A stretch of 64,000 nt of DNA from Phycisphaerae bacterium RAS1 (lineage in GTDB: Bacteria > Planctomycetota > Phycisphaerae > UBA1845 > Fen-1342). Below, one piece after another: positions 1 through 64,000 of the stretch (the stretch's first letter is position 1; every line of letters begins with the position of its first letter). The notes under the pieces were generated by a model. It had not been told where the DNA came from, searched no databases, and saw nothing but the letters and a program-made list of their open reading frames with translations. Location of the stretch: contig SMLU01000001.1 in NCBI GenBank assembly GCA_007859745.1, forward strand, positions 2,666,001-2,730,000. Reading direction: 5' to 3'. The translations under genes were made by a program, and so were the position numbers.

Positions 1-481
1 CCACGCGCGGCAGATCGGCGACAACCAGTCGTACCTGTTCATCCGCAACTCGCTCAAGAAAACCGCCACGATCAAGAAACTGCTCGAGCGCCAACTGCTG
101 GCGGTGAAGAACGCCCTGCTCATCAAGCGCCAGGCCGAGGCCTCGGCCGACTTCGCCTCCGCCATGAACCTCATGGCCGGCGAAGTCAGCAAGCTCTACG
201 GCGAGACGGACCTGACCAAGACGCAGATGCAGTGGGAAAAGGCGATGATGCAGTCGCAGAGCATGGAGGAACGCATGCAGATGTTCCTCGACTCGGTCGA
301 GCAGGGCGCCGCGGCGGACGTCTCGGCGACGCCGGTCGAGGCCATCAGCGATGAAGACATCGATCGCATGCTCGCGGCGGAGGAGCAGGTGGAGCAGGCG
401 AAGGAGACGGCGCAGATGAGCGATCTGCGGGCGGAATTGGCGAAGCTGAAGGGGGAGGGCGGGGCGAAGGAGACGAAGTGA
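1..481 (+). CDS. ESCRT-III (Snf7/CHMP)-like protein, C-terminal 159 residues
   Basis: The frame is open from base 2, so the start lies before the window; it ends at TGA 479-481. The product is almost entirely helical and charged. Its layout resembles eukaryotic CHMP/Vps2-type ESCRT-III: a basic segment with an IRNSLKK motif followed by a long helix (visible residues about 10-65), a Met-rich helix with WEKAMMQSQSMEERM (about 78-100), an acidic short helix with ISDEDIDRML, and a last amphipathic helix DLRAELAKLKG (141-151). That last helix fits the MIM1 spacing (acidic, Leu, Leu, Leu, Lys) used by Vps2/Vps24/CHMP1 to bind Vps4, except that the usual Arg is Glu. ESCRT-III proteins polymerise on membranes to remodel them. 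The assignment is by remembered pattern, not by search; a generic coiled-coil protein or a PspA relative are the alternatives. Any Vps4-like ATPase would have to lie outside this window. The last 24 codons recur at 1273-1344. Confidence 0.55.
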   Translation, partial: HARQIGDNQSYLFIRNSLKKTATIKKLLERQLLAVKNALLIKRQAEASADFASAMNLMAGEVSKLYGETDLTKTQMQWEKAMMQSQSMEERMQMFLDSVEQGAAADVSATPVEAISDEDIDRMLAAEEQVEQAKETAQMSDLRAELAKLKGEGGAKETK

Positions 482-722
482 GGCGTGCGGGCGGGATTCA
501 AGGTGCGCAAGGTGCGCAAATCTTGAGAGGCCTAATTGCGCACCTTCGGCGGACGGGTGAGAAAACGGCCGAATTATCAGGCCCTGTATGGCGAATTCGG
601 GATGGCTGCGCATCTTGAACCCCCTTGGGCGGCGCGGCGGGCGCGGCCCGGAGGGGGATTGTAGCTGGCAAGAATAGGAAAACCAGGCGATGTCGACGGC
701 TCGGATTTGATCGAGGACGTAA

Positions 723-956
723 ATGCCGACGATCGCGAGAATCGGCCCGTACCGGATATACTTCTTCAGTCTCGTGGTGAACCGCCGCATGTTCACGTGG
801 ATCGCGATGACAGTACGGCCAAGTTCTGGCTCGATCCGGTCGCGCCGGCGTATACGATCGGGTTTCGCGCGAAAGAGCTTCGCGACATTCGGCGGCCAGC
901 ACGCGACCGAGTGGATGGAGCTGTGGAATGACAACTTCGGCCCCCAGGCCCGGTGA
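723..956 (+). pseudogene. DUF4160-family protein with two compensating frameshifts
   Basis: DUF4160 proteins are about 80 residues and usually sit just upstream of DUF2442 genes in toxin-antitoxin-like pairs; their biochemical role is not established. Frame 0 from ATG 723, behind a good GAGGA Shine-Dalgarno at 713-717, gives the family's opening MPTIARIGPYRIYFFS. Near base 768-775 the family sequence jumps to the other frame, which encodes RGEPPHVHVDRDDSTAKFWLD and then KELRDIRR. Near base 890-900 it returns to frame 0 for the ending WMELWNDNFG, and stops at TGA 954-956. One missing base and one compensating change explain this. Either the gene is dead or there are two assembly errors. It overlaps the DUF2442 start by 29 bases, the normal arrangement for the pair. 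Confidence 0.7.
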
Positions 957-1200
957 GCGCGTCGCCGACGTGCGCTTCGATGACGACTCGATGAGCGTCG
1001 ACCTGACCGACGGCCGCACGATTACTGTACCGCTGGCGTGGTATCCGCGGCTGCTCGACGCGACGCCGCAGCAGCGTCAGAACTGGCAGCGCTGCGGGGG
1101 CGGGTTCGGGATCCACTGGCCGGAGATTGACGAGGATCTGAGCACGCAGGGTCTGCTCGAAGGAGTTCCCGCCCCGCGCCGGCCGGAAGCGGCGAGGTAA
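928..1200 (+). CDS. DUF2442 domain protein
   Basis: Ninety residues. The core is the DUF2442 pattern: VADVRFDDDSMSVDLTDGR, then a PLAWYPRL motif and a GFGIHWPEIDEDLS ending, so the domain is complete (about residues 10-77) with a short disordered tail. DUF2442 proteins pair with DUF4160 and are proposed antitoxin or DNA-binding partners; this is family-level knowledge, not visible in the sequence. The ATG lies inside the 3' end of the frameshifted DUF4160 gene, implying translational coupling before that gene broke. The pair lies between the two copies of the ESCRT-like gene's 3' end. Confidence 0.85.
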   Translation: MTTSAPRPGERVADVRFDDDSMSVDLTDGRTITVPLAWYPRLLDATPQQRQNWQRCGGGFGIHWPEIDEDLSTQGLLEGVPAPRRPEAAR

Positions 1201-1539
1201 TGGGCCGGCGCTTGCAGCGGTCGATCAGCGCAAGCCAGTGATTGGCGCGCGGGCGGCGAGCACGTGCGTCCGGCGCAGATGAGCGACTTGCGGGCGGAAC
1301 TGGCGAAGCTGAAGGGCGAGGGCGGGGCGAAGGAGACGAAATAACCGCGTTGAATTGGTAGCGTCGGGCTTCTGTGGCCGACGGCGTTTTGGCTTGAAAG
1401 TGCAGAGCAGCGGCACTACGTGGAGCGGACTTGGAGCATGACCAGCACCGCCCATCCGCACGGGCGGTAGGGCATCGCTATTCTCTCGAGAGCAGCAGTG
1501 TTTGGACACATAGTCCGTGTATTGTAAGAGCCCCATACC
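1201..1539. other. Intergenic stretch with tail copy and one GTAG hairpin
   Basis: Apart from the duplicated gene tail (1273-1344), the stretch contains one REP-like unit at about 1357-1387: GTAG, stem CGTCGGG, loop, stem GCCGACG. It is the same family as the paired copy at 57080-57155. The remainder, including an AT-richer part near 1480-1535 that may hold the promoter of the next gene, shows no clear feature. Confidence 0.6.
1273..1344 (+). pseudogene. Second copy of the last 24 codons of the ESCRT-III-like gene
   Basis: These 72 bases match 410-481, the last 23 codons plus stop of the first gene. There are six codon differences, and all are silent: GAT/GAC, CTG/TTG, TTG/CTG, GGG/GGC, AAG/AAA and stop TGA/TAA. 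Homology begins sharply at 1273; upstream sequence is unrelated and no open frame leads into it. The fragment therefore comes from a protein-coding gene that diverged under selection and then lost its 5' part, or whose 3' end was replaced. It encodes the MIM1-like helix. Confidence 0.85.
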
Positions 1540-2070
1540 GTGCGTCGCGTGATCATTCTACTGGTTCTGACGTTAGCATGTGGCGCAGCCTGTCTAGGCT
1601 TGCGGTACTGGGTTCGGTCGGGTGCAGGTATCGGCCCGCGGCCGATGTTCCATGAACTCATTACCAATGACCGTGGCGAAGCCTGGCAATTGCGTTGTGT
1701 GCCGGACGACGGCGACGGCGCGCGGGCGTTCATCGATCCCACACTCAACCTCGTTGTCATCATGCTCTGCGACAGTCCGTCGATTGGCGTAGTCCATGCC
1801 ATCACCGCAGATTCTGCGACAATTCAACTGGATACTAATTGCACGGTAACTATGGCGGCTGCTACTGATCTACTCGTGGCGTTTGCGAATGGATCCGAAT
1901 TCGCCCGTATTCACGTCGATCCCGGCTTTGCAGAGTGCTTTCGTTTGGCGACCGACTGTTCCTACGTACCCGGGGGGCTCGATACATGTCTTCTTCGGTG
2001 CATGGACGTCACGACCGCACAGACGTTCGAACCGATGGCGAGGTCGTTGTGGCGTCGGGGTGACAACTAG
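1540..2070 (+). CDS. Hypothetical secreted or membrane-anchored protein
   Basis: Not recognised. It is 176 residues from GTG 1540. The N-terminus is MRR followed by about 18 hydrophobic residues (IILLVLTLACGAACLGL), which reads as a signal anchor or signal peptide; there is no good lipobox. The rest is a compact domain with five cysteines in its last 50 residues (ECFRLATDCS, DTCLLRC), suggesting disulphides in an exported protein. Codon use is less GC3-biased than in the neighbours, which could indicate recent acquisition. The Shine-Dalgarno is weak, so the start could be internal. Confidence 0.6.
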   Translation: MRRVIILLVLTLACGAACLGLRYWVRSGAGIGPRPMFHELITNDRGEAWQLRCVPDDGDGARAFIDPTLNLVVIMLCDSPSIGVVHAITADSATIQLDTNCTVTMAAATDLLVAFANGSEFARIHVDPGFAECFRLATDCSYVPGGLDTCLLRCMDVTTAQTFEPMARSLWRRGDN

Positions 2071-2186
2071 TCGGCGGGTGGCACCGCCGAGCCGAGTAAG
2101 CCTTGCCGTGTGCCACTGTTGGACGGCCGTATCGTCCAACAGTGTCTTCGCCCACGCCCGCCGTCGATGGTTGCCATCGTCGGTCG

Positions 2187-2480
2187 TTACAGCCGGCGCT
2201 TCCATCCGCCCGGTCGCCGGCTGGAATGGGAAATCAGCAGGACGACCACCGCGTCGTTTTCTACAAGGTAGTATGCCTTGTACGGAAATCTCCGGAGCAG
2301 CACGCGGCGGACGTCGGCTGCAACGCGACGCGCCGCCAGCGGCCGCTCGCACGCGGCGAACAGCGCCCGCTCCACTTCCAGGATGAACTCTCGCCCCAGT
2401 CCGGGCCGCCGCCGCTCGTACCACTCGAAGGCGTCGCGCAGGTCGCTCCGAACCTCGACGCGGAACACGAGCCGATGCAT
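2187..2480 (-). CDS. ParE/RelE-superfamily toxin
   Basis: Ninety-seven residues from ATG 2480. The family pattern is clear: RSDLRDAFEWYERRRPGLG near residue 10, then FILEVERAL, DVRRVLLRRFPYKAYYLVE, and VLLISHSSRRPGGW at the end. ParE toxins poison DNA gyrase, while RelE relatives cleave mRNA at the ribosome; this sequence type (WYE..RPGLG, RFPY..YY) is the ParE-like branch. The start is set by an ATGA overlap with the stop of the upstream antitoxin gene. A longer start at 2519 would run through that gene and is unlikely. Confidence 0.88.
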   Translation of the reverse strand: MHRLVFRVEVRSDLRDAFEWYERRRPGLGREFILEVERALFAACERPLAARRVAADVRRVLLRRFPYKAYYLVENDAVVVLLISHSSRRPGGWKRRL

Positions 2481-2707
2481 CAGGAACGACCGAGGATTTC
2501 GGATTTCAATTCGTCCCACGGGATCACGGCCCGCGGGTCGCGGCGATGGGCTGCCAGGCGCTCTTCGAGCATCCGCCGGTCATCCGCCGACAGGCCGACG
2601 GCGTCCGGCAGGGCGGCGACGCTGTCCCAGATGTCCTGTGCGAGTTCGATGCGATCGTCGATGGACATCTTCAGCGTGTCAGCCACGGTGACGCGTTCGG
2701 GTTTCAT
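2480..2707 (-). CDS. Addiction-module antitoxin component (PF09720-like)
   Basis: Seventy-five residues from ATG 2707 to a TGA that overlaps the toxin ATG. The sequence (LKMSIDDRIELAQDIWDSVA, then LSADDRRMLEERLAAHRRDP) matches the short 'putative addiction module component' family, which has a helical N-terminus and a C-terminal toxin-binding tail (IPWDELKSEILG). It should neutralise the downstream ParE-like toxin and repress the operon, as related modules do. The longer reading frame extending to 3160 is not credible because it crosses the repeat at 2781-2942. Confidence 0.8.
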   Translation of the reverse strand: MKPERVTVADTLKMSIDDRIELAQDIWDSVAALPDAVGLSADDRRMLEERLAAHRRDPRAVIPWDELKSEILGRS

Positions 2708-2780
2708 GTTCGCATTATACCACGGGCGTCTGCGTGGGCAGCGCAATCTCATCGTGTTTGCAACCGGCCGCCCGCACCGG

Positions 2781-2942
2781 CGTAGGGTGCGTTGGCGTCG
2801 CGCCGGCCCGCCGTCGGTAATCGAATCGCGTAATCGCAACGCCAACGCACCATTCGGCCGGCTACGCGGGGATGGTGCGTTCGCACCGCGTGCCGTTCCG
2901 GGCGTGTGAACGCGAACTGTCGCGGCCCGAACGCACCCTACG
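2781..2942. repeat. Long inverted repeat starting with GTAG (family M)
   Basis: The outer ends CGTAGGGTGCGTT and AACGCACCCTACG are reverse complements. Inside are further copies of the same unit (GTTGGCGT with ACGCCAACGCACC, and GGTGCGTTCGCAC), so the element folds into nested hairpins. GTAG followed by a stem is the signature of REP units served by REP-associated transposases. It separates the antitoxin promoter from the lipoprotein gene. Confidence 0.7.
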
Positions 2943-2952
2943 CTCTGCTCGG

Positions 2953-3870
2953 CTACTCGCCGACGAGGTCCCACGTGAGCGTCGCCGTGAAAGACTCGTA
3001 GGGCGGCGAGTCGGTGCACCCTGTCCACGAAGCGGCGCCGGCGAGATGGCCGCTGTCGGGCCCGATGGCGACGAACTTTGGCCCGGCGCACGCGGCGTCG
3101 AGCGGAAAGCCGACCTGGGGACGGGTTCCAACCGAGTTGTACGGACCTCCGGGCGCGCACGTGCCGTCAGTCAAAAAAGTAATGACAAGCACGAGCGCAT
3201 ATTCATCCGGCGAGGACTTGATGATGAGCTGGCCGATCTCAACGCGTTGTTCGAATCCTGCGCCCGCCTGGTTGCAGGTTACGCCGGGGGCTTCCGTACT
3301 GAAATTGGTGACATCCACGGAGGATGCCGCTGAATCGGCCGCGAACGTTGTGCCCGGCGCGAAGTCCGTGGCGCTCTCGACCGGATCAGCGAATTCAAGC
3401 ATGCCCGACACGTCGCAGGTTCGGACGGCTCCCTGAACTTCGTCCCGCCAGGACAGTTGGAACGAACCTCGGTATTTCTGGAAGCGGCTGCCGGCTGCGT
3501 CGCCACCGGGCGGCAGGACCGTGATCGACACCGTCGCCGTGTTGCTCTCCGCGGCGCCGTCGCTCGCCTTGAACGTGAAACCATCCGGACCGCTGTAACC
3601 GGTCGCGGGCGTGTAGGTCTCGCCGGGCGGCGTGCCGGTCAGGGCGCCGTGTTGCGGCTGCGACACGACCGAATAGGTCAACGCTTGCGGGCTGCTGTCC
3701 GGATCGTCGGCTGTGAGCGTGATCGTCTTGGGCGAGTTGAATGCGACGGTGACCGACTGATCGTCGGCCTGGGGAGCGAGATTGCCGGAGGGCCCCGGGC
3801 ACCCGGACACACACAAGCAAAACAGCCCGACGAAGACGAAAAACGTGTACGCGCGGTGATGGTTGGGCAT
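2953..3870 (-). CDS. Lipoprotein with bacterial Ig-like domain
   Basis: 305 residues from ATG 3870. The N-terminus is a signal peptide ending in a lipobox (CVSGC, Cys about residue 24), so the protein is exported and lipid-anchored. Residues about 32-117 form a cadherin/Big-type Ig-like domain with the typical ADDPDSS...LTYSVVSQPQHGALTG and YSGPDGFTFKASDG motifs. The remaining 180 residues (from about 125) form a beta-rich domain of unknown type with several cysteines. No partner genes are apparent. Role unknown; adhesion or surface structure is possible. Confidence 0.8.
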   Translation of the reverse strand: MPNHHRAYTFFVFVGLFCLCVSGCPGPSGNLAPQADDQSVTVAFNSPKTITLTADDPDSSPQALTYSVVSQPQHGALTGTPPGETYTPATGYSGPDGFTFKASDGAAESNTATVSITVLPPGGDAAGSRFQKYRGSFQLSWRDEVQGAVRTCDVSGMLEFADPVESATDFAPGTTFAADSAASSVDVTNFSTEAPGVTCNQAGAGFEQRVEIGQLIIKSSPDEYALVLVITFLTDGTCAPGGPYNSVGTRPQVGFPLDAACAGPKFVAIGPDSGHLAGAASWTGCTDSPPYESFTATLTWDLVGE

Positions 3871-4032
3871 GATCGAGCACCTCTCGATATTCCGATACCC
3901 CCGTCAAACCGGACTCCGGACCGATTCCAGAGCCAGTCGGTTGCCGACTTGCTTCCGTACCGCCTGCCCGGTTTCGTCGCCGGGTGAGGCCACAGCATTC
4001 TACCTCGCCGGGCGTTTGCCGCACCGGGTCAC

Positions 4033-4248
4033 GTGCGCAATAGCTATTTCTACGCGACCGATGCGGACGGCCGGCGGATATGTCATGGGCGCCGGGCAAA
4101 CACAGCGGAGGAGCTGCGACGGTTCTGCGAAGAAGTGCTGCCCGAAGAAGAGGGCGGAGTGCAGCCGGTGCGGTTCGTGCTCGAATCGACGACGAACTCG
4201 CGGGCGGTGCAACGGCAGATGCGGGCACGGCGGGATTCGAAGCGGTGA
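4033..4248 (+). CDS. Possible small hypothetical protein
   Basis: Seventy-one codons from GTG 4033: VRNSYFYATDADGRRICHGR, then ELRRFCEEVLPEEE and a basic C-terminus. Composition and codon third positions look coding, and it opens in a gap between two convincing genes. There is no recognised domain and no strong Shine-Dalgarno. It could equally be a chance frame. Confidence 0.35.
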   Translation: MRNSYFYATDADGRRICHGRRANTAEELRRFCEEVLPEEEGGVQPVRFVLESTTNSRAVQRQMRARRDSKR

Positions 4249-4375
4249 TCAACCAGAACAACCGAACCGCCCGAGCCCAGCCCCAAACGGTGAATTCATG
4301 ACGTCACGATGCGATAAGAACGACATAGCCAGTCCGCCAGGCAAGCAAGACGCTAATTCTTTCCGGAGTCTTCTT

Positions 4376-4530
4376 TAGCCTCCGCTCCCTCACGGTCGCG
4401 GCTCGGAAAGAGTTCTGATTCCGAGCCGCGCGCGTAAGCAAGCGGTTCTTCAGCCTCCGGCCCCTCACGGGCTTGGGGAGTTCTGGGCCCCGGACGCGCA
4501 ACCTCCGCACCCTCGCGCCCGATAAAACCA
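4376..4530. repeat. Dispersed repeat family P (CTCACGGTCGCGGCTCGG), array of related units
   Basis: Three diverged direct units start with AGCCTCCG or AACCTCCG and carry CCCTCACGG or a variant. An inverted partner TCCGAGCCGCGCGCGTAAGC lies at about 4420-4439. The same arms recur at 11710-11782, 23288-23401 and 54039-54102. Around it, 4249-4757 contains no convincing gene. Confidence 0.75.
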
Positions 4531-4757
4531 CAATCGCTCGTCGCATCCGAATCTGCATCCACAAAATACTCGACTTCACCGCTTTTCGTGAAGGATTTAT
4601 GGGTGACTCGCCGATACAGCACAAAGAGCGATGGGCTGCCCGGGGCGCGCGCCTAACAGGGAGTAAGGCGCCGCCTTGGCGACAATCCGTAGACCCGACC
4701 AATCATGGAGGATCTTGTCGGGATGGGATGCGCCCTGGTTTTTCTAGGGAGAACGCT

Positions 4758-5063
4758 ATGGTTCAGCTTGCTTCCATCTCGAATCCGCTGGTCGATCTGG
4801 CAGGGGTCGGCCGGCCGCTGTTGCGCGACGCTTCGACGCCGCGCTGTAACGCGCCGAAGCCCAGCGCTGATTCCGTTGAGCTTTCCGACGCAGCGCAGCG
4901 CTACACGCCCCCCGAGCCTGACGACCCCGCCGGGAACGCGCGCATCGCCGATATCCGCTCGAGAATCGCCGATGGCTCGCTGCTGAATGACGACGTCATG
5001 GACGTCGTCGTCGACCGCCTCTACAAGGACCTCTTCGGAGCACCGGCGGCACTGCATAACTGA
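4758..5063 (+). CDS. FlgM-like (anti-sigma-28-type) protein
   Basis: 101 residues from ATG 4758, behind a strong AGGGAGAA Shine-Dalgarno. The FlgM-type pattern is a variable N-terminus, a VELSDAAQ motif near residue 40, then RIADIRSRIADGSLLNDDVMDVVVDRLYKDL (about 62-92), where FlgM has its sigma-binding helices. FlgM holds sigma-28 inactive. Many planctomycetes encode FlgM-like proteins outside flagellar operons, and no flagellar gene is seen here. An ECF sigma gene follows 212 bases downstream on the same strand, so a regulatory link is possible but unproven. Confidence 0.65.
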   Translation: MVQLASISNPLVDLAGVGRPLLRDASTPRCNAPKPSADSVELSDAAQRYTPPEPDDPAGNARIADIRSRIADGSLLNDDVMDVVVDRLYKDLFGAPAALHN

Positions 5064-5075
5064 GCGAAGTCAAAG

Positions 5076-5168
5076 GTCAGAAGTCAGAAGTCAGAAGTCA
5101 GAAGTCAGAAGTGAAGGCCGGCGAGCGTCCGTTTTCACTTCTGACTTCTGACTTCTTATTTCTGACTT
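5076..5168. repeat. Heptamer tandem repeat forming a large hairpin (family F)
   Basis: About five copies of the 7-mer GTCAGAA on the left are mirrored by TTCTGAC copies on the right (5137-5165), with a GC-rich centre. This is a perfectly foldable palindrome of short tandem repeats. It lies between the FlgM-like and sigma factor genes and could act as a terminator-like or slippage-prone structure. Confidence 0.8.
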
Positions 5169-5275
5169 GATTTTCCTGCCCACTTCCGCCGCGCCTTACG
5201 CTCTCACGCTATGGAGAGACGGCGCGGCCGCCGCAGCGGCCGGCCTCGACAGGTCGATTTGAGAGGCACGTCATC

Positions 5276-5941
5276 ATGCGGCTAGTATGTGTGAAAATGC
5301 CACGCGAAGAATCGAGCCTTTCCCCCGAAGAACTTGAGGCGCTGTGCCAGGCGGCCGCCGGCGGCAACGCCGACGCGCTGGAGTCCCTGCTGGCCTACTA
5401 CCGCCCGCGCCTGGTCAGCTTCCTGCAGCGCCGCGTCGAGCCGGAGTGGCACGGACGGATCGAAGCCGACGACGTGCTTCAGGAAGCCTACATCGACGTC
5501 TTCAGCAAGCTGCCCCAGTTTCAGTATGGCCGCCCCGACTCATTCTATATCTGGGTTTCGCGGATCGTGGACCACAAGTTCATCGATCACGTCCGGAAAC
5601 TGCGATCGAAGAAACGCGACGTCCGCCGCGAGACGGCGTTCGCCGCGGCCGACTCCAAGCACCTGTCATTCCTGGACCGCTGCTTCCCCGATGAAACCAC
5701 CCCCAGTCGCGTCATTCGCCGCGAGGAAGCGGCCGGCGCGCTGATGGCCTGCATCGCCCAGCTTTCGGCGGACTATCGCGAGGTCGTGATTCGCTATCAC
5801 CTCAACGGCGAAGAGCTCGAAGCGATCGCCGCCGACCTGGGTCGCACGAGCGAAGCGGTGAGGCGGATGGCGTCGCGCGCCATCGAGCAGCTTCGCGGCT
5901 GCATGGGTCGCGCCTCGGCGTTTCTCAGCCGCGCGAGCTGA
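5276..5941 (+). CDS. ECF-subfamily RNA polymerase sigma factor
   Basis: 221 residues. Region 2 is at about 25-95 (LLAYYRPRLVSFLQRRV, DVLQEAYIDVFSKLPQF, FYIWVSRIVDHKFIDHVRK). A charged linker follows, then region 4 at about 155-210 (LSADYREVVIRYHLNGEELEAIAADLGRTSEAVRRMASRA), the helix-turn-helix that reads the -35 box. It directs RNA polymerase to a regulon that cannot be read from here. No anti-sigma membrane gene follows; the FlgM-like gene upstream is the only candidate partner. The first ATG (5276) has a GAGAGG about 11 bases upstream; a second ATG at 5297 is possible. Confidence 0.9.
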   Translation: MRLVCVKMPREESSLSPEELEALCQAAAGGNADALESLLAYYRPRLVSFLQRRVEPEWHGRIEADDVLQEAYIDVFSKLPQFQYGRPDSFYIWVSRIVDHKFIDHVRKLRSKKRDVRRETAFAAADSKHLSFLDRCFPDETTPSRVIRREEAAGALMACIAQLSADYREVVIRYHLNGEELEAIAADLGRTSEAVRRMASRAIEQLRGCMGRASAFLSRAS

Positions 5942-6003
5942 CGCGCCGGCGCGTCCACGCGGCTGCCGTCTCCAGGAAGACGCTGGGCCGGGCTGCGTGG
6001 CGG

Positions 6004-6041
6004 GAAAAAAAATGAGGACCGGGCTGGCGCCCGGTCCTCCG
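6004..6041 (-). terminator. Rho-independent terminator of the beta-helix gene
   Basis: Read on the minus strand, a 10-bp stem AGGACCGGGC / GCCCGGTCCT with a short loop is followed by eight T residues (the A-run 6006-6013 on the plus strand). It lies about 30 bases after the stop of the gene at 6072-8261. Confidence 0.88.
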
Positions 6042-6071
6042 CGTGTGCGGCGTGACGTTCAGTCCGCCGGA

Positions 6072-8261
6072 TTACCCGCCGATGAGCAGGTTCGTCATCG
6101 GGTTGATGTCCAGCACGTTGACATCGCCGTCGCCGTTGATGTCGCCGTTGTCGATCGAGCAGTCGGGGAACTGGGCCGCGTAGCCGGCGGGATCGATGAT
6201 CGCCAGCACGAAGGGGTTGATGTCCAGCACGTTCGCCGCGCCGTCGCAATTCATGTCGCCGAGCACCTGGGTGTACTCGTAGGCGCCGATATCCACGATC
6301 GGGGCCGTGCCGCTGCCGGTGTCGGGCGTGGCGAGGTCGTCGACGCGGCGCGGGTGGCCGGCCAAGTCCAGCGGGGTCGGCTCGCCGGTGTCGCCGTCGC
6401 CGTCCACGTCTCCGTGGTCCTGCGGGATGCTGTTGTTGCTGCCGCTGTCGATGCAGGGCGAGCCGAAGGAAAGCCGCAGGTCGTCGTCATCGTCGCCCAG
6501 GAAGTTGTTCGGGCCGTTGGGATCGATGAACTCAGGGTCGGCGCCGAAGTTGCCTGTGCCGCCCAGCGCGCCGCTCCAGCCCTGTACGTCGCAGTTGAAG
6601 ACCGAGAGGAGGGTGCCGTCGCCGCTGCTGAGCTTGCCCATCTGCTCGGTTTCGACGCTGGTCGATGCGTTCGTGTCGGTGTTGCCCCAGGCGATCAGGT
6701 TTCGCAGGTAGACCAGCGAGCCGGAGTAACTGGCGATGCCGCCGGTGTTGGTCGCCGTGTTGCCGTAGACGGTGCAGTTGTAGCCGAAAAGGAAGGTCGT
6801 GTCGTTCGGATCGCCCCAGCAGAAGACTGCGCCGCCGTAAAACCCGTTGCTGCTGTTGGCGCTGAACACGGTGTTCATCATCGTGACGGAGCCGCCGAAG
6901 CAGTACAGGCCGCCGCCGCCGGTCGCGCCGCTGTTGCGCTGGAAGACCGAGTTATAGAGGAATACGCTGCCGCCGCGGTTGTCCATGCCGCCGCCGCGAT
7001 CGGCGTCGCAGTAGCGGAAGCGGCAATTGACGACCGTCGCCGCGCAGCCGTCCGCAACGTGCAGGCCGCCGCCGACGCTGTCGGCGTCGTTGTTGTAGAA
7101 GTAGCAGTTCTCGAACCGCGGCCAGCCGCCGACGTCGACGGTGGCGCCGGCGCCCCAGTAGCCGAGGTTGCTGAAGATGGTGCAGTCGCGGATCACGATG
7201 TCAGAGTCGCGGATGTACAGCCCGCCGCCGGTGTAGTCCCAACCGTTGAAACTGTCGGCGTTGCCGCCGGTGATGCTGAAGCCGTCCAGCAGCGTGTTGC
7301 CGTCGCAGCCCCAGGCAGTGACGACGTGATAGCAGTTGTCGGCCGTGCCTGGCTGATCGATCGAGCCGCTGAGATAGGTGAAATTGGCGGCCGGGTTTCG
7401 CTGCCCGAGCATCGTCTCGGTTCCGCTGAACCCGCCGTAAATCTTCACGCCGCTGGGGACGTTAAACGTGTCTGCGCGGACGGGGTCCGGATCGGGATAG
7501 TAGGTTCCCGCCGCGACCCAGATTTCGCTCACCGATCCGCCGAGGGACGTGGCGGCGGCGAAGGCGTCCTCCAGTCGCGGGAAGGCGTTGGTCCAGTCGA
7601 GTCCCGTCGCCGCGCCCGCCGCGTTGCTCTTGACGTAAAGCCGCTCGGGCAGCTTTTCGACCTGAATGCCGTTGACATAGCCGCGGCCGTTGACGGCGGT
7701 GCCGTTGCTCACCGTGATGAAGACGCTGTCGTTGGAGTCGATCTGCATGATGTGCTTGCAGTGAGACACCGGGGTGAAGAGCGCGTTTCCGTTTCGCCCG
7801 CCGCCGACGTTGTAGGTCGTGCCGGCCACTGTCACTCTTGCGAAAGTCGTGGCGTCGCCCGGATCGTCGGCATAAACCCAGATGCGGTACCAGCCGGCCT
7901 GCAGGTGGTCGATGTCGAAGGTCATGCTGAGGTTGCTGCCGACGCTGGCGGTCTTCCAGCCGTCTTCCATCAGCTTCTCGCAGTCGCCGGTGTCCATGCC
8001 GTTGAACTGCGAGACGACGACTTCGCCGCCGGTGGCGATCGTGGCGGAGGTATTCACGCCGCTCAGGTTTTTCAGCCCGACCAGCGTGTCCGGCAGCGCG
8101 AAAATGTCATTCCAGTGGCCCGGCTGCGCGGCTGCCGCGCCGTAGGCACTGCTCGGAGCGCCGCCTCCGGCGCCGCCGGCGGCGTTGATATCGATGTTGA
8201 TGGACTGACCGAAAGCGCTGCCGGCAAGCAGCGCGCCGCTAAGTAGCCCGAAGCGTTTCAT
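6072..8261 (-). CDS. Secreted parallel beta-helix protein with C-terminal dockerin-like repeats
   Basis: 729 residues from ATG 8261. A signal peptide (MKRFGLLSGALLAGSAFGQ) is followed by a region of about 200 residues resembling a carbohydrate-binding or secreted adhesin module. Then come about 330 residues of right-handed beta-helix repeats with many GGG(L/M/I)Y and 'CTIFSN', 'CYFYNN', 'CRFRYC' turns, as in polymorphic outer-membrane proteins and probable pectate-lyase folds. A Ca-type DVDGDGDTGEP loop precedes the end. The last 65 residues hold two EF-hand-like dockerin repeats, GDMNCDGAANVLDINPF and GDINGDGDVNVLDINPM. The same tail closes the sugar dehydrogenase at 12035-13732, suggesting shared attachment or sorting. 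A terminator follows. Confidence 0.88.
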   Translation of the reverse strand: MKRFGLLSGALLAGSAFGQSINIDINAAGGAGGGAPSSAYGAAAAQPGHWNDIFALPDTLVGLKNLSGVNTSATIATGGEVVVSQFNGMDTGDCEKLMEDGWKTASVGSNLSMTFDIDHLQAGWYRIWVYADDPGDATTFARVTVAGTTYNVGGGRNGNALFTPVSHCKHIMQIDSNDSVFITVSNGTAVNGRGYVNGIQVEKLPERLYVKSNAAGAATGLDWTNAFPRLEDAFAAATSLGGSVSEIWVAAGTYYPDPDPVRADTFNVPSGVKIYGGFSGTETMLGQRNPAANFTYLSGSIDQPGTADNCYHVVTAWGCDGNTLLDGFSITGGNADSFNGWDYTGGGLYIRDSDIVIRDCTIFSNLGYWGAGATVDVGGWPRFENCYFYNNDADSVGGGLHVADGCAATVVNCRFRYCDADRGGGMDNRGGSVFLYNSVFQRNSGATGGGGLYCFGGSVTMMNTVFSANSSNGFYGGAVFCWGDPNDTTFLFGYNCTVYGNTATNTGGIASYSGSLVYLRNLIAWGNTDTNASTSVETEQMGKLSSGDGTLLSVFNCDVQGWSGALGGTGNFGADPEFIDPNGPNNFLGDDDDDLRLSFGSPCIDSGSNNSIPQDHGDVDGDGDTGEPTPLDLAGHPRRVDDLATPDTGSGTAPIVDIGAYEYTQVLGDMNCDGAANVLDINPFVLAIIDPAGYAAQFPDCSIDNGDINGDGDVNVLDINPMTNLLIGG

Positions 8262-8542
8262 GCGTGTCTCCGCTGAGTGCGTGTAAGAGCAAGCGGTCAG
8301 GGGTTCATCCTGGCTTGGACCGCTCAACAGCATCAGCAGGAGCCCCCGGCGCAAACCTTGGAGAAACCGGCGGGAATCGCTAACTTTTGCCCGCCGCCTC
8401 CTGTCACACACAGCGACGGGAAAATATCCGGCCATTCGGACCGAATCCCCCGTTGAACAGCCGCAATCTCGATGAACCACCGCGCCGACGGGTGTGCGCC
8501 CGCCCGGCAACGGTTTTGCACACGAATTTCGGAGGCTCCGCC

Positions 8543-10825
8543 GTGACTCTCACCTTCATCATGAACCGCGTCGTGCTGGCGCTGGTCAGCCTGTTGGTCG
8601 GCCTGGCCGGCACTTCCTTCGCAACGGCTGAAACCGCTCGTGAAAAATTCTATCAGGCCTACTACGCACAGCGCGAAAAGGGCGACCTGACGCTCGCCGC
8701 CAAGCTCTACGGCGAAACGGTCGCCGCCAAGGACGCGGACGCAGCCCTGAAATCCGACGCGCAGGCCCGACTGGCGGCCTGCCGCGAAGACCTGGCCACC
8801 AGCGACTTCACCAAGCTGCTGCCCATGAATTGCCTGGCGTATGTCGAGCTGAACCGGCCCGGCGAGCAGGTCATCCGCCTGCTGGATCAGCTCGGGTTGC
8901 TGGCCAAGGCTGAGTCCATTGCGGCCGACGTCGCCGCCAAGGGCGGTCCGCAGATCGCCGTCCGGCCGGGACTGGTGCGCGAGCTGCTCGGCATTCGCGG
9001 CATTGCGGCGGCCGTGACCGGCTTCGACCCGACGAAACAGATGCCGACGGGCGTGCTGATCCTGCACCCCGGCGATCAGGAGATCGTCCGCGGGCTGATC
9101 GAAACCGCCCTGCCCGCGGCGGCGGCGCCGGCGGAACCGATCAAGGGCTGCCCAACGTTCAAGCTCGACGATCCGCCGGTGCTGGTGACGCTCTCCTCGC
9201 GACTGGTCATCGTAAGCATGCAAGCCAACGAGATCGCAGACGTGATCTCGCGCGCCCGCGGTGAGGAGGACGAATCGCTGGCGAGCAATCCGGCCCTGGC
9301 CGAGACGCTCAAGGGGCGACAGGACGCGCTGCTGTTCTTCTGCGTGAACGCCAAGCCGATCATGCCGCTGATCAACGGCGCACTGGCGGCGGCGGCCGGC
9401 GAGCAGCGCGAGCTGGCGATCGCCCAGGCGCTGCTCGATCTCAAGAGTTTCAATTCGATTGTCGGAAATGTCGGCGTCCGCGACGACGGACTGTATCTCG
9501 ACCTGGCGCTCCATCTGGAAAAGGGCCATCGCAACCTGGTCTACAACTTCCTGCGCATGCCGGCCCTCGACCGCGAGTCGCTCAAGAGCATCCCGGAAGG
9601 CGTCGCGGCGTTTTTCGCGATGTCGCTGAACGAGGCGGACTCACGCTTCAGCAGCGGCGGCAAGGGCGGCGGCGAGGCAAAAGCCGCCGGCGACGGCGCC
9701 CCCATTGTGAGCTTCCTCGACCTGGGGCGCGAGTTCTTCGCCAATATCGTCGGCGTCACCGCCTGCGTGCTTCCGCCGGACGGCGAGGCGACCAGGATCG
9801 ACGGCGAAATCATCCCCGACGCGGCCCTGATGATGACCGTGAACGATCCGGCCAAGTCGGCCGCGCTGTGGACCGAGCTGCTGGGCATCGCCAGCATCGC
9901 GTCCGGCGGCGGCGTCAGCTTCGACGGCGCCAGCGAGCAGATCGACGGGATGAACGTCCGCACCTACCGCATGCCCGAGGGTGTCGCCATCCACTACGCT
10001 TCGGCGGGCAACACGATTCTGATCACGCCCAGCAAATCGGCCATCACGCGCATCGCCACCGCCCGCAAGAGCGGAAAGTCCGTGGCCGGCGATCCGGCGT
10101 TTGCGGCGGCCATCAAGCAGATCCGCCCGGAGAATACGATCGCGGCGTTCGTGCACGTCGGCCGCTGCGCGCAGATCGGCCGGCAGTACATGGCCGACGA
10201 CGAGCTGCGCGAAGCGGAGCCGTTCATGAACGCCATGAGCGACACGGTCGGGTCGCTGCTGGTGGAGCACTCGGGCGAGGCCTTGCGGTTGACCATGGGC
10301 ATGAGCGGGTTGCCGAAACTCGGGGGAATCGTGGCAAAGCTGATACAGGAAAACCGTCACGACGACGACGGCGGCGACGGCGACGGCCCGCGGCATGCAG
10401 GTCGAAGTCCGCGCAAGGCCGCGCAATTGCAGCAGAGTTTTCTGCAGTCGGCGGCCGAGGCGCCGCCGCAGGAGATGGTGGAAGTCGCGAATCTGGGCGA
10501 CGAGCTCTTCGCGGTGATCCGCGATGACGCCAAGGCCCTGAACAACGTGGCGTGGGAGCTTCTGTCAGAAGACAAGTACGGCCGGCGCTGGAAGCAGCAC
10601 GCGCTTCGCTTCTCACTCCGATCGAACGAGCTGAGCAAGTTCAAGGACTGGCGCTATCTTGATACGCTGGCGCTGGCGTTCTTCCAGATGGGCGAAATCA
10701 ACGAGGCGATCGCCTACCAGAAAAAAGCCATGGAAGCCTGCAAGGGCGGCGATGAGCTCAACGGACTAAGGAAAACGCTGGCACATTTCGAAAGTTCTCA
10801 AAAGAGCGGCCGCGAGCGCGACTAA
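8543..10825 (+). CDS. Secreted TPR-containing protein of unknown function
   Basis: 760 residues from GTG 8543, chosen because GGAGG at 8531-8535 is correctly spaced and a signal peptide (VVLALVSLLVGLAGTSFATA) follows at once. The N-terminal 70 residues are helical repeats (YQAYYAQREKGDLTLAAKLYGE). The middle (about 90-600) is a long domain with the 'lpaD.laYv' type opening LLPMNCLAYVELNRPGEQV, seen in exported planctomycete proteins of unknown function. It contains a Gly-rich low-complexity insert and ends with a DDDGGDGDG stretch. The last 80 residues form a TPR-like array (LNNVAWELLS, YLDTLALAFFQMGEINEAI). The gene at 19375-20877 has a similar central theme. Envelope location inferred; role unknown. 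Confidence 0.82.
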   Translation: MTLTFIMNRVVLALVSLLVGLAGTSFATAETAREKFYQAYYAQREKGDLTLAAKLYGETVAAKDADAALKSDAQARLAACREDLATSDFTKLLPMNCLAYVELNRPGEQVIRLLDQLGLLAKAESIAADVAAKGGPQIAVRPGLVRELLGIRGIAAAVTGFDPTKQMPTGVLILHPGDQEIVRGLIETALPAAAAPAEPIKGCPTFKLDDPPVLVTLSSRLVIVSMQANEIADVISRARGEEDESLASNPALAETLKGRQDALLFFCVNAKPIMPLINGALAAAAGEQRELAIAQALLDLKSFNSIVGNVGVRDDGLYLDLALHLEKGHRNLVYNFLRMPALDRESLKSIPEGVAAFFAMSLNEADSRFSSGGKGGGEAKAAGDGAPIVSFLDLGREFFANIVGVTACVLPPDGEATRIDGEIIPDAALMMTVNDPAKSAALWTELLGIASIASGGGVSFDGASEQIDGMNVRTYRMPEGVAIHYASAGNTILITPSKSAITRIATARKSGKSVAGDPAFAAAIKQIRPENTIAAFVHVGRCAQIGRQYMADDELREAEPFMNAMSDTVGSLLVEHSGEALRLTMGMSGLPKLGGIVAKLIQENRHDDDGGDGDGPRHAGRSPRKAAQLQQSFLQSAAEAPPQEMVEVANLGDELFAVIRDDAKALNNVAWELLSEDKYGRRWKQHALRFSLRSNELSKFKDWRYLDTLALAFFQMGEINEAIAYQKKAMEACKGGDELNGLRKTLAHFESSQKSGRERD

Positions 10826-10840
10826 CGCGGGGATTTGCGT

Positions 10841-10863
10841 GGGACGGGCGTCTCGCCCGTCCC
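10841..10863. repeat. Family B hairpin between convergent genes
   Basis: A perfect 10-bp stem GGGACGGGCG / CGCCCGTCCC with loop TCT fills most of the 40 bases between the stop of the TPR gene and the stop of trpC. It lacks a T-run, so termination would have to work without one. The same unit occurs at 41641, 42645, 45572, 48256 and 57939. Confidence 0.85.
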
Positions 10864-10865
10864 CG

Positions 10866-11678
10866 CTACCTCAGCAACTCCTCGATCGTCCGTCGCGGAT
10901 CGTTGCTGCGCATCAGCGTCTCGCCGATCAGCAACCCGCATGCGCCCGCCGCGCTCAGGCGGCGCACGTCGTCGCGCGTTTTCACGCCGCTTTCGGAAAC
11001 GAACGGCCAATCGGCGGGGACCAGCGGCGCCAGCTGCTCCGTCGTCTCGAGACGCGTGACCTGCCGCCGCAGGTCGCGATTGTTGATCCCCAGCAGCACC
11101 CCCTCGCGCAGCGGCGGCGGAACGGCGGCGATGACCGCGTCGAGCGACGCGCGGTCATGGACTTCCAGCAGCACATCCAGCGCGAGTGAGCGGGCCAGCC
11201 GCAGCAGCTCGACCAGCCGGGCCCCGTCGAGCGCCTCGGCGATCAGCAGAATCGCATCGGCGCCGTGCGCGCGGGCCTCGTGCACCTGGTACGGGTCGAT
11301 GATGAAGTCTTTCCGCAGCACGGGCAGCGCGACCGCCCGCTTTACCTCGGCGATGGAGGCGAGCGATCCGTCAAAGTACTTCTCGTCCGTGAGCACGCTC
11401 AGCCCGGACGCTCCGCCAGCCGCATACGCGCGCGCCCGCGCGACCGGGTCGAAATCGGACTGAATTACGCCCACGGATGGGCTGGAGCGCTTGATCTCTG
11501 CGATCAGGCGCGGCCGGCCGGGGATCGCCGACGCGACGATCGCGTGGTAGAAGCCGCGCGGCGGCGCTGAGAACCCGGGCATCGCCTCAAGCCGGGCCGC
11601 AGGCAGGGTCGCCTTCGCACGTTCGATCTCGATTCTCTTGTGGGCCAGAATTTCCGCGAGGACGCCGTGCACCTTCAC
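10866..11678 (-). CDS. trpC: Indole-3-glycerol-phosphate synthase
   Basis: Converts carboxyphenylamino-deoxyribulose phosphate to indole-3-glycerol phosphate in tryptophan synthesis, in the cytosol. It is 270 residues, normal for the monofunctional enzyme. Motifs of the beta/alpha barrel are intact: AEIKRSSPSVGVI, VLTDEKYFDGS, LRKDFIIDPYQVHEARAHGADAILLI, LLEVHD, GINNRDL, FVSESGV and LLIGETLM. GTG 11678 is chosen because GGAG lies nine bases upstream; a longer reading to 11768 would translate a dispersed repeat (11710-11782). No other trp gene is adjacent, so the pathway genes are scattered. Confidence 0.96.
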   Translation of the reverse strand: MKVHGVLAEILAHKRIEIERAKATLPAARLEAMPGFSAPPRGFYHAIVASAIPGRPRLIAEIKRSSPSVGVIQSDFDPVARARAYAAGGASGLSVLTDEKYFDGSLASIAEVKRAVALPVLRKDFIIDPYQVHEARAHGADAILLIAEALDGARLVELLRLARSLALDVLLEVHDRASLDAVIAAVPPPLREGVLLGINNRDLRRQVTRLETTEQLAPLVPADWPFVSESGVKTRDDVRRLSAAGACGLLIGETLMRSNDPRRTIEELLR

Positions 11679-11709
11679 TCCATTCTCCGGCCGCCGCGAC
11701 CGCATCCGA

Positions 11710-11782
11710 TCCGAGCCGCGACCGTGAGGAAGCGGTTCTTGACGATCGAGCAGCAACCGCTCCCTCACGGTCGCGGCTCGGA
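11710..11782. repeat. Family P inverted repeat upstream of trpC
   Basis: The left arm TCCGAGCCGCGACCGTGAGG and right arm CCCTCACGGTCGCGGCTCGGA are reverse complements around a loop of about 30 bases containing AGCGGTTCTTGACG. It sits in the divergent gap between trpC and the sugar dehydrogenase. The rest of 11679-12034 shows no other clear feature. Confidence 0.85.
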
Positions 11783-12034
11783 TAAAGCCGGCCGTAGTGT
11801 GACAGAACCGCTCAGCTCATTCCATGGCTGGCACAGGGGTCTGTCGCGCCACGGGGACAGCGGTCATTCCGCCCGCAACTGCCCGGACCCCCGGCGCGGA
11901 ATTACGCAGTTATGCGGACGTGCAAACCCCGCCGCGTTTTCCGTTTGCTTCCACCGGCGGCCGCCCGGTAAACTGGTGCTGCGCTGCCGGAGCAGGGCCT
12001 TTTTCCCGTGAACACCTATTCCAGGAGTAGTTCC

Positions 12035-13732
12035 ATGCGAATGCACTCAGGACGCTTTTGCGCATTCGCGGCGATTCTCGCCGTGACACCGATCCTCGCC
12101 CCCGCCGGCGTCGGCATCCCCGAACTCGACACCGTCCGCGTCGCCAGCGGCCTGTCGCGTCCGCTCTATGTGACTGCGCCGGAGGGCGATTTCGCCCGCA
12201 TCTTCATTCTCGAGCAGTTCTCAGGAACGACCGGCCGCATCCGCATCCTGAACATCCCGGGAAACACGCTTAACGCGACGCCCTACCTCTCGATTTCGCC
12301 CGTATCGACCGGCAACGAGCAGGGCTTGCTGGGCATGGCGTTTCACCCGGACTTCCTCAACAACGGATACTTCTGGGTCGATTACACCAACTCGGCCGGA
12401 ACCACCGTCATCGCCCGCTACCAGGCCAACGCGCCCTACGCCACTTCGACCACTGCCAACGCCGCCAGCGCCACCACCGTTTTGACGATTGCCCAGCCCT
12501 TCACGAACCACAACGGCGGGTGGGTCGCCTTCGGCCCTGACGGTTACCTGTATATCGGAATGGGCGACGGCGGAAGCGCCAACGATCCGAACGGCAATGG
12601 GCAGAACATCAACGTCCTGCTCGGGAAGATGCTGCGCATCGACGTGGACGGCGCCGACAACATCCCCGGCAACGACGATGACGACGGCGCCATCGGCATG
12701 ACCCTGCCGCCCTACACGAGTCCGTCCGACAATCCGTTCGCGGGCGTGATCGCCGGCATGGACCAGATCTGGTCGATCGGCCTGCGGAACCCCTGGCGAA
12801 ATTCCTTCGACCGCGCCACCGGCGACCTCTACATCGGTGACGTCGGCCAGAATGCCATCGAAGAAATCGACTTCCAGACCGGCGGAATGGCCGGCACGCC
12901 CGTCCGCAACTACGGCTGGCGCTGCATGGAAGGCACAAGCTGCACCGGCCTCACCGGCTGCACCTGCAACGCCGCCAACCTGACGCTCCCCATCTCGCAG
13001 TACAGCCACGCTGGCGGCCGCTGCTCGCTCACCGGCGGATACGTCTATCGCGGCTGCGCCATCCCTGAACTGAACGGCGTCTATTTCTTCGCCGACTACT
13101 GCACCGCCGAGATCTTCAGCTTCACCTACAGCGGCAGCGGCTCGGCGCCCGCCGCGACCAGCCGCACGGCCGAATTGGCCCCCGGCGGCGGCCTGGCGAT
13201 CAACACGATCACCTCCTTCGGCGAAGACGCGCTGGGCGAGATATACATTTGTGATCAGGGCGGTGAAGTGTTCAAGATCGTCTCGGCCGCGTCCGTCCTG
13301 ATCGACTGCAACGCCAACGGACAACAGGACGGCTGCGACATCGCCTCCGGCGCCTCGCTGGATACGAACGCCAACGGCATCCCGGACGAGTGCGAAGGGG
13401 CCTGCTGCCTTTCGGGCGGCGAGTGTTCCTTCGGCACGTCGACCGACTGCGGCACGGCGGGCGGCACGTACCAGGGCAACGGCACAAACTGCCTGACCGC
13501 GGAATGCGCCCCGCCCTGTCTGCTCTGCGGCGACACCAATTGTGACGGCGCCGTGGACATCCTCGACATCAACCCGTTCATTGCGGCCGTCGGCGACGCT
13601 TGTGCGACGCCGCTGCCCGGCGGCTGCGACTGCGTGTGCGCCGCCGACACGAACGGCGACGGGAACGTGGACATCCTGGATATCAACCCGTTCATCTCGG
13701 CCCTGGAAGGATCCCCCTGCCCAGCGCCGTAG
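12035..13732 (+). CDS. PQQ-dependent sugar (glucose/sorbosone-type) dehydrogenase with dockerin-like tail
   Basis: 565 residues from ATG 12035, behind AGGAG at 12023-12027. After a signal peptide, residues about 25-430 form the six-bladed propeller of soluble glucose/aldose dehydrogenases: LSRPLYVTAPEGD, GLLGMAFHPDF, NHNGG with the probable catalytic His about 159, FGPDGYLYIGMGDGG, GLRNPWRNSFDR, IGDVGQNAIEEID, and GGYVYRG...ADYC near the end. These enzymes oxidise sugars in the periplasm using PQQ. The C-terminal 130 residues carry Ca-loop repeats: DCNANGQQDGCDI, a Cys-rich stretch, then GDTNCDGAVDILDINPF and ADTNGDGNVDILDINPF, the same dockerin-like module as in the beta-helix protein. A terminator follows. 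Confidence 0.9.
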   Translation: MRMHSGRFCAFAAILAVTPILAPAGVGIPELDTVRVASGLSRPLYVTAPEGDFARIFILEQFSGTTGRIRILNIPGNTLNATPYLSISPVSTGNEQGLLGMAFHPDFLNNGYFWVDYTNSAGTTVIARYQANAPYATSTTANAASATTVLTIAQPFTNHNGGWVAFGPDGYLYIGMGDGGSANDPNGNGQNINVLLGKMLRIDVDGADNIPGNDDDDGAIGMTLPPYTSPSDNPFAGVIAGMDQIWSIGLRNPWRNSFDRATGDLYIGDVGQNAIEEIDFQTGGMAGTPVRNYGWRCMEGTSCTGLTGCTCNAANLTLPISQYSHAGGRCSLTGGYVYRGCAIPELNGVYFFADYCTAEIFSFTYSGSGSAPAATSRTAELAPGGGLAINTITSFGEDALGEIYICDQGGEVFKIVSAASVLIDCNANGQQDGCDIASGASLDTNANGIPDECEGACCLSGGECSFGTSTDCGTAGGTYQGNGTNCLTAECAPPCLLCGDTNCDGAVDILDINPFIAAVGDACATPLPGGCDCVCAADTNGDGNVDILDINPFISALEGSPCPAP

Positions 13733-13777
13733 AAACGGACGCGGCCGGTAGAACGGCTGATCGCTGAGTCCCCTGCG

Positions 13778-13814
13778 CCGCGCACGTCGAAGTCAAACGT
13801 GCGCGGTTTTTTTT
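13778..13814 (+). terminator. Rho-independent terminator of the sugar dehydrogenase gene
   Basis: Stem CCGCGCACGT (13778-13787) pairs perfectly with ACGTGCGCGG (13797-13806) and is followed by eight T residues, 46 bases after the stop codon. Confidence 0.93.
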
Positions 13815-13977
13815 CGCAAATGACCAAGCAGACGCTTCGTGGCGCGGATCGTCCGAAGCGCACGGACGCAGCGGCCCAGCTTGAAGCACCTGCCCGGCCG
13901 ATTTCAACTTGTGTTTGCCGCGCCATAATGTACGATTCTTTTCGGGAACGAGATTCGATTCGGCACCGGGAGCGCGC

Positions 13978-15438
13978 GTGTCCACCGATCCGCAGAAGTT
14001 CGACGACGCTGAAATCAAGCAGCAGTTGGAGGCGGCCCTGGGCGGGCTGTCGGCCGAGGACGTCAAGAAGCACATGTCCGGCCGCCACGGTCCGCGCCAT
14101 TCTGAAAGCAAGGGCCGCATCCGCGGGACCATCGTCAGCATCCGCGGCAGCGATGTCTTCGTCGATATCGGCGGCAAGAGCGAGGGCGTGCTGGCTTTGG
14201 ACGAATTCGAGCCGGACCAGCCGCCGGCGGCGGGGCAGGTGTTTGACCTGGTTCCGCACGGGTTCGACCGTGAGTCCGGGCTGATGCGCCTGTCGCTCAG
14301 CGAGGTGCGGCTGGACAGCGAGGGCGGACAGCTCCGAATCGGCGACGTCGTCAAAGCCAAGGTCACCGGAACCAACATCGGCGGCCTAGAGTTGCGCATT
14401 CACGGCGTGCGCGGCTTCATGCCGCTTTCGCAGGTCGATATCGTCCGACACGACGACACGGCTTCTTTCCTCAACCACTGGCTGGAATGCGAGGTTGTCG
14501 AAGCGGATCGGCGCGGCAAGAGCGTGGTGCTCAGCCGTCGCAAGCTGCTGGAGCGGCAGCGCGAGGCCGACCGCAGGGTGCTGAAAGAGCAGCTCGCCGA
14601 AGGGCAGACGCGCAAGGGCGTGGTGCGGCGGATCGCCGAGTACGGCGCGTTCGTCGACCTGGGCGGGATCGACGGGCTGCTGCACGTCAGCGACATGAGC
14701 TACAGCCGCGTCAACAACGCCAGCGAGATGGTGAAGGTGGGCGACGAGCTTGAAGTCCGCATCCTCAAGATCGACTGGGAGAAGGACCGCGTTTCGCTGG
14801 GGATGAAGCAGCTCGCGCCCGATCCGTGGACGCTCGTGACGGCCAATTTCTCGGTCGGCGCGACGGTGGACGGCAAGGTCACGAAGCTGATGGAATTCGG
14901 CGCCTTCGTCGAGCTTCAGCCGGGAGTAGAAGGGCTGATCCCGGTGAGCGAGATGAGCTGGACGCAGCGCGTGCGCCACCCGAAGGACATTCTGAACGTC
15001 GGCGATTCGGTGCGCGTCTCCGTGCTGGCGATCGACCCGGCCAAGCGCAAGCTCACGCTCAGCCTTAAGGCGCTCGGCGAGGATCCATGGAAAGACATCC
15101 AATCCCGCTTTCAGCCGGAGATGATGGTCGCCGGGGCGGTGACGCGGATCGTCGATTTCGGGGCGTTTGTTTCGCTGACCGACGGGGTCGAGGGCCTGGT
15201 GCACATCTCGCAACTTTCAGATCAGCACGTCCGCCGCGTCAGCGACGTGGTTGAGCCGGGCAAGGTCGTGCAGGTGCGCGTGCTGTCGGTCGACCCGGAG
15301 CAGCGGCGCATTTCACTGTCGATGAAGAGCGTCGCCGCAGCCGCCGCGCCGGTGGAAACGGCGGCCGGTATGGCGGCGCCGCCGCCACCGCCGAAGAAGA
15401 AGCGCGAGCGTCCGCTGCGCGGCGGATTGACCTGGTAG
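13978..15438 (+). CDS. rpsA: 30S ribosomal protein S1
   Basis: 486 residues from GTG 13978, with GGGAG just upstream. It binds mRNA and the 30S subunit to help initiation. Five S1 (OB-fold) repeats can be read: [21 protein letters not shown] (about 45), [25 protein letters not shown] (about 125), [20 protein letters not shown] (about 215), [21 protein letters not shown] (about 300) and [21 protein letters not shown] (about 387). E. coli S1 has six. The C-terminus is a Pro/Lys-rich tail ([12 protein letters not shown]). Not linked to cmk or ihfB as in enterobacteria. Confidence 0.93.
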
Positions 15439-15470
15439 CCGACACGGAACGCCGTCGGCCGGGCCGTTTT

Positions 15471-15569
15471 TCCGAACCCGCCGCGCCAAGCGGCGGGTTG
15501 ACGATCGCAAACACGCGACGCCGCACTGGCCGGGGAGGTCACCCCGCCGCTTGGCGCGGCGGGTTCGGA
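15471..15569. repeat. Family A paired hairpin element, copy A1 (99 bp)
   Basis: The outer arms TCCGAACCCGCCGC... and ...GCGGCGGGTTCGGA are inverted repeats of about 33 bases. Each arm is itself a hairpin: CCCGCCGC, 5-base loop GCCAA or TTGGC, GCGGCGGG. The central 40 bases are the reverse complement of the centres of A2-A4, so this copy lies in the opposite orientation. A family D half-site (GACCGGCCAGAGGCCGGTC) follows at 15572-15594. Confidence 0.92.
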
Positions 15570-15661
15570 CAGACCGGCCAGAGGCCGGTCCCCCAAACTG
15601 AGACACCGCCGACAGGCCCGCCGCGATTGACGCCCTCGCACCCGCGTGGTATTCCGTCCGC

Positions 15662-17233
15662 ATGTCGGACTCAGCCCGCCAGAACACGCCCGAGTGCGTC
15701 GCGATCCTCGACTTCGGAAGCCAGTACGCGCAACTCATCGCGCGCCGCGTGCGCGAAAACCACGTCTACAGCGAGCTACTCGCGCCCGACGTCGCGGCGG
15801 CGGAACTGCGCTCACGGGGACTGAAGGGCATCATCCTGTCGGGCGGACCCGCCAGCGTCTACAGCCGCGACGCGCCGCGCTGCGACCCGGCTCTGTTCGA
15901 GCTCGGCGTTCCCGTTCTCGGCATCTGCTACGGCATGCAGCTCGCCTGTCAGGCGCTGGGCGGCAGCGTCACGGCCGGCCAGGAGCGCGAGTACGGCCGC
16001 GTGCGGCTGCGCGTCGCGACGCCGGGCGGACTTTTCGCACACGTGCCGGCCGAGACGTTCGTCTGGATGAGCCACGGAGACGTCGTCACGCACGTGGGCG
16101 GGAGCTTCGAGAGCATCGCGGCGACGGACAACTGCCCGATCGCCGCCGTGCGGCACCGTTCGCGGCCGGTCTTCGGCGTGCAGTTTCATCCGGAGGTCTC
16201 GCACACGCCACTCGGGGGACAGATTCTGCGGAACTTTCTGTACGAAGTGTGCGGTTGCCGCGCGGACTGGTCGGTCGGCAACGTGATCGAATCATCCGTG
16301 GCGGAGATTCGGGCTCAGGTTGCGCCGGAAGCGCGCGTGATCTGCGGACTTTCGGGCGGCGTCGACAGCAGCGTCGCCGCCACGCTGCTTCATCGGGCGA
16401 TCGGCGAGCGGCTGGTGTGCATTTTCGTGGACAACGGGCTGTTGCGGCGGCGCGAGGCGGAGCTGGTCGAGTCGACCTTTCGCGACCACTTCGGCATGCA
16501 GCTCCGCGTCGTGGATGCGGCGGCGCGGTTCCTGACCGAGCTGCGCGGCGTCGTCGATCCGCAGGAGAAGCGGCGGATCATCGGGCACGAATTCATCGCC
16601 GTCTTCAAGGATGAAGCGGCGCGCATTCCAGGCGCCCGCTACCTGGCGCAGGGGACGATTTACCCCGATGTGATCGAATCGGGGCACGGGCCGCATGGGC
16701 AGGCGGTGGCGATCAAGTCGCACCACAACGTCGGCGGACTGCCGGAGGAGCTGGGGTTCGAGCTGGTCGAACCGCTGAGGCATCTCTTCAAGGACGAGGT
16801 TCGCCGCCTGGGCGAAGCGCTGGGGATTCCGGAGGATCTGCTGTGGCGGCATCCGTTTCCCGGTCCCGGTCTGGCGGTGCGAATTGCCGGCGACATCACG
16901 CCCGAGCGGCTCGAAATCCTGCGAAGCGCCGACGAGATTCTGCTGGACGAATTGATCACCGCCGGCTGGTACAAGAAGGTCGCGCAGGGCTTCGCCGTCC
17001 TCGCACCGGTCGCGAGCGTGGGAGTCATGGGAGATGACCGCACATTCGAAGGGCAGAACCTGGTCGTTATCAGACTGGTTGAAACAACAGACTTCATGAC
17101 GGCGGACTGGGTGCGCATCGATCATGAAGTGCTGGCACGCGTCAGCAGCCGCATCATCAACGAAGTTCGCGGCGTAAATCGCGTGGCGTATGACATTTCG
17201 AGCAAGCCGCCGAGCACGATCGAATGGCAGTGA
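15662..17233 (+). CDS. guaA: GMP synthase (glutamine-hydrolysing)
   Basis: Makes GMP from XMP, ATP and glutamine in the cytosol. It is 523 residues, the normal length. The amidotransferase domain (about 12-205) has [28 protein letters not shown], the nucleophile Cys89 in GICYGMQ, and the His/Glu pair in [10 protein letters not shown]. The ATP-pyrophosphatase domain starts with the P-loop [10 protein letters not shown] (about 228). The dimerisation domain ends in PPSTIEWQ, the expected C-terminus (usually PPATIEWE). Starts at ATG 15662, directly after element A1. guaB is not adjacent. Confidence 0.98.
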
Positions 17234-17307
17234 CGCGGAGAGGGATGAGTCTCGCCTGAAACCGCGCACGGCTTGACGGCCGCCTGCCTGGCAGCGCTAG
17301 AATCAGC

Positions 17308-17643
17308 ATGACCCGCGTGAGGATCACTGGAATCCTGGGTGCAAGTCTGCTCCTCTGCTGCGGTTGTGCCCAGCGGCGCGAGCCAGCAGCGGTGTTATTC
17401 CGTACCCCGCTTGCAGGTCGGGAATCGGAAGCCAATCTCGTATTTGGGGCGGGATCGCTGCCGCTGGTTATCGCCCAGTCATTCCCGGCGCGGGACGCGT
17501 GGCCGGCGACCGGCAACGGCTATCGCTTCGACGACGTGGCAACGCACGTCGAGATATTCCTGGACGACCAGTTCATTTACGACCGGTACAACAACGTGTA
17601 TCGTGGGGCTCAGTCTTTTCGGACGAGCACGCTGGTCCGGTAG
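17308..17643 (+). CDS. Small lipoprotein of unknown function
   Basis: 111 residues from ATG 17308. MTRVRITGILGASLLLCCGC is a short signal peptide ending in a lipobox (LCCGC). The mature part is beta-rich with FDDVATHVEIFLDDQFIYDRYNNVYRG. No family is recognised. Weak Shine-Dalgarno; codon use is close to that of the neighbours but less GC3-rich. Confidence 0.6.
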   Translation: MTRVRITGILGASLLLCCGCAQRREPAAVLFRTPLAGRESEANLVFGAGSLPLVIAQSFPARDAWPATGNGYRFDDVATHVEIFLDDQFIYDRYNNVYRGAQSFRTSTLVR

Positions 17644-17799
17644 GAACTGCGGCCGCGGCGGTCACGGCCGGTTTCGCACAAATCTATGCTATTTTTCGGG
17701 TTACGACTGGTGATTTTGTGCCGGTCGCCCCCATAGGATTTTCGTAGAACTGAGAGTCGGCGCCCCTGCTGTACGGACCCGTCCCGACGGAGAGCCCCC

Positions 17800-18669
17800 A
17801 TGTGTAAGCAACTTCGAGTGAAGTGCCTCGGCGCGGTTTGTTGCTCGTTCCTGCTGATGGACGCCAAGCTCGACTGCAAGGACGTCGCGGCAGCGGGGTT
17901 GTTGGACGGTTTCTGGTTCGCGCTCGGGGCCGCCAATACGCAAGCTCAAATCGACGCTGCGTTGAATGCGGACGCTACGGGCGCGGGCACGAACGCGAAT
18001 GACAATGGGCAAACTGGTCAGGACATCCCCGGCACGCCGGGCCCGCAGGGAGAGCAGGGCGAGCAGGGCGCCAAGGGTGATCCGGGCGACGCGGGAACCG
18101 CGGGAGATCCCGGCCCGATGGGTCCCGCTGGCCCAACCGGGCCCGCCGGTCCAGCGGGGCCGGCCGGACCGACCGGGCCTGCCGGCGCTGACGGCGCGGA
18201 CGGCGCGGACGGTGCGGACGGCGCTGATGGCACAGATGGCTCGGATGGAGCGGATGGCGCCGACGGCGCGGATGGCGCCGATGGTGAGGACGGCGTCGAC
18301 CTCACCGGCGTGCTCGCGCGAGCGGTTGTCCGCGCCAGCGGTGAAGTCCGTGCAGGCCGGGGGATCACCTCGGCCAGGCCGACCGATGGTGGCGGCCAGC
18401 CGCTTGTGGGAGTCTACGACCTCACGGTCGATGTCTCAGCTCGAACGCCCAACGCCGCCGCGACGCGAAATGACTTCCCGATCATCATCACGATCCGCGC
18501 GATCGCGGCTCAGCCGGACGGCGGCGAGCTGCTGTTGCTGGTCGCCCATTACCAGGCGCTGAGCCTGGACCTCGGAACGAACACGCTGGTGATTCGCGTC
18601 TTCATCGAGGACTTGCGGACAGGCATACGCAACAACGCCGAATTCAGCGCAGTCGTTTTTGATCCGTGA
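17800..18669 (+). CDS. Collagen-like secreted protein
   Basis: 289 residues from ATG 17800. A Cys-rich N-terminal region of about 40 residues (not a clean signal peptide) is followed by a helical linker. Then come 30 uninterrupted Gly-X-Y triplets, residues about 77-166: a mixed charged part (GEQGEQGAKGDPGDAG), a GPA/GPT part, and a run of GAD/GTD/GSD triplets. The C-terminal 120 residues form a beta-rich globular domain, as in bacterial collagens where a flanking domain drives trimerisation. GXY tracts form triple helices; the function here, perhaps a surface fibre, is inferred. It begins 156 bases after the small lipoprotein gene. Confidence 0.82.
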   Translation: MCKQLRVKCLGAVCCSFLLMDAKLDCKDVAAAGLLDGFWFALGAANTQAQIDAALNADATGAGTNANDNGQTGQDIPGTPGPQGEQGEQGAKGDPGDAGTAGDPGPMGPAGPTGPAGPAGPAGPTGPAGADGADGADGADGADGTDGSDGADGADGADGADGEDGVDLTGVLARAVVRASGEVRAGRGITSARPTDGGGQPLVGVYDLTVDVSARTPNAAATRNDFPIIITIRAIAAQPDGGELLLLVAHYQALSLDLGTNTLVIRVFIEDLRTGIRNNAEFSAVVFDP

Positions 18670-18676
18670 TGGTCTG

Positions 18677-18775
18677 TCCGAACCCGCCGCGCCAAGCGGC
18701 GGGTTGACCTCCCTGGCCCATGCGGCGCCGCTCGCTTACGTTCGTCAACCCGCCGCTTGGCGCGGCGGGTTCGGA
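18677..18775. repeat. Family A paired hairpin element, copy A2 (99 bp)
   Basis: Same outer arms and 8-bp/5-base arm hairpins as A1. The centre (GACCTCCCTGGCCCATGCGG...) matches the reverse complement of A1's centre. It is flanked by TCTG on the left and AAAAAC on the right, the mirror image of A1's flanks. Confidence 0.92.
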
Positions 18776-18850
18776 AAAACGGCTCGACCGGCGGGGCCCC
18801 GCTGCTTACGTCGATCCGCGTCAGGCCGCCAAGAACGCCGTCCACATGCG

Positions 18851-18887
18851 AAAAAACAAAGGCGCCGGCGGATGTCCGCCGGCGCCT
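18851..18887 (-). terminator. Rho-independent terminator of the cold-shock gene
   Basis: On the minus strand the stem AGGCGCCGGCGGA / TCCGCCGGCGCCT is followed by TTTGTTTTTT. It begins about 30 bases after the stop of the gene at 18917-19120. Confidence 0.9.
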
Positions 18888-18916
18888 GAGTGTAAGCGTC
18901 CTTGATTCGATGATGC

Positions 18917-19120
18917 CTACGTGAGCGGCCGCACGTTGACGGCCTTCAGCCCCTTGGGTCCCTGGGTCGTCTCGAACTCGACCTTGGCCCCCTCCGCCAG
19001 GCTGCGATAGCCCTCGGCCTTGATCTCCGTCTGGTGGACAAAGATATCCTGCCCGTCATCCGACTGGATGAACCCGAAACCCTTCGCGTCGTTGAACCAC
19101 TTGACCGTTCCCTTGGACAT
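18917..19120 (-). CDS. Cold-shock domain protein
   Basis: 67 residues, the usual size of CspA-type RNA/ssDNA chaperones. It has the full OB-fold with RNP1 (KGFGFI), RNP2 (DIFVHQ) and the GTVKWFND opening; the C-terminus is [10 protein letters not shown]. Such proteins melt RNA structure in the cytosol. The 250-base leader upstream (19121-19374) contains the family G repeat rather than a recognisable cold-box. A strong terminator follows. Confidence 0.97.
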
Positions 19121-19285
19121 CGCAACCTCTGAGCGAAATGCATGTGGCGCGGCCGTGGGCTTCGTCGAAACAACGCTGCTTCGCGCTCCGAAGGCCCGAG
19201 TGCGACCCGGCCGGCGCTGCTTGCGGGCGTGAATCGTGTCCAGCCGCGCCTAGCTTGTCAAGCATGTCAAGCGGAAAGGGAGCGA

Positions 19286-19365
19286 GGGACCAAGGGATCA
19301 AGGGATCGAGGGTGCCGGGGCTGCCGCAGCCCTCGATCCCTTGATCCCTTGATCCCTTGATCCCT
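19286..19365. repeat. Tandem-heptamer inverted repeat (family G)
   Basis: Copies of GGGATCAA on the left (GGGACC, GGGATCAAGGGATCGAGGG) face copies of TTGATCCC on the right, around a GCCGGGGCTGCCGCAGC centre. The design is the same as the GTCAGAA hairpin at 5076-5168: short tandem units arranged as one palindrome. Confidence 0.8.
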
Positions 19366-19374
19366 GCTTCCCGA

Positions 19375-20877
19375 TCACCTCTCCCGCTTGCCCACCGCAT
19401 CGCCGACGTGGCTCAGATACGTGCGCAGCGCCACCGGCGACCAACTGATCACGATGTACTTGTCCGTCGTGGTCCACGCCATGCTCGTCAGCGGGCCGAA
19501 CTGCAGATACCACACGCCGTCCGAGTCGCGCTCCAACACGCCTGCGGCTTCGCCCTGGTCCGACGCTTTCTCCAGCCCGCGCTGCCACGCGCGGCAAAGC
19601 GTCTCCAGCGCGCCGCGCACCGTCTCCGGCTGCTCGCGGATTTCCAGCAGCGTGGTGAACGCGATCGGCAGCCGCAGCGGGTGCGGCGGATCGTTATGCA
19701 GCACCATCCGCTCGCCCAGGTGGGCCAGAATGTCGCGCTGCGCATCGAACTTGTACTCGGCCTGAATCGCCTTCCACTGCCGCTCCACGTCGCGGCGGAT
19801 CTCGTCGCCGCGCGTGGCCACAAGTCCGGCGAAGAGGCTGGGCAGCGTGCGCTCGATGGGCACCTTGTAGATGGCGTAGCGGGCCTTGTCGGGAATGACC
19901 TTCATCAGGCGATCGTCGCGGAAGTCCGGGTCGGCGTAGACGCGCCGCGTCGTCTCCCCGCCGATCAGAAAGTGCGCCACGCAGTACAGGGCGCGGCCTT
20001 CGAGCCCGATGGCCCAGTGGGCGCGGTCCAGTTCCTCCGCTTCCCAGGCCTTGAAGAAAGCCGTGGCGCGGTTCTGAACGAAGGGGTCGAGCCGCTCGCG
20101 CATGGAGCGGGCGGACAGGATGATCTCGATCAGCGCGTCCTCGCCGCGCCGCCCGCGATGCTCGCGAACCCAGGCGTCCGCCAGCAGCGACGGTTTCTTC
20201 TGCGCCGCGACGTCGGCAATCTGCGGCCACACGCCGTCGCCCACGGCGAAGACGAAGTCGTCGCCGATCTTGCCCCAGGCAAGCTTGCACCATTCCGGCA
20301 GGCGATCGACGACGAGCTCCTGGTAGCGCCAGCGGCCGGCCGAGCGCGTGACGAGCTTCGCGCCGCCCGGCGTCTCGCCGAACTGCTCATCCACGACTTT
20401 CTGGATGATCCGGAGAAACGCCTCCGACTCGCCGCCGGCCCGCACCATCATCGCGAATCTCAACTGGTCAACCTTGCGCGTCTCCGGACGGGTTTCGCCG
20501 GTCCTGGCGCGCGTGTCGATCAGCGTCAGTACGTGCGGATAGCGGATCATCAGGCCGAAGGCTTCCAGGATCCGCGCCCCGAGCTGGGCTTCCTTCTGCT
20601 TGCCGCCGGCGAGGCGCGTGCCGAGATCCAGCAGCGTGCGAAGGGCCCCGCTCATCTCGTGCGCCTGCCGCGCGTCGGGCAGCGGCCGCCCGTACCAGCA
20701 CAGCATCGCCTCGGCCGGCACAAGACTCAGCGGCTCGTCGCCGGCGCCGGTTGCGGCGGCGATCCGCGGCGCGGCCGGCTGGGTAGCCGCGATTTCACCG
20801 GCCTGCGGCGCGGGTGAATCTCCGCCGGGCAGGAGCAACACTGCGAACGTGAGCAGGGGCAGCATCTCTCGGCGCAT
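19375..20877 (-). CDS. Hypothetical secreted protein
   Basis: 500 residues from ATG 20877. A signal peptide (MLPLLTFAVLLLPGG) and a Pro/Ala-rich linker are followed by a large alpha/beta region starting with SLVPAEAMLCWYGRPLPDARQ, a motif like the exported TPR protein at 8543-10825. Further motifs are LEAFGLMIRYPHVLTLIDTRAR and MAWTTTDKYIVISWSPVALRTYLSHVGDAVGKRER at the C-terminus. No catalytic motif or known family is recognised. Probably periplasmic. Confidence 0.75.
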   Translation of the reverse strand: MRREMLPLLTFAVLLLPGGDSPAPQAGEIAATQPAAPRIAAATGAGDEPLSLVPAEAMLCWYGRPLPDARQAHEMSGALRTLLDLGTRLAGGKQKEAQLGARILEAFGLMIRYPHVLTLIDTRARTGETRPETRKVDQLRFAMMVRAGGESEAFLRIIQKVVDEQFGETPGGAKLVTRSAGRWRYQELVVDRLPEWCKLAWGKIGDDFVFAVGDGVWPQIADVAAQKKPSLLADAWVREHRGRRGEDALIEIILSARSMRERLDPFVQNRATAFFKAWEAEELDRAHWAIGLEGRALYCVAHFLIGGETTRRVYADPDFRDDRLMKVIPDKARYAIYKVPIERTLPSLFAGLVATRGDEIRRDVERQWKAIQAEYKFDAQRDILAHLGERMVLHNDPPHPLRLPIAFTTLLEIREQPETVRGALETLCRAWQRGLEKASDQGEAAGVLERDSDGVWYLQFGPLTSMAWTTTDKYIVISWSPVALRTYLSHVGDAVGKRER

Positions 20878-20947
20878 CAGACCAGGCTCCCGGACAATTG
20901 CGTAATCGGGTCAGGCTGGGGGTCTGTCAGCCTGGGGTCGCGCCAGC

Positions 20948-21062
20948 TTTGGGGGACCGGCCTCCGGCCGGTCTGTCGCATCCGCGAGTACCGCAAAGAC
21001 CGGCCGGAGGCCGGTCCCCCAGGCTGACGCAGGGCCAAGCCGGAGGCCGGTCACCCAGACTG
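20948..21062. repeat. Family D repeats (GACCGGCCTCCGGCCGGTC)
   Basis: Three or four copies of a short palindrome based on CCGGCCTCCGGCCGG occur in both orientations, each with a GGGGGACC or GGTCCCCC edge and a CAGCCTGG/CCAGGCTGA spacer. A single half is also present at 15572-15594. The remaining 21063-21269, before the tRNA, shows nothing else identifiable. Confidence 0.75.
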
Positions 21063-21269
21063 ACCGAAGGCCAAAAACCGGCAGGAGCTTATCCGCCGCC
21101 GCGGCGCGACGCTACGTCGGCGAATGTCGGGAGCTGTGGTGCGGTGCGGGGTCGCCGGTCGTGCGGCCCCCTTCGTGCAGGCCGCTTCCTGTGTGGAATC
21201 GTGCCGCCCGCCTCCGGGCGTGGCCGGGCGTCGCTCATCGAGATGCCGGCATGAGCCCCGCCGCGCGAC

Positions 21270-21353
21270 TGCCGAAGGTGGGACTCGAACCCACATGGCC
21301 TTGCGGCCACGGGTTTTTGAAACCCGCGCGTATGCCGATTCCGCCACTCCGGC
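21270..21353 (-). tRNA. tRNA-Leu (CAA)
   Basis: 84 bases on the minus strand. The acceptor stem GCCGGAG pairs with CTTCGGC with discriminator A. The D-arm is TGGCGGAATCGGCATACGC, and the anticodon stem-loop is CGGGT-TTCAAAA-ACCCG, giving anticodon CAA. A long variable arm (TGGCCGCAAGGCCA) and the T-loop GGTTCGAGTCC follow. The long variable arm confirms Leu. CCA is not encoded. Confidence 0.96.
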
Positions 21354-21630
21354 TGAAGGGAAGATCGTATCCGGCGCGTCCGGGCCGTGCAAACGCCGGC
21401 GACAGGTGGCGCTTCCCGGGTTCGGCGTCACAATTGTGGGCCATTGAAACCAAGCGCAGGCCTTTGTCATTTACCCCTTATCTTGATGCCCACCTTGTCC
21501 CGGTTCTCGCGATCTCCGTCGATGGAACCGAAATCTACGGCGTGGGCCCCGTCTCAGGCCGCAAGGTCGACTTCGGGCAGTACGCCGGCGGCCGGATCAC
21601 CGGCGACAACGACGGCGGACCGCGCGTCGC

Positions 21631-23448
21631 TCACGGCGCCGTCACGCGCAGCGTGTAGGGCGCGGTCGAGCGGGCGTCGTTCTTCGCGTCGGCCACTTCG
21701 AGGTAGTACCGCCCGGGCGCTTTGAGATCGACCTTGGCCGTCGTTTCGGCGCCGGCGCGGAGCGGGGCCTTCCATCCGGAAACGTCGACGCGCTCGGCGT
21801 TCAGCACGCGGAAGACCAGGTCCAGCTCAGGCGCGACGTTCGTCAGAGAGATTTGCGCCGACCCGGCCTGGCTCAGCTCAAACGAATAACAATCCACGTC
21901 GCGCAGCGGGAGGATCGATCCGGACACGTCCTGACCGATGCCGATCTCCGTCGCCGCCCCGATGGTGGCGTTCGGCTCGTGGTCGTCCGCGCGGCTGTAG
22001 CGAAGCTGCAGCGCGTAGCAGGCGGCGGCGCGCGCGTCGTTCTTTCCGTCCGTGACGCACAGGTAGTACGTGCCGCGCGTCGGCAGATCGACAATCGCCA
22101 CGTTGTCCGCGCCGGCCCGAAGCGGCGCCACCCAGCCGGAAATATCCACCCAGTCCGGGCTGAGCACGCGGAAGTGCAGATCGAGCTCGGCCGGTACGCC
22201 CGTCAGCGCGACCTCGACGATTCCGGGATGATCCACGGTGAACGCGAACCAGTCCTGATCGCCGCGCGGCAAGATGCTGGCGAGCAGTTGTGCGTTCGGC
22301 TCGATGCGCGTGGCGGCGCCGGCGCTGTTGTTCGGCTCCGCCGCGTCGCCGGCGTCATACGAGAGATCGAGCCGGTAGGGCGCGGGGGCGCCGGCGTCGT
22401 TACGGCCGTCGCCGGACTCGATGTAGTAGCGCCCGGCCGCCGGCAGGTCGACTACGGCCTGGTTGTCGGCGCCGGCTTTCAGCGGCGCCAGCCAGCCGGA
22501 GATGTCGGCGCGCTCTGAGTTCAGGACGCGAAAATGCAGGTCCACCTCGGGCGCCATCTGCGAAAAGCGAATCGTGGCGGCGCCCAGGCGCGGCACGTCG
22601 AAGGCGTACCAGTCCTGGTCGCCCACCGGAAGGATGCTGCCGTACGCGTCGGTTCCCGGCGTGATCAGGGTCGCGCGGCCGGCCGAGCCGTTCGGCTCGT
22701 TGGCGTCGCCGGCGGCGAAGCGAAGCTCCAGCGTGTAAGGCTGCGGGGAAGCGGCGTCGTTGCGGTTGTCGCCGAGCTGCACGATGTACGTCCCGCGGGC
22801 GGGGATATTGACGGCGCCGGTCGTTTCGCCGCCGGCCGCGAGCGGTGCGATCCAGCCCGACAGGTCGGCGCCGTCGGCGTTCAGGACGCGGACGACGATG
22901 TCGAGTCCGGGCGGCGGCGTGATGTGCACGTCCAGCCGGCCCTGCTGATCGAGGTCGAGCGTATAGAAGTCGGCGTCGCCGACCGGGTCGATTTTTCCGC
23001 TGACGCTGGCGCCGGACGCGATGACCGTCGGCGTGCCGATGGAGTTGTTTCCCTCGTTCTCGTTGCTCGCGGTCGGCGCGAGCTGCACGCCGATGGCGCT
23101 GCCGAGGGCATGGGTCAGTTCCGCCTCGTTGGCCGCGGGGAAATAGCGCCCGCCGCCGGCCGCGGCCATGTTCGTGAGTTGCGCCGTCGTGTTCGCGTCC
23201 ACGCCGAAGCCGATCACGTGGACCGTCACGGGCCGCTTGTTCTCCGCGGCGAGCGTGCTGGCGCTGGCCAGCAGGACGGTCGCGGTCAGAGCCGCGCCCG
23301 TAAGCAAGCGGTTTTTCCATTGACCGCGCTGCATCTCCGAGATGTCTCGCGCGTCCGCCGACGCGGCTGGCAGAAGCGCTCCCTTACGGTCGCGGCTCGG
23401 AAAGCGGTCGCGGCTGGCGGTCGCGCTTGTGGGGATGGAGTTCTTCAT
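21631..23448 (-). CDS. C-terminal half of a split VWA protein with four PPC domains
   Basis: 605 residues from ATG 23448, two bases after the stop of the upstream half. The first 65 residues come from an inserted repeat (family P) and happen to encode a signal-like stretch (LLTGAALTATVLLASASTLAAE). From KRPVTVHVIGFGVDANTTAQL the sequence is the last third of a von Willebrand A domain (GGGRYFPAANEAELTHAL). Four tandem pre-peptidase C-terminal (PPC-like) beta domains of about 115 residues follow, each with DQDWYAF- or DADFYTL-type cores, a VLN or VLS motif and an R(G/Y)YY(I/L)-type end. The intact ancestor was one exported VWA-PPC protein. Whether the product is still made from its own start is unknown. 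Confidence 0.8.
   Translation of the reverse strand: MKNSIPTSATASRDRFPSRDRKGALLPAASADARDISEMQRGQWKNRLLTGAALTATVLLASASTLAAENKRPVTVHVIGFGVDANTTAQLTNMAAAGGGRYFPAANEAELTHALGSAIGVQLAPTASNENEGNNSIGTPTVIASGASVSGKIDPVGDADFYTLDLDQQGRLDVHITPPPGLDIVVRVLNADGADLSGWIAPLAAGGETTGAVNIPARGTYIVQLGDNRNDAASPQPYTLELRFAAGDANEPNGSAGRATLITPGTDAYGSILPVGDQDWYAFDVPRLGAATIRFSQMAPEVDLHFRVLNSERADISGWLAPLKAGADNQAVVDLPAAGRYYIESGDGRNDAGAPAPYRLDLSYDAGDAAEPNNSAGAATRIEPNAQLLASILPRGDQDWFAFTVDHPGIVEVALTGVPAELDLHFRVLSPDWVDISGWVAPLRAGADNVAIVDLPTRGTYYLCVTDGKNDARAAACYALQLRYSRADDHEPNATIGAATEIGIGQDVSGSILPLRDVDCYSFELSQAGSAQISLTNVAPELDLVFRVLNAERVDVSGWKAPLRAGAETTAKVDLKAPGRYYLEVADAKNDARSTAPYTLRVTAP
23288..23401. repeat. Family P element inside the VWA gene
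   Basis: The left arm AGAGCCGCGCCCGTAAGCAAGCGG and right arm CCCTTACGGTCGCGGCTCGGA are the same as in the intergenic copies at 4376, 11710 and 54039. The foreign segment as a whole spans about 23245-23450. It separates GGDPLAAAR from LAAENKRPVTVHVIGF in what was one VWA domain. Confidence 0.8.
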
Positions 23449-23450
23449 GG

Positions 23451-24938
23451 TCAATCCCTCGCCGCCGCGAGCGGGTCGCCGCCGCAGCTCTCTTCGCCGT
23501 CGGACAGGATGACGAGATCGAGCGTCGCACCCGAGGCGTGCTTCCGCATGTAATCCTTTGCGAATGCGGTGGCCGCCGCGAGCGGCGTGCCGCCGCTGGG
23601 TTGAATGCGCGGCAGAATCGCGATCAGCGGGGCGGGGTCGGTGGTGAACGCGTGCTCGACGACGATGCGGCCGCAGTCGTAGAAGACGATCAGGCACACC
23701 TCCGTGCCGGCCGCGAGGCGCTGCAACACGCGCGCGGCGCTGGCCTTGGCCTGCACCATTTTGTTGTTGTCTTTCATGCTGCCGGAGGCGTCAATCAGCA
23801 CGCACAGCGAGCGCTGCAGCGTGGGTTTGTTCTCGCGTGTCCCACCCTTGCAGTACATCACGTGCGTGTCGCTGAGCGTCGAGGCGGCGCTGACAAACGT
23901 CCGCAGGCCCACGCTCTGCGGCGGCGGCGGCAACGGCGTCAGAAACGGGTTGCCCATCGCCGCGGCCGGCACGACCGGACCCCAGCCGGATGACACCACG
24001 GTGAGCTTTACCTGCCCCTCGTCCCAGTCCGTCAGCGGCAGGTCTTCGGGCTTGGTGTTGAACGGCAGCGTGAAGACCAGCGTGGGGGCGCCGACCACGT
24101 CGATGATGCTGGTTCCCGAGCGGGCTTCGACCGCCCAGCGATACGTGGCGTTGGGCCCGGCTTCGGCGCCATTGTCGCTCACCGCCGTGACGGTGTATTG
24201 CGTGCGGCCGTCGGGCAATGGCGACTGGCCGGCTTCGACGATCTCGGTCTGGAGGGGATTGGAGTATCCGACCAGGCGAGATTGGGTTTTTCGATTGGCG
24301 GTCGCGGAAAGCTGCTTGGTGCCGCCATCCAGGTTGTTGTCAACGATGACCAGGCCGATGTCGGGCGACTCGTAGATGACGGAGTTCGCCGTGTAGCCCT
24401 CGTAGTGTTCCTTCGTGACGAGTTCCTGGCCGCGGACGATGCCGGCCGCCGGGATGCTCACGGTCGCGTAGAAATTCCCGCCTCCGAAACGCGGCACGGG
24501 CGCGATCCAGCTCAGCGGCAGCGGCGCGCCGGGGACGCGCTCCGCGATCGCCAGCGTGAATCCGCTGGGAACCAGGGCGCCGGCGGCGATGAGCGGATTG
24601 GCCGCAGCGTCGTCGAATTTCCCGTCCTTGTTCAGATCCAGCGTGACGTTCATCGGGTCGGCGCTGGCCGCGATCACGTCGAGCACGCTCGCCGGCGGAG
24701 GCGGCGGCGTTCCGGGCGGCGGCGGCGGGACCGGCGTGACGCCCGGAATGCTGCGCCCGCCGGGGTTCTCCGGCGTCAGGATGCCGGTGCTGCGAATGTC
24801 GTCGACGCGGCCGTTGGCCATGACCCAGCGAGTGGCGTCAATGCGTAATATTTCCCCCGGCGCCGGCGGCTGGGAGGCGGCGTTGGGCAGCGTCGCCAGG
24901 ATTGCGCCGGCGGCGACGAGCAGACGGTTGGATCTCAT
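23451..24938 (-). CDS. N-terminal half of a split VWA protein
   Basis: 495 residues from ATG 24938 behind AAAGGAA. A signal peptide (LLVAAGAILATLPNAASQ) is followed by a Pro-rich linker, about 200 residues of beta-rich sequence, and from about 385 a von Willebrand A domain with the MIDAS motif DASGSM. The VWA strands continue to LVILSDGEESCGGDPLAAARD and then stop, exactly where intact relatives continue with a helix and the VTVHVIGF strand. That missing part begins the next gene. VWA domains bind metal and partner proteins; this one was probably periplasmic or surface-exposed. Truncation is caused by the repeat at about 23245-23450. Confidence 0.82.
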   Translation of the reverse strand: MRSNRLLVAAGAILATLPNAASQPPAPGEILRIDATRWVMANGRVDDIRSTGILTPENPGGRSIPGVTPVPPPPPGTPPPPPASVLDVIAASADPMNVTLDLNKDGKFDDAAANPLIAAGALVPSGFTLAIAERVPGAPLPLSWIAPVPRFGGGNFYATVSIPAAGIVRGQELVTKEHYEGYTANSVIYESPDIGLVIVDNNLDGGTKQLSATANRKTQSRLVGYSNPLQTEIVEAGQSPLPDGRTQYTVTAVSDNGAEAGPNATYRWAVEARSGTSIIDVVGAPTLVFTLPFNTKPEDLPLTDWDEGQVKLTVVSSGWGPVVPAAAMGNPFLTPLPPPPQSVGLRTFVSAASTLSDTHVMYCKGGTRENKPTLQRSLCVLIDASGSMKDNNKMVQAKASAARVLQRLAAGTEVCLIVFYDCGRIVVEHAFTTDPAPLIAILPRIQPSGGTPLAAATAFAKDYMRKHASGATLDLVILSDGEESCGGDPLAAARD

Positions 24939-25296
24939 GCGGTTCCTTTCGACGATCGACGTGACGGCGGCGAGGCGGCGAAGCGCCGGAGCGCAGCCGG
25001 AATCGCGTTGCGACCGCATGCTACCGCGCGACTACGCGAGTCAACAGGCTCACCGTCGGCGGGAAGGGGGTCCTCACGACACTCGCGGCCGCGACCGACG
25101 CGGCCCCGAATATCAAGACACACACCGTCTGGAATGTGATAGTGCGGTCGAAGCCGAATTCTGGCGTAACCGACTGGAAGGAGTTCGCGCCGCGGTGCCG
25201 CGCCAGCACCGGTGGTGAAATGTGCGTGCGCCCCCTCTGTATCCTTGCCCCCCGGGGCCAGCCGACACCTCGCATCGGCTGCCTTGCGGAAAGCCC
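24939..25296. other. Intergenic stretch, nothing identified
   Basis: The upstream region of the VWA gene and the downstream region of the DUF3467 gene's end. One short frame on the minus strand (25021-25275) has a hydrophobic stretch but no Shine-Dalgarno or family match, so it is not annotated. No repeat or hairpin stands out. Confidence 0.4.
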
Positions 25297-25641
25297 CTAC
25301 TTCTGCCCCTGTTGCGGCGGCCGCGGCATCGGGCCGATCTCGATCGGGCCGAAGCGGTCCTCATGCTGTTTCACGGTTTCCTGAAGCGCCATGAGCAGGC
25401 GCTTGGCGTTCTGCGGCAGCAGCATGACCCTGTTCGAGAGTCGCACGATCGGTTCGGCGACGTTCGGCAGCGGCGAATTGGCGCCGAGGTAGACCACGAT
25501 CTCGTCGGGCGACCCGGTGATCGCGAAAAAATTCGCGTAGGACGTGTCCATTTGCGAGATATCAAGGCGGATTTGCTGCTGGCGCTGCTGCTGGCCGCCC
25601 TGCGGCTGCCGCGGCTGCGAGTCGTCTTCGCCGAAGATCAT
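25297..25641 (-). CDS. DUF3467 family protein
   Basis: 114 residues. After a Gln-rich start (QGGQQQRQQQ), the family core runs from about residue 26: MDTSYANFFAITGSPDEIVVYLG, RLSNRVMLLPQNAKRLLMALQETVKQHEDRFGPIE. DUF3467 proteins are small, cytosolic and of unknown function, common in planctomycetes and archaea. The C-terminus is Pro/Gln-rich. Monocistronic. Confidence 0.92.
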   Translation of the reverse strand: MIFGEDDSQPRQPQGGQQQRQQQIRLDISQMDTSYANFFAITGSPDEIVVYLGANSPLPNVAEPIVRLSNRVMLLPQNAKRLLMALQETVKQHEDRFGPIEIGPMPRPPQQGQK

Positions 25642-25778
25642 CTACTGCCTCCGTAGGTTTGTGGAACTCGGAGTCTACGCGGTCAGTGCCGCAATAGGCA
25701 AGCGGCCGCGCGGCGCAGCGGCGCGGGCGCCGTAGTCTGGCCAGCGTTTTTGGCAGGCGCCGCCTGCCGGTCCGTTTT

Positions 25779-25877
25779 TCCGAACCCGCCGCGCCAAGCG
25801 GCGGGGTGACGTCCGCGGCCTGCGGGGCGCCAGTCGCTAACGATCGTCAACCCGCCGCTTGGCGCGGCGGGTTCGGA
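25779..25877. repeat. Family A paired hairpin element, copy A3 (99 bp)
   Basis: Arms and length are as in A1 and A2. The centre is in the A2 orientation, but the left flank is GTTTTT, which in A2 is found on the right. This suggests the centre has flipped relative to the flank. The rest of 25642-25996 holds nothing else apart from the tRNA-Lys upstream region. Confidence 0.9.
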
Positions 25878-25996
25878 AAGACGCCGCGAATCGCAACCTC
25901 TATGGGGACGCGCCCACCGGGCAGAGTCCGGTCCCCACGCTGGCCGCCGCACCTCGGGCGGATATAATGATCGCTCTCCGTTCCGGGGGACGCCGT

Positions 25997-26069
25997 GAGG
26001 GCGTAGCTCAGCAGGTAGAGCAACGGCCTTTTAAGCCGTGGGTCCTGGGTTCGAGTCCCAGCGCCCTCA
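25997..26069 (+). tRNA. tRNA-Lys (TTT)
   Basis: 73 bases. The acceptor GAGGGCG pairs with CGCCCTC with discriminator A. The D-arm is GCTCAGCAGGTAGAGC, the anticodon stem-loop is ACGGC-CTTTTAA-GCCGT (anticodon TTT), and the T-arm is CTGGGTTCGAGTCCCAG. CCA is not encoded. Confidence 0.97.
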
Positions 26070-26119
26070 TTCTTGATCCGTTCGCTTGGTCGCGACTTGG
26101 TTCCGCAAGCGAACGCGCA

Positions 26120-27979
26120 TCACAAGCGCGTCTGGGCGACGCGCAGGGCGCGCATCAGTCGGAAGTGCATGCTCTGATGCCCTTCCATGCGCTCCAGCAC
26201 GTCGCCCAGGAAGCGCACCGCTGAGACCAGGTGCGGCCCCTTATTCAGCATCACGCACTGCGTCCGGGCGCCCAGCACCACGTCGCTGACCTCGGCCCGC
26301 GACGGCATGCCCTTCTTCGCCAGCGTTTCGAGCACTTGCGTCGCCCACACGACCGGCAGGTGCGCCGCGGCGCACAGCGAGGCGATCTCCTCCTGAAGCT
26401 CCGCCATGCGCTCGAACCCGACCTCCACGCCCAGGTCGCCTCGCGCGATCATGACGCCCACGCGATTGCGCCGCAGGGCGCTCAGCACGATGGCCGGCAG
26501 ATTGGTAAAGGCCGTGGCGGTTTCGATTTTCAGGATGACGCCCAGATTCAGGCGGCGCGTGTCCAGTTCGTGATACAGCGCCCGCACGTCGCTGGCGTCG
26601 CGCACAAACGAAAGCCCCAGCGCCTGAATCTGCTCCTGCCGCTCCGCGATGAAATCCAGCGCGCCCAGGTCCGCCGCCGTCAGCGACGGCACGTCCAGGC
26701 GCGTGTCGGGCAGGTTGATTCCCTTTTCACCGGCGAGCCGCGAAGGATTCGAGCGCGTCCAGGTGATCCGCAGGCGCAGCCGATCCGGAAGGGTCTCCTC
26801 GATCACGGCCGCGATCTTGCCGTCATCCAGAAACACGCGTTCTCCCGGTCGGGCGCAGCGCAGCACCTCCGTCGCGCTGCATCCGATCTGCGCGGGCGCG
26901 ATCACCTCGCCGCCGACGCCGCGCCGGGCCGGATGCCCGAGCAGGTCGCCGCGCGTCAGGCAGAGCATGTCGCCGGCGCGCAGTTCGATCTCCCGCGGCG
27001 AAGAGGGCGTGTGTCCGACGCGCCCGCCGACCGGCAGGTCCTGTTCGCCGCGGCGCAGCGTGAGCGGAATGCCGCTGACCATGAACGCTCCGCGGGCGGC
27101 GTCCGCCCAGGCCCCGCCGGGGGCGACGGACACCACGACGATCCAGCGCTTGCGGCCCTGATGGTCGCGAAAGTGAATTTCGTCGCCGACGCGCAACTGC
27201 TCGACGAACGCCGTGTTCACCGGAAGCACCGCGTGCGCCGGGCCCGCCGGCGGCGAGCCGGCGCTGATCCAGACGCGGGCGGGCGCGGTGACTTCGCCCA
27301 GCCCGTCCCGAAACGCATGCCAGCGCACCACGCCCGGCCCCGGCTCGATCGAGCTGGTCCGCAGCTTCGGCCCGGGAAGATCGCACAGGATCGTGCAGGG
27401 CCTTCCAAGCTGCTCCGCCGCCCGCCGCGAGTAATGGGCCATCGCCGCCCAGTGGTCCGGGCCATCATGGGCGCAGTTGATTCGAACCACCTGTGCACCG
27501 GCGGCCAGCAGGTCGCGAACCAGGTCATAGCGCTCCGCCGCCTCGGAAGGCATGGTGACCATGATTCGCGGCGTGCGCCGCGGCGGGCAGGGGCCGAGCA
27601 GCTCGGTGGTGCGGCGGGCGAGGACGGCCTCGCCTTCGTCATAGCCGATGGCGCGTGCGTCGCGGGCGCCGTCCTCCTGTCCGGCGAGCTGCGCCAGAAG
27701 GGTGCAGACGCGCTGCAGCGAGTCGAGCGCGTGCGTCTCAATGCGACCCAGCGAGCTCAAGCCCAGGCGGTGCAGATCGCGCTGCAAATCTCGAATATCG
27801 GCGCCGCGAATTCCCACGTAGGCGGCGAAGTTGACGGCGCTGGCGCGCGCGTCCGGATTGGCGTAGTCGGCGGCCGCCAGGACGTCCGCGGCCGCCCGCG
27901 CCCGCGCGTACAACGCCCGAAGCTCTCGAAACAGCGGTTGGACGGGTTGACTGGGTCCGGACAGCACACTCGGATCCAT
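26120..27979 (-). CDS. Pyruvate kinase-like protein with long N-terminal extension
   Basis: 619 residues from ATG 27979, 20 bases after the recQ stop. The first 140 residues are helical and unlike normal pyruvate kinase. The catalytic barrel then starts with PRIMVTMPSEAAERYDLVRDLLAAGAQVVRINCAHDG and LCDLPGPKLR. A large insertion of about 150 residues replaces or enlarges the lid (B) domain. The barrel resumes with KGINLPDTRLDVPSLTAAD, ILKIETATAFTNLP, the signature MIARGDLGVEVG and WATQVLETLAKKGMPSRAEVSD. It ends soon after, so the C-terminal effector domain is missing. Normal enzymes transfer phosphate from PEP to ADP. This divergent type may have another substrate or lack allosteric control. 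Confidence 0.85.
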   Translation of the reverse strand: MDPSVLSGPSQPVQPLFRELRALYARARAAADVLAAADYANPDARASAVNFAAYVGIRGADIRDLQRDLHRLGLSSLGRIETHALDSLQRVCTLLAQLAGQEDGARDARAIGYDEGEAVLARRTTELLGPCPPRRTPRIMVTMPSEAAERYDLVRDLLAAGAQVVRINCAHDGPDHWAAMAHYSRRAAEQLGRPCTILCDLPGPKLRTSSIEPGPGVVRWHAFRDGLGEVTAPARVWISAGSPPAGPAHAVLPVNTAFVEQLRVGDEIHFRDHQGRKRWIVVVSVAPGGAWADAARGAFMVSGIPLTLRRGEQDLPVGGRVGHTPSSPREIELRAGDMLCLTRGDLLGHPARRGVGGEVIAPAQIGCSATEVLRCARPGERVFLDDGKIAAVIEETLPDRLRLRITWTRSNPSRLAGEKGINLPDTRLDVPSLTAADLGALDFIAERQEQIQALGLSFVRDASDVRALYHELDTRRLNLGVILKIETATAFTNLPAIVLSALRRNRVGVMIARGDLGVEVGFERMAELQEEIASLCAAAHLPVVWATQVLETLAKKGMPSRAEVSDVVLGARTQCVMLNKGPHLVSAVRFLGDVLERMEGHQSMHFRLMRALRVAQTRL

Positions 27980-27998
27980 CGGTTCCGCGCTTTGCAAC

Positions 27999-30164
27999 TC
28001 AGGCTCCGCCCGCGGCCAGGTGTGCGATCGCGACGCGGATGACGTCATACGGCAATTCGCCATTGTAGTAATCGAAGACCGGTTTGGGCCGCGGCGAATC
28101 CAGCCCGAGCTTGATGCCGGCGTCGCGCACCTTTTCGTACTGCGCCGCGCTGATCCAGCGCTCGATGTCGCGCGGGCGGCGCTCGGCGATGAACTCGCAC
28201 AGGTATTCGGTGACAGTGCTCGCGGCCCGCTGGACTTGCTCCGCGACTTCGTCGAGGCCGGCGCCTTTCTCGAACAACTGAAACGCGCGCTGCCGGGCTG
28301 CGCTTCGCCGCGCCCGGCGCTCGTCGGCGGCGGGAGCGGCGGGCACGTCTGTCGCGGCGGCGCGCGCGGCGCAATAGGCCGCGATCCGCCGCGTGAACGC
28401 CGGACCGAGATCATTGCGTTTTCGCTCGCCGACGCCGTAGATGCCGTTCATGCGCTCCGGCGCCGTCGGCTTGTGCCGCGCCAGATCGCGCAGCGTCGCG
28501 TCGCTGAAGATGACGAAAGGCGGCACGCCGCGCTCTTCCGCGATCTCGCGCCGCAGGATGCGCAAGTCCTCGAACAGGTCGCGATCGACTCCGTCCCAGG
28601 ATTCGACATCCGTCTTCGTCCGCGCCACGCTGCCGCGCTTCGGCGCAACCAGTCCGACGCTGCGCTGCCCGCGCATCACCTCCCACGACGCGGCGTTCAG
28701 CGTCAGGATCGGGTACTCGTCGCCCGTGCGGGAAAGCACACCCTGGTCGAGAAGCTGGTAAATCTTCGACGCGATCGACTTCTTCGACTCGCCCTTGAGC
28801 AACCCGAACGTGCTGAGCTTGTCGTGCCCCAGCTCGCGGATGCGGGCCGTGCCCGCCCCGAGCAGCACGTCCGCCACGTGCCCGACGCCGAAGCGCTCCT
28901 TCACCCGCGCCACGCACGACAGGATCTTCTGGGCCGCAACAGTGGCGTCCTCGACCCCCTCGACCTCGTTCAGGCACACGTCGCACGCCCCGCAATTGGC
29001 CTTGCCCAGCGCCTGCCCGAAATACTGCGACAACGCCGCATGCCGGCAGCGCGGCGTGGCCGCAAACCGCCGCATCTGCGCCAGCAGCTCGAGCATGGCC
29101 GCGTGCACCTCGGGCGTGACTTTCTCTTCCGCGAGATTGCGCTCCATCAGGCTTTCCCAGCGGAGCGCGTCCGCCGCCGAGTAGAGCAGCACGCACTCGG
29201 CCTCCAGCCCGTCGCGCCCCGCCCGCCCGGTTTCCTGCTGGTAATGCTCGACCGACTTGGGCATCGCGGCGTGGACCACGCAGCGCACATCGCTGCGGTC
29301 GATGCCCATGCCGAACGCCACCGTCGCCACAATCACGTCAATCTTCTCTTCCGAAAAAGCGTCCTGCGTGCGGCGCCGCTCAGCCGCTTCCATTCCGGCG
29401 TGGTAGTGTTCAGCCTTGATGTGGCTGGCGCGAAGATGTTCGGCCAGGGCCTCCGTGTCGCGGCGGCTCAGGCAGTAGACAATGGCGGCCTGCCCCGCGT
29501 GCCGCCGCAGCACGTCGACCGTCTGCGAATACACATCGACCAGCGGCGCCACGCGATAGACCAGGTTGGCCCGGTCGAACGTGCCCACCAGCACGGCCGG
29601 ATCGCGCAGCCGGAGCTGCGCGGCGATGTCGCTGCGCACGCGCGGCGTGGCGGTGGCGGTAAACGCGTGCAGGCTGGCGCCGGGAAAATGCGTGCGCAGT
29701 TCAGCCAGCCGGCGATACTCCGGGCGGAAATCATGCCCCCAGTGGCTGATGCAGTGCGCCTCGTCGATTGCAAACGACTGCACGGACGCTTGCTGCAGCG
29801 TGCGGATCATCGAGTCGGTCAGCAGCCGCTCGGGCGCCGCGAAGATCAGCCGCGCCTGCCCGGTCAGGATGCTCCGCTGGGCGGCGAGGCGCTCGTCGGA
29901 CGTCATGCCGCTGTTCAACGCCGCCGCCGGATAGCCGCACTCGCGCAGTCCGTCGACCTGGTCCTTCATCAGCGCGATCAGCGGCGATACGACGACGTCG
30001 GTCCGGTTCGCCAGCACCGGCGGAACCTGGTAGCAGAGCGATTTGCCTCCGCCGGTCGGCAGCACGACCAGCGAATCGCGCCGCTCGACGCCGGCTGTGA
30101 TCGCCTCGCGCTGCAGCGGGCGAAGCGATTCGTATCCCCAGTAGCGGCGGACGACGTCGAGCAT
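27999..30164 (-). CDS. recQ: ATP-dependent DNA helicase RecQ
   Basis: 721 residues from ATG 30164. A 3'-5' helicase for recombination repair. The helicase core has Walker A LPTGGGKSLCYQ (about 36-47), DEAHC (motif II), TATATPRVRSDI, YCLSRRDTEALAEHL and QETGRAGRDGLEAECVLL (motif VI). A zinc-binding module with C...CGACDVC is followed by a winged-helix RQC domain and an HRDC domain (about 520-600). The last 120 residues add a Lys/Arg-rich helical region with a small HTH-like LFEKGAGLDEVAEQVQRAASTVTEYL repeat, also found at the end of many RecQ proteins. The pyruvate kinase gene follows closely. Confidence 0.96.
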   Translation of the reverse strand: MLDVVRRYWGYESLRPLQREAITAGVERRDSLVVLPTGGGKSLCYQVPPVLANRTDVVVSPLIALMKDQVDGLRECGYPAAALNSGMTSDERLAAQRSILTGQARLIFAAPERLLTDSMIRTLQQASVQSFAIDEAHCISHWGHDFRPEYRRLAELRTHFPGASLHAFTATATPRVRSDIAAQLRLRDPAVLVGTFDRANLVYRVAPLVDVYSQTVDVLRRHAGQAAIVYCLSRRDTEALAEHLRASHIKAEHYHAGMEAAERRRTQDAFSEEKIDVIVATVAFGMGIDRSDVRCVVHAAMPKSVEHYQQETGRAGRDGLEAECVLLYSAADALRWESLMERNLAEEKVTPEVHAAMLELLAQMRRFAATPRCRHAALSQYFGQALGKANCGACDVCLNEVEGVEDATVAAQKILSCVARVKERFGVGHVADVLLGAGTARIRELGHDKLSTFGLLKGESKKSIASKIYQLLDQGVLSRTGDEYPILTLNAASWEVMRGQRSVGLVAPKRGSVARTKTDVESWDGVDRDLFEDLRILRREIAEERGVPPFVIFSDATLRDLARHKPTAPERMNGIYGVGERKRNDLGPAFTRRIAAYCAARAAATDVPAAPAADERRARRSAARQRAFQLFEKGAGLDEVAEQVQRAASTVTEYLCEFIAERRPRDIERWISAAQYEKVRDAGIKLGLDSPRPKPVFDYYNGELPYDVIRVAIAHLAAGGA

Positions 30165-30236
30165 GGGGGCATCTTACACGGGGCGCAGGGCACAGGGCGC
30201 AGGGCGCAGAGCCGGCAGGCGCGGGGCGCCTGTCTG

Positions 30237-30334
30237 TCGGAACCCGCCGCGCCAAGCGGCGGGTTGACGTCCCGGGCTGTGCGGCGCTGTTTGCCTGCGA
30301 TCGCCAACCCGCCGCTTGGCGCGGTGGGTTCGGA
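30237..30334. repeat. Family A paired hairpin element, copy A4 (98 bp)
   Basis: Arms are as in A1-A3 with single substitutions (TCGGAACCC on the left, GGTGGG on the right). The centre is in the A2 orientation with A2-like flanks. Next to it, 30181-30215 is a short direct repeat of GGGCGCAGG. Both lie between recQ and putA. Confidence 0.9.
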
Positions 30335-30393
30335 AAAACGCCCCAGCCGGCGCCGGCCAATAACGCCGGCCGGCGGCCTGTTTCAACGGCCTG

Positions 30394-33621
<3,228 letters not shown>

Positions 33622-33695
33622 TCACCACCTGTAAAGCCGGGCCGCCATTCTAATTCGAAGCGCCCGGGTTTTGTCAGGCTCGGCGGGCATATCTG

Positions 33696-33811
33696 TCGGA
33701 ACCCGCCGCGCCAAGCGGCGGGGTGACGTCCGGGCGCGTTCGTGGCGGCGCGTCGTAGATTGACGCCGATCGCCGTGCGCACAACCCGCCGCTTGGCGCG
33801 GCGGGTTCGGA
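33696..33811. repeat. Family A element, copy A5 (116 bp, long-centre variant)
   Basis: Outer arms are as in A1. The 55-base centre (GACGTCCGGGCGCGTTCGTGG...) is homologous to that of A6 but inverted with respect to the shared right flank (ACAAGCC...CGGGCTTGCCCGGAT). The rest of 33622-34054, including the stretch before the PPIase gene, has no other feature that can be named. Confidence 0.9.
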
Positions 33812-34054
33812 CAAGCCAGCGGGCTTGCCCGGATTTTTGGGCACAGCGCCCACTACCAAAGATCGCCGGGCTTTTGCCGTCGGCGGGCGGTCGCGGTAGA
33901 CTCTGCCGCCCGTATGCGCCTGACTGCCTGCACCTGCGTACAAATGCGTGCGGACCTGAAGCAGGCGCGCCGGCCCATGCGTCGCGGGCAGCGACGCGGC
34001 GCCGCCGCGACGTGCGGCGGCTCGGCCGGCCCCGGTTCCGAACAAAGGTGAATC

Positions 34055-35122
34055 ATGAGACGACTGAGCACGGTGTTCATCCTGGCGATTTCCGCAGCCA
34101 CGGCATTTGCGGACGACAAGCCCGCGACGGCGCCCGCGGTCGCGGCCGGAGAGGCGAAGGGAGACGGCATGCATCCGCGGCTGAAGATGGAGACGTCGCT
34201 GGGCGACATCATTCTGGAACTGGACGCCGTCAAGGCGCCGATCACCGCGGACAACTTCATTCAGTACGCCGAGGCCGGCCACTACAACGGCCTCATTTTC
34301 CACCGCATCATGCCGACCTTCATGATCCAGGGCGGCGGCTACACGGCCGAGGTCAAGGAGCGCAAAGAGGGGCTGCGTCCGGGCATCAAGAATGAATGGA
34401 CGAACGGGCTGAAAAACGTCCGTGGGTCGATCGCGATGGCCCGCCTCGGCGGTCAGCCGAATTCGGGCACGGCCCAGTTCTTCATCAACGTGGTGGACAA
34501 CGCCATGCTCGACACGCCGCGCGACGGCGCCGGTTACGCCGTCTTCGGCAAGGTGGTCGAGGGGATGGACGTGGTGGACAAGATCAAGGATGTGAAGACG
34601 ACGGCGCACGCCGCGTTGCCCGGGATGGGCGCGGTGGTGCCGGTGGAGCCGGTGATCATCAAGGGTGTCAAGCTGGCCGGGGCGTACGAGAAGGACAAGG
34701 TCAAGGCGCTGATGGCCGAGGCTGAAAAGGCCGCCCGCAAGGAGGTGGATGCTTACATCGCCAAGGCCGAGGCGGAGACGGGCAAGAAGTTTGAAAAGGC
34801 GCCGTCCGGGCTGATGTGGATCGTGATGAACGAAGGCGCCGGGGACAAGAAACCGACGCCCACGTCGACCGTCGAAGTGCACTACACGGGTTGGTTGATC
34901 GACGGGACGCAGATCGACACGTCGGTCGGCAAGGAGCCGGCCACGTTTCTGCTCACCAGCGTGATTCGCGGCTGGACCGACGGCGTTTCGATGATGAAGA
35001 TCGGCGAGAAGCGCAAGTTTGTCATTCCGCCGGACCTGGCCTGGGCCGGCCGCGGCTTTCCGCCAAAGGTTCCGCCGGACGCCTGGGTCGCGTTTGATAT
35101 TGAGCTGCTGGGGATCAAGTAG
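34055..35122 (+). CDS. Secreted cyclophilin-FKBP fusion peptidyl-prolyl isomerase
   Basis: 355 residues from ATG 34055. Signal peptide (MRRLSTVFILAISAATAFA), then a cyclophilin domain at about 42-205 with the active-site FHRIMPTFMIQGGG, SIAMARLGGQPNSGTAQFFI and YAVFGKVVEGMDVVDKI. A charged helical linker covers about 212-245. The FKBP domain occupies about 250-355: PTSTVEVHYTGWLIDGTQIDTS, VIRGWTDGVSMMKIGEKRKFVIPPDLAW and AWVAFDIELLGIK. Both domains catalyse cis-trans prolyl isomerisation, presumably helping periplasmic protein folding. Fusions of the two families are rare; known bacterial and parasite cases include CFBP and FCBP proteins. This one is cyclophilin first and has no TPR. Confidence 0.92.
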   Translation: MRRLSTVFILAISAATAFADDKPATAPAVAAGEAKGDGMHPRLKMETSLGDIILELDAVKAPITADNFIQYAEAGHYNGLIFHRIMPTFMIQGGGYTAEVKERKEGLRPGIKNEWTNGLKNVRGSIAMARLGGQPNSGTAQFFINVVDNAMLDTPRDGAGYAVFGKVVEGMDVVDKIKDVKTTAHAALPGMGAVVPVEPVIIKGVKLAGAYEKDKVKALMAEAEKAARKEVDAYIAKAEAETGKKFEKAPSGLMWIVMNEGAGDKKPTPTSTVEVHYTGWLIDGTQIDTSVGKEPATFLLTSVIRGWTDGVSMMKIGEKRKFVIPPDLAWAGRGFPPKVPPDAWVAFDIELLGIK

Positions 35123-35242
35123 TCTTCTGACGCGGGCGGCGGAGTGACCGGGTCCAGGGCCGGCTGCGCCGCGCCGCGCGTGTCAGCGCGTGAGATCGCA
35201 GCACTTCCCTCGATCGACGAAATTGCCGACGGAGGCTCTGAC

Positions 35243-36751
35243 GTGGCGACACAGTCGAATGCAGCAGCGGCGCAGATGAGCGCGGCTCCGCGCGAAGGCG
35301 AGCTCTTCGGGCATCCGAAGGGGCTCTATATCCTGTTCTTCAGCGAGCTGTGGGAGCGATTCAGCTTCTACAGCATGCGGGGCATTCTCGTCCTCTACAT
35401 GGGCGCCATGATGACCGTTGCCGGCGCGCGGGCCGACAAGATCTATGGCGCCTACCTCGGATTTGTGTACGCCTCGACCTTTATCGGAGGTATGTTGGCG
35501 GACCGCATGCTGGGGCAGCGTCGCGCGATTTACATCGGCGGCACGCTCATGGCCATCGCTCAGTTCACGCTGGCCGCACACGCCATGCTGCTAAAAGGCG
35601 GACAGGCTGTTGAATCTTTGAACTGGATGTTTTTCCTGGGGCTGGGGCTGCTGTCCGCGGGCAACGGTTTCTTCAAACCGAACATCTCCACCATCGTCGG
35701 CACGCTCTACCAGCAAGGGGACTCGCGACGCGACGTGGCCTTCACGATTTTCTACATGGGAATTAACATCGGCGCGTTCCTGGCGAGCTTTTCCGCCGGC
35801 ATCGCGCAGAAGTGGGGCTGGCACCTGGGTTTCCTGCTGGCCGGCTCGGGGATGGTGCTGGGCCAGTTGATCTTCACCTTCGGCCTGGGAACGATCAAAG
35901 GAAAAGGCCTCCCCCCGGTCGGCAAGGACGGTGGTTCCGGCGGCGGGAGTGCGACGAGTTGGCTGGCGCTCGCCGTTGGCGTGGCTGCGTTTATCCCGCT
36001 CGCCGGCTGGATGATCTCGAACCCGGAATGGGTGCAGAATCTGGCGCTCATTATTGCGGGTCCGATTGTGCTCTACCTGCTGTGGGAGGCGACCCGCGGC
36101 ACGCGCGAAGAGGCCGGCCGGATGATAGTGATTCTCGTGCTTTGCTCGTTTTCGATGATGTTCTGGGGTTTCTTCGAGCTGGCCGGCAGCACCATCACGC
36201 GCTTCACCGAGGAAACCGTTGATCGCAACCTCTTCGGCACCGAGGTCCCGGCCGCCTTCCTCGCCAATTTCGTGAACCCGCTGCTGATCATCGTGCTGAG
36301 CATCCCGGTCGCGATGTTCTGGGTCTGGCTCGATAAGCGCCGCTGGGAGCCGGCCTCGCCTTTCAAATTCGTGATGGGTTTGGCGCAGCTTGGCCTGGGC
36401 TTCCTCATGCTCTACTTCGGCGCCATGCAGGCCGGCGCCACCGGCAAGGCGCCGATGTTCTGGCTCATCCTGGCCTTCTTTTTCCACACCACGGGCGAAT
36501 TGTGCCTTTCGCCGGTCGGGCTTTCGACCATTACGAAGCTCTCGCCGGCGCGGCTGGTGGGCATGTTCATGGGCGTGTGGTTCCTCTCGTCGGCTTTGGG
36601 CAACGTGCTGGCGCCGCGCGTGATTCACGTGCAGCCCGGCGCGGGCTTCGGCGAAGTCTTCAAGCTGATCGTCATCATCACCATGGCCGGCGCCGCGGTG
36701 CTGCTCATCCTGGCGTATCCTTTGAAGAAGATGATGCACGGCGTGAAGTAG
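35243..36751 (+). CDS. POT-family peptide transporter
   Basis: 502 residues from GTG 35243, chosen for GGAGG at 35231-35235; an internal ATG at 35277 is an alternative. Proton-coupled oligopeptide transporters of the major facilitator superfamily have 12-14 membrane helices. The first helix carries the family signature FSELWERFSFYSMRGILVLYM (E-x-x-E-R type), followed by YASTFIGGMLADRMLGQRRAIYIGG, FFKPNISTIVGTLY and FTIFYMGINIGAF. Residues about 260-275 are a Gly-rich loop, and later helices include FHTTGELCLSPVGLSTITKL and MGVWFLSSALGN. It imports di- or tripeptides using the proton gradient. Confidence 0.94.
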   Translation: MATQSNAAAAQMSAAPREGELFGHPKGLYILFFSELWERFSFYSMRGILVLYMGAMMTVAGARADKIYGAYLGFVYASTFIGGMLADRMLGQRRAIYIGGTLMAIAQFTLAAHAMLLKGGQAVESLNWMFFLGLGLLSAGNGFFKPNISTIVGTLYQQGDSRRDVAFTIFYMGINIGAFLASFSAGIAQKWGWHLGFLLAGSGMVLGQLIFTFGLGTIKGKGLPPVGKDGGSGGGSATSWLALAVGVAAFIPLAGWMISNPEWVQNLALIIAGPIVLYLLWEATRGTREEAGRMIVILVLCSFSMMFWGFFELAGSTITRFTEETVDRNLFGTEVPAAFLANFVNPLLIIVLSIPVAMFWVWLDKRRWEPASPFKFVMGLAQLGLGFLMLYFGAMQAGATGKAPMFWLILAFFFHTTGELCLSPVGLSTITKLSPARLVGMFMGVWFLSSALGNVLAPRVIHVQPGAGFGEVFKLIVIITMAGAAVLLILAYPLKKMMHGVK

Positions 36752-36802
36752 ACGCCCGGCGCGCCGTACGGACGACGAACAGGTCTCGGTGAACGCTCTG
36801 AA

Positions 36803-36881
36803 GAACGCGAAGCGCAAGCCAGCGCCCGGGCATGAATGTCCCCCGGCGCAGGCGATCGCTCGCTCGCGCTTCGCGTTCTGA
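36803..36881. repeat. Family E inverted repeat (GAACGCGAAGCGC)
   Basis: GAACGCGAAGCGCAAGCCAG on the left mirrors GCTCGCTCGCGCTTCGCGTTCT on the right. It lies between the POT gene and the mannosidase gene. Related copies: half-site 50461-50499, 55749-55783 inside mrdA, and the full copy 60938-61000. Confidence 0.85.
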
Positions 36882-36905
36882 CACACATGCACACAGGAGC
36901 CTCCC

Positions 36906-39900
36906 GTGAGCCGGATTGTTCTGTCTGGTTGCCTCGCGGTGCTTTTTGGATCAGCGTCGTTCTCAGATGAGCCGGCGGCGCGCCCGGCGGGAAAAGCCGA
37001 TCAACGGTCAGCGCAGCCACCCGCCGCGCCGCCATCCACCGAAGAGCCCGAACGCAAACTCTACGTCGTCGCCACGGCGCATCTCGACACGCAATGGCTC
37101 TGGACCATTCAGGACACGATCGAGAAATTCATCCCGAACACGCTTCGCCACAACTTCGCGCGCTTCGAGAAATACCCGAACTACATCTTCAATTTCGAAG
37201 GCGCGTTCCGCTATATGCTCGCCAAGGAGTATTACCCGGAGGACTACGAGCGCCTGAAGGGCTACATCGCCGCCGGACGCTGGCGCGTGGCCGGCTCAAG
37301 TGTTGACGCGGGCGATGTGAACGTCGTGTCGCCCGAGTCGCTCATCCGCCACGTGCTCTACGGCAACGGCTTCTTCAAGCGCGAGTTCAACAAGACGAGC
37401 TGCGACATCTTTCTGCCGGACTGTTTCGGTTTCGGCTACGCGTTGCCGACGATTGCGGCGCACTGCGGGCTGATCGGCTTCTCGACGCAGAAGCTGACCT
37501 GGGGCTCGGCGTACGGCATCCCGTTCGACGTGGGTATGTGGGAAGGCGTTGACGGCTCGCGCGTCATCGCCGCGGTCAACCCCGGCGCGTACGTCACCGA
37601 ACTCAAAGGCGACCTCGCGCATGACAAGGCGGAACTCGAGAAGATCGTCAAGCTCGGGGACCAGTCGGGCGTCTACGTCGGCTACAAGTACTTCGGCGTC
37701 GGCGACCAGGGCGGCGCGCCGGACGAGGAATCCGTGCATTGGCTAGAAAAGAGCCTGGCCAGCACCGGGCCGGTGCGCGTCGTACACGGCGGGGCGGATC
37801 AGCTCTATCACGATCTGACCGCCGAGCAGAAGGCGAAGCTGCCGGTGTACAAGGGCGAATTGCTGATGCGCCTGCACGGCACCGGCTGCTACTGCTCGCA
37901 GGCGATCATGAAACGCTGGAACCGCAAGAACGAGCTATTGGCCGACGCCGCCGAGCGGGCCGCGACGATGGCGCACTGCCTGGGCACGGCGAGCTATCCG
38001 ACCGAGACGATCCGCGATAACTGGGTGCGGTTTCTCTGGCATCATCACCACGACGACGTGACCGGGACGAGCATCCCGCAGGCGTACACGTTCTCATGGA
38101 ATGACGAGCTGATCTCGCTGAACCAGTTCGCAAGCGTGCTGACGGACAGCGTCGGCGCGATCGCTCGGACACTCGACACGCGCGGTGAAGGCGTGCCGCT
38201 GATCGTTTTCAATCCGCTGGGAATCGAGCGCGAGGAGCTGGTCGAAGCGCACGTCGCCTTTGCCGCCGGCCGGCCGGGGCAGGCGGTCGTGTACGGCCCG
38301 GACGGACAGCCGCTGCCGACGCAACTTGGTTACGAGGAAGACGGCCGCTCGCAGGTGCTGTTCATCGCGAAACTGGCCCCCGTCAGTCTGACCGTCTTCG
38401 ACCTGCGGCCCTCGCAGGAGCCGCCGCTGATGCTCCCCACGGAGGCGGCCGCCACCGAACGCACGCTCCGGAACCGCCGCTATCGGGTGGAACTCAACGA
38501 GAACGGCGACGTGGCGTCGATCGTGGACCAGGCGCTGGATCGCGAGCTCCTCAGCGCCCCGATCCGCATGCCGATTTTCAACAACACACCGGAATACTGG
38601 AACGAGTGGGAGATTCGCTACGAGGACATTTCGGCTGAGCCGCGCGAGCATGTCGCCGGGCCGGCGCGGATTCGCGTCATTGAGAACGGCCCGATCCGCG
38701 GCATGATCGAGGTCTCGCGCGAGTGCGGCGGCTCGACCTACACGCAGTACATCAGCCTCGCCGCGGGCGCCGCCGGGCATCGCGTTGAAGTGCGAAACGT
38801 CGTCGATTGGCACACGCCCTCCTCGCTGCTGAAGGTGGCGTTCCCGCTCTCTGCGAAGAACGCCAAAGCGACCTACGACCTCGGCCTGGGCACGATCGAG
38901 CGCGGCGTGAACGAAAAGAAGCTCTACGAGGTTCCCGCGCAGCAATGGGCCAATCTCGACGACGCCTCCGGCGATTTCGGCGTCGCGATTCTGAACGACT
39001 GCAAGTATGGTTGGGACAAGCCTGACGACTCCACGCTTCGGATGACGCTGGTCCACACGCCCAAGCAGGTCCAGAAGGACATGGGCCGGCATGAGTTCAC
39101 GTGGGCGATCTTTGGCCACGCCGGAAGCTGGCGCGAAGGGGTTGCGCAGCAGGCCGCCCGGCTGAACCAGCCGCCGATCGCCTTCGCGACCGATTCGCAC
39201 GCCGGCCAGTCGCGCGTGCTCTCGCTGCTTGAGGTCAGCACGCCGCAGGTCGCGATCAGGGCCGTCAAGAAGGCCGAAGAGAGTGACGAGATCGTCGTGC
39301 GGCTGGTCGAGGCGCAGGGCAAGCCCGCCGACGGTGTGTCGCTGCGCTTCTGTACGCCGATTGCCGCGGTCCGCGAGATCACCGGCGCCGAGGAGCCGCT
39401 GGGCGACGCGGCCGTTCGTGACGGCAAGCTGAGCGTGGCTTTCCGGCCCTACCAGCCGCGCGCGTTCGCGCTGAAGCTCCAGAAACCGGCGGAGAATCGG
39501 GAGCGGCCGCGCTGCCGGCCGATCAAGCTGGCGTTCGACAGCGACGTCATCAGCCAGCACGGCGAAATGGACGGCGGCGCGCTGCCGGGCGCAGGGTTTG
39601 CGCTGCCCGCGGAAATGCTGCCGCAGCGTCTTCTCAAAGGCGCGTCAGAATTCACGCTCGGCCCCGCCGCTCCCGGCGCCAAGAACGCCGTCGCCTGCCG
39701 CGGGCAGACGCTCGACCTCGGCGCGGATGCCGCTGGAACGCTTCATCTCCTCGCTGCCGCTGCAGCCGGCGACATCGACGCAGAATTCGTCATGCCGGGC
39801 AGAACAGAAATAAGGCGAATTCCGGGGGCGGGCGGCTTCTTTGGCCAGTGGCACAGCCTGCTCGTGAACGGCGAGGTGACGACCGCGGAGAATGCGGCGC

Positions 39901-40838
39901 CGCCCTACGTGTCCGACGGCGACCTGGCCTGGATCGGCACGCACCGGCACCTGCCGGATGGCCGCTGCAGTTCCTACGAGTTCGCGTATCTCTATGATGT
40001 CGCGCTGCCGATTCCGGCCGGTGCGCCGTCTGTGATGCTCCCGGACGAAGCCGGGCTGTATATCCTCGCCGCGAGCGTTGTCGATGATAGCGCCATGCGA
40101 ACCGTCGCCGCCAGCGAATTGTATGATCGATTCCGCGCCGTGCACATCACGCCCCGCGGCGGCGTGTACATGGACGCGGTGACCGTGGCGATCCGTTCAA
40201 CGACCCCGGCGGCCGACATTCGCTATACGCTGGACGGCAGCGAGCCGACGGCAGCGTCGCCGCGCTATGCGGAGCCGCTCTCAATCGCGAAGACGACCAG
40301 CCTGCGGGCGGCCGTGCTGCGGCCGGTGGGGGAGCCGTTGGAGGTGGCGCGCGGGGAGTACCGCTTCCCGGCCCCGCGCCAGCCGGACCCCGTCGATGAC
40401 CTCACGCCCGGTTTGCACTGCCGCTATTTCGAGGTTCAGGCGAGAAGCGTCCGGGATTTCGCGGAGACAGCGCCGGCGTCGGAGCAGGATGTAGTGAATA
40501 TCGACCTCAGCCCGGCTGCCCGGACGGAGAACTTCGCGCTCGAGTTCGGCGGGTACTTGCGCATCCCGCGCGACGGGGTCTACACGCTGTATCTGAATTC
40601 CGATGACGGCAGCCGGTTGTGGATCGGCGATGACCTGCTGGTGGACCACGACGGCCTGCACGGCAACACGACGCGTACGGCGCAAGCGGCCCTGAAGGCC
40701 GGTCCGCATCGCATGCGGCTGACCTATTTTCAGCGCGGCGGAGATGCCGCGCTGGGCCTGTCGTGGAGCGGCCCGGAGCTCTCGAAACAGCCGGTGCCGG
40801 CGGAGGCGCTGGCCCGATCGGCGGGTCAGTCCAAGTGA
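36906..40838 (+). CDS. Secreted GH38 alpha-mannosidase with C-terminal beta and PA14 domains
   Basis: 1310 residues from GTG 36906, with AGGAG close upstream. After a signal peptide and a Pro/Ala linker, the GH38 catalytic domain starts with the zinc-site motif VATAHLDTQWLWT (His59, Asp61). It continues through LPDCFGFGYALPTIA, with Asp172 the likely nucleophile, and the WHHHHDDVTGTS metal/acid region (about 377-388). Middle and C-terminal beta domains run to about 1060. Then come a chitobiase/beta-hexosaminidase C-type module (VTVAIRSTTPAADIRYTLDGSEPTA, about 1095-1145) and a PA14 domain (GLHCRYFE...YLRIPRDGVYTLYLNSDDGSRLWIGDDLL, about 1170-1300). Probably trims alpha-mannosides of extracellular glycans. 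The catalytic residues are assigned by motif only. Confidence 0.9.
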   Translation: MSRIVLSGCLAVLFGSASFSDEPAARPAGKADQRSAQPPAAPPSTEEPERKLYVVATAHLDTQWLWTIQDTIEKFIPNTLRHNFARFEKYPNYIFNFEGAFRYMLAKEYYPEDYERLKGYIAAGRWRVAGSSVDAGDVNVVSPESLIRHVLYGNGFFKREFNKTSCDIFLPDCFGFGYALPTIAAHCGLIGFSTQKLTWGSAYGIPFDVGMWEGVDGSRVIAAVNPGAYVTELKGDLAHDKAELEKIVKLGDQSGVYVGYKYFGVGDQGGAPDEESVHWLEKSLASTGPVRVVHGGADQLYHDLTAEQKAKLPVYKGELLMRLHGTGCYCSQAIMKRWNRKNELLADAAERAATMAHCLGTASYPTETIRDNWVRFLWHHHHDDVTGTSIPQAYTFSWNDELISLNQFASVLTDSVGAIARTLDTRGEGVPLIVFNPLGIEREELVEAHVAFAAGRPGQAVVYGPDGQPLPTQLGYEEDGRSQVLFIAKLAPVSLTVFDLRPSQEPPLMLPTEAAATERTLRNRRYRVELNENGDVASIVDQALDRELLSAPIRMPIFNNTPEYWNEWEIRYEDISAEPREHVAGPARIRVIENGPIRGMIEVSRECGGSTYTQYISLAAGAAGHRVEVRNVVDWHTPSSLLKVAFPLSAKNAKATYDLGLGTIERGVNEKKLYEVPAQQWANLDDASGDFGVAILNDCKYGWDKPDDSTLRMTLVHTPKQVQKDMGRHEFTWAIFGHAGSWREGVAQQAARLNQPPIAFATDSHAGQSRVLSLLEVSTPQVAIRAVKKAEESDEIVVRLVEAQGKPADGVSLRFCTPIAAVREITGAEEPLGDAAVRDGKLSVAFRPYQPRAFALKLQKPAENRERPRCRPIKLAFDSDVISQHGEMDGGALPGAGFALPAEMLPQRLLKGASEFTLGPAAPGAKNAVACRGQTLDLGADAAGTLHLLAAAAAGDIDAEFVMPGRTEIRRIPGAGGFFGQWHSLLVNGEVTTAENAAPPYVSDGDLAWIGTHRHLPDGRCSSYEFAYLYDVALPIPAGAPSVMLPDEAGLYILAASVVDDSAMRTVAASELYDRFRAVHITPRGGVYMDAVTVAIRSTTPAADIRYTLDGSEPTAASPRYAEPLSIAKTTSLRAAVLRPVGEPLEVARGEYRFPAPRQPDPVDDLTPGLHCRYFEVQARSVRDFAETAPASEQDVVNIDLSPAARTENFALEFGGYLRIPRDGVYTLYLNSDDGSRLWIGDDLLVDHDGLHGNTTRTAQAALKAGPHRMRLTYFQRGGDAALGLSWSGPELSKQPVPAEALARSAGQSK

Positions 40839-40945
40839 CCACTTTTTTTGGAGTCCTGACCGCTTTTACGTTGAATCGAGGAAACACCGGCTATAGGCTT
40901 AAGAGATCGGCCGCGTTCTGAGTTCCGCGAATCGGGGTTGGCGCG

Positions 40946-41605
40946 ATGAATGCGCAACGAGTCATCTCCGTTGTTCTGGCCGACGATCACGCGATGGTTC
41001 GCGACGCGCTGGCGGCGTGGTTCGCGGGTCAGCCCGATATCAAGATCGTGGCGACGGCCGAGACGACCAACGAAGCCGTCGCGGCCGCCGTGATGCACTC
41101 GCCCGACGTCGCGCTGCTGGACATCGACATGCCCGGGATCCTGGCGTTTGACGCCGCCCGCGAAATCCGCCGCCGCTCTCCGAACACGCGCATCCTGTTC
41201 GTCAGTGGTTTCCTGAGCGATCGTTACATCGAGCAGGCGCTGGCCGCCGGCGCCGGCGGGTACCTGACCAAGGGCGAGTCGCCGGAAAAAATCGCGGAGG
41301 CGATTCGCGCGATGGCCGCGGGCGCGGCGAGTTTTTCGGCGGATGTTCAGGAGCGAATCGTGATCGGGCCGGACGGGCCGCACGCCGCCGGCGGCCGCAC
41401 GCGCGCCGCCACGCTCTCGCCGCGCGAGTTGTCGGTGCTGCGCTACGTGGCGCAGGGGATGCCGAAGAAGGAAATCGCGGTCCTGATGAACATCGGCATG
41501 AAGACGGTCGAGAAGCACGTCGAGAACATCATGCGCAAGCTGGACATTCACGACCGGGTCGAGCTGGCGCGCTTCGCCATCCGCGAGGGCATGGCTGAGG
41601 CCTGA
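40946..41605 (+). CDS. NarL/FixJ-family response regulator
   Basis: 219 residues from ATG 40946. The receiver domain (about 8-125) has acidic pocket Asp13/Asp14, phosphoacceptor Asp59 in ALLDIDMPG, Ser/Thr in FVSGF and Lys in YLTKGE. The LuxR-type HTH at about 150-215 is LSPRELSVLRYVAQGMPKKEIAVLMNIGMKTVEKHVENIMRKLDIHDRVELARFAIREG. It should bind DNA when phosphorylated by a histidine kinase. No kinase gene is adjacent, so it is an orphan regulator within this window. Confidence 0.95.
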   Translation: MNAQRVISVVLADDHAMVRDALAAWFAGQPDIKIVATAETTNEAVAAAVMHSPDVALLDIDMPGILAFDAAREIRRRSPNTRILFVSGFLSDRYIEQALAAGAGGYLTKGESPEKIAEAIRAMAAGAASFSADVQERIVIGPDGPHAAGGRTRAATLSPRELSVLRYVAQGMPKKEIAVLMNIGMKTVEKHVENIMRKLDIHDRVELARFAIREGMAEA

Positions 41606-41640
41606 TCGACGTCCGGGGCGCCTGAGCCTGTGCATTTGGG

Positions 41641-41743
41641 TGGGACGGGCGTCTCGCCCGTCCCCGCGTTACCCATTCCACCCGAAGAAGATCACAGAGT
41701 CTCCCGCCCGTCGCGCTGGACGGGCGAGACGCCCGTCCCACCC
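41641..41743. repeat. Family B double hairpin
   Basis: GGGACGGGCG-TCT-CGCCCGTCCC at the left is followed by GGGTAACGCG-type spacer and then the mirrored CTGGACGGGCGAGACGCCCGTCC at the right. It lies between the response regulator and the OmpA-like lipoprotein gene, which point toward each other. Confidence 0.85.
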
Positions 41744-41770
41744 ATCACGCACCCTTCTTGAATGGTCACG

Positions 41771-42595
41771 CTATCGCGGTGGGCGAATCGCCTCGAAACT
41801 CTGCACGGCCGCGCGGGGAGCCAGAAAAACCTCCACTCGCCGATTCGGCCCGCGCTCCTTCCCGACTGGCCGCAGTTCGCCATATCCCATCACGCCCACG
41901 CGCGCCGCCGGCACCCCCGCCTTCACCAGCGCGTCCTTGACCGCGATGGCGCGGTGCACGCTCAGGTGCCAGTTGGACGGATGCTTCGCGAGCGACTCGG
42001 GTTTCGTGATGGCGCTGTCATCGGTGTGACCGACGACCACGATGTCGAATTCGTCGGCCGGCGCCGCCGCGCAGACTCCCGCCAATTCCGCCAGCAGCGC
42101 CAGCGCCTCGGCCTGAACCACGTCGCTTCCCGGATCAAACAGCCGGTCGCTGCCGACGCTCACGCCGCCCCGCGGGCGGTCATACCACAGCCGTCCGGCG
42201 TGCCTGCCCGCCAGCGTCTGGAGGGCCTCGTCAGTCGCGGTCGGCAGGGGGGAAGCGCCGATCGCGGGCCGGGCCATCTCGCCGGCGCCGCGCTTTTCGA
42301 TCAACGCCGCCAACTGGTCGCGGGCCTGGGTCAGCGCGGCAATGCGGTCCTTGTAGGACTGGACTTCGGCGCGGCCGGCTTCCCATTCGCGCGTTCGCGC
42401 GTCGATTTGATTCCGGAGGTCCGCCGTGCGGGCGCGCTCCTGGGCGAGGTCGCCTTGGCAGGTGCGCGCCTCGGACTCGGCCTTGGCCGCGCGGAACTCG
42501 ACGTCCTTCTGAGTCTTGGCGTCACAGCCGAAGAGCCCGAACACCGCCACGCCGACCATCAGATTGCCGAACGAGTCGCGCCTGAATGATCGCAT
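41771..42595 (-). CDS. OmpA-family lipoprotein (peptidoglycan-binding)
   Basis: 274 residues from ATG 42595. An unusual N-terminus (MRSFRRDSFGNLMVGVAVFGLFGC) ends in a lipobox-like GLFGC. Residues about 30-100 form a coiled coil (AKAESEARTCQGDLAQERARTADLRNQI). The OmpA C-terminal domain at about 140-260 has VVVGHTDDSAITKPESLAKHPSNWHLSVHRAIAVKDALVKAGV and VGVMGYGELRPVG, with the conserved Asp and Arg that bind diaminopimelate (NWHLSVHRA is the LS..RA motif). Tethers outer membrane or envelope to the cell wall, as in Pal. Confidence 0.9.
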   Translation of the reverse strand: MRSFRRDSFGNLMVGVAVFGLFGCDAKTQKDVEFRAAKAESEARTCQGDLAQERARTADLRNQIDARTREWEAGRAEVQSYKDRIAALTQARDQLAALIEKRGAGEMARPAIGASPLPTATDEALQTLAGRHAGRLWYDRPRGGVSVGSDRLFDPGSDVVQAEALALLAELAGVCAAAPADEFDIVVVGHTDDSAITKPESLAKHPSNWHLSVHRAIAVKDALVKAGVPAARVGVMGYGELRPVGKERGPNRRVEVFLAPRAAVQSFEAIRPPR

Positions 42596-42644
42596 GAAAC
42601 ACCCGTCGAGCCCGCGCGGGCGGGCTGGATAGCTTGAGAAATTT

Positions 42645-42708
42645 GGGTGGGACGGGCGTCTCGCCCGTCACCGCCGTCGCAAGAACGGGCAAGATGCCCG
42701 TTCCACCC
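42645..42708. repeat. Family B double hairpin
   Basis: GGGTGGGACGGGCGTCTCGCCC is joined to a diverged inverted partner AACGGGCAAGATGCCCGTTCCACCC. It lies just upstream of the OmpA-like gene's start and after the HTH-membrane gene. Confidence 0.8.
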
Positions 42709-42764
42709 CAAGAACAGCGCGCCGGCGGGCCGGAAGCCCGCACTCCCCACGGCAACGGCGCGAT

Positions 42765-43670
42765 CTACGCGCGCCTCGGCCCGGCTGCCTTGCCGACGAA
42801 GAAACCCGCCGCCAGCGAAATGCCGACGACTCCGACCGCGGCGCCCAGGAAGATCAGGAAGTTGTTGCTGAGATACTCCGCGTAGTCCGGCAGGAACCCC
42901 TGGAGCGCGCCGGCCACGACCGTCGCGCCCATCCCAAGCATGATGAGGGCGCCGACCAGCAGGCCGCCAAGCAACCCTTCCATTGGGTCGCCTGCGGCAA
43001 CCGCGATGACCACCGGCGCCTCGACGGGCGCGGCCAGCTCGGCCTCGTCCGGCTCCTCGGCCTTGGGAGGCGCCTTGGTCTTCGGGGGCGGCGGGGTCTT
43101 CTTCGCGGGGGCGGCCGGGGCCGCGTCGTCCTCGCCCGGGTAGATCTCGTCCAGAAGCTCCGCGCCGAGTGACGTATCATCCGCCTCGCGCGTCAGGTCG
43201 AGCAGGCCCGAGCCGCTGCCCGTGCCTTCGAGTGAAACCTGGTCGTCGGCGGTGCGGCCGGTCGTAATGTGCGTCTTGGCCATCGGGTCGTCGACTTCGA
43301 CCTCATCTTCCTCGAAGACGCCGATGCCGCTGGTCGTGATGACGGTGTCGTCCTTTTTCTTTTCCGGCTCTTCTTCGATCGGTTCCAGTCCGATCAGGCT
43401 GGTGCCGCCGCCGCTATCTGCCAGCGACGGGAGCGAATCCTCCAGGCCGCCGCCGAGGTGCGAATCGCTCGCCTCCAGGACAATTTCGCCCGTGTCGCCG
43501 GACTTGCCGCCCTTGCCCGAGAGGCGATCGACATCTTCGGCCTTGAAGAACACTTTGCCCGCGTCGCGAAACTCGCGGAGCGTTCCGTCGCGAACCATGC
43601 CGCGGACCTGGTCCTGGCTCTTGCCCAGGGCCTGGCACACTTCCTCGAGCGAATAGAACGGTTTAGCCAT
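42765..43670 (-). CDS. HTH DNA-binding protein with C-terminal membrane segment
   Basis: 301 residues from ATG 43670. Residues 5-52 form a MerR/excisionase-type helix-turn-helix (FYSLEEVCQALGKSQDQVRGMVRDGTLREFRDAGKVFFKAEDVDRL). About 150 acidic, low-complexity residues follow with repeated DDxxxITT motifs (DDTVITTSGIGVFEEDEVEVDD, KTHITTG), then a Pro/Lys-rich linker (PAKKTPPPPKTKAPPK). Two membrane helices are at about 235-258 and 270-292. The layout suggests a membrane-tethered DNA-binding protein with a long flexible spacer, a type repeatedly seen in planctomycetes but without a known role. The next gene on the same strand (43693-44175) is 22 bases upstream, so the two are probably co-transcribed. 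Confidence 0.78.
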   Translation of the reverse strand: MAKPFYSLEEVCQALGKSQDQVRGMVRDGTLREFRDAGKVFFKAEDVDRLSGKGGKSGDTGEIVLEASDSHLGGGLEDSLPSLADSGGGTSLIGLEPIEEEPEKKKDDTVITTSGIGVFEEDEVEVDDPMAKTHITTGRTADDQVSLEGTGSGSGLLDLTREADDTSLGAELLDEIYPGEDDAAPAAPAKKTPPPPKTKAPPKAEEPDEAELAAPVEAPVVIAVAAGDPMEGLLGGLLVGALIMLGMGATVVAGALQGFLPDYAEYLSNNFLIFLGAAVGVVGISLAAGFFVGKAAGPRRA

Positions 43671-43692
43671 ACGGCTGGCTCCTGACGACGCG

Positions 43693-44175
43693 CTACGGCT
43701 TGTCTTTATTGTCCTTGCGTTCTGTCACGGGACTGTCACCGCCTTCAGGCGTGGCGCCGCGGTCGCCGGCCCTGGCTCGCTGCTGTGCGACCAGTTGCTG
43801 CACCTCGCGAAAGTCGGGCGAGGCGCTGTTGAAATCCTGCAAATAACGATCATAGGTCCACGCCCGGGCGGCGGCGAGGCGGAGTTTACGCGACCCCCCC
43901 ACGTTGTCCAGTTCATAAATCCAGATCGTCCCCTGGTCGACGTCGAGCATGAACAGGCCGAACCGATCGGGCGCGAGCTGCCCCGCGAAGGCGAACACAC
44001 CGCGGGCGCCGGCCAGGCTCGGATTCTGTGCGAACGCCGCCGGCAGCGGATCGCCGGCCGGCCTCAGCCACAGCCCCGCGGCGATGACGGAAAGGAGAAC
44101 GACGACCACCCACTGAAACGCGGGCGTCCGCGGGCGTGCGTGGGTCTGTGTTTCGGATGGCGGCTGAGTACTCAT
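43693..44175 (-). CDS. Membrane-anchored hypothetical protein
   Basis: 160 residues from ATG 44175. A single N-terminal membrane helix (FQWVVVVLLSVIAAGLWL, about 20-37) is followed by an exported domain with GVFAFAGQLAPDRFGLFMLDVDQGTIWIYELD, a planctomycete-type beta motif, and a helix SASPDFREVQQLVAQQRAR. The C-terminus is charged. Co-directional with, and 22 bases upstream of, the HTH-membrane gene; the two may act together. Confidence 0.7.
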   Translation of the reverse strand: MSTQPPSETQTHARPRTPAFQWVVVVLLSVIAAGLWLRPAGDPLPAAFAQNPSLAGARGVFAFAGQLAPDRFGLFMLDVDQGTIWIYELDNVGGSRKLRLAAARAWTYDRYLQDFNSASPDFREVQQLVAQQRARAGDRGATPEGGDSPVTERKDNKDKP

Positions 44176-44289
44176 TCGCCCTTCGCCCTGTGCCCCGCGT
44201 ATCAGCATCGTACCGTCCCGCCTGGCCGCGGGCAATGAACGAACACTTCACCGGGGTGTGTTCATTCTTCCGGGCGGGCGGCTTTTCTT

Positions 44290-44408
44290 TCCGAACCCGC
44301 CGCGCCAAGCGGCGGGTTGAGGTGCGCGCGGCGCTCGCTGCTAATCTACGACGCGCCGCCGCGAACGCGCTCGGACGTCACCCCGCCGCTTGGCGCGGCG
44401 GGTTCGGA
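44290..44408. repeat. Family A element, copy A6 (119 bp, long-centre variant)
   Basis: Outer arms are as in A1. The centre is the reverse complement of A5's centre, including the GGGG marker in the inner arm (GTCACCCCGCC on the right here, GGGGTGAC on the left in A5). The right flank (ACAAGCCGGAGCGGGCTTG...) is in the same orientation as A5's. The remainder of 44176-44513 has no other gene. Confidence 0.92.
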
Positions 44409-44513
44409 CAAGCCGGAGCGGGCTTGCCCGGATGTCTGGGCACACTTCTTCGCCGAGTACTCCGACCAGCCGGGGCGGAATATGATCCCGGGATGGCCGG
44501 ACCAGGAGTCGCG

Positions 44514-45545
44514 ATGCGTGTCTACCGACTGAACCGCTTTGGGCTCGAACACCTGCAGATCGAGGAGGCGTCCGCGCCGCGGCCGGGCCGGGGCGAGGTG
44601 CTCGTTCAGGTGCAGGCGCTCAGCCTCAACTTCCGCGATTTGATGGTCGTGAATGGGCTGTACAACCCCAGGCTGGCGCTGCCGGCCACGCCGGTCAGCG
44701 ACGGCGCCGGACTCGTCGCCGCGGTCGGGGAGGGCGTGACCCGCTGGAAGGTCGGCGATCGCGTCGTTTCGCATTTCGTCGCGAGCTGGATCGACGGCGT
44801 GTTCTCCGCCGATTACCCGAAAAGCAGTCTCGGCACGCCTGGGCCGGGACTGGCGGCCGAATATGCGGCGCTGCCGGCCGAGGCGCTCGTCGCGATTCCG
44901 ACCGGGCTCGACTTCGGACAGGCCGCGACCCTGCCGATCGCCGCCCTGACCGCCTGGAGCGTACTCGTCAGCGAGGGCCGGCTCGATCCGCGCAAGCCGG
45001 CGGCCAATGCAGGCAAGACCGTGTTGACGCTCGGAACGGGCGGCGTCTCGATCTTTGCTCTGCAACTCGCCAAGGCCCTGGGCGCGCGGGTCGTCATCAC
45101 CAGCAGCCGCGACGAGAAGCTCAGGCGCGCCGCCGCCATGGGAGCCGACCTCTGCGTCAACTACCGTACGACGCCTGACTGGGACAAAACGGTGGTCGAG
45201 TTCACTCGCGGCGGGGCGGACATCACGGTTGAGACCGGCGGCGCCGGCACGCTGGATGCGTCGATGCGCGCGACGCGCGCCGGCGGACTGGTGGGCGTGC
45301 TGGGCGCGTTGACCGGGCTGAAGGCGGAAGTCTCAACCGCCCTGATCCTGATGAAGCGCCTGCACCTGGCGGGCATCTACGTCGATTGCCGCCGGGCGTT
45401 CGAGGAAATGAACGCTTTCATCCAGAGCGTGAAGCTGCTTCCGGTGATTGACCGCACGTACAGCTTCGCGGAGTTGCCGGCGGCGCTGGGGGCGATGCAG
45501 CGTGGCGAGCATTTCGGAAAACTGGTCGTCAACGTCGTCGGCTAG
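44514..45545 (+). CDS. Zinc-independent MDR-family NAD(P)-dependent oxidoreductase
   Basis: 343 residues from ATG 44514, with AGGAG at 44504-44508. Medium-chain dehydrogenase/reductase fold: an N-terminal GroES-like domain (VLVQVQALSLNFRDLMVVNGLYN, PVSDGAGLVAAVGEGVTRWKVGDRVVSHF) and a Rossmann domain (VLTLGTGGVSIFALQLAKALGARVVITSSRDEK, ETGGAGTLDASMRATRAGG). The LNFRDL motif and lack of the zinc-site Cys/His ligands place it with quinone-reductase or enoyl-reductase-like members. Substrate unknown. Confidence 0.9.
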   Translation: MRVYRLNRFGLEHLQIEEASAPRPGRGEVLVQVQALSLNFRDLMVVNGLYNPRLALPATPVSDGAGLVAAVGEGVTRWKVGDRVVSHFVASWIDGVFSADYPKSSLGTPGPGLAAEYAALPAEALVAIPTGLDFGQAATLPIAALTAWSVLVSEGRLDPRKPAANAGKTVLTLGTGGVSIFALQLAKALGARVVITSSRDEKLRRAAAMGADLCVNYRTTPDWDKTVVEFTRGGADITVETGGAGTLDASMRATRAGGLVGVLGALTGLKAEVSTALILMKRLHLAGIYVDCRRAFEEMNAFIQSVKLLPVIDRTYSFAELPAALGAMQRGEHFGKLVVNVVG

Positions 45546-45571
45546 TGTCGTTGGTCACGCTGTTCGCTTCA

Positions 45572-45630
45572 GTGGGTGGGACGGGCGTCTCGCCCGTCGC
45601 GCGGGACGGGCGAGACGCCCATCCCACCCA
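45572..45630. repeat. Family B double hairpin
   Basis: GTGGGTGGGACGGGCGTCTC and its mirror GGGACGGGCGAGACGCCCATCCCACCCAC. It lies immediately after the oxidoreductase gene and is followed at once by a family C hairpin pair. Confidence 0.85.
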
Positions 45631-45640
45631 CGAAGAGCCG

Positions 45641-45700
45641 ACAGAACCCGCCACGGAAGTGGCGGGTAGACTCGCCCCGCACTCCCGTGCGGGGTTCTGA
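45641..45700. repeat. Family C hairpin pair (GAACCCGCCAC / GTGCGGGGTTC)
   Basis: Two hairpins in a row, CCCGCCAC-GGAA-GTGGCGGG and CCCCGCAC-TCCC-GTGCGGGG, with outer ends AGAACCC and GGGTTCT. The same 60-base module occurs at 56326-56385. Confidence 0.88.
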
Positions 45701-45729
45701 TCGGTCGTGTCACGAAGAGGTTCATACGC

Positions 45730-46620
45730 ATGGCCGGACTGCATTTTCATATTCTGGATGTCTTCGCCGAACGCCGCTTCAGTGGGAATCAGCTTGCCGT
45801 TTTCCGCCGCGCCGGCGGACTCTCGAGCGAGCAGATGCAGTCCCTCGCGCGGGAGATGCACTTTTCCGAATCGACCTTCATCCTGTCGGACGAACCGCAG
45901 GGCGGGGGCTTCGACGTGCGCATCTTCACGCCGGGCGCGGAAGTGCCTTTCGCGGGCCACCCGACGCTTGGGACGGCCTACGTCATTCGCCAGGCGCTGT
46001 TGGGCGGCGCCGCGGCAAGCGTCACGCTGAACCTCAAGGTCGGCGCGATTCCGGTCACGTTCGACGACGCCGGCGCGCCAGGCGGCATCGCCTGGATGCG
46101 ACAGCAGCCGCCGGAATTCGGCGAGCCGTTTGACGCCGCGCGGATCGCAGAAGTACTCGGCGTCGATCAGGACGACATTGATGTCTCCTACCCCATCCAG
46201 GCGGTGTCGACCGGATTGCCGCACGTCATCGTCCCCATGTGCAACCTCGCTTCGCTTCGCAAAATTCGGATTCACGCGGCCGGCTATGAGGGCCTTTGTC
46301 AGACGCCCGCCGGACGCTCGATCCTGGCATTCTGCCCCGAGGGCTACGACGAGCGGCACCAGGTCAGCGTGCGCGTCTTCTGCGAATACTTCGGCGTTCC
46401 CGAGGACCCGGCCACCGGCAGCGGCAACGGGTGTCTGGCCGCCTACCTGCTGCGGTACCGCGTGCTCGGCGGCGACGCGCTCGACATCCGCGCCGCGCAG
46501 GGATACGAGATCCGCCGACCGTCGCTGCTGTACCTGCGCGCGTCACATCGCGGCGAGGCGATCGATGTGAGCGTCGGCGGCGGCGTCATTCCGGTGGCGG
46601 AGGGGGACTTCGCCGAATGA
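45730..46620 (+). CDS. PhzF-family isomerase
   Basis: 296 residues from ATG 45730. Two-domain diaminopimelate-epimerase-like fold. Family signatures are FHILDVFAERRFSGNQLAVF at the N-terminus, MHFSESTFIL with the catalytic Glu (about 46), FTPGAEVPFAGHPTLGTAYV, and in the second domain FCEYFGVPEDPATGSGNGCLAAYLL. PhzF isomerises a phenazine precursor, but most family members have other or unknown substrates and no other phenazine gene is present, so a general epimerase or isomerase role is more likely. Confidence 0.94.
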   Translation: MAGLHFHILDVFAERRFSGNQLAVFRRAGGLSSEQMQSLAREMHFSESTFILSDEPQGGGFDVRIFTPGAEVPFAGHPTLGTAYVIRQALLGGAAASVTLNLKVGAIPVTFDDAGAPGGIAWMRQQPPEFGEPFDAARIAEVLGVDQDDIDVSYPIQAVSTGLPHVIVPMCNLASLRKIRIHAAGYEGLCQTPAGRSILAFCPEGYDERHQVSVRVFCEYFGVPEDPATGSGNGCLAAYLLRYRVLGGDALDIRAAQGYEIRRPSLLYLRASHRGEAIDVSVGGGVIPVAEGDFAE

Positions 46621-46689
46621 CCCCGCCGCTGCGGCCTTCGCTGGGGCGCTGTCGGGTGTGTGAGAGTTTCTTGGGCGGAGCGGCGATCG

Positions 46690-46770
46690 GAGCCCCCAGC
46701 GCAAGCGCGTGGGTTTTCTCAGGATTGGGCGACAAGCGTTCAAACACCCGCGCGCTCGCGCTTGGGGCTC
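46690..46770. repeat. Family K inverted repeat (GAGCCCCCAGCGC / GCGCTTGGGGCTC)
   Basis: GAGCCCCCAGCGCAAGCGCG and CGCGCTCGCGCTTGGGGCTC are mirrored across a 35-base centre. Only this copy is seen in the window. It lies between the PhzF gene and the DUF1501 gene (gap 46621-46903). Confidence 0.8.
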
Positions 46771-46903
46771 GGTTTCCGATGGGCCTCTTCCAAAACGGTC
46801 ACGCACCCGGCGCTGACGGGGCGTGCATTTCGCAATCCGGACGGCTTTGGGCCGTTGTATCATCAGGGGACGTGACGGAGTCATGTCCTGCGGAGCAGTG
46901 GCC

Positions 46904-48196
<1,293 letters not shown>

Positions 48197-48255
48197 GCGT
48201 CGGACCGTCGCGCAGGAACTGGGGAGCGTGGGCGTCTGAGCCTGTGCACTGGTTC

Positions 48256-48364
48256 GGGTGGAACGGTCGAGACGCAGCATCTTGCCCGCGGTCCTGAGAC
48301 CGCGGGGACGGGCGAGACGCCCGTCCCACCCGAAAGTTTACAGGCCCAGATGCTCGTCCCACCC
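48256..48364. repeat. Family B triple hairpin
   Basis: Three related palindromic units in a row: GGGTGGAACGGTCGAGAC, the GCCCGCGGTCCTGAGACCGCGGGGAC centre, GACGGGCGAGACGCCCGTCCC, and a diverged CCCAGATGCTCGTCCCACCC end. It fills the gap before the antiporter gene. Confidence 0.8.
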
Positions 48365-48411
48365 CAGAGTCGGTCGCTTGACCGGCCGGGCCGGTGGGCC
48401 AGAATCCCAAC

Positions 48412-50409
48412 GTGACATCCGAACTGCGCGACATCGTGGTCGTCTTCGGCGCCGCGCTGCTGGGCGGATGGCTGCTGCGCCTCGCAAGAGCTCCGGCAAT
48501 TATTGGCTTCCTCTGCGCCGGCATCGCCATCGGCCCCTCCGGGCTGGACTGGATCGACGCCCCGCGCGTGCATTTCTTCGCAGAAATCGGCCTGGCGCTG
48601 CTGCTGTTCAGCGTCGGACTGGAACTGTCGCCTGAGCCTTTAGCTCGCAGCGGCGTGCGGTTGGTGCTGACCGCCGCGTTGCAGATGTCGGCGATCTGTC
48701 TGGTGGTCGCGCTGATCGCCATGCTCGCCTTCGGCATCGGCGCCGTGCCGGCGATTGTGATCGGCGTCGCGGTCAGTCTGAGCAGCACCGCCATCGTCCT
48801 GAAGCAGCTCAGCGACCGCGGCGAGACCGACACGCCGACGGGCGTGCTCACGACCGGCATTCTGATCGTGCAGGACGTCGCCGTGATCGTGCTGCTGGCT
48901 TTCCTGCCGGTGGCCGCCGGGGCGGCAGGAGGCGGCGTCGGCGATGCGCTGCGACAGACGCTCCTGTCGCTGGGCGGCCTGGTGCTGGCGGTGGCGGGCG
49001 CCAAGCTGTTGCTGCCGCTGGTCGCGCGGCAGGTTCTGCAGCGCGGCGGCACGGAGCTGATGACGCTGCTCTCGCTCGTGACGGCCTGTGTGGGCGCCTG
49101 GCTGGCCGACCTGGCGGGCTGGTCGTGGGCGCTGGGCTCGTGCATCGCCGGCCTGCTGCTCGCCCAGACTGAGCTGCGCTACCAGCTTCGCGCGGAAATC
49201 ACCCCCTTTCGCGATTCGCTCAACGCCCTCTTTTTTGCGTCGATCGGAATGCTCGTCAACGTGCAGTCGGCCTATCAGCAGGCGCTGCCGCTGGCACTCG
49301 CGATCGTCGGCACGCTTATCGGAAAGGCGCTGCTGACTTCACTGGCGGCCGGATCGGCCGGCTGGCCGGTGCGGCTCGCTCTGACCGCCGGGCTGGGACT
49401 GGCGACGATCAGCGAGTTCAGTTACGTGCTGGCCGACGAAGCGGCGTCGGTCGGCCTGCTGTCGCGAGAGACGCTCTCGTTCATCGTCGCCTGGACGGTC
49501 GGCACGATGCTGCTGGGCGCCATGCTCGTGCCGGCGGCTCGTCCACTGGCCGATCGGCTCGCGGCCATCGTCCAGCGCGACCGCCGCCGGACGCCGCCCG
49601 CCCCGACGGAGGCCGAATCCCCGGGGGCGGCGCGCGTCGTGATCGTGGGCTACGGCGTGAACGGCCGGAACCTGGCCCGCACGCTACGGGCCACGCGAAT
49701 TCCCTTCGTCGTGATTGAGCTGAATCGCCGCACTGCGCAGCAGGCCCGCGGCGACGGGGCGGCGGTCGTGCTGGGCGACGCGACGCGCCTGGTGATTCTG
49801 GAGGAAGCCGGCGTCCAGTCGGCCCGAGCCGTGGTGGTGGTGATCGCCGACGTTGAGGCCACGCGCCGCGTCGTCGCCCGCGTGCGAACTATTCGGCCGG
49901 ATGTGTTCCTGCTGGCGCGGACGCGCTACGTTGCCGAGCTGGACGCGCTGCGAAGGCTGGGCGCGGACCTGGTGATCCCCGAAGAATTCGAGACCTCGAT
50001 TGAGATTTTCTCGCACGTGCTCAAGGAGCTCGGCATTCCCGACAACGTCATCGAGCAGCAGATTGCCCTCGTTCGGGCGGGCGGGTACGGCATGTTGCGC
50101 GGCCGGGCGGCGGATCGGGGCATCACGGCGGAGTGGGTCCGCGCCATGGAGGCGACCGTCACGCAGACGCACCTGCTTCTGGACGCAAGCCCGGCTCGCG
50201 GGAAGACGCTGCGCGAATTAGACCTGCGCGCCCAGACGGGGGTCACCATCGCGGCCATCACGCGCCGTGGGACGCCGATTCCGAATCCATCGCCGGACCT
50301 TCCGCTGGAAGCGGGCGATGTATTGGTGCTCGTCGGGGCGCACGGCCAGTTGCTGGCCGCGCGGGCCGAGCTTGACCCACCGGCGTCGCCGGGGGTTTCT
50401 GATCTCTAG
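48412..50409 (+). CDS. CPA2 cation:proton antiporter with RCK (TrkA) domains
   Basis: 665 residues from GTG 48412; GTG 48394 is also possible. Twelve or so membrane helices (about 5-385) of the Kef/YbaL type contain IGFLCAGIAIGPSGLDW, EIGLALLLFSVGLELS, VSLSSTAIVLKQLSDRGE and GILIVQDVAVIVLLAFLP (the QD ion-binding motif). The RCK_N (Rossmann) domain at about 410-530 has VVIVGYGVNGRNLARTLRATRIPFVVIE. The RCK_C (TrkA_C) domain at about 570-650 is LLLDASPARGKTLRELDLRAQTG. Exchanges K+ or Na+ for protons under nucleotide control. No KefF-type partner is adjacent. Confidence 0.93.
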   Translation: MTSELRDIVVVFGAALLGGWLLRLARAPAIIGFLCAGIAIGPSGLDWIDAPRVHFFAEIGLALLLFSVGLELSPEPLARSGVRLVLTAALQMSAICLVVALIAMLAFGIGAVPAIVIGVAVSLSSTAIVLKQLSDRGETDTPTGVLTTGILIVQDVAVIVLLAFLPVAAGAAGGGVGDALRQTLLSLGGLVLAVAGAKLLLPLVARQVLQRGGTELMTLLSLVTACVGAWLADLAGWSWALGSCIAGLLLAQTELRYQLRAEITPFRDSLNALFFASIGMLVNVQSAYQQALPLALAIVGTLIGKALLTSLAAGSAGWPVRLALTAGLGLATISEFSYVLADEAASVGLLSRETLSFIVAWTVGTMLLGAMLVPAARPLADRLAAIVQRDRRRTPPAPTEAESPGAARVVIVGYGVNGRNLARTLRATRIPFVVIELNRRTAQQARGDGAAVVLGDATRLVILEEAGVQSARAVVVVIADVEATRRVVARVRTIRPDVFLLARTRYVAELDALRRLGADLVIPEEFETSIEIFSHVLKELGIPDNVIEQQIALVRAGGYGMLRGRAADRGITAEWVRAMEATVTQTHLLLDASPARGKTLRELDLRAQTGVTIAAITRRGTPIPNPSPDLPLEAGDVLVLVGAHGQLLAARAELDPPASPGVSDL

Positions 50410-50544
50410 ACGACGGCTCGCAATTCCGCGCCATCGTCGCAGCGCGATGCGCACGCGAGCGCACGTTGCGCGGGCGCTCGCTTGCGCTTCGCGTTCTGAA
50501 ATGCGGCGCCAACGCGCGGCTGCCGGATCAGTGCGCCGTTGGCC

Positions 50545-50625
50545 GCCGCGGCCGGCAGATTCTCGGCGGTCGCGCCGTCGTTGAGTGCGGCGGTGATCAA
50601 CTCGAAGCACGCGCGCCAGCCGCCT
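50545..50625 (-). pseudogene. Fragment of a B12-binding-protein gene
   Basis: Minus-strand translation of about 25 codons, CFELITAALNDGATAENL, matches residues about 22-45 (CFELISAALNDGATAGNL) of the B12-binding protein at 52438-53181, with 90 per cent or more DNA identity over roughly 70 bases (50553-50625 against 53061-53133). Flanking sequence is unrelated and no open frame extends. A family E half-repeat (50461-50499) lies beside it. Confidence 0.8.
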
Positions 50626-50652
50626 GAATGCGCGTCGGCGGGCCGACCGCGC

Positions 50653-50680
50653 TTGCAGGCGCCGCACAGTCTATTAATAT
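50653..50680 (+). promoter_or_regulatory. Sigma70-type promoter of the nitrite reductase gene
   Basis: TTGCAG (50653-50658), a 16-base spacer, and TAATAT (50675-50680), lying in the only AT-rich patch of this gap. Transcription would begin near 50688, giving a leader of about 27 bases. No FNR or NarL/NsrR box can be made out. Confidence 0.65.
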
Positions 50681-50714
50681 AAAGACATTCGTTTATCACT
50701 CAGGAGCTCATGCC

Positions 50715-52355
<1,641 letters not shown>

Positions 52356-52437
52356 TGGCCCCCAGTGGAGCGGGCCGCTGTGTCCGCTCCAGGGCGTTAC
52401 AAAGCCCTGCGACGGCGCGGCGCCCTCAGGACCGGCT

Positions 52438-53181
52438 TTAGCGGGCCGCGCCGGCCGTTGTGGCCAGCGACGCTGGTGTGTCCTTCCGCTTCCGTCGCCG
52501 CCGCTTGACCACGCCGATTCGCACCACTGTCGTCGGCTCGCGCGGCGGCAGGTCGCGCAGCAGTTCGGGCAGCTCCTGCGGCGTCGGGCAAAGCACGTCG
52601 GCGCCGACTTCCTGCCAGAGTCCGTCGGCGCGGTTGAAAATGCCGCCGCTGGCGACGATGTTCATCGTCGGGCAGACGCCGACTTCGCGGATCATCTCGA
52701 CCAGCCGGCGGGCGTTGGGCACGTCGTCCGGCTGGGCGCCGAAGATGACGAGGATATCCGGGCGCAGTTGCCCGATCAGGCTCAGGATTTCGTCGTGCGG
52801 GCCGCCGGCGCCGATGAAGAACACTTCCCATCCGTCAGCCTGCAGCAGGTCGGACGTGATCTGGCCGCCCAGCTCTTCGGATTCGCTGTCGGCGCAGGTC
52901 ACGACGACGCGGCGACCGTTCGGCGGCGCCGCGGGCAGCCGCGCTTGAAGCTGGTCGCTGACGGTGCGGTTAATGAGGCAGGCGGCGTGTTCCGTGGCGT
53001 GGGACAGGCGGTCGCTGCGGAACAGGCGTTCGACGTGCTCCAGCGCCGGCCACACCACGTCGGCCAGCAGATTCCCGGCGGTCGCGCCGTCGTTGAGTGC
53101 GGCGGAGATCAGCTCGAAACACTCGCGCCGGCGTCCGGCCACGAGCGGCTCGAGGTAGCGCTGCAAAAGTGAATCGGGCAT
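52438..53181 (-). CDS. Cobalamin (B12)-binding domain protein
   Basis: 247 residues from ATG 53181. The N-terminal helical region (about 1-90, MPDSLLQRYLEPLVAGRRRECFELISAALNDGATAGNLLADVVWPALEHVERLFRSDRLSHATEHAA) is the B12-binding cap domain used in CarH/MtaC-type proteins. It is followed by a Rossmann-like binding domain (about 92-215: RRVVVTCADSESEELGGQITSDLLQADGWEVFFIGAGGP...IGQLRPDILVIFGAQ). The base-on motif DxHxxG is not obvious: the Asp and His here differ (SESEELGGQ), so the lower ligand may be missing. No methyltransferase is fused and no HTH is seen. Sensor or corrinoid carrier role is inferred. Confidence 0.78.
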   Translation of the reverse strand: MPDSLLQRYLEPLVAGRRRECFELISAALNDGATAGNLLADVVWPALEHVERLFRSDRLSHATEHAACLINRTVSDQLQARLPAAPPNGRRVVVTCADSESEELGGQITSDLLQADGWEVFFIGAGGPHDEILSLIGQLRPDILVIFGAQPDDVPNARRLVEMIREVGVCPTMNIVASGGIFNRADGLWQEVGADVLCPTPQELPELLRDLPPREPTTVVRIGVVKRRRRKRKDTPASLATTAGAAR

Positions 53182-53550
53182 GAGCAGGCTCCCGGTGCAA
53201 GCGTGCCGCGTCCACGCGGCGCTTCGCCTGACAGCGGCAAAGCGATCGTTGAAACAGCCGGCCCATCCATGTCGCCGGGATACGATTCGATCGTGAGTGG
53301 CTCTGGGTTCCGGCTGCCCCTGACGGCCGGACCCGCTTCTCGCTCAACCCAGCGTATCGGAGGCCGGGCGTGCCGCTCTTGAAATCGGGGCGGTTGACGC
53401 GCAAGGCCCGGGTGCGGCGGCGCGAGGTGGGTGTGGACGGAGGTATTCTCGGAACAACGCTGAAAGGCGCTGGGCGCGGGGCGTGCCGGTTGCCCAATCC
53501 CCGTCGCGCGCCGCGCCTGGCGCACGACGCCGGGATACAATCCCCGCACA
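53182..53550. other. Gap before rnpB, with a probable -10 box
   Basis: No gene or named repeat. TACAAT at 53536-53541 is a good -10 box ten bases before the 5' end of RNase P RNA; no clear -35 match is seen upstream of it. Confidence 0.5.
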
Positions 53551-54002
53551 GTGAGCGGGCCAGGCGACCGCTGCCGGCCGAAAGGCCGGTGGAGGAAAGT
53601 CCGAACTGGACAGGGCACGGCGATGGCTAACAGCCACCGGGCGCAAGCCCAGGGAAAGTGCCACAGAAAAGACACCGCGACCACGGCCCAGCGTCGTGGG
53701 CGTAAGGGTGAAAAGGTGCGGTAAGAGCGCACCGCGCGGCCGGCGACGGTCGTGGCAGGGCAAACCCCGCCGCCAGCAAGCCCAAATAAGGGGCGATGAG
53801 CCGGCCCGGCTCGTTACCAGCCCCGGGTAGGGTGCTTGAGCCGGTCAGCAATGGCCGGCCCAGAGGAATGGCCGCCGCCCGACAGGCCTCGCCGACGCGC
53901 AGCAAGCTGGGCCTCGTGCCCTTAGGCCCTGCCGCCGGCTAAGCCGTTCGCAAAGAGCGGCGACGGACGTCGGGAACAGAATTCGGCTTACGGCCCGCTC
54001 GC
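53551..54002 (+). ncRNA. rnpB: RNase P RNA
   Basis: The RNA subunit that cuts tRNA 5' leaders. The P1 helix joins GAGCGGGCC (53553-53561) and GGCCCGCTC (53992-54000). Conserved landmarks are the GGAGGAAAGTCC core (CRI), the GGGCGCAAGCCC-type region, the GGGGTTCATAA-equivalent AAATAAGGGGCGATGAG, GGGTAGGGTGCTTGAG and GAGGAATGGCCGCC, and the 3' ACAGAATTCGGCTTACGGCC. The length of about 450 is greater than in E. coli (377), mainly from an extended P19 hairpin (53878-53974). A T-run follows the P1 helix and should terminate transcription. Confidence 0.97.
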
Positions 54003-54012
54003 TGTTTTTTTG
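54003..54012 (+). terminator. T-run after RNase P RNA
   Basis: The closing P1 helix is followed by GCTGTTTTTTTG, as in factor-independent termination of rnpB. Confidence 0.7.
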
Positions 54013-54038
54013 AACCTCTCCCGTTTCCTCTGTTTCGA

Positions 54039-54102
54039 TCCGAGCCGCGCGCGTAAGCAAGCGGTTCTTTAAGCCTCCACTCCCTCACGGTCGCGGCTCG
54101 GA
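54039..54102. repeat. Family P inverted repeat
   Basis: TCCGAGCCGCGCGCGTAAGC on the left and CCCTCACGGTCGCGGCTCGGA on the right, between rnpB and the penicillin-binding protein gene. Same unit as at 4376, 11710 and 23288. Confidence 0.88.
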
Positions 54103-54146
54103 AAGAGCTCTGGGATAGCCGCTCCGCCCCCCGCTACCATGCCGCC

Positions 54147-56291
54147 ATGTTCCAGCGCCGGCTGTGGTGGTTCTCGATGCTGCTCGTCGGGCTAGCCCTG
54201 GCGATCATCGGCCGGCTGGCCCAGATTCAGATTATCAACGCAAGTCAGTATCAGCAGCTTTCGACGCGGCTGCTGACGCGGCCGGCGCGCTACATTGCCG
54301 CGCCGCGCGGGGCGCTTCTGGATCGAAACGGCGTCGTGCTGGTGTGCGATGAGCCGGCATCCGACGTGGCGATCTACTATCCCGTGCTGGCCGGACGCAA
54401 GGAACAGCTCTGGGAGTGGGCACGGGCGGCGTGGAAGCGCGGCGATTATCCGAATGCGTCCAGCGTTGACGACGTTTTCATCGAACTGCACGCCGCCGTC
54501 GCGGACACGTGGCGGCGCCTGGCGGAGCTGACCGGCGAATCCGTCGCCGACTTCATGCAGCGGCGCGACCGGATTCTCGCAAACGTGGCGCGTGTCGCGG
54601 ACTCATACCGCCGCCGTTCCGGCAGCACCAAGCCGATCGCGGAAGAAGCTCTTTTCCATCCGCTCGCGCCGCTCGCGAATGACGCGGTTGCGCTGGCAAT
54701 TCGGCTGGAGCTGGAGCGCTATCCATGGATTCGCGTCGTCCCCAGCACGCGCCGCTCGGTCTTCGCCGACGATTCGTTGGTTCACGTCCTGGGGCGAATG
54801 GGCGCCGCCTCACCGGAGATGATCGCCGCCGATCCCCTGGCGGATGACGAGCTGCGCGGACTCCGGGCCGGCGACCGCTGCGGCGTCTCGGGCGTGGAGC
54901 GCGTCGGCGAGCCGCGGCTGCGCGGGACGCGCGGCCGGGTCGTGCAGGACGAGAACGGCGACGACCTCGAGCGCGCCGACGCGGTCAAGGGCGACGACTT
55001 GCGGCTGACGATCGATTCGGAGCTACAACGGGACATTTTCGGCTGGTTGGACGAGGCGGTGAAGCAGGTGCCGACGCCCTCGGGCGCGTCGGTGGTGGTG
55101 ATCGACGCCGCGACGCGCGAGGTGCTGGCGCTGGCCAGCTATCCGACCTACTCGCGTGAGGAATATGAGCGCAGCTATGCGGAGCTGGTGCGCGACGCGC
55201 GGCGGATGCCGCTCACATTTCGCGCGGTTCAGGCGCAGTATCCGCCCGGCTCAACCTGCAAGGCGATCACGCTCATGGCCGGCCTGGGCGAGGGGGTCAT
55301 CACGGCGTCAACGCGTTTCCGGTGCACCGGCTTCCTCCTTCCGACGCAGCCGCACGTGTTTCGCTGCTGGATTTACAACCAGTTTCCCGGTGTGACGCAC
55401 GACATGAAGGATGGGCCGGCCGGCCAGGACGCGGAGCTGGCGATCAAGAACTCCTGCAACATCTATTTCTATCACGTCGGCGAGCGGGCGGGGCCGGCGA
55501 AGTTGTGCGAATGGTTCGAGCGCTTCGGGTTCGGGCGCGCCGCGGGCACCGGGCTGATCGAGGAATCGCCCGGCATCGTGCCGACCGCCGAGTGGCTGCG
55601 TGAGAACGACCAGCGCGAGTATCAGGCCGCCGACGCCTGGAATTTTGCGATCGGGCAGGGCGAGGTGACCTGTACGCCGCTTCAGGCGGCCAACGCGGCG
55701 GCGTCGATCGCGGCGGGGCGCTGGGCGCCGGTGCGATTGGTTGTTGAGTCAGAACGCGAAGCGCAAGCGAGCGCGAGCGCGGGCAACGTCCCCTTCGCCG
55801 AGCGCGATCTGCGCGTCCTGCGAAGCGGCATGTGGCGCGTCGTCAACGACTCCGGCGGCACCGCCCACGAAGCCCGACTCGATTCAAAGACGCACGAGCT
55901 CTGCGGAAAGACCGGCTCGGCGCAGGCTTCGCCGCGGGCGACGCAGTGGCGCTACATCTGCGAGTGGCCCGACGGCAGCCGCGAGGATGTCTTCGCCATG
56001 TCCGAGGCTGAGGCGCTGGCGCAGTTTGGCGACTTTCCGCCGCGGATCGTGGGGCGGCGCGTGTCGGAGCGCTATCCGGCGATATTGGAAGGCGAAAAGC
56101 TGCCGGCGCACGCCTGGTTCGTCGGCTTCACGCAGGCCAAATCAACGCCGCGTGGGCAGACGCCGCAGGGCAAGGTGTACGGCATCAGCGTGCTGATCGA
56201 GTTCGGCGGCAGCGGCGGCAAGGTCGCGGCGCCGCTGGCCAAACGGATTGCAGAACGGCTGGTTGAGGGTTCCGCGGCGAAAAGTGAATAG
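54147..56291 (+). CDS. mrdA: Penicillin-binding protein 2 (cell elongation transpeptidase)
   Basis: 714 residues from ATG 54147. Cross-links peptidoglycan during elongation. One N-terminal membrane helix (FSMLLVGLALAIIGRLAQI) is followed by a pedestal domain (RGALLDRNGVVL) and a transpeptidase domain with SxxK at Ser369 (PPGSTCK), SxN at Ser436 (SCN) and KTG at 588-590. An in-frame family E repeat (55749-55783, residues 535-546, SEREAQASASAG) sits between SxN and KTG. A planctomycete-typical insertion of about 55 residues lies between KTG and HAWFVGF. A RodA partner is not in the window. Planctomycete cell walls contain peptidoglycan, consistent with an intact enzyme. Confidence 0.93.
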   Translation: MFQRRLWWFSMLLVGLALAIIGRLAQIQIINASQYQQLSTRLLTRPARYIAAPRGALLDRNGVVLVCDEPASDVAIYYPVLAGRKEQLWEWARAAWKRGDYPNASSVDDVFIELHAAVADTWRRLAELTGESVADFMQRRDRILANVARVADSYRRRSGSTKPIAEEALFHPLAPLANDAVALAIRLELERYPWIRVVPSTRRSVFADDSLVHVLGRMGAASPEMIAADPLADDELRGLRAGDRCGVSGVERVGEPRLRGTRGRVVQDENGDDLERADAVKGDDLRLTIDSELQRDIFGWLDEAVKQVPTPSGASVVVIDAATREVLALASYPTYSREEYERSYAELVRDARRMPLTFRAVQAQYPPGSTCKAITLMAGLGEGVITASTRFRCTGFLLPTQPHVFRCWIYNQFPGVTHDMKDGPAGQDAELAIKNSCNIYFYHVGERAGPAKLCEWFERFGFGRAAGTGLIEESPGIVPTAEWLRENDQREYQAADAWNFAIGQGEVTCTPLQAANAAASIAAGRWAPVRLVVESEREAQASASAGNVPFAERDLRVLRSGMWRVVNDSGGTAHEARLDSKTHELCGKTGSAQASPRATQWRYICEWPDGSREDVFAMSEAEALAQFGDFPPRIVGRRVSERYPAILEGEKLPAHAWFVGFTQAKSTPRGQTPQGKVYGISVLIEFGGSGGKVAAPLAKRIAERLVEGSAAKSE
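55749..55783. repeat. Family E repeat embedded in mrdA
   Basis: TCAGAACGCGAAGCGCAAGC continues with GAGCGCGAGCGCG; it matches the left arm of the intergenic copy at 60938. It is read in frame as a Ser/Ala/Glu-rich loop. Confidence 0.85.
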
Positions 56292-56311
56292 CGAATGTCG
56301 AATGGCGAATG
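56284..56311. repeat. Family J repeat after mrdA
   Basis: Starts at the last codons of mrdA and continues as GCGAATGTCGAATGGCGAAT, the reverse complement of the unit inside putA at 33280-33325. Confidence 0.65.
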
Positions 56312-56325
56312 GCCAACGAAACCGA

Positions 56326-56385
56326 CAGAACCCGCCACGGAAGTGGCGGGCGAGCAGGCCCCGCACTTCCGTGCGGGGTTCTGAC
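56326..56385. repeat. Family C hairpin pair
   Basis: CCCGCCAC-GGAA-GTGGCGGG followed by CCCCGCAC-TTCC-GTGCGGGG, as at 45641-45700. Confidence 0.88.
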
Positions 56386-56396
56386 AGGAGTTCTGC

Positions 56397-56428
56397 AAAA
56401 AAGAAGCGCCGCGGAGTCGCGGCGCTTC
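56397..56428 (-). terminator. Rho-independent terminator of the HU gene
   Basis: Read on the minus strand, GAAGCGCCGCG-ACTC-CGCGGCGCTTC is followed by TTTTTT (the A-run 56397-56402). It lies 50 bases after the HU stop. Confidence 0.9.
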
Positions 56429-56479
56429 CATTTCAACTTGAGTCTCTTTCGCCGTGGCGCTGCGAAAGAAGGACGAGGA

Positions 56480-56794
56480 TTAGACCATCGCCTTGAGCGC
56501 CTTCAACGGGCGGATCTTCACGACTTTGCTGGCCGGCTTAGCCTTGAACATCATCTCTTCGCCGGTGAAAGGATTGACGCCCTTTCGCGCCTTGGTGGCG
56601 GGCTTGGTGCGGACCATGATCTTCATCAGGCCGGGGACCGTGAAGAGGCCCGGGCCCTTGGTCAGGTCCTTCTTGATCAGGCCGGCCATGCCGTCGAAGA
56701 CGCCGGCCACCTGCTTGCGGGTCAGGCCCGCGGACGTCGCGAGTTCCGAGTAGATTTCCGATTTGGTGCGAGCTTTCTTACCACCCTTAGCCAT
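56480..56794 (-). CDS. HU-family DNA-binding protein
   Basis: 104 residues from ATG 56794. HU/IHF-type nucleoid protein that bends DNA. It has a short basic N-terminal extension (MAKGGKKARTK), the dimer helices (SEIYSELATSAGLTRKQVAGVFDGMAGLI), FTVPGLMKIMV, the DNA-clasping arm (KPATKARKGVNPFTGEEMMFKAKPASKVVKIRPLKALK) with the intercalating Pro in NPFTGEE, and a basic C-terminus. Strong terminator downstream. Confidence 0.95.
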   Translation of the reverse strand: MAKGGKKARTKSEIYSELATSAGLTRKQVAGVFDGMAGLIKKDLTKGPGLFTVPGLMKIMVRTKPATKARKGVNPFTGEEMMFKAKPASKVVKIRPLKALKAMV

Positions 56795-57269
56795 CCGTGA
56801 TCACCTCCGATGCCGCCGACTTGATCACTCGATCGGCACCTGCAAGAGAAACGAGAAAGTGAACCTGTCATCCATGACGCGCCGCTCAGCCGCGCCGGCT
56901 GTCCAGCGCCGACGACAGGACTTCACCCACACAGGATGAAGATACCGCTCTTCTCGCACGGTTCTGCGGCGGCGTCAAGTGCCCGAAGGCTGAAAAACAG
57001 CGAAAAATCGCGTGTCTTGATGAAAAAGTTCAAAAAACAGCGGAAAATTCGCCCCGCGGCGCACGGCCACGGCGCCATCGTAGCGTCGGCCCTCGGTGGC
57101 CGACGGCGTTCTCGGGTGCTTTCTCACATCGTCGGCCACAGAGTGCCGACGCTACGGTACGAGCAAGTCGCCCCCGCCAAATATTTGGCAGGCGAGCTAG
57201 AATCCCCGCGAGCGGCGACGCGCTCGGTGTCGAACCGGAACCCGCGCGCTGACAAGCAGGAGTTGGGCC
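56795..57269. other. Intergenic stretch with family L repeat
   Basis: 57080-57155 is an inverted pair of GTAG-headed hairpins: GTAG-CGTCGGC-CCTCGGTG-GCCGACG on the plus strand and its mirror GTAG-CGTCGGC-ACTCTGTG-GCCGACG on the minus strand. AT-richer sequence with oligo-A runs at about 56990-57045 precedes it. Nothing else is recognised. Confidence 0.75.
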
Positions 57270-57893
57270 ATGAGCAGCATGCCGTCGGTCATTGTCAAGA
57301 AGGGCGGCTTCCTGGGCGCCCTTGCCACCGGGTTGTTTACGCTCCTGACGACCGTTGTGATCTGCGCGTCGGGACTTGGTTTCTACGCTCTGAACGTGCT
57401 CGACCGGCGCGGCGGCTCAATTCTCGCCTCGGTCGCCGACGGACTTTCAAATGGGCTGACGCAATGGCGTGAGACTCTGCCGCCGGCGATTGTCGAGAGC
57501 CTCGACGATCACCGCGCTATCGATTATAGGACGTCGCTCGACACAGCGGTCAGGCTCGTCGAGGACGACCGCGGTGGCTGCGCCCTTCTGGATGTCGCCA
57601 ATCATGGCGACCAAGTCGTAACTCTCCTCGCCGCCCGCGTCGTCGTGGAGGACGAACGAGGGGTGCCCGTGCGCCAGGAAGTTCAGTACGTCGCGACGCC
57701 CCTCGCGTTTGGAAATGACGACGACTGGAACGGCCCGCTCCTGCCGGGTTCGCCCCGCCGCCTCGCCATTCCGCTGCGGCGGGTCGAAGCGGGCATGAAA
57801 GCGACGGTTGAGATTACCGAGCTACGCGTCTGGAATGGGCCGAAGCCGCGGCCGGAAAAAGCCGAAGCATCAATGACGGCAGCCCGCCAGTAG
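57270..57893 (+). CDS. Hypothetical membrane-anchored protein
   Basis: 207 residues from ATG 57270, behind AGGAG. One N-terminal membrane helix (GFLGALATGLFTLLTTVVICASGLGFYAL, about 13-41) is followed by an exported helical segment and a beta domain (ALLDVANHGDQVVTLLAARVVVEDERGVPV...ATPLAFGNDDDWNGPLLPGSPRRLAIPL) that looks like an Ig or FN3-like fold of uncertain family. No recognised domain. Monocistronic; family B repeat downstream. Confidence 0.72.
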   Translation: MSSMPSVIVKKGGFLGALATGLFTLLTTVVICASGLGFYALNVLDRRGGSILASVADGLSNGLTQWRETLPPAIVESLDDHRAIDYRTSLDTAVRLVEDDRGGCALLDVANHGDQVVTLLAARVVVEDERGVPVRQEVQYVATPLAFGNDDDWNGPLLPGSPRRLAIPLRRVEAGMKATVEITELRVWNGPKPRPEKAEASMTAARQ

Positions 57894-57938
57894 GTGCGCC
57901 ACCGGGGAGTGCAGACCTCCGGTGCAGTGAACGTCTTC

Positions 57939-58003
57939 GGGTGGAACGAGCATCTTGCCCGTTCCTGAGACCGTGGGGACGGGCGAGACGCCCGTCCCAC
58001 CCA
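57939..58003. repeat. Family B double hairpin
   Basis: GGGTGGAACGAGCATCTTGCCC, an inner CCGTTCCTGAGACCGTGGGG, and GACGGGCGAGACGCCCGTCCC. Downstream of the hypothetical gene and immediately upstream of the ISC promoter. Confidence 0.82.
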
Positions 58004-58033
58004 CGACCGCTAAATCGCAATTACGCAAACCAA

Positions 58034-58062
58034 TTGAAATAGTACCGTCACGATGCTATATT
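58034..58062 (+). promoter_or_regulatory. Sigma70-type promoter of the ISC operon with overlapping palindrome
   Basis: TTGAAA (58034-58039), a 17-base spacer, TATATT (58057-58062): a near-consensus promoter, exceptional for this GC-rich DNA. The spacer and -10 also contain ATAG-N13-CTAT (58039-58059), an imperfect palindrome in the place and size of an IscR-type operator, suggesting autoregulation. Transcription would start about 12 bases before the GTG. Confidence 0.75.
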
Positions 58063-58080
58063 CCCTCTCGGGAGTAGCTC

Positions 58081-58557
58081 GTGCTGTCTCTGACTCGCAA
58101 GAGTGAATACGCGCTGATCGCTGTCTGCCATCTGGCACGCGCGGAGAGCCGGGTCGTGAGTGCGCGGGAGATCGCCGCGCAGCATCACGTTCCGCTGCCG
58201 CTGCTGATGAACGTGCTCAAAGTGCTGGGCCAGGCCGGCATCATCAACTCGGTTCGCGGGGCGCGCGGCGGATACTCGCTCTCGACGCCGGCCGAGGCGC
58301 TGACCCTGTCGGAACTGATCGAGGCCGTCGAAGGGCCGGTGCGTCTGGTTCGCTGCGGCCCGCCGCACGAAGCTCACGCCGACGGCGCGTGCGACCTCAG
58401 CGGGCGGTGCCTGATCAAGCAGCCGGTGCTCCGGATTCACGAGGAGCTGCGGCGGTTCCTGGCGGGGATCACGCTGGCCGAGATTGCGTTCGACGAACAC
58501 TACGTTCATTTGTCCACGCCGGCTGCGGCGGGACCTGGAAAGGTAAGCGCTCCATGA
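58081..58557 (+). CDS. Rrf2-family (IscR-like) iron-sulphur transcription regulator
   Basis: 158 residues from GTG 58081 (GGGAG at 58070). N-terminal winged helix: LSLTRKSEYALIAVCHLARA, SAREIAAQHHVPLPLLMNVLKVLGQAGIINSVRGARGGYSLS. C-terminal dimer helix with a cysteine trio (CGPPHEAHADGACDLSGRC, Cys about 97-114), the expected ligands of a [2Fe-2S] cluster. IscR-like regulators sense cluster supply and repress the isc operon. Its stop overlaps the iscS ATG (ATGA), so the two are translationally coupled. Confidence 0.92.
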   Translation: MLSLTRKSEYALIAVCHLARAESRVVSAREIAAQHHVPLPLLMNVLKVLGQAGIINSVRGARGGYSLSTPAEALTLSELIEAVEGPVRLVRCGPPHEAHADGACDLSGRCLIKQPVLRIHEELRRFLAGITLAEIAFDEHYVHLSTPAAAGPGKVSAP

Positions 58558-59765
58558 GACTCGTTTATCTCGACAACAACGCGACGACGCAGGTGGATCC
58601 GCAGGTGCTGCAGGCGATGCTGCCCTACTTCTGCGAGAAGTTCGGCAATGCCGCCTCGCGGAATCACCATTTCGGCTGGGAAGCCGAGGACGCGGTCGAC
58701 CAGGCGCGGCACCAGGTGGCGGCGGTGATCGGGGCGGATTCGAAGGAAATCATCTTCACCAGCGGGGCGACCGAGGGGAACAACATCGCCATCAAGGGCA
58801 TTGCGGCGATGTACGGTGAGAAGGGCAGGCACATCATCACGCAGGTGACCGAGCACAAGGCGGTCATCGACCCGTGCAAGTACCTGGAGCAGCACGGCTA
58901 CCGCGTGACGGTGATGCCCGTGGATGAATATGGTCTGATCGACATGGACCAGCTCCGCGACACGATGACGCCGGACACGATCCTGGTGTCGATCATGCAC
59001 GGCAACAACGAGATCGGCACGCTCCAGCCGATCTCGGCGATCGGCAAGCTGTGCAAGGAGCGCGGCGCTCTGTTTCACACGGATTGCTGCCAGACGTTCG
59101 GCAAGGTGGCGATCAACGTCGAGGAGATGGGGATCGACCTTCTGACGTGCAGCGGGCACAAGATTCACGGCCCCAAGGGCGTCGGAGCGATGTACGTGCG
59201 TAGAAAGAAGCCGCGCGTCCGCTGCGAGGCGGTGCTGCACGGCGGCGGGCATGAGCGCGGCATGCGCAGCGGCACGTTGAATGTGCCGGGCATCGTCGGC
59301 CTGGGCAAAGCGGCCGAGCTGTGCCGCGAGAATTTCGATCAGCACGTGGAGTACATGCAATCTTTGCGCGACCGCCTGCACCGGGGCATCACGGCGCAGC
59401 TCGACGAAGTGCACCTGAACGGGCATCCGACGCTGCGCACGCCGAACAACCTGAATCTCTCATTCGCGTACGTCGAGGGCGAGGGGCTGATGATGGGGAT
59501 CAAGGAGATCGCGGTGAGCAGCGGCTCGGCCTGCACCAGCGCCTCGCTGGAGCCGAGCTACGTGCTCAAGGCGCTGGGCGTGGGCGACGAGCTGGCGCAC
59601 AGCAGCATCCGCTTTTCCGTCAGCCGCTTCACGACGGCCGAGGAGATCGACTTCACGGTCAACAAAGTGGTGACGGCGGTGAGCAAGCTGCGCGAGATGA
59701 GTCCGCTGTATGAGATGGCCAAGGAAGGCGTGGATTTGAGCACGGTGGAGTGGGCGCATCACTAG
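58554..59765 (+). CDS. iscS: Cysteine desulfurase
   Basis: 403 residues from ATG 58554. PLP enzyme that takes sulphur from cysteine for cluster building. YLDNNATT at the N-terminus, TSGATEGNN, VTEHKAVID, GNNEIGTLQPI, HTDCCQTFGK, the PLP-binding Lys in CSGHKIHGPKG, RSGTLNVPGIVGLG, and the catalytic Cys loop SSGSACTSASLEPSYVLKALG (Cys about 328). The flexible long loop marks it as the IscS/NifS group rather than SufS. Followed 114 bases later by iscU, with a palindrome between. Confidence 0.97.
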   Translation: MRLVYLDNNATTQVDPQVLQAMLPYFCEKFGNAASRNHHFGWEAEDAVDQARHQVAAVIGADSKEIIFTSGATEGNNIAIKGIAAMYGEKGRHIITQVTEHKAVIDPCKYLEQHGYRVTVMPVDEYGLIDMDQLRDTMTPDTILVSIMHGNNEIGTLQPISAIGKLCKERGALFHTDCCQTFGKVAINVEEMGIDLLTCSGHKIHGPKGVGAMYVRRKKPRVRCEAVLHGGGHERGMRSGTLNVPGIVGLGKAAELCRENFDQHVEYMQSLRDRLHRGITAQLDEVHLNGHPTLRTPNNLNLSFAYVEGEGLMMGIKEIAVSSGSACTSASLEPSYVLKALGVGDELAHSSIRFSVSRFTTAEEIDFTVNKVVTAVSKLREMSPLYEMAKEGVDLSTVEWAHH

Positions 59766-59790
59766 AGTGCGGCGTCACGCTCTGGCTCTC

Positions 59791-59842
59791 GGGGAGCATC
59801 GGCTTCCCGCCGGTGCGCACCGGCGGGACGCCGATGCTCCCC
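59791..59842. repeat. Family I palindrome between iscS and iscU
   Basis: GGGGAGCATCGGC...GCCGATGCTCCCC with inner CCCGCCGGTGCGCACCGGCGGG, about 24 bp of stem. A half-copy (AGGGAGCATCGGCGTCCCGCC) lies at 60902-60925. Confidence 0.88.
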
Positions 59843-59879
59843 GCCAGAAAGAACGCTTGAAACGGAGAAAGGACCCGAT

Positions 59880-60302
59880 ATGGCCTATAGCCCGAAAATC
59901 ATCGACCACTACGAAAACCCGCGCAACGTCGGCTCGTTCGACAAGAGCGATCCGAAGGTCGGCACGGGCATCGTCGGCGCTCCCGAGTGCGGCGACGTGA
60001 TGAAGCTGCAGATCAAGGTCGACGAGAACCAGAATATCGTCGATGCCAAGTTCAAGACCTTCGGCTGCGGCTCGGCCATCGCGTCGAGCTCGCTCGCGAC
60101 CGAGTGGCTCAAGGGCCGCCCGCTCGACCAGGCGCTGGAGATCAAGAACACGGACATCGTCCGCGAGCTGGCGCTGCCGCCGGTTAAAATTCACTGCAGC
60201 GTGCTGGCCGAAGACGCCATCCGCGCCGCGGTGGCGGACTTGAAGAAGAAGCTGGACGGCGCGCCGGCCTCGAATGAGGCGGACGCGGTCGGCGTGAAGT
60301 AG
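59880..60302 (+). CDS. iscU: Iron-sulphur cluster scaffold protein
   Basis: 140 residues from ATG 59880. Cluster ligands Cys37 (PECGD, with the conserved Asp39), Cys63 (FGCGSA) and Cys106 (HCS) are in place. LPPVK at 99-103 is the recognition site for the chaperone HscA. Assembles a [2Fe-2S] cluster with sulphur from IscS. The stop codon TAG lies within the GTAG (60299-60302) of a truncated repeat unit. Confidence 0.97.
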   Translation: MAYSPKIIDHYENPRNVGSFDKSDPKVGTGIVGAPECGDVMKLQIKVDENQNIVDAKFKTFGCGSAIASSSLATEWLKGRPLDQALEIKNTDIVRELALPPVKIHCSVLAEDAIRAAVADLKKKLDGAPASNEADAVGVK

Positions 60303-60420
60303 CGTCGGCCCTCGGTCTGGTGTTGTGTAGCCCGGCCGCCCTCGGCCGGGCCGGATCGTTGATTACCCGTAGTCGGCCGAAAGCGGCCGGTTATGGACCG
60401 GCCGAGGGCGGCCGGGCTAC
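60299..60420. repeat. Truncated family L unit plus family H inverted pair
   Basis: GTAGCGTCGGCCCTCGG at 60299 is a family L unit without its second stem half. It is followed at 60327-60351 by GTAG-CCCGGCCG-CCCT-CGGCCGGG, mirrored at 60398-60420 by CCGGCCGAGGGCGGCCGGGCTAC. Both families begin with GTAG. It fills the iscU-iscA gap. Confidence 0.88.
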
Positions 60421-60435
60421 ATGTTGGAGATATCG

Positions 60436-60882
60436 ATGAGTGCAACGTCCACGGTGCCGAGTGATATGCAGCCGCTTGGAGCCTCCGAGAGCAAGCCCGC
60501 GGTGAAGCTCCGCGCCAAGGCGGCCGCCGAGGGTCAGGGGATTCACCTGACCGACAAGGCCGCCGAGACCATCCAGAATATTCTGAAGAAGGACAACTAC
60601 CCGGACACGATGTATCTGTATGTCGGCGTGAAGGGCGGCGGGTGCAGCGGGCTTCAATACGTGCTCGACCTGCGCGACGAGGCCCATGCCCCGGTCAGCG
60701 ACAAGGACGAGGTCTTTGAGACGCACGGCATCACCGTCGTTTGCGACCTGAAGAGCTACATCGTCGGCAACCTGACTGGAACCATCATCGACTACCAGGA
60801 AAGCATGATGGGCGCAGGCTTCACGTTCAATAACCCGAACGCGAAACACTCCTGCGGCTGCGGATCGAGCTACTCGGCGTAG
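60436..60882 (+). CDS. iscA: A-type iron-sulphur carrier
   Basis: 148 residues from ATG 60436, with GGAG at 60425-60428 (ATG 60421 would lack a Shine-Dalgarno). HesB/IscA fold at about 42-145: IHLTDKAAETIQNILKKDNYPDTMYLYVGVKGGGCSGLQYVLDLRDE, FNNPNAKHSCGCGSSYS, with the three cluster-binding cysteines. The N-terminal 40 residues are an unusual extension. Could equally be named erpA. 182 bases before hscB, with family E and half of family I between. Confidence 0.93.
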   Translation: MSATSTVPSDMQPLGASESKPAVKLRAKAAAEGQGIHLTDKAAETIQNILKKDNYPDTMYLYVGVKGGGCSGLQYVLDLRDEAHAPVSDKDEVFETHGITVVCDLKSYIVGNLTGTIIDYQESMMGAGFTFNNPNAKHSCGCGSSYSA

Positions 60883-60937
60883 CGGCCCGCGCGCACGTGC
60901 TAGGGAGCATCGGCGTCCCGCCGGTGCGTATGGGCGG

Positions 60938-61000
60938 TCAGAACGCGAAGCGCGAGCGAGCGCCCACGGCACGGGCGCTCGCTTGCTCTTCGCGTTCTGA
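60938..61000. repeat. Family E inverted repeat between iscA and hscB
   Basis: TCAGAACGCGAAGCGCGAGC and GCTTGCTCTTCGCGTTCTGA with a GCACGGGCGC-type centre. A family I half-copy precedes it at 60902-60925. Confidence 0.88.
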
Positions 61001-61064
61001 CAACGGGGCGCGACGGCTAGCCGCGGCGCCCGTGCGTGCGCGTTATCATGAACGGCGTAGCATC

Positions 61065-61688
61065 ATGACCACCGCCGCCGACATCAATCGCTCCGCCGCT
61101 CTACCGCTCAAATGCGGCGCCTGCAACCGCCCGATGGAAAGCTCGCTTTTCTGCGAGAGCTGCCGGGCGCTGCACGACCCGGACCAGGCCGACCACTTTC
61201 TACTCCTCGGCGTCGCCCCCAGCTACGACCTGGACCCGGATGAGCTGCGTCGCAAGTACCTGCGGCTGTCGCGTGACATTCACCCGGATCGTTTCGGCAG
61301 CGGCGCGGACGCGGCGGCCGCGGTCCGCGCCAGCGCCCGGGCGAACGAGGCGCTGCGTGTGCTGACCGATCCCGTGCTGCGGGCTGAATACATGCTTGAG
61401 GTCGCGGGCGGCCCTTCAGCGGCGGCAGACAAGAGCGTGCCGCAGGAGCTGTTGACCTGGGCGCTGCTCGTTCGCGAGGAAATGGAAGAGGCCCGGGCGG
61501 GCCGTGACGCGACCGCTTTGGATGCGCTGCGGCGCCAGGTGCAATCGCGCCGCGATGCCGCGCTGCTGCAAGCCGCCGCTGCGGCACGTCAGCTTCCGGG
61601 ACACGAGGCGCTGCGGCGTGACCTGCGAAGCGGCCTGAATGCACTGCGATATTACGACCGCATTCTTGAGCAAAGCGGCCCGGCCTGA
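61065..61688 (+). CDS. hscB: J-domain co-chaperone of iron-sulphur assembly
   Basis: 207 residues from ATG 61065. The first 40 residues carry Cys17-x2-Cys20 and Cys30-x2-Cys33, a zinc-ribbon-like module that E. coli HscB lacks but eukaryotic HSC20/HscB has. The J-domain follows (about 45-115), with DHFLLLGVAPSYDLDPDELRRKYLRLSRDIHPDRFG (HPD motif). The C-terminal three-helix domain binds IscU (about 140-205, LREVEEARAG type; PGHEALRRDLRSGLNALRYYDRI). Delivers IscU to HscA, which is not in the window. 68 bases before comEC. Confidence 0.92.
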   Translation: MTTAADINRSAALPLKCGACNRPMESSLFCESCRALHDPDQADHFLLLGVAPSYDLDPDELRRKYLRLSRDIHPDRFGSGADAAAAVRASARANEALRVLTDPVLRAEYMLEVAGGPSAAADKSVPQELLTWALLVREEMEEARAGRDATALDALRRQVQSRRDAALLQAAAAARQLPGHEALRRDLRSGLNALRYYDRILEQSGPA

Positions 61689-61756
61689 TCCGCGCCGGCG
61701 GCGGGGCCGGATTTCGCGCTTCTCCGGCGACGCTGCGCTGCCCATAATCCCGCGTC

Positions 61757-64000
61757 ATGTTTGCGGAAGCTGCGCCGCGACCCGCCCCGCTTGTCATCCC
61801 CGCGCTGGGGTTCATTCTTGGGATCGCCATCTCCGATGCGCTCGGCGGTGCGCACGCCACGACTGAATGGGCCGTCGCCGGAGGCTCGCTAGCGCTGCTC
61901 ATCGGGTTGATTCTGCCGCCGCTGCGGTCTGGAATCGTCGCGCCCACCGCAATGATCTTCGTCCTGGCCATCTCGGCCGGATTTGCTCGACACGAGGCGA
62001 CGCTTCGCATTCCGCGCGATCACGTCTCGCGCCTCCTTCAGACTGAGCCGCTGCTGACGCGCGTTGTGGCCCGCGTAGACTCGCCCCCGATTGTGCTGCC
62101 GGCCGTCCGCCGCAACCCGTTCCTGGCGTACGACCCGCCGCCGCGGACGCGCTTCACGGCGGCGCTGCTGTGTGCGTCGCCCGCGGAGGCGCCGACGCCG
62201 CTGAGCGGCACGCTGCGCGTCGGCGTCGAGGGCGAAGTCCGCCATCTCGCGGTCGGCGATACGGTCGAACTGACCGGACGGCTGTACCGCACCGTCGGTC
62301 GGCGAAACCCGGGCGACATCGACTGGGCCCGATGGCAGTGGTTGCAGGGGATCGACGCCGGCTTGGCGATCGAGTCGCCGGCCGGTGTGCGTCGCATGTC
62401 CGCAAGCGCGCCACCGCTGGCCGCCGCGAAGAGTCGGCTTCGATCGCTGGCGCGCAGCCTGCTGTTCGAATCGGAGGCGGCCGTCGAACCCGGCGACGCG
62501 GAGCGACTGCTCGACACGATGATCCTCGGCCAACGATCCGCGGTGACCAAGCCGATCAACGATGCGTTTATCCGCACGGGGACGATTCACTTTCTGTCCG
62601 TCAGCGGATTTCACGTTGGCGTGCTGGCGCTGATGACCTGGTGGACCGTTCGCCGCCTGCTGTGGCGCGGGGCGCGCTTCGCCGCCGCCGCGACGGCGCT
62701 GGTGCTGCTGCTCTACTGCCTGATCGCCGAGCCCAACGCCGCCACCACGCGGGCCACGATCATGGGCCTTTTGGCGTGCGCCGCGATCTGGCTGCGCCGG
62801 CCGTTGAGCACGCTGAACTGGCTGGCGCTATCGGCGTTCGTGATTCTCGCGCTCAGCCCGCGCGAGCTTCTCCGTCCCGGATTCCAGCTTTCGTTCGTTC
62901 AGGTGTTCTTTCTGGTCACGCTCGTTCCGGCGGCGCTGGCTTGGCTCACGCGAAGCGCCGATCCTGAGCTGCCGCCTGAGGATGCACACACATGGCCGGC
63001 GTTTTTTCGGCGAAAAGCGGCCGCCGCGCTGCTCGGCCTTGCGCTGGTCAGCGTTCTGCTGTGGCTGTCGGCGCTGCCGCTGACGGTTTTTCACTTCGGC
63101 CAGTTCGCGCCGCTCTCGCCGATTCAGACCATCCTGCTTACGCCGCTCATAGTGGTCACCACCGTCCTGGGCTTCGTCTCCCTGGCGCTGGGGGCGCTTC
63201 CGTTGCTCGGCTCGCTGGCCACGGGCGCGCTGGCGACCATGACTGATCTGCTCCTGCGGGCCGTCGGCTTTCTGGCGAGCGTGCCCGGAACGCTCTGGAC
63301 GGCCGCCGCGCCGCCGGCGGCGCTGCTCGCGGCGAATTACCTGATTGCCGCGCTCGTGGCCGCGCTGGCGCGGACGGCGACGGTCAGCCTCGCCGACGCG
63401 CCGCCCGCTCTTGTCGTGCGCCGCCGCCGCGCCGGGCGTGGCTGCATAGCCGCGTCGCTGGCGCTGGTCGCGCTGTGGACCGGCTGGCTGGTCACCCCGG
63501 TGCGCCCTGCCCCGCCGGCGCACCCTACGGCCGCCGTCCTCTCTGTTGGAAACGGCAACGCGACGCTCCTGGTGACGCCGGATCGACGGGCATTCGTGAT
63601 CGACGTCGGCACGAACACCAATAGTGACGCGGGCGCGACCACGCTCGCCGGTCTGCGGGCGCTCGGCGCCGCACAATTCGAAGGTCTGCTGGTTTCGCAC
63701 GCGGACGCGGATCACTATTGCGGCGCCGCGACGCTGCTGGCCGGCATGCCGGCGCCGCTTTTCGACACGAGCTACTTCGAGCTCGCCGCCGGCTCGCAAA
63801 GCGCCGTGGCCTCGCTGCTCGGGCAGATCGCGCGGACGCCGCGGCGCGAACTTCGCGGCGGCGCGACACTCCGGCTCGGTGAGACCACGCTCGAAGTGCT
63901 CTGGCCGCCAACCGGCCTGGGACCCAATTGGGCCGACAACGACCTTTCGATTGTGGCGCGCTGGTCCGCCGCGGGATCAGCGCTGCTGGCGCCCGGAGAC
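61757..64000 (+). CDS. comEC: ComEC/Rec2 DNA-uptake channel protein (5' part)
   Basis: Open from ATG 61757 to the window end, 748 codons, so incomplete. N-terminal membrane helices, then an OB-fold region (RFTAALLCASPAEAPTPLSGTLRVGVEGEVRHLAVGDTVELTGRL, about 125-190), the competence domain with GTIHFLSVSGFHVGVLAL (about 275-292), more membrane helices to about 590, and the beginning of a metallo-beta-lactamase domain (LSVGNGNATLLVTPDRRAFVIDVGTN, and HADADHYCGA with the HxDxDH metal motif, about 650). Translocates single-stranded DNA across the inner membrane. The start is uncertain, as no good Shine-Dalgarno lies ahead. Confidence 0.93.
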   Translation, partial: MFAEAAPRPAPLVIPALGFILGIAISDALGGAHATTEWAVAGGSLALLIGLILPPLRSGIVAPTAMIFVLAISAGFARHEATLRIPRDHVSRLLQTEPLLTRVVARVDSPPIVLPAVRRNPFLAYDPPPRTRFTAALLCASPAEAPTPLSGTLRVGVEGEVRHLAVGDTVELTGRLYRTVGRRNPGDIDWARWQWLQGIDAGLAIESPAGVRRMSASAPPLAAAKSRLRSLARSLLFESEAAVEPGDAERLLDTMILGQRSAVTKPINDAFIRTGTIHFLSVSGFHVGVLALMTWWTVRRLLWRGARFAAAATALVLLLYCLIAEPNAATTRATIMGLLACAAIWLRRPLSTLNWLALSAFVILALSPRELLRPGFQLSFVQVFFLVTLVPAALAWLTRSADPELPPEDAHTWPAFFRRKAAAALLGLALVSVLLWLSALPLTVFHFGQFAPLSPIQTILLTPLIVVTTVLGFVSLALGALPLLGSLATGALATMTDLLLRAVGFLASVPGTLWTAAAPPAALLAANYLIAALVAALARTATVSLADAPPALVVRRRRAGRGCIAASLALVALWTGWLVTPVRPAPPAHPTAAVLSVGNGNATLLVTPDRRAFVIDVGTNTNSDAGATTLAGLRALGAAQFEGLLVSHADADHYCGAATLLAGMPAPLFDTSYFELAAGSQSAVASLLGQIARTPRRELRGGATLRLGETTLEVLWPPTGLGPNWADNDLSIVARWSAAGSALLAPGD

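Follow-up and report, generated by a model that had tools for sequence, protein, structure and literature searches.

A CHMP-like protein and a Vps4-like ATPase point to a bacterial variant of the ESCRT-III/Vps4 system in Planctomycetota

The gene at the left edge of the analyzed DNA encodes a protein, here called P1, that is very probably one subunit of a bacterial ESCRT-III/Vps4 membrane-remodeling system. The window, meaning the whole stretch of 64,000 nucleotides that was analyzed, corresponds to G000:C1:2666001-2730000 in the genome of Phycisphaerae bacterium RAS1 (5.5 Mb, 7 contigs). An earlier, sequence-only reading of the first bases of the window had proposed an ESCRT-III polymer with its own Vps4-like partner in a planctomycete. 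That proposal is supported by matches of the P1 family to the Snf7 profile, a predicted ESCRT-III hairpin, an ATPase with MIT, AAA, and Vps4_C domains in the same genome, the adjacency of the two genes in a conserved operon of relatives, and their co-inheritance.

An uninterrupted reading frame on the plus strand (window positions 2 to 481) continues past the left window edge. The missing N terminus was recovered from the upstream contig sequence, which puts the start of the gene 131 bp outside the window; the full-length gene (G000:C1:2665870-2666481) encodes 203 amino acids beginning with MGLFKSKEERR. The features within the window are as follows.

2..481, plus strand: 3′ part of the P1 gene, residues 45-203 and stop (frame and start, Snf7/CHMP profile matches, model, and fold search)
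23..196, plus strand: predicted long helix α2/3 of the P1 hairpin, residues 52-109 (AlphaFold model of the 82%-identical homolog L033, numbering transferred)
215..328, plus strand: predicted Met-rich helix α4, residues 116-153 (AlphaFold model of homolog L033; conservation)
344..373, plus strand: acidic conserved motif ISDEDIDRML, residues 159-168 (conservation in 79 homologs)
422..451, plus strand: C-terminal amphipathic helix DLRAELAKLK, candidate MIT-interacting motif, residues 185-194 (conservation; MIT binding putative)
1271..1340, plus strand: 94%-identical copy of the 3′-terminal 70 bp of P1 (sequence comparison)

The segments from which the CHMP-like order had been read (basic helices, Met-rich helix, ISDEDIDRML, and DLRAELAKLKG) are all present, and their conservation shows that they did not arise by chance. 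In the acidic motif, D161 is found in 75/79 homologs, and E/D163, I164, D165, and M167 are also conserved. A leucine-type helix is kept at the tail across the 79 homologs, with L186 conserved in 59 and I/L190 in 75. The tail had been taken for an MIM1 element. The leucine spacing of that motif (L-x3-L-x2-L-K) does occur, but solely in the clade of the window's P1; in the majority of homologs the spacing is L-x3-I-x3-L, and the consensus arginine of MIM1 is missing. Judged by sequence, the tail appears to be a conserved amphipathic helix that matches a classical MIM1 approximately only.

The window's P1, taken by itself, matched no Pfam family and nothing meaningful among PDB sequences, and the family membership of P1 therefore rests on its relatives. 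PF03357 (Snf7) was matched by 20 of the 23 aligned relatives (best, 2.7e-6), with bit scores near the cutoff of 27.3 (27.2 for L014). When a profile of 50 P1 sequences was compared to PDB chains, CHMP3 (1.7e-4), SNF7 (0.012), and CHMP2A (0.018) were retrieved, followed by designed-protein noise, and a profile from the 23-member alignment likewise retrieved CHMP3 and CHMP2A. PspA/Vipp1 chains were absent from both of these searches, and PF04012 (PspA/IM30) was not among the families listed for the 23 members. Searches of the window's own genome with the PF03357 and PF04212 models yielded no match because single divergent sequences score below the models, and family alignments were used instead. 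As had been anticipated, it is thus the Snf7 profile and not the PspA profile that the P1 family matches, while the window protein alone matches neither. Sequence profiles and the structural model together place P1 with the Snf7/CHMP type of ESCRT-III proteins and not with PspA.

The structure of P1 was read from the AlphaFold model of the 82%-identical homolog (pLDDT 78.7), in which helices span residues 7-49, 52-109, 116-153, and 162-201. The predicted structure has the ESCRT-III layout, with a basic α1-α2 hairpin, α3 to α5, and an acidic C-terminal part, and the hairpin on which the earlier reading had depended is present in the model and recovered by fold search. In a Foldseek search, ranks 1 to 19 were all ESCRT-III or Vipp1/PspA structures, with CHMP2A at the top. 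VIA-align superposed the model on CHMP2A with a Z of 11.2 (rmsd of 1.8 Å over 109 residues), on Snf7 with a Z of 10.7 (rmsd of 2.0), and on Asgard ESCRT-IIIB with a Z of 11.3. These Z values of about 11 lie below the caution level of 13 for helical proteins and are only moderate for proteins made of long helices; thus, the ESCRT-III case rests on the agreement of sequence and fold.

A candidate Vps4-like ATPase is encoded in the same genome at G000:C2:466312-467445. It has a single AAA domain (3.9e-38), AAA_lid_3, and Vps4_C (30.3 bits; cutoff, 21.3). A profile of 27 N-terminal domains of these ATPases matched the MIT domain of VPS4B over its full length (1.6e-4) and, more weakly, the MIT domains of calpain-7 and Sulfolobus. 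Pfam MIT itself was matched by 4/27 of the N-terminal domains (best, 1.6e-6; L104, 2.9e-5), and the own-genome copy by itself had no MIT match. A Vps4 can be called by an MIT domain or by nearby ESCRT genes (PMC10936438), and by the MIT match of its family and its adjacency to P1 in relatives, the protein qualifies on both counts. The earlier reading had treated an AAA ATPase partner as decisive and advised a search for an MIT-AAA protein within about 10 kb of P1 and genome-wide; such a protein is present in the genome and adjoins P1 in relatives, but the own copy lies on another contig. The designed-TPR matches of the N-terminal domain are repeats of one 25-residue helix pair and were not counted in favor of a TPR, and a ranking of the ATPase against PDB chains was set aside because Cdc48 chains, having two AAA domains, add up the scores of two stretches and make it uninformative.

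The 70 bp that end P1 (window positions 408-477) are repeated with 94% identity 863 bp downstream, and this duplicated tail marks a rearranged 3′ flank at the position where close relatives have the Vps4-like gene. The duplicates enclose a DUF2442 gene (window positions 928-1200; 3.4e-25), and in another genome (G517), a partial copy of the P1 tail is also located near the P1 gene. Further along the window, a gene pair on the minus strand (positions 2187-2704) encodes a ParE-type toxin (3.9e-6) and an addiction-module antitoxin (9.4e-13). On contig C2, just upstream of the Vps4-like gene, is an open frame on the minus strand (L117:6451-7776), which we take by eye to be an IS110-type transposase; such a frame beside the Vps4-like gene would fit a split of the operon in the window's genome.

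Linkage was counted in the 46 loci where P1 is flanked on both sides by 4 kb of sequence or more. An ATPase gene lies no more than 4.5 kb from P1 in 39 of them, and 7 have no ATPase nearby. ATPases of the type described above (first type) are always downstream of P1 (29 cases; median gap, 9 bp), and those of a second type are always upstream (29 cases). This second, more distant type, also with an MIT-like N terminus, is found upstream of P1 in many planctomycetes (e.g., L059:8772-9971, L081:7789-9039, and L095:8684-9925), so some of these organisms may have a pair of dedicated Vps4-like motors. One Clostridia locus (L108:7981-9822) encodes a second P1-like protein, and between both copies is a different AAA protein, which looks CbxX/EccA-like by eye and whose N-terminal helical domain is similar.

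Among 248 genomes of the same class, 63 contain both P1 and the first-type ATPase, 4 contain P1 only, 2 contain the ATPase only, and 179 contain neither, although the Fisher value for this co-occurrence overstates independence because the genomes are related by descent. The ATPase is thus present in 63/67 P1-bearing genomes. The two genes are linked in 35 of the 63 genomes with both and unlinked in the other 28, including the window's own. One family (f95, two genomes) is the sole family of the order without P1, and there the ATPase is missing too. This joint loss and the pairs that co-occur despite being unlinked are informative as evidence of co-inheritance.

A search of the phylum identified P1 homologs in 54/294 genomes. 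Full-length P1 is present in 46/48 genomes of the window's order, including single-contig assemblies, and the genes of the system belong to the core of this order, each in one copy. P1 loci were found in Phycisphaerae, other Planctomycetota, single Hydrogenedentes and Sumerlaeota bins, and Clostridia/Eubacteriales (26 to 30% identity).

The core status of the gene set in the order raises the question of division, because Cdv replaces FtsZ as the division machine in Sulfolobus and no FtsZ (TIGR00065) was detected in any of the 248 genomes of the class, with or without the ESCRT-like system. A planctomycete system acting in place of FtsZ would fit both observations. However, the 179 genomes that lack both system genes lack FtsZ as well, so the system is not the general FtsZ substitute, and some Clostridia carry the system although Clostridia possess FtsZ. 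Replacement of FtsZ by the system is therefore not specifically supported, and we consider it rather unlikely.

The AAA protein could instead be a Cdc48-type unfoldase with a TPR- or MIT-like N-terminal domain and with substrates other than P1, its link to P1 being regulatory or incidental. Among NCBIfam models, CdvC was the best for the own-genome ATPase (226 bits), with CDC48 just behind (216 bits) and the matches below the CdvC equivalog cutoff; since the two models score about equally, the protein may be something other than a Vps4 orthologue. Designed TPR repeats are also matched by the first helix pair of its N-terminal domain. The single AAA domain, the full-length match to the VPS4B MIT domain, and a Vps4_C score above the cutoff nevertheless argue for a Vps4-like protein, as do the tight gene order with P1 and co-inheritance even of unlinked genes, and an unfoldase of the Cdc48 type is improbable.

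It is very improbable that P1 is a divergent PspA/Vipp1 that acts in envelope stress and needs no Vps4. These proteins share the superfamily fold of P1, both were recovered in its fold search, and an SPFH protein, such as the one predicted near P1 in relatives, is a known PspA partner (PMC10936438). However, the P1 model superposes on CHMP2A/Snf7 at 1.8 to 2.1 Å and on PspA/Vipp1 at 2.8 to 4.1 Å, and the family profiles and the co-inheritance of P1 with an MIT-AAA ATPase also stand against this interpretation. Moreover, the genome has a distinct PspA gene (L118:6441-7058, equivalent to G000:C3:158441-159058; 43.9 bits), which is its sole PF04012 match. About 1.3 kb beyond this gene is an AAA-type match (L115, 26% identity), and the two are possibly an instance of the PspA-AAA pairing described in PMC11237479.

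Contamination, or recent acquisition from an archaeal or eukaryotic source, is hardly credible even though most of the sequences found come from metagenome-assembled genomes: P1 is located on a 3.4-Mb contig, recurs in nearly all genomes of the order, and had no match in IMG/VR or in plasmids. An ancient transfer into bacteria is possible. We only tentatively propose, and regard as doubtful, that the complete multisubunit ESCRT-III and Vps4 system is old and vertically kept in several bacterial phyla, in which case the pairing would predate the archaeal branch or have crossed domains very early, and would not have arisen in archaea and stayed within archaea and eukaryotes.

The interpretation of P1 as part of an ESCRT-III/Vps4 system extends to its upstream neighbors, which are located as follows.

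L001:13259-13864, same strand as P1, directly upstream: P2, 201 amino acids
L001:11558-13039, same strand as P1, upstream: P3, 493 amino acids
Upstream, same strand as P1: small zinc-ribbon frame
L001:9985-11241, same strand: Ser/Thr protein kinase with double zinc ribbon (Pkinase, 6.7e-37; DZR, 3e-6)

P2 is homologous to the C-terminal half of P3 (hhalign E value, 2.6e-7), and separate genes of other planctomycetes (c7 and c8) and of Clostridia (c24) fall in the P2/P3 families. No link between P2 and P1 was found by profile comparison, and neither P2 nor P3 matched an ESCRT-III family in PDB or Pfam sequence searches, so the ESCRT-III assignment of both rests on structure and context. A weak CHMP4b match of P3 (0.4) was set aside. 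The P3 model (pLDDT 80.7) has an α/β N-terminal domain, a winged helix (residues 190-264), and helices at 284-325, 329-378, 385-411, and 420-440. The winged helix resembles many others, including those of ESCRT-II subunits (Z of 8.5 to 9.1), and the hairpin resembles CT398 (Z of 12.7), CHMP3 (10.7), and Asgard ESCRT-IIIB (10.5). P3 is thus predicted, from its model, to be a fusion of a winged helix and an ESCRT-III-like helical domain. Its α/β domain (residues 1-188; L001:11558-12121) had weak Foldseek matches to RPB5-type subunits, and the motif SATGF..EA / LI..G there recalls, to our eye, Mrr-like nuclease folds. The gene following the ATPase (C5) matched Band_7/SPFH in 3/7 members tested (3e-4 to 6e-4, below the cutoff) and has propeller-like repeats in its second half. 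In Clostridia loci, an SPFH and zinc-ribbon gene is followed by P2, P1, and the ATPase.

By analogy with the known behavior of ESCRT-III and Vps4, P1 would polymerize and bind membranes, its tail would bind an MIT domain, and disassembly would be driven by ATP. P3, P2, and P1 may together form a composite filament along the cytoplasmic membrane, on its inner side, with the winged helix of P3 and the SPFH/propeller protein recruiting or anchoring the filament and the zinc-ribbon Ser/Thr kinase regulating it. The MIT domain of the MIT-AAA-Vps4_C ATPase would grip the C-terminal helix of P1 and subunits would be extracted, whereupon the filament would remodel, bend, or sever the membrane. The cellular process served may be membrane repair, vesicle budding, or division.

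The closest known arrangement is that of archaeal ESCRT loci (the "main" and Meth_adaptin clades; PMC10936438), in which ESCRT-III is likewise found beside an MIT-AAA Vps4, a winged-helix protein, and a Ser/Thr kinase, with SPFH and a zinc ribbon in some loci. The present system differs in its bacterial hosts, in the fusion of a winged helix ahead of the ESCRT-III-like domain in one protein, in the zinc ribbons of the kinase, and in the fusion of SPFH to a propeller. Eukaryotic CHMP/Snf7 proteins share the hairpin and helix order and are the nearest PDB matches of P1 in sequence and fold, and the ATPase MIT domain matches VPS4B; however, identity is approximately 10 to 14%, the P1 tail fits MIM1 loosely, and no ESCRT-0/I or ubiquitin parts were seen. 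Crenarchaeal CdvB/CdvC have in common with this system a single-AAA ATPase for which CdvC is the best model, whereas the CdvB winged helix is C terminal, no CdvA was seen here, and the ATPase scores below the equivalog cutoff. In CHMP7, a winged helix precedes the ESCRT-III domain as it does in P3, but P3 has one winged helix, placed after an α/β domain of uncertain fold, and has no sequence match to CHMP7. PspA/Vipp1 resemble P1 in superfamily fold, bacterial occurrence, and a known SPFH partner and differ from it in the PF04012 match and in having a separate gene in this genome.

ESCRT systems with both components have been placed only in archaea and eukaryotes (PMC10936438), and bacteria have been reported to lack a clear Vps4 homolog (PMC7615534). 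Sporadic Snf7 homologs and AAA+ neighbors have been reported in bacteria (PMC11237479), and the idea of a bacterial ESCRT-III/Vps4 system is therefore not wholly unprecedented; in that study, an unrelated gene displaces Snf7 where VPS4-like genes entered bacteria, and its main text does not mention Planctomycetes. No description of a planctomycete ESCRT-III/Vps4 system was found in the literature searched (preprints and most subscription papers being outside its scope), and the gene set is most aptly classed with the ESCRT-III/Vps4 systems, as a bacterial variant so far undescribed in that literature.

Planctomycetota have elaborate internal membranes and lack FtsZ, and the system described here would offer a testable membrane-remodeling mechanism for them. 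A conserved operon in bacteria that encodes a CHMP-like protein together with a winged-helix/ESCRT-III fusion and an MIT-AAA ATPase would alter the view that bacteria lack the ESCRT-III/Vps4 pairing, and studies of how the eukaryotic machine arose would gain an outgroup.

Follow-up and report, generated by a model that had tools for sequence, protein, structure and literature searches.

Displaced ends of an ESCRT-III-like gene in Planctomycetota and their probable origin in one-sided recombination with DNA of related strains

The 3' end of an ESCRT-III-like gene occurs twice in the window analysed here (the whole stretch of 64,000 nucleotides), once at the end of the intact gene and once beyond an insert carrying a dhiTA-like toxin-antitoxin pair (Table 1). 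Across Planctomycetota, 7 of 92 distinct gene copies have a displaced 3' end that reaches the stop codon, 0.5-3.2 kb downstream, and the cargo between the duplicated tails mostly differs from case to case. The displaced tail probably arose when DNA of a related strain, carrying its own version of the gene end together with the dhiTA-like pair, entered by one-sided homologous recombination.

The two tail copies in the window have an identical translation of 23 residues plus stop (AQMSDLRAELAKLKGEGGAKETK) and match at 66 of 72 nucleotides. All six codon differences (GAT/GAC, CTG/TTG, TTG/CTG, GGG/GGC, AAG/AAA, and TGA/TAA) are synonymous, which bears out the initial annotation, where a 23-residue tail duplicated with silent differences only had been described. 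Homology is lost sharply at either edge of the copies. If both copies had been drifting freely, the probability that all six differences are synonymous would be 1e-4 to 6e-4, and with one copy always constrained and the other drifting it would be 0.003-0.009. These values, together with the excess of synonymous differences in other genomes (see below), agree with the suggestion that selection had acted on both ends before one of them lost its gene, as the differences mostly arose under selection. No significant RNA structure was detected at either of the two window junctions. An assembly error is an unlikely source of the duplication, because the tail pair lies within a 3.42-Mb contig (the planctomycete genome has 5.5 Mb) and the pattern is repeated in six other genomes. 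Just downstream of the displaced tail, genes for a ParE-like toxin and an addiction-module antitoxin (PF09720/TIGR02574) are located on the minus strand (window positions 2187-2707).

Table 1. Features of the duplicated gene end in the window, and displaced tails in Planctomycetota with their cargo
Feature	Location	Strand	Evidence or cargo
3' part of ESCRT-III-like gene, putative MIM1-like C-terminal helix at its end	1..481	+	CHMP3 profile match, Foldseek
Tail copy 1 (3' terminus of the intact gene), stop TGA	410..481	+	sequence comparison
Dispersed genome repeat, immediately 3' of the stop of tail copy 1	482..557		79-82% identity among copies
Broken DUF4160 gene, toxin of dhiTA-like pair	723..956	+	PF13711 E=9.8e-9, shifted frame
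Intact DUF2442 gene, antitoxin of dhiTA-like pair	928..1200	+	PF10387 E=3.4e-25
Tail copy 2 (displaced), 23 residues identical to those of copy 1, stop TAA	1273..1344	+	sequence comparison
Short dispersed genome repeat, ~30 nt, after tail copy 2	1358..1390		repeat search
Displaced tail	window		DUF4160/DUF2442
Displaced tail	G069/L232		204 nt; 372-aa secreted-looking protein
Displaced tail	G046/L129		DUF433 + DUF5615
Displaced tail	G106/L231		DUF433 + DUF5615, plus a further 2.2-kb insert with sulfatase-like gene
Displaced tail	G013/L104		AbiEii-like nucleotidyltransferase
Displaced tail	G059/L123		putative antitoxin + PIN
Displaced tail	G044/L126		small membrane protein

The gene upstream of the duplicated tail appears, from sequence and structure comparisons, to encode a conserved ESCRT-III-like protein. 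It is 203 aa long, with the start 131 bp upstream of the window, and 40 of the 199 genomes in a phylum-wide sample contain the gene. No significant Pfam or NCBIfam match was obtained; a profile built from 29 relatives had human CHMP3 as its sole match in the PDB (E=0.007). The predicted structure consists of four long helices (pLDDT 71), and a Foldseek search with this model ranked CHMP2A-CHMP3 first (E=0.11), CdvB and Vipp1 also being among the first matches, with weak E-values. The C-terminal helix contains a conserved LRAELxxLK, which we take to be a MIM1-like motif.

A Vps4-like AAA ATPase gene lies at most 9 kb downstream of the ESCRT-III-like gene in 63 of 89 loci and is the downstream partner in most relatives with a contig of sufficient length; the ancestral order is the ESCRT-III-like gene followed by the adjacent ATPase gene. 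Genes of the two kinds adjoin each other across Planctomycetota (represented by L005:5870-6481 with L037:6437-7555, and relatives). The partner has a Pfam AAA match (E=4.9e-41), with Vps4_C above the cut-off, and in structure comparison archaeal Vps4 (Z 29.6, rmsd 2.7, 266 aligned residues) was tied with p97 and FIGL-1. Its N-terminus forms a three-helix region in the predicted model; no MIT domain was matched by Pfam or PDB sequence searches, and none appeared in the structure comparison, which barely tests the N-terminus. In the window's genome, the Vps4-like ATPase is encoded on a different contig from the ESCRT-III-like gene, and the locus has therefore been rearranged further. By reading only, an IS110-like transposase was recognized just upstream of this ATPase gene (L134:1-900; G000:C2, upstream of 466312).

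DUF4160 and DUF2442 have toxin and antitoxin roles, respectively, in dhiTA-like pairs (PMC8198452, PMC12724237). On a Thermus plasmid, a construct without the second ORF (DUF2442) yielded no transformants, whereas one without the first ORF did (PMC12724237), a pattern with which an antitoxin role of DUF2442 is consistent. As in the dhiTA type II system of Dickeya dadantii (PMC8198452) and in the Thermus plasmid pair (PMC12724237), both domains are present in the window in matching order and adjoining; in contrast to dhiTA, the reading frame of the toxin is broken. The presence of the two domains in the insert, as initially annotated, is confirmed. The DUF2442 gene is intact; that of DUF4160 has its start and end in one frame and its conserved core in another. 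A broken toxin next to an intact antitoxin is ordinary decay. ORF translations and Pfam searches of the insert revealed neither an integrase nor a transposase. Either tail is followed by a repeat typical of the genome: within the 0.83 Mb of it that was searched, the repeat after the first tail has two further copies and the one after the second has over a dozen. The former repeat is possibly an intergenic family; it contains GGTGCGCAA motifs, and another copy occurs soon after the stop codon of a different ORF in the same genome.

Across the seven cases, the duplicated tails are ~57-204 nt long, and their starts, four within 80 bp and six within 111 bp of the stop, are clustered more tightly than expected for random junctions. 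The tails in G046 and G106 have both cargo and post-stop bases in common and may represent one ancestral event. A weak match in another locus (L131) proved to be noise, being positioned inside the ATPase gene. A control of approximately 1,850 other ORFs, taken from the same loci and from 0.83 Mb of the genome containing the window, yielded no case in which a tail alone was duplicated on both sides of an unrelated insert (Fisher p=5e-10 against 7 of 92, the test having been designed after the pattern was noticed). In the own-genome part of this control, which covers 0.83 Mb with approximate ORF calling that missed the window's own gene, the matches reaching a stop comprised two tandem paralogues of full length, an immediate tandem repeat and a tandem duplication of 240 bp; an unrelated insert was not enclosed by any of them.

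The space between the ESCRT-III-like and ATPase genes is a variable slot in Planctomycetota, rich in toxin-antitoxin-like genes compared to control genes. The spacing at 63 loci is at most 60 nt in 14, 61-300 nt in 11 and above 300 nt in 38, and the genes within the gap vary between loci. Among the matches listed for 86 slot ORFs there were HEPN (11), NTP_transf_2 (6), DUF433 (3), AbiEii (3), DUF5615 (2), DUF2442 (2), DUF4160 (1), HepT-like (1), and PIN (1) families, and no integrase family; among those listed for 86 control ORFs located past the ATPase region, none of the toxin-antitoxin-like families of the slot occurred (both lists comprise the 25 commonest families). A scan of other copies of the gene for an attached DUF4160/DUF2442 unit, proposed together with the initial annotation, located such a pair immediately 3' of the ESCRT-III-like gene in one locus (L072). 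The comparison of syntenic regions, proposed there as well, drew on genomes from other genera than that of the window and gave a mixed outcome: insert-free states with adjacent genes exist in the clade, but an intact second paralogue was not found, and neither a donor nor an empty-site haplotype of the window locus was among these genomes. Elsewhere in the genome that contains the window, a DUF5615-like frame is located between two full-length DUF433 genes in tandem (L140:5574-6689; G000:C1).

In two genomes, the start of the ATPase gene rather than the end of the ESCRT-III-like gene is duplicated in the gap. In G032 (L124), a copy of the initial 128 nt of the ATPase gene (94% identity) directly follows the ESCRT-III-like gene and precedes a nucleotidyltransferase/HEPN pair and the full ATPase gene. 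In G091 (L234), the ATPase start is present as a 55-nt copy (95% identity) that a HEPN gene overlaps, and the full ATPase gene begins approximately 270 nt later.

We infer the following course of events, including the one-sided recombination step itself, the relatedness of the donor and the identity of tail copy 2 as the end of the resident gene. Related strains would carry differing accessory genes, often toxin-antitoxin modules, in the slot. Incoming DNA from such a strain, comprising the gene end and the dhiTA-like pair, would pair by homology with the resident ESCRT-III-like gene, and the unmatched other end of the donor would join illegitimately just inside the last ~72 bp of the resident gene. 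The product would be an intact gene followed by the new cargo and, as a relic, by the 72 bp that formerly ended the resident gene. The same model could yield both kinds of products, a join inside the resident gene end giving a displaced tail and a join at the ATPase start giving a displaced head; head copies such as those in L124 and L234 are expected when it is on the ATPase side that the homologous anchor, or the end of the donor fragment, is located. Homology-facilitated illegitimate recombination has been proposed for the Vibrio type VI immunity arrays and Rhs loci (PMC5361080).

Several observations agree with this course. First, the old 3' end lies beyond non-homologous cargo in the 7 of 92 gene copies, and the mirror-image products are present. 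Second, numbers of synonymous and nonsynonymous codon differences between tail copies are 6/0, 8/2, 6/1 and 8/6; because they are mostly synonymous, most of the divergence between the tails accumulated when both still had a function, in the simplest case in separate strains. Third, the second tail is nearer to the first than to the tail of any other genome in five of the seven cases (G106 being a clear exception and L104 a near tie), which points to close donors. The genome-typical repeats behind both window tails and the DUF4160/DUF2442 pair in the slot of L072 also fit. Less in line with this course are the clustering of tail starts near the stop and the junctions (5' edges of the tails), where clear microhomology was not found. 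The earlier proposal that incoming DNA supplied a new set of last codons and shifted the old end aside fits this pattern, including the synonymous differences accumulated under selection. The accompanying idea of a dedicated mobile unit of ~0.8 kb aimed at the 3' end of the gene is disfavoured, because the edges of both flanking genes are duplicated, the boundaries vary, the cargo changes, and no integrase or transposase was recognized among the genes of the duplicated inserts.

A related possibility, which we regard as unlikely, is a non-autonomous cassette that uses the 3' end of the gene as its attachment site, depends on an integrase encoded elsewhere and supplies final codons of its own that restore the frame, in the manner of islands at tRNA genes. 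Such a cassette could explain why the tail duplications end at the stop codon or a few bases off it, why many of them begin near the LRAEL codons, and why insert sizes are often 0.5-1.4 kb. However, the 5' boundaries vary, the cargo is mostly unrelated with no common element ends seen, the tails are mostly lineage-specific, two genomes have a duplicated ATPase head, and the listed Pfam matches of slot ORFs lack integrases. Less likely still is a tandem duplication of the gene and its cargo, with later deletion of the second gene down to its tail. It accounts for the synonymous differences, and in L126 the genes after either tail are distantly related (25% identity), but apart from this case the cargo on the two sides of the tails is not related, and the scenario would need several steps that recurred in six or seven lineages and had a counterpart at the ATPase. 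Two full-length copies occur in none of the genomes searched, every positive genome having a single full-length match, and the deletion between tandem paralogues offered earlier as the alternative is disfavoured on this ground. Transposition with a long target-site duplication and later drift, suggested by the direct repeats flanking the insert, is highly improbable, as duplications of ~57-204 bp far exceed those usual for transposons, the window insert has no transposase, and the window differences are synonymous and not neutral.

One-sided recombination, the preferred reading, places the locus beside several known systems. In the type VI effector-immunity arrays of Vibrio cholerae (PMC5361080) and in Rhs/CDI loci, a module that enters beside a conserved anchor likewise shifts the former 3' end, together with its neighbour, further downstream, and arrays lengthen step by step; there, however, the effector or toxin end itself varies, whereas here the anchor, apparently a conserved ESCRT-III-like protein, is unchanged and the cargo consists of distinct genes within the gap of an operon, frequently toxin-antitoxin-like ones. 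Genomic islands at the 3' ends of genes and tRNAs also duplicate the gene end and keep the reading frame, but the present inserts have no integrase and no constant core or boundary, and the 5' end of the neighbouring gene is duplicated in the sister cases. The routes by which solitary toxin-antitoxin genes move between genomes are mostly unknown, and the locus offers repeated footprints of one likely route, exchange via conserved flanking genes, with displaced ends as relics.

The gene pair itself appears to resemble the ESCRT-III and Vps4 systems of archaea and eukaryotes in its predicted ESCRT-III-like helices, its MIM1-like tail and the adjacent gene for a Vps4-like AAA ATPase, the N-terminus of which is predicted to form three helices. 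It is, however, bacterial, and a 2024 survey reported that Vps4/ESCRT components were not found in bacteria (PMC10936438); no description of a bacterial ESCRT-III-like/Vps4-like pair was found in our literature search, the coverage of which was incomplete. With an ESCRT-III-like gene paired with a Vps4-like ATPase gene in bacteria, the origin and function of such pairs become testable. That the planctomycetal genes form a genuine ESCRT-III/Vps4 operon with a MIM1-like tail, the internal slot of which is a dedicated exchange site functionally tying toxin-antitoxin or defence modules to membrane remodelling, is conceivable though rather doubtful. In two loci (L111:16716-18306 and L231:8246-10024), slot inserts in different families share a recurring gene pair, one protein starting with ..PLVEAIFEIR.. 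or ..PITEAIIDLR.. and the other having a ..QGDI or QGDL.. motif; this pair is perhaps another exchanged module.
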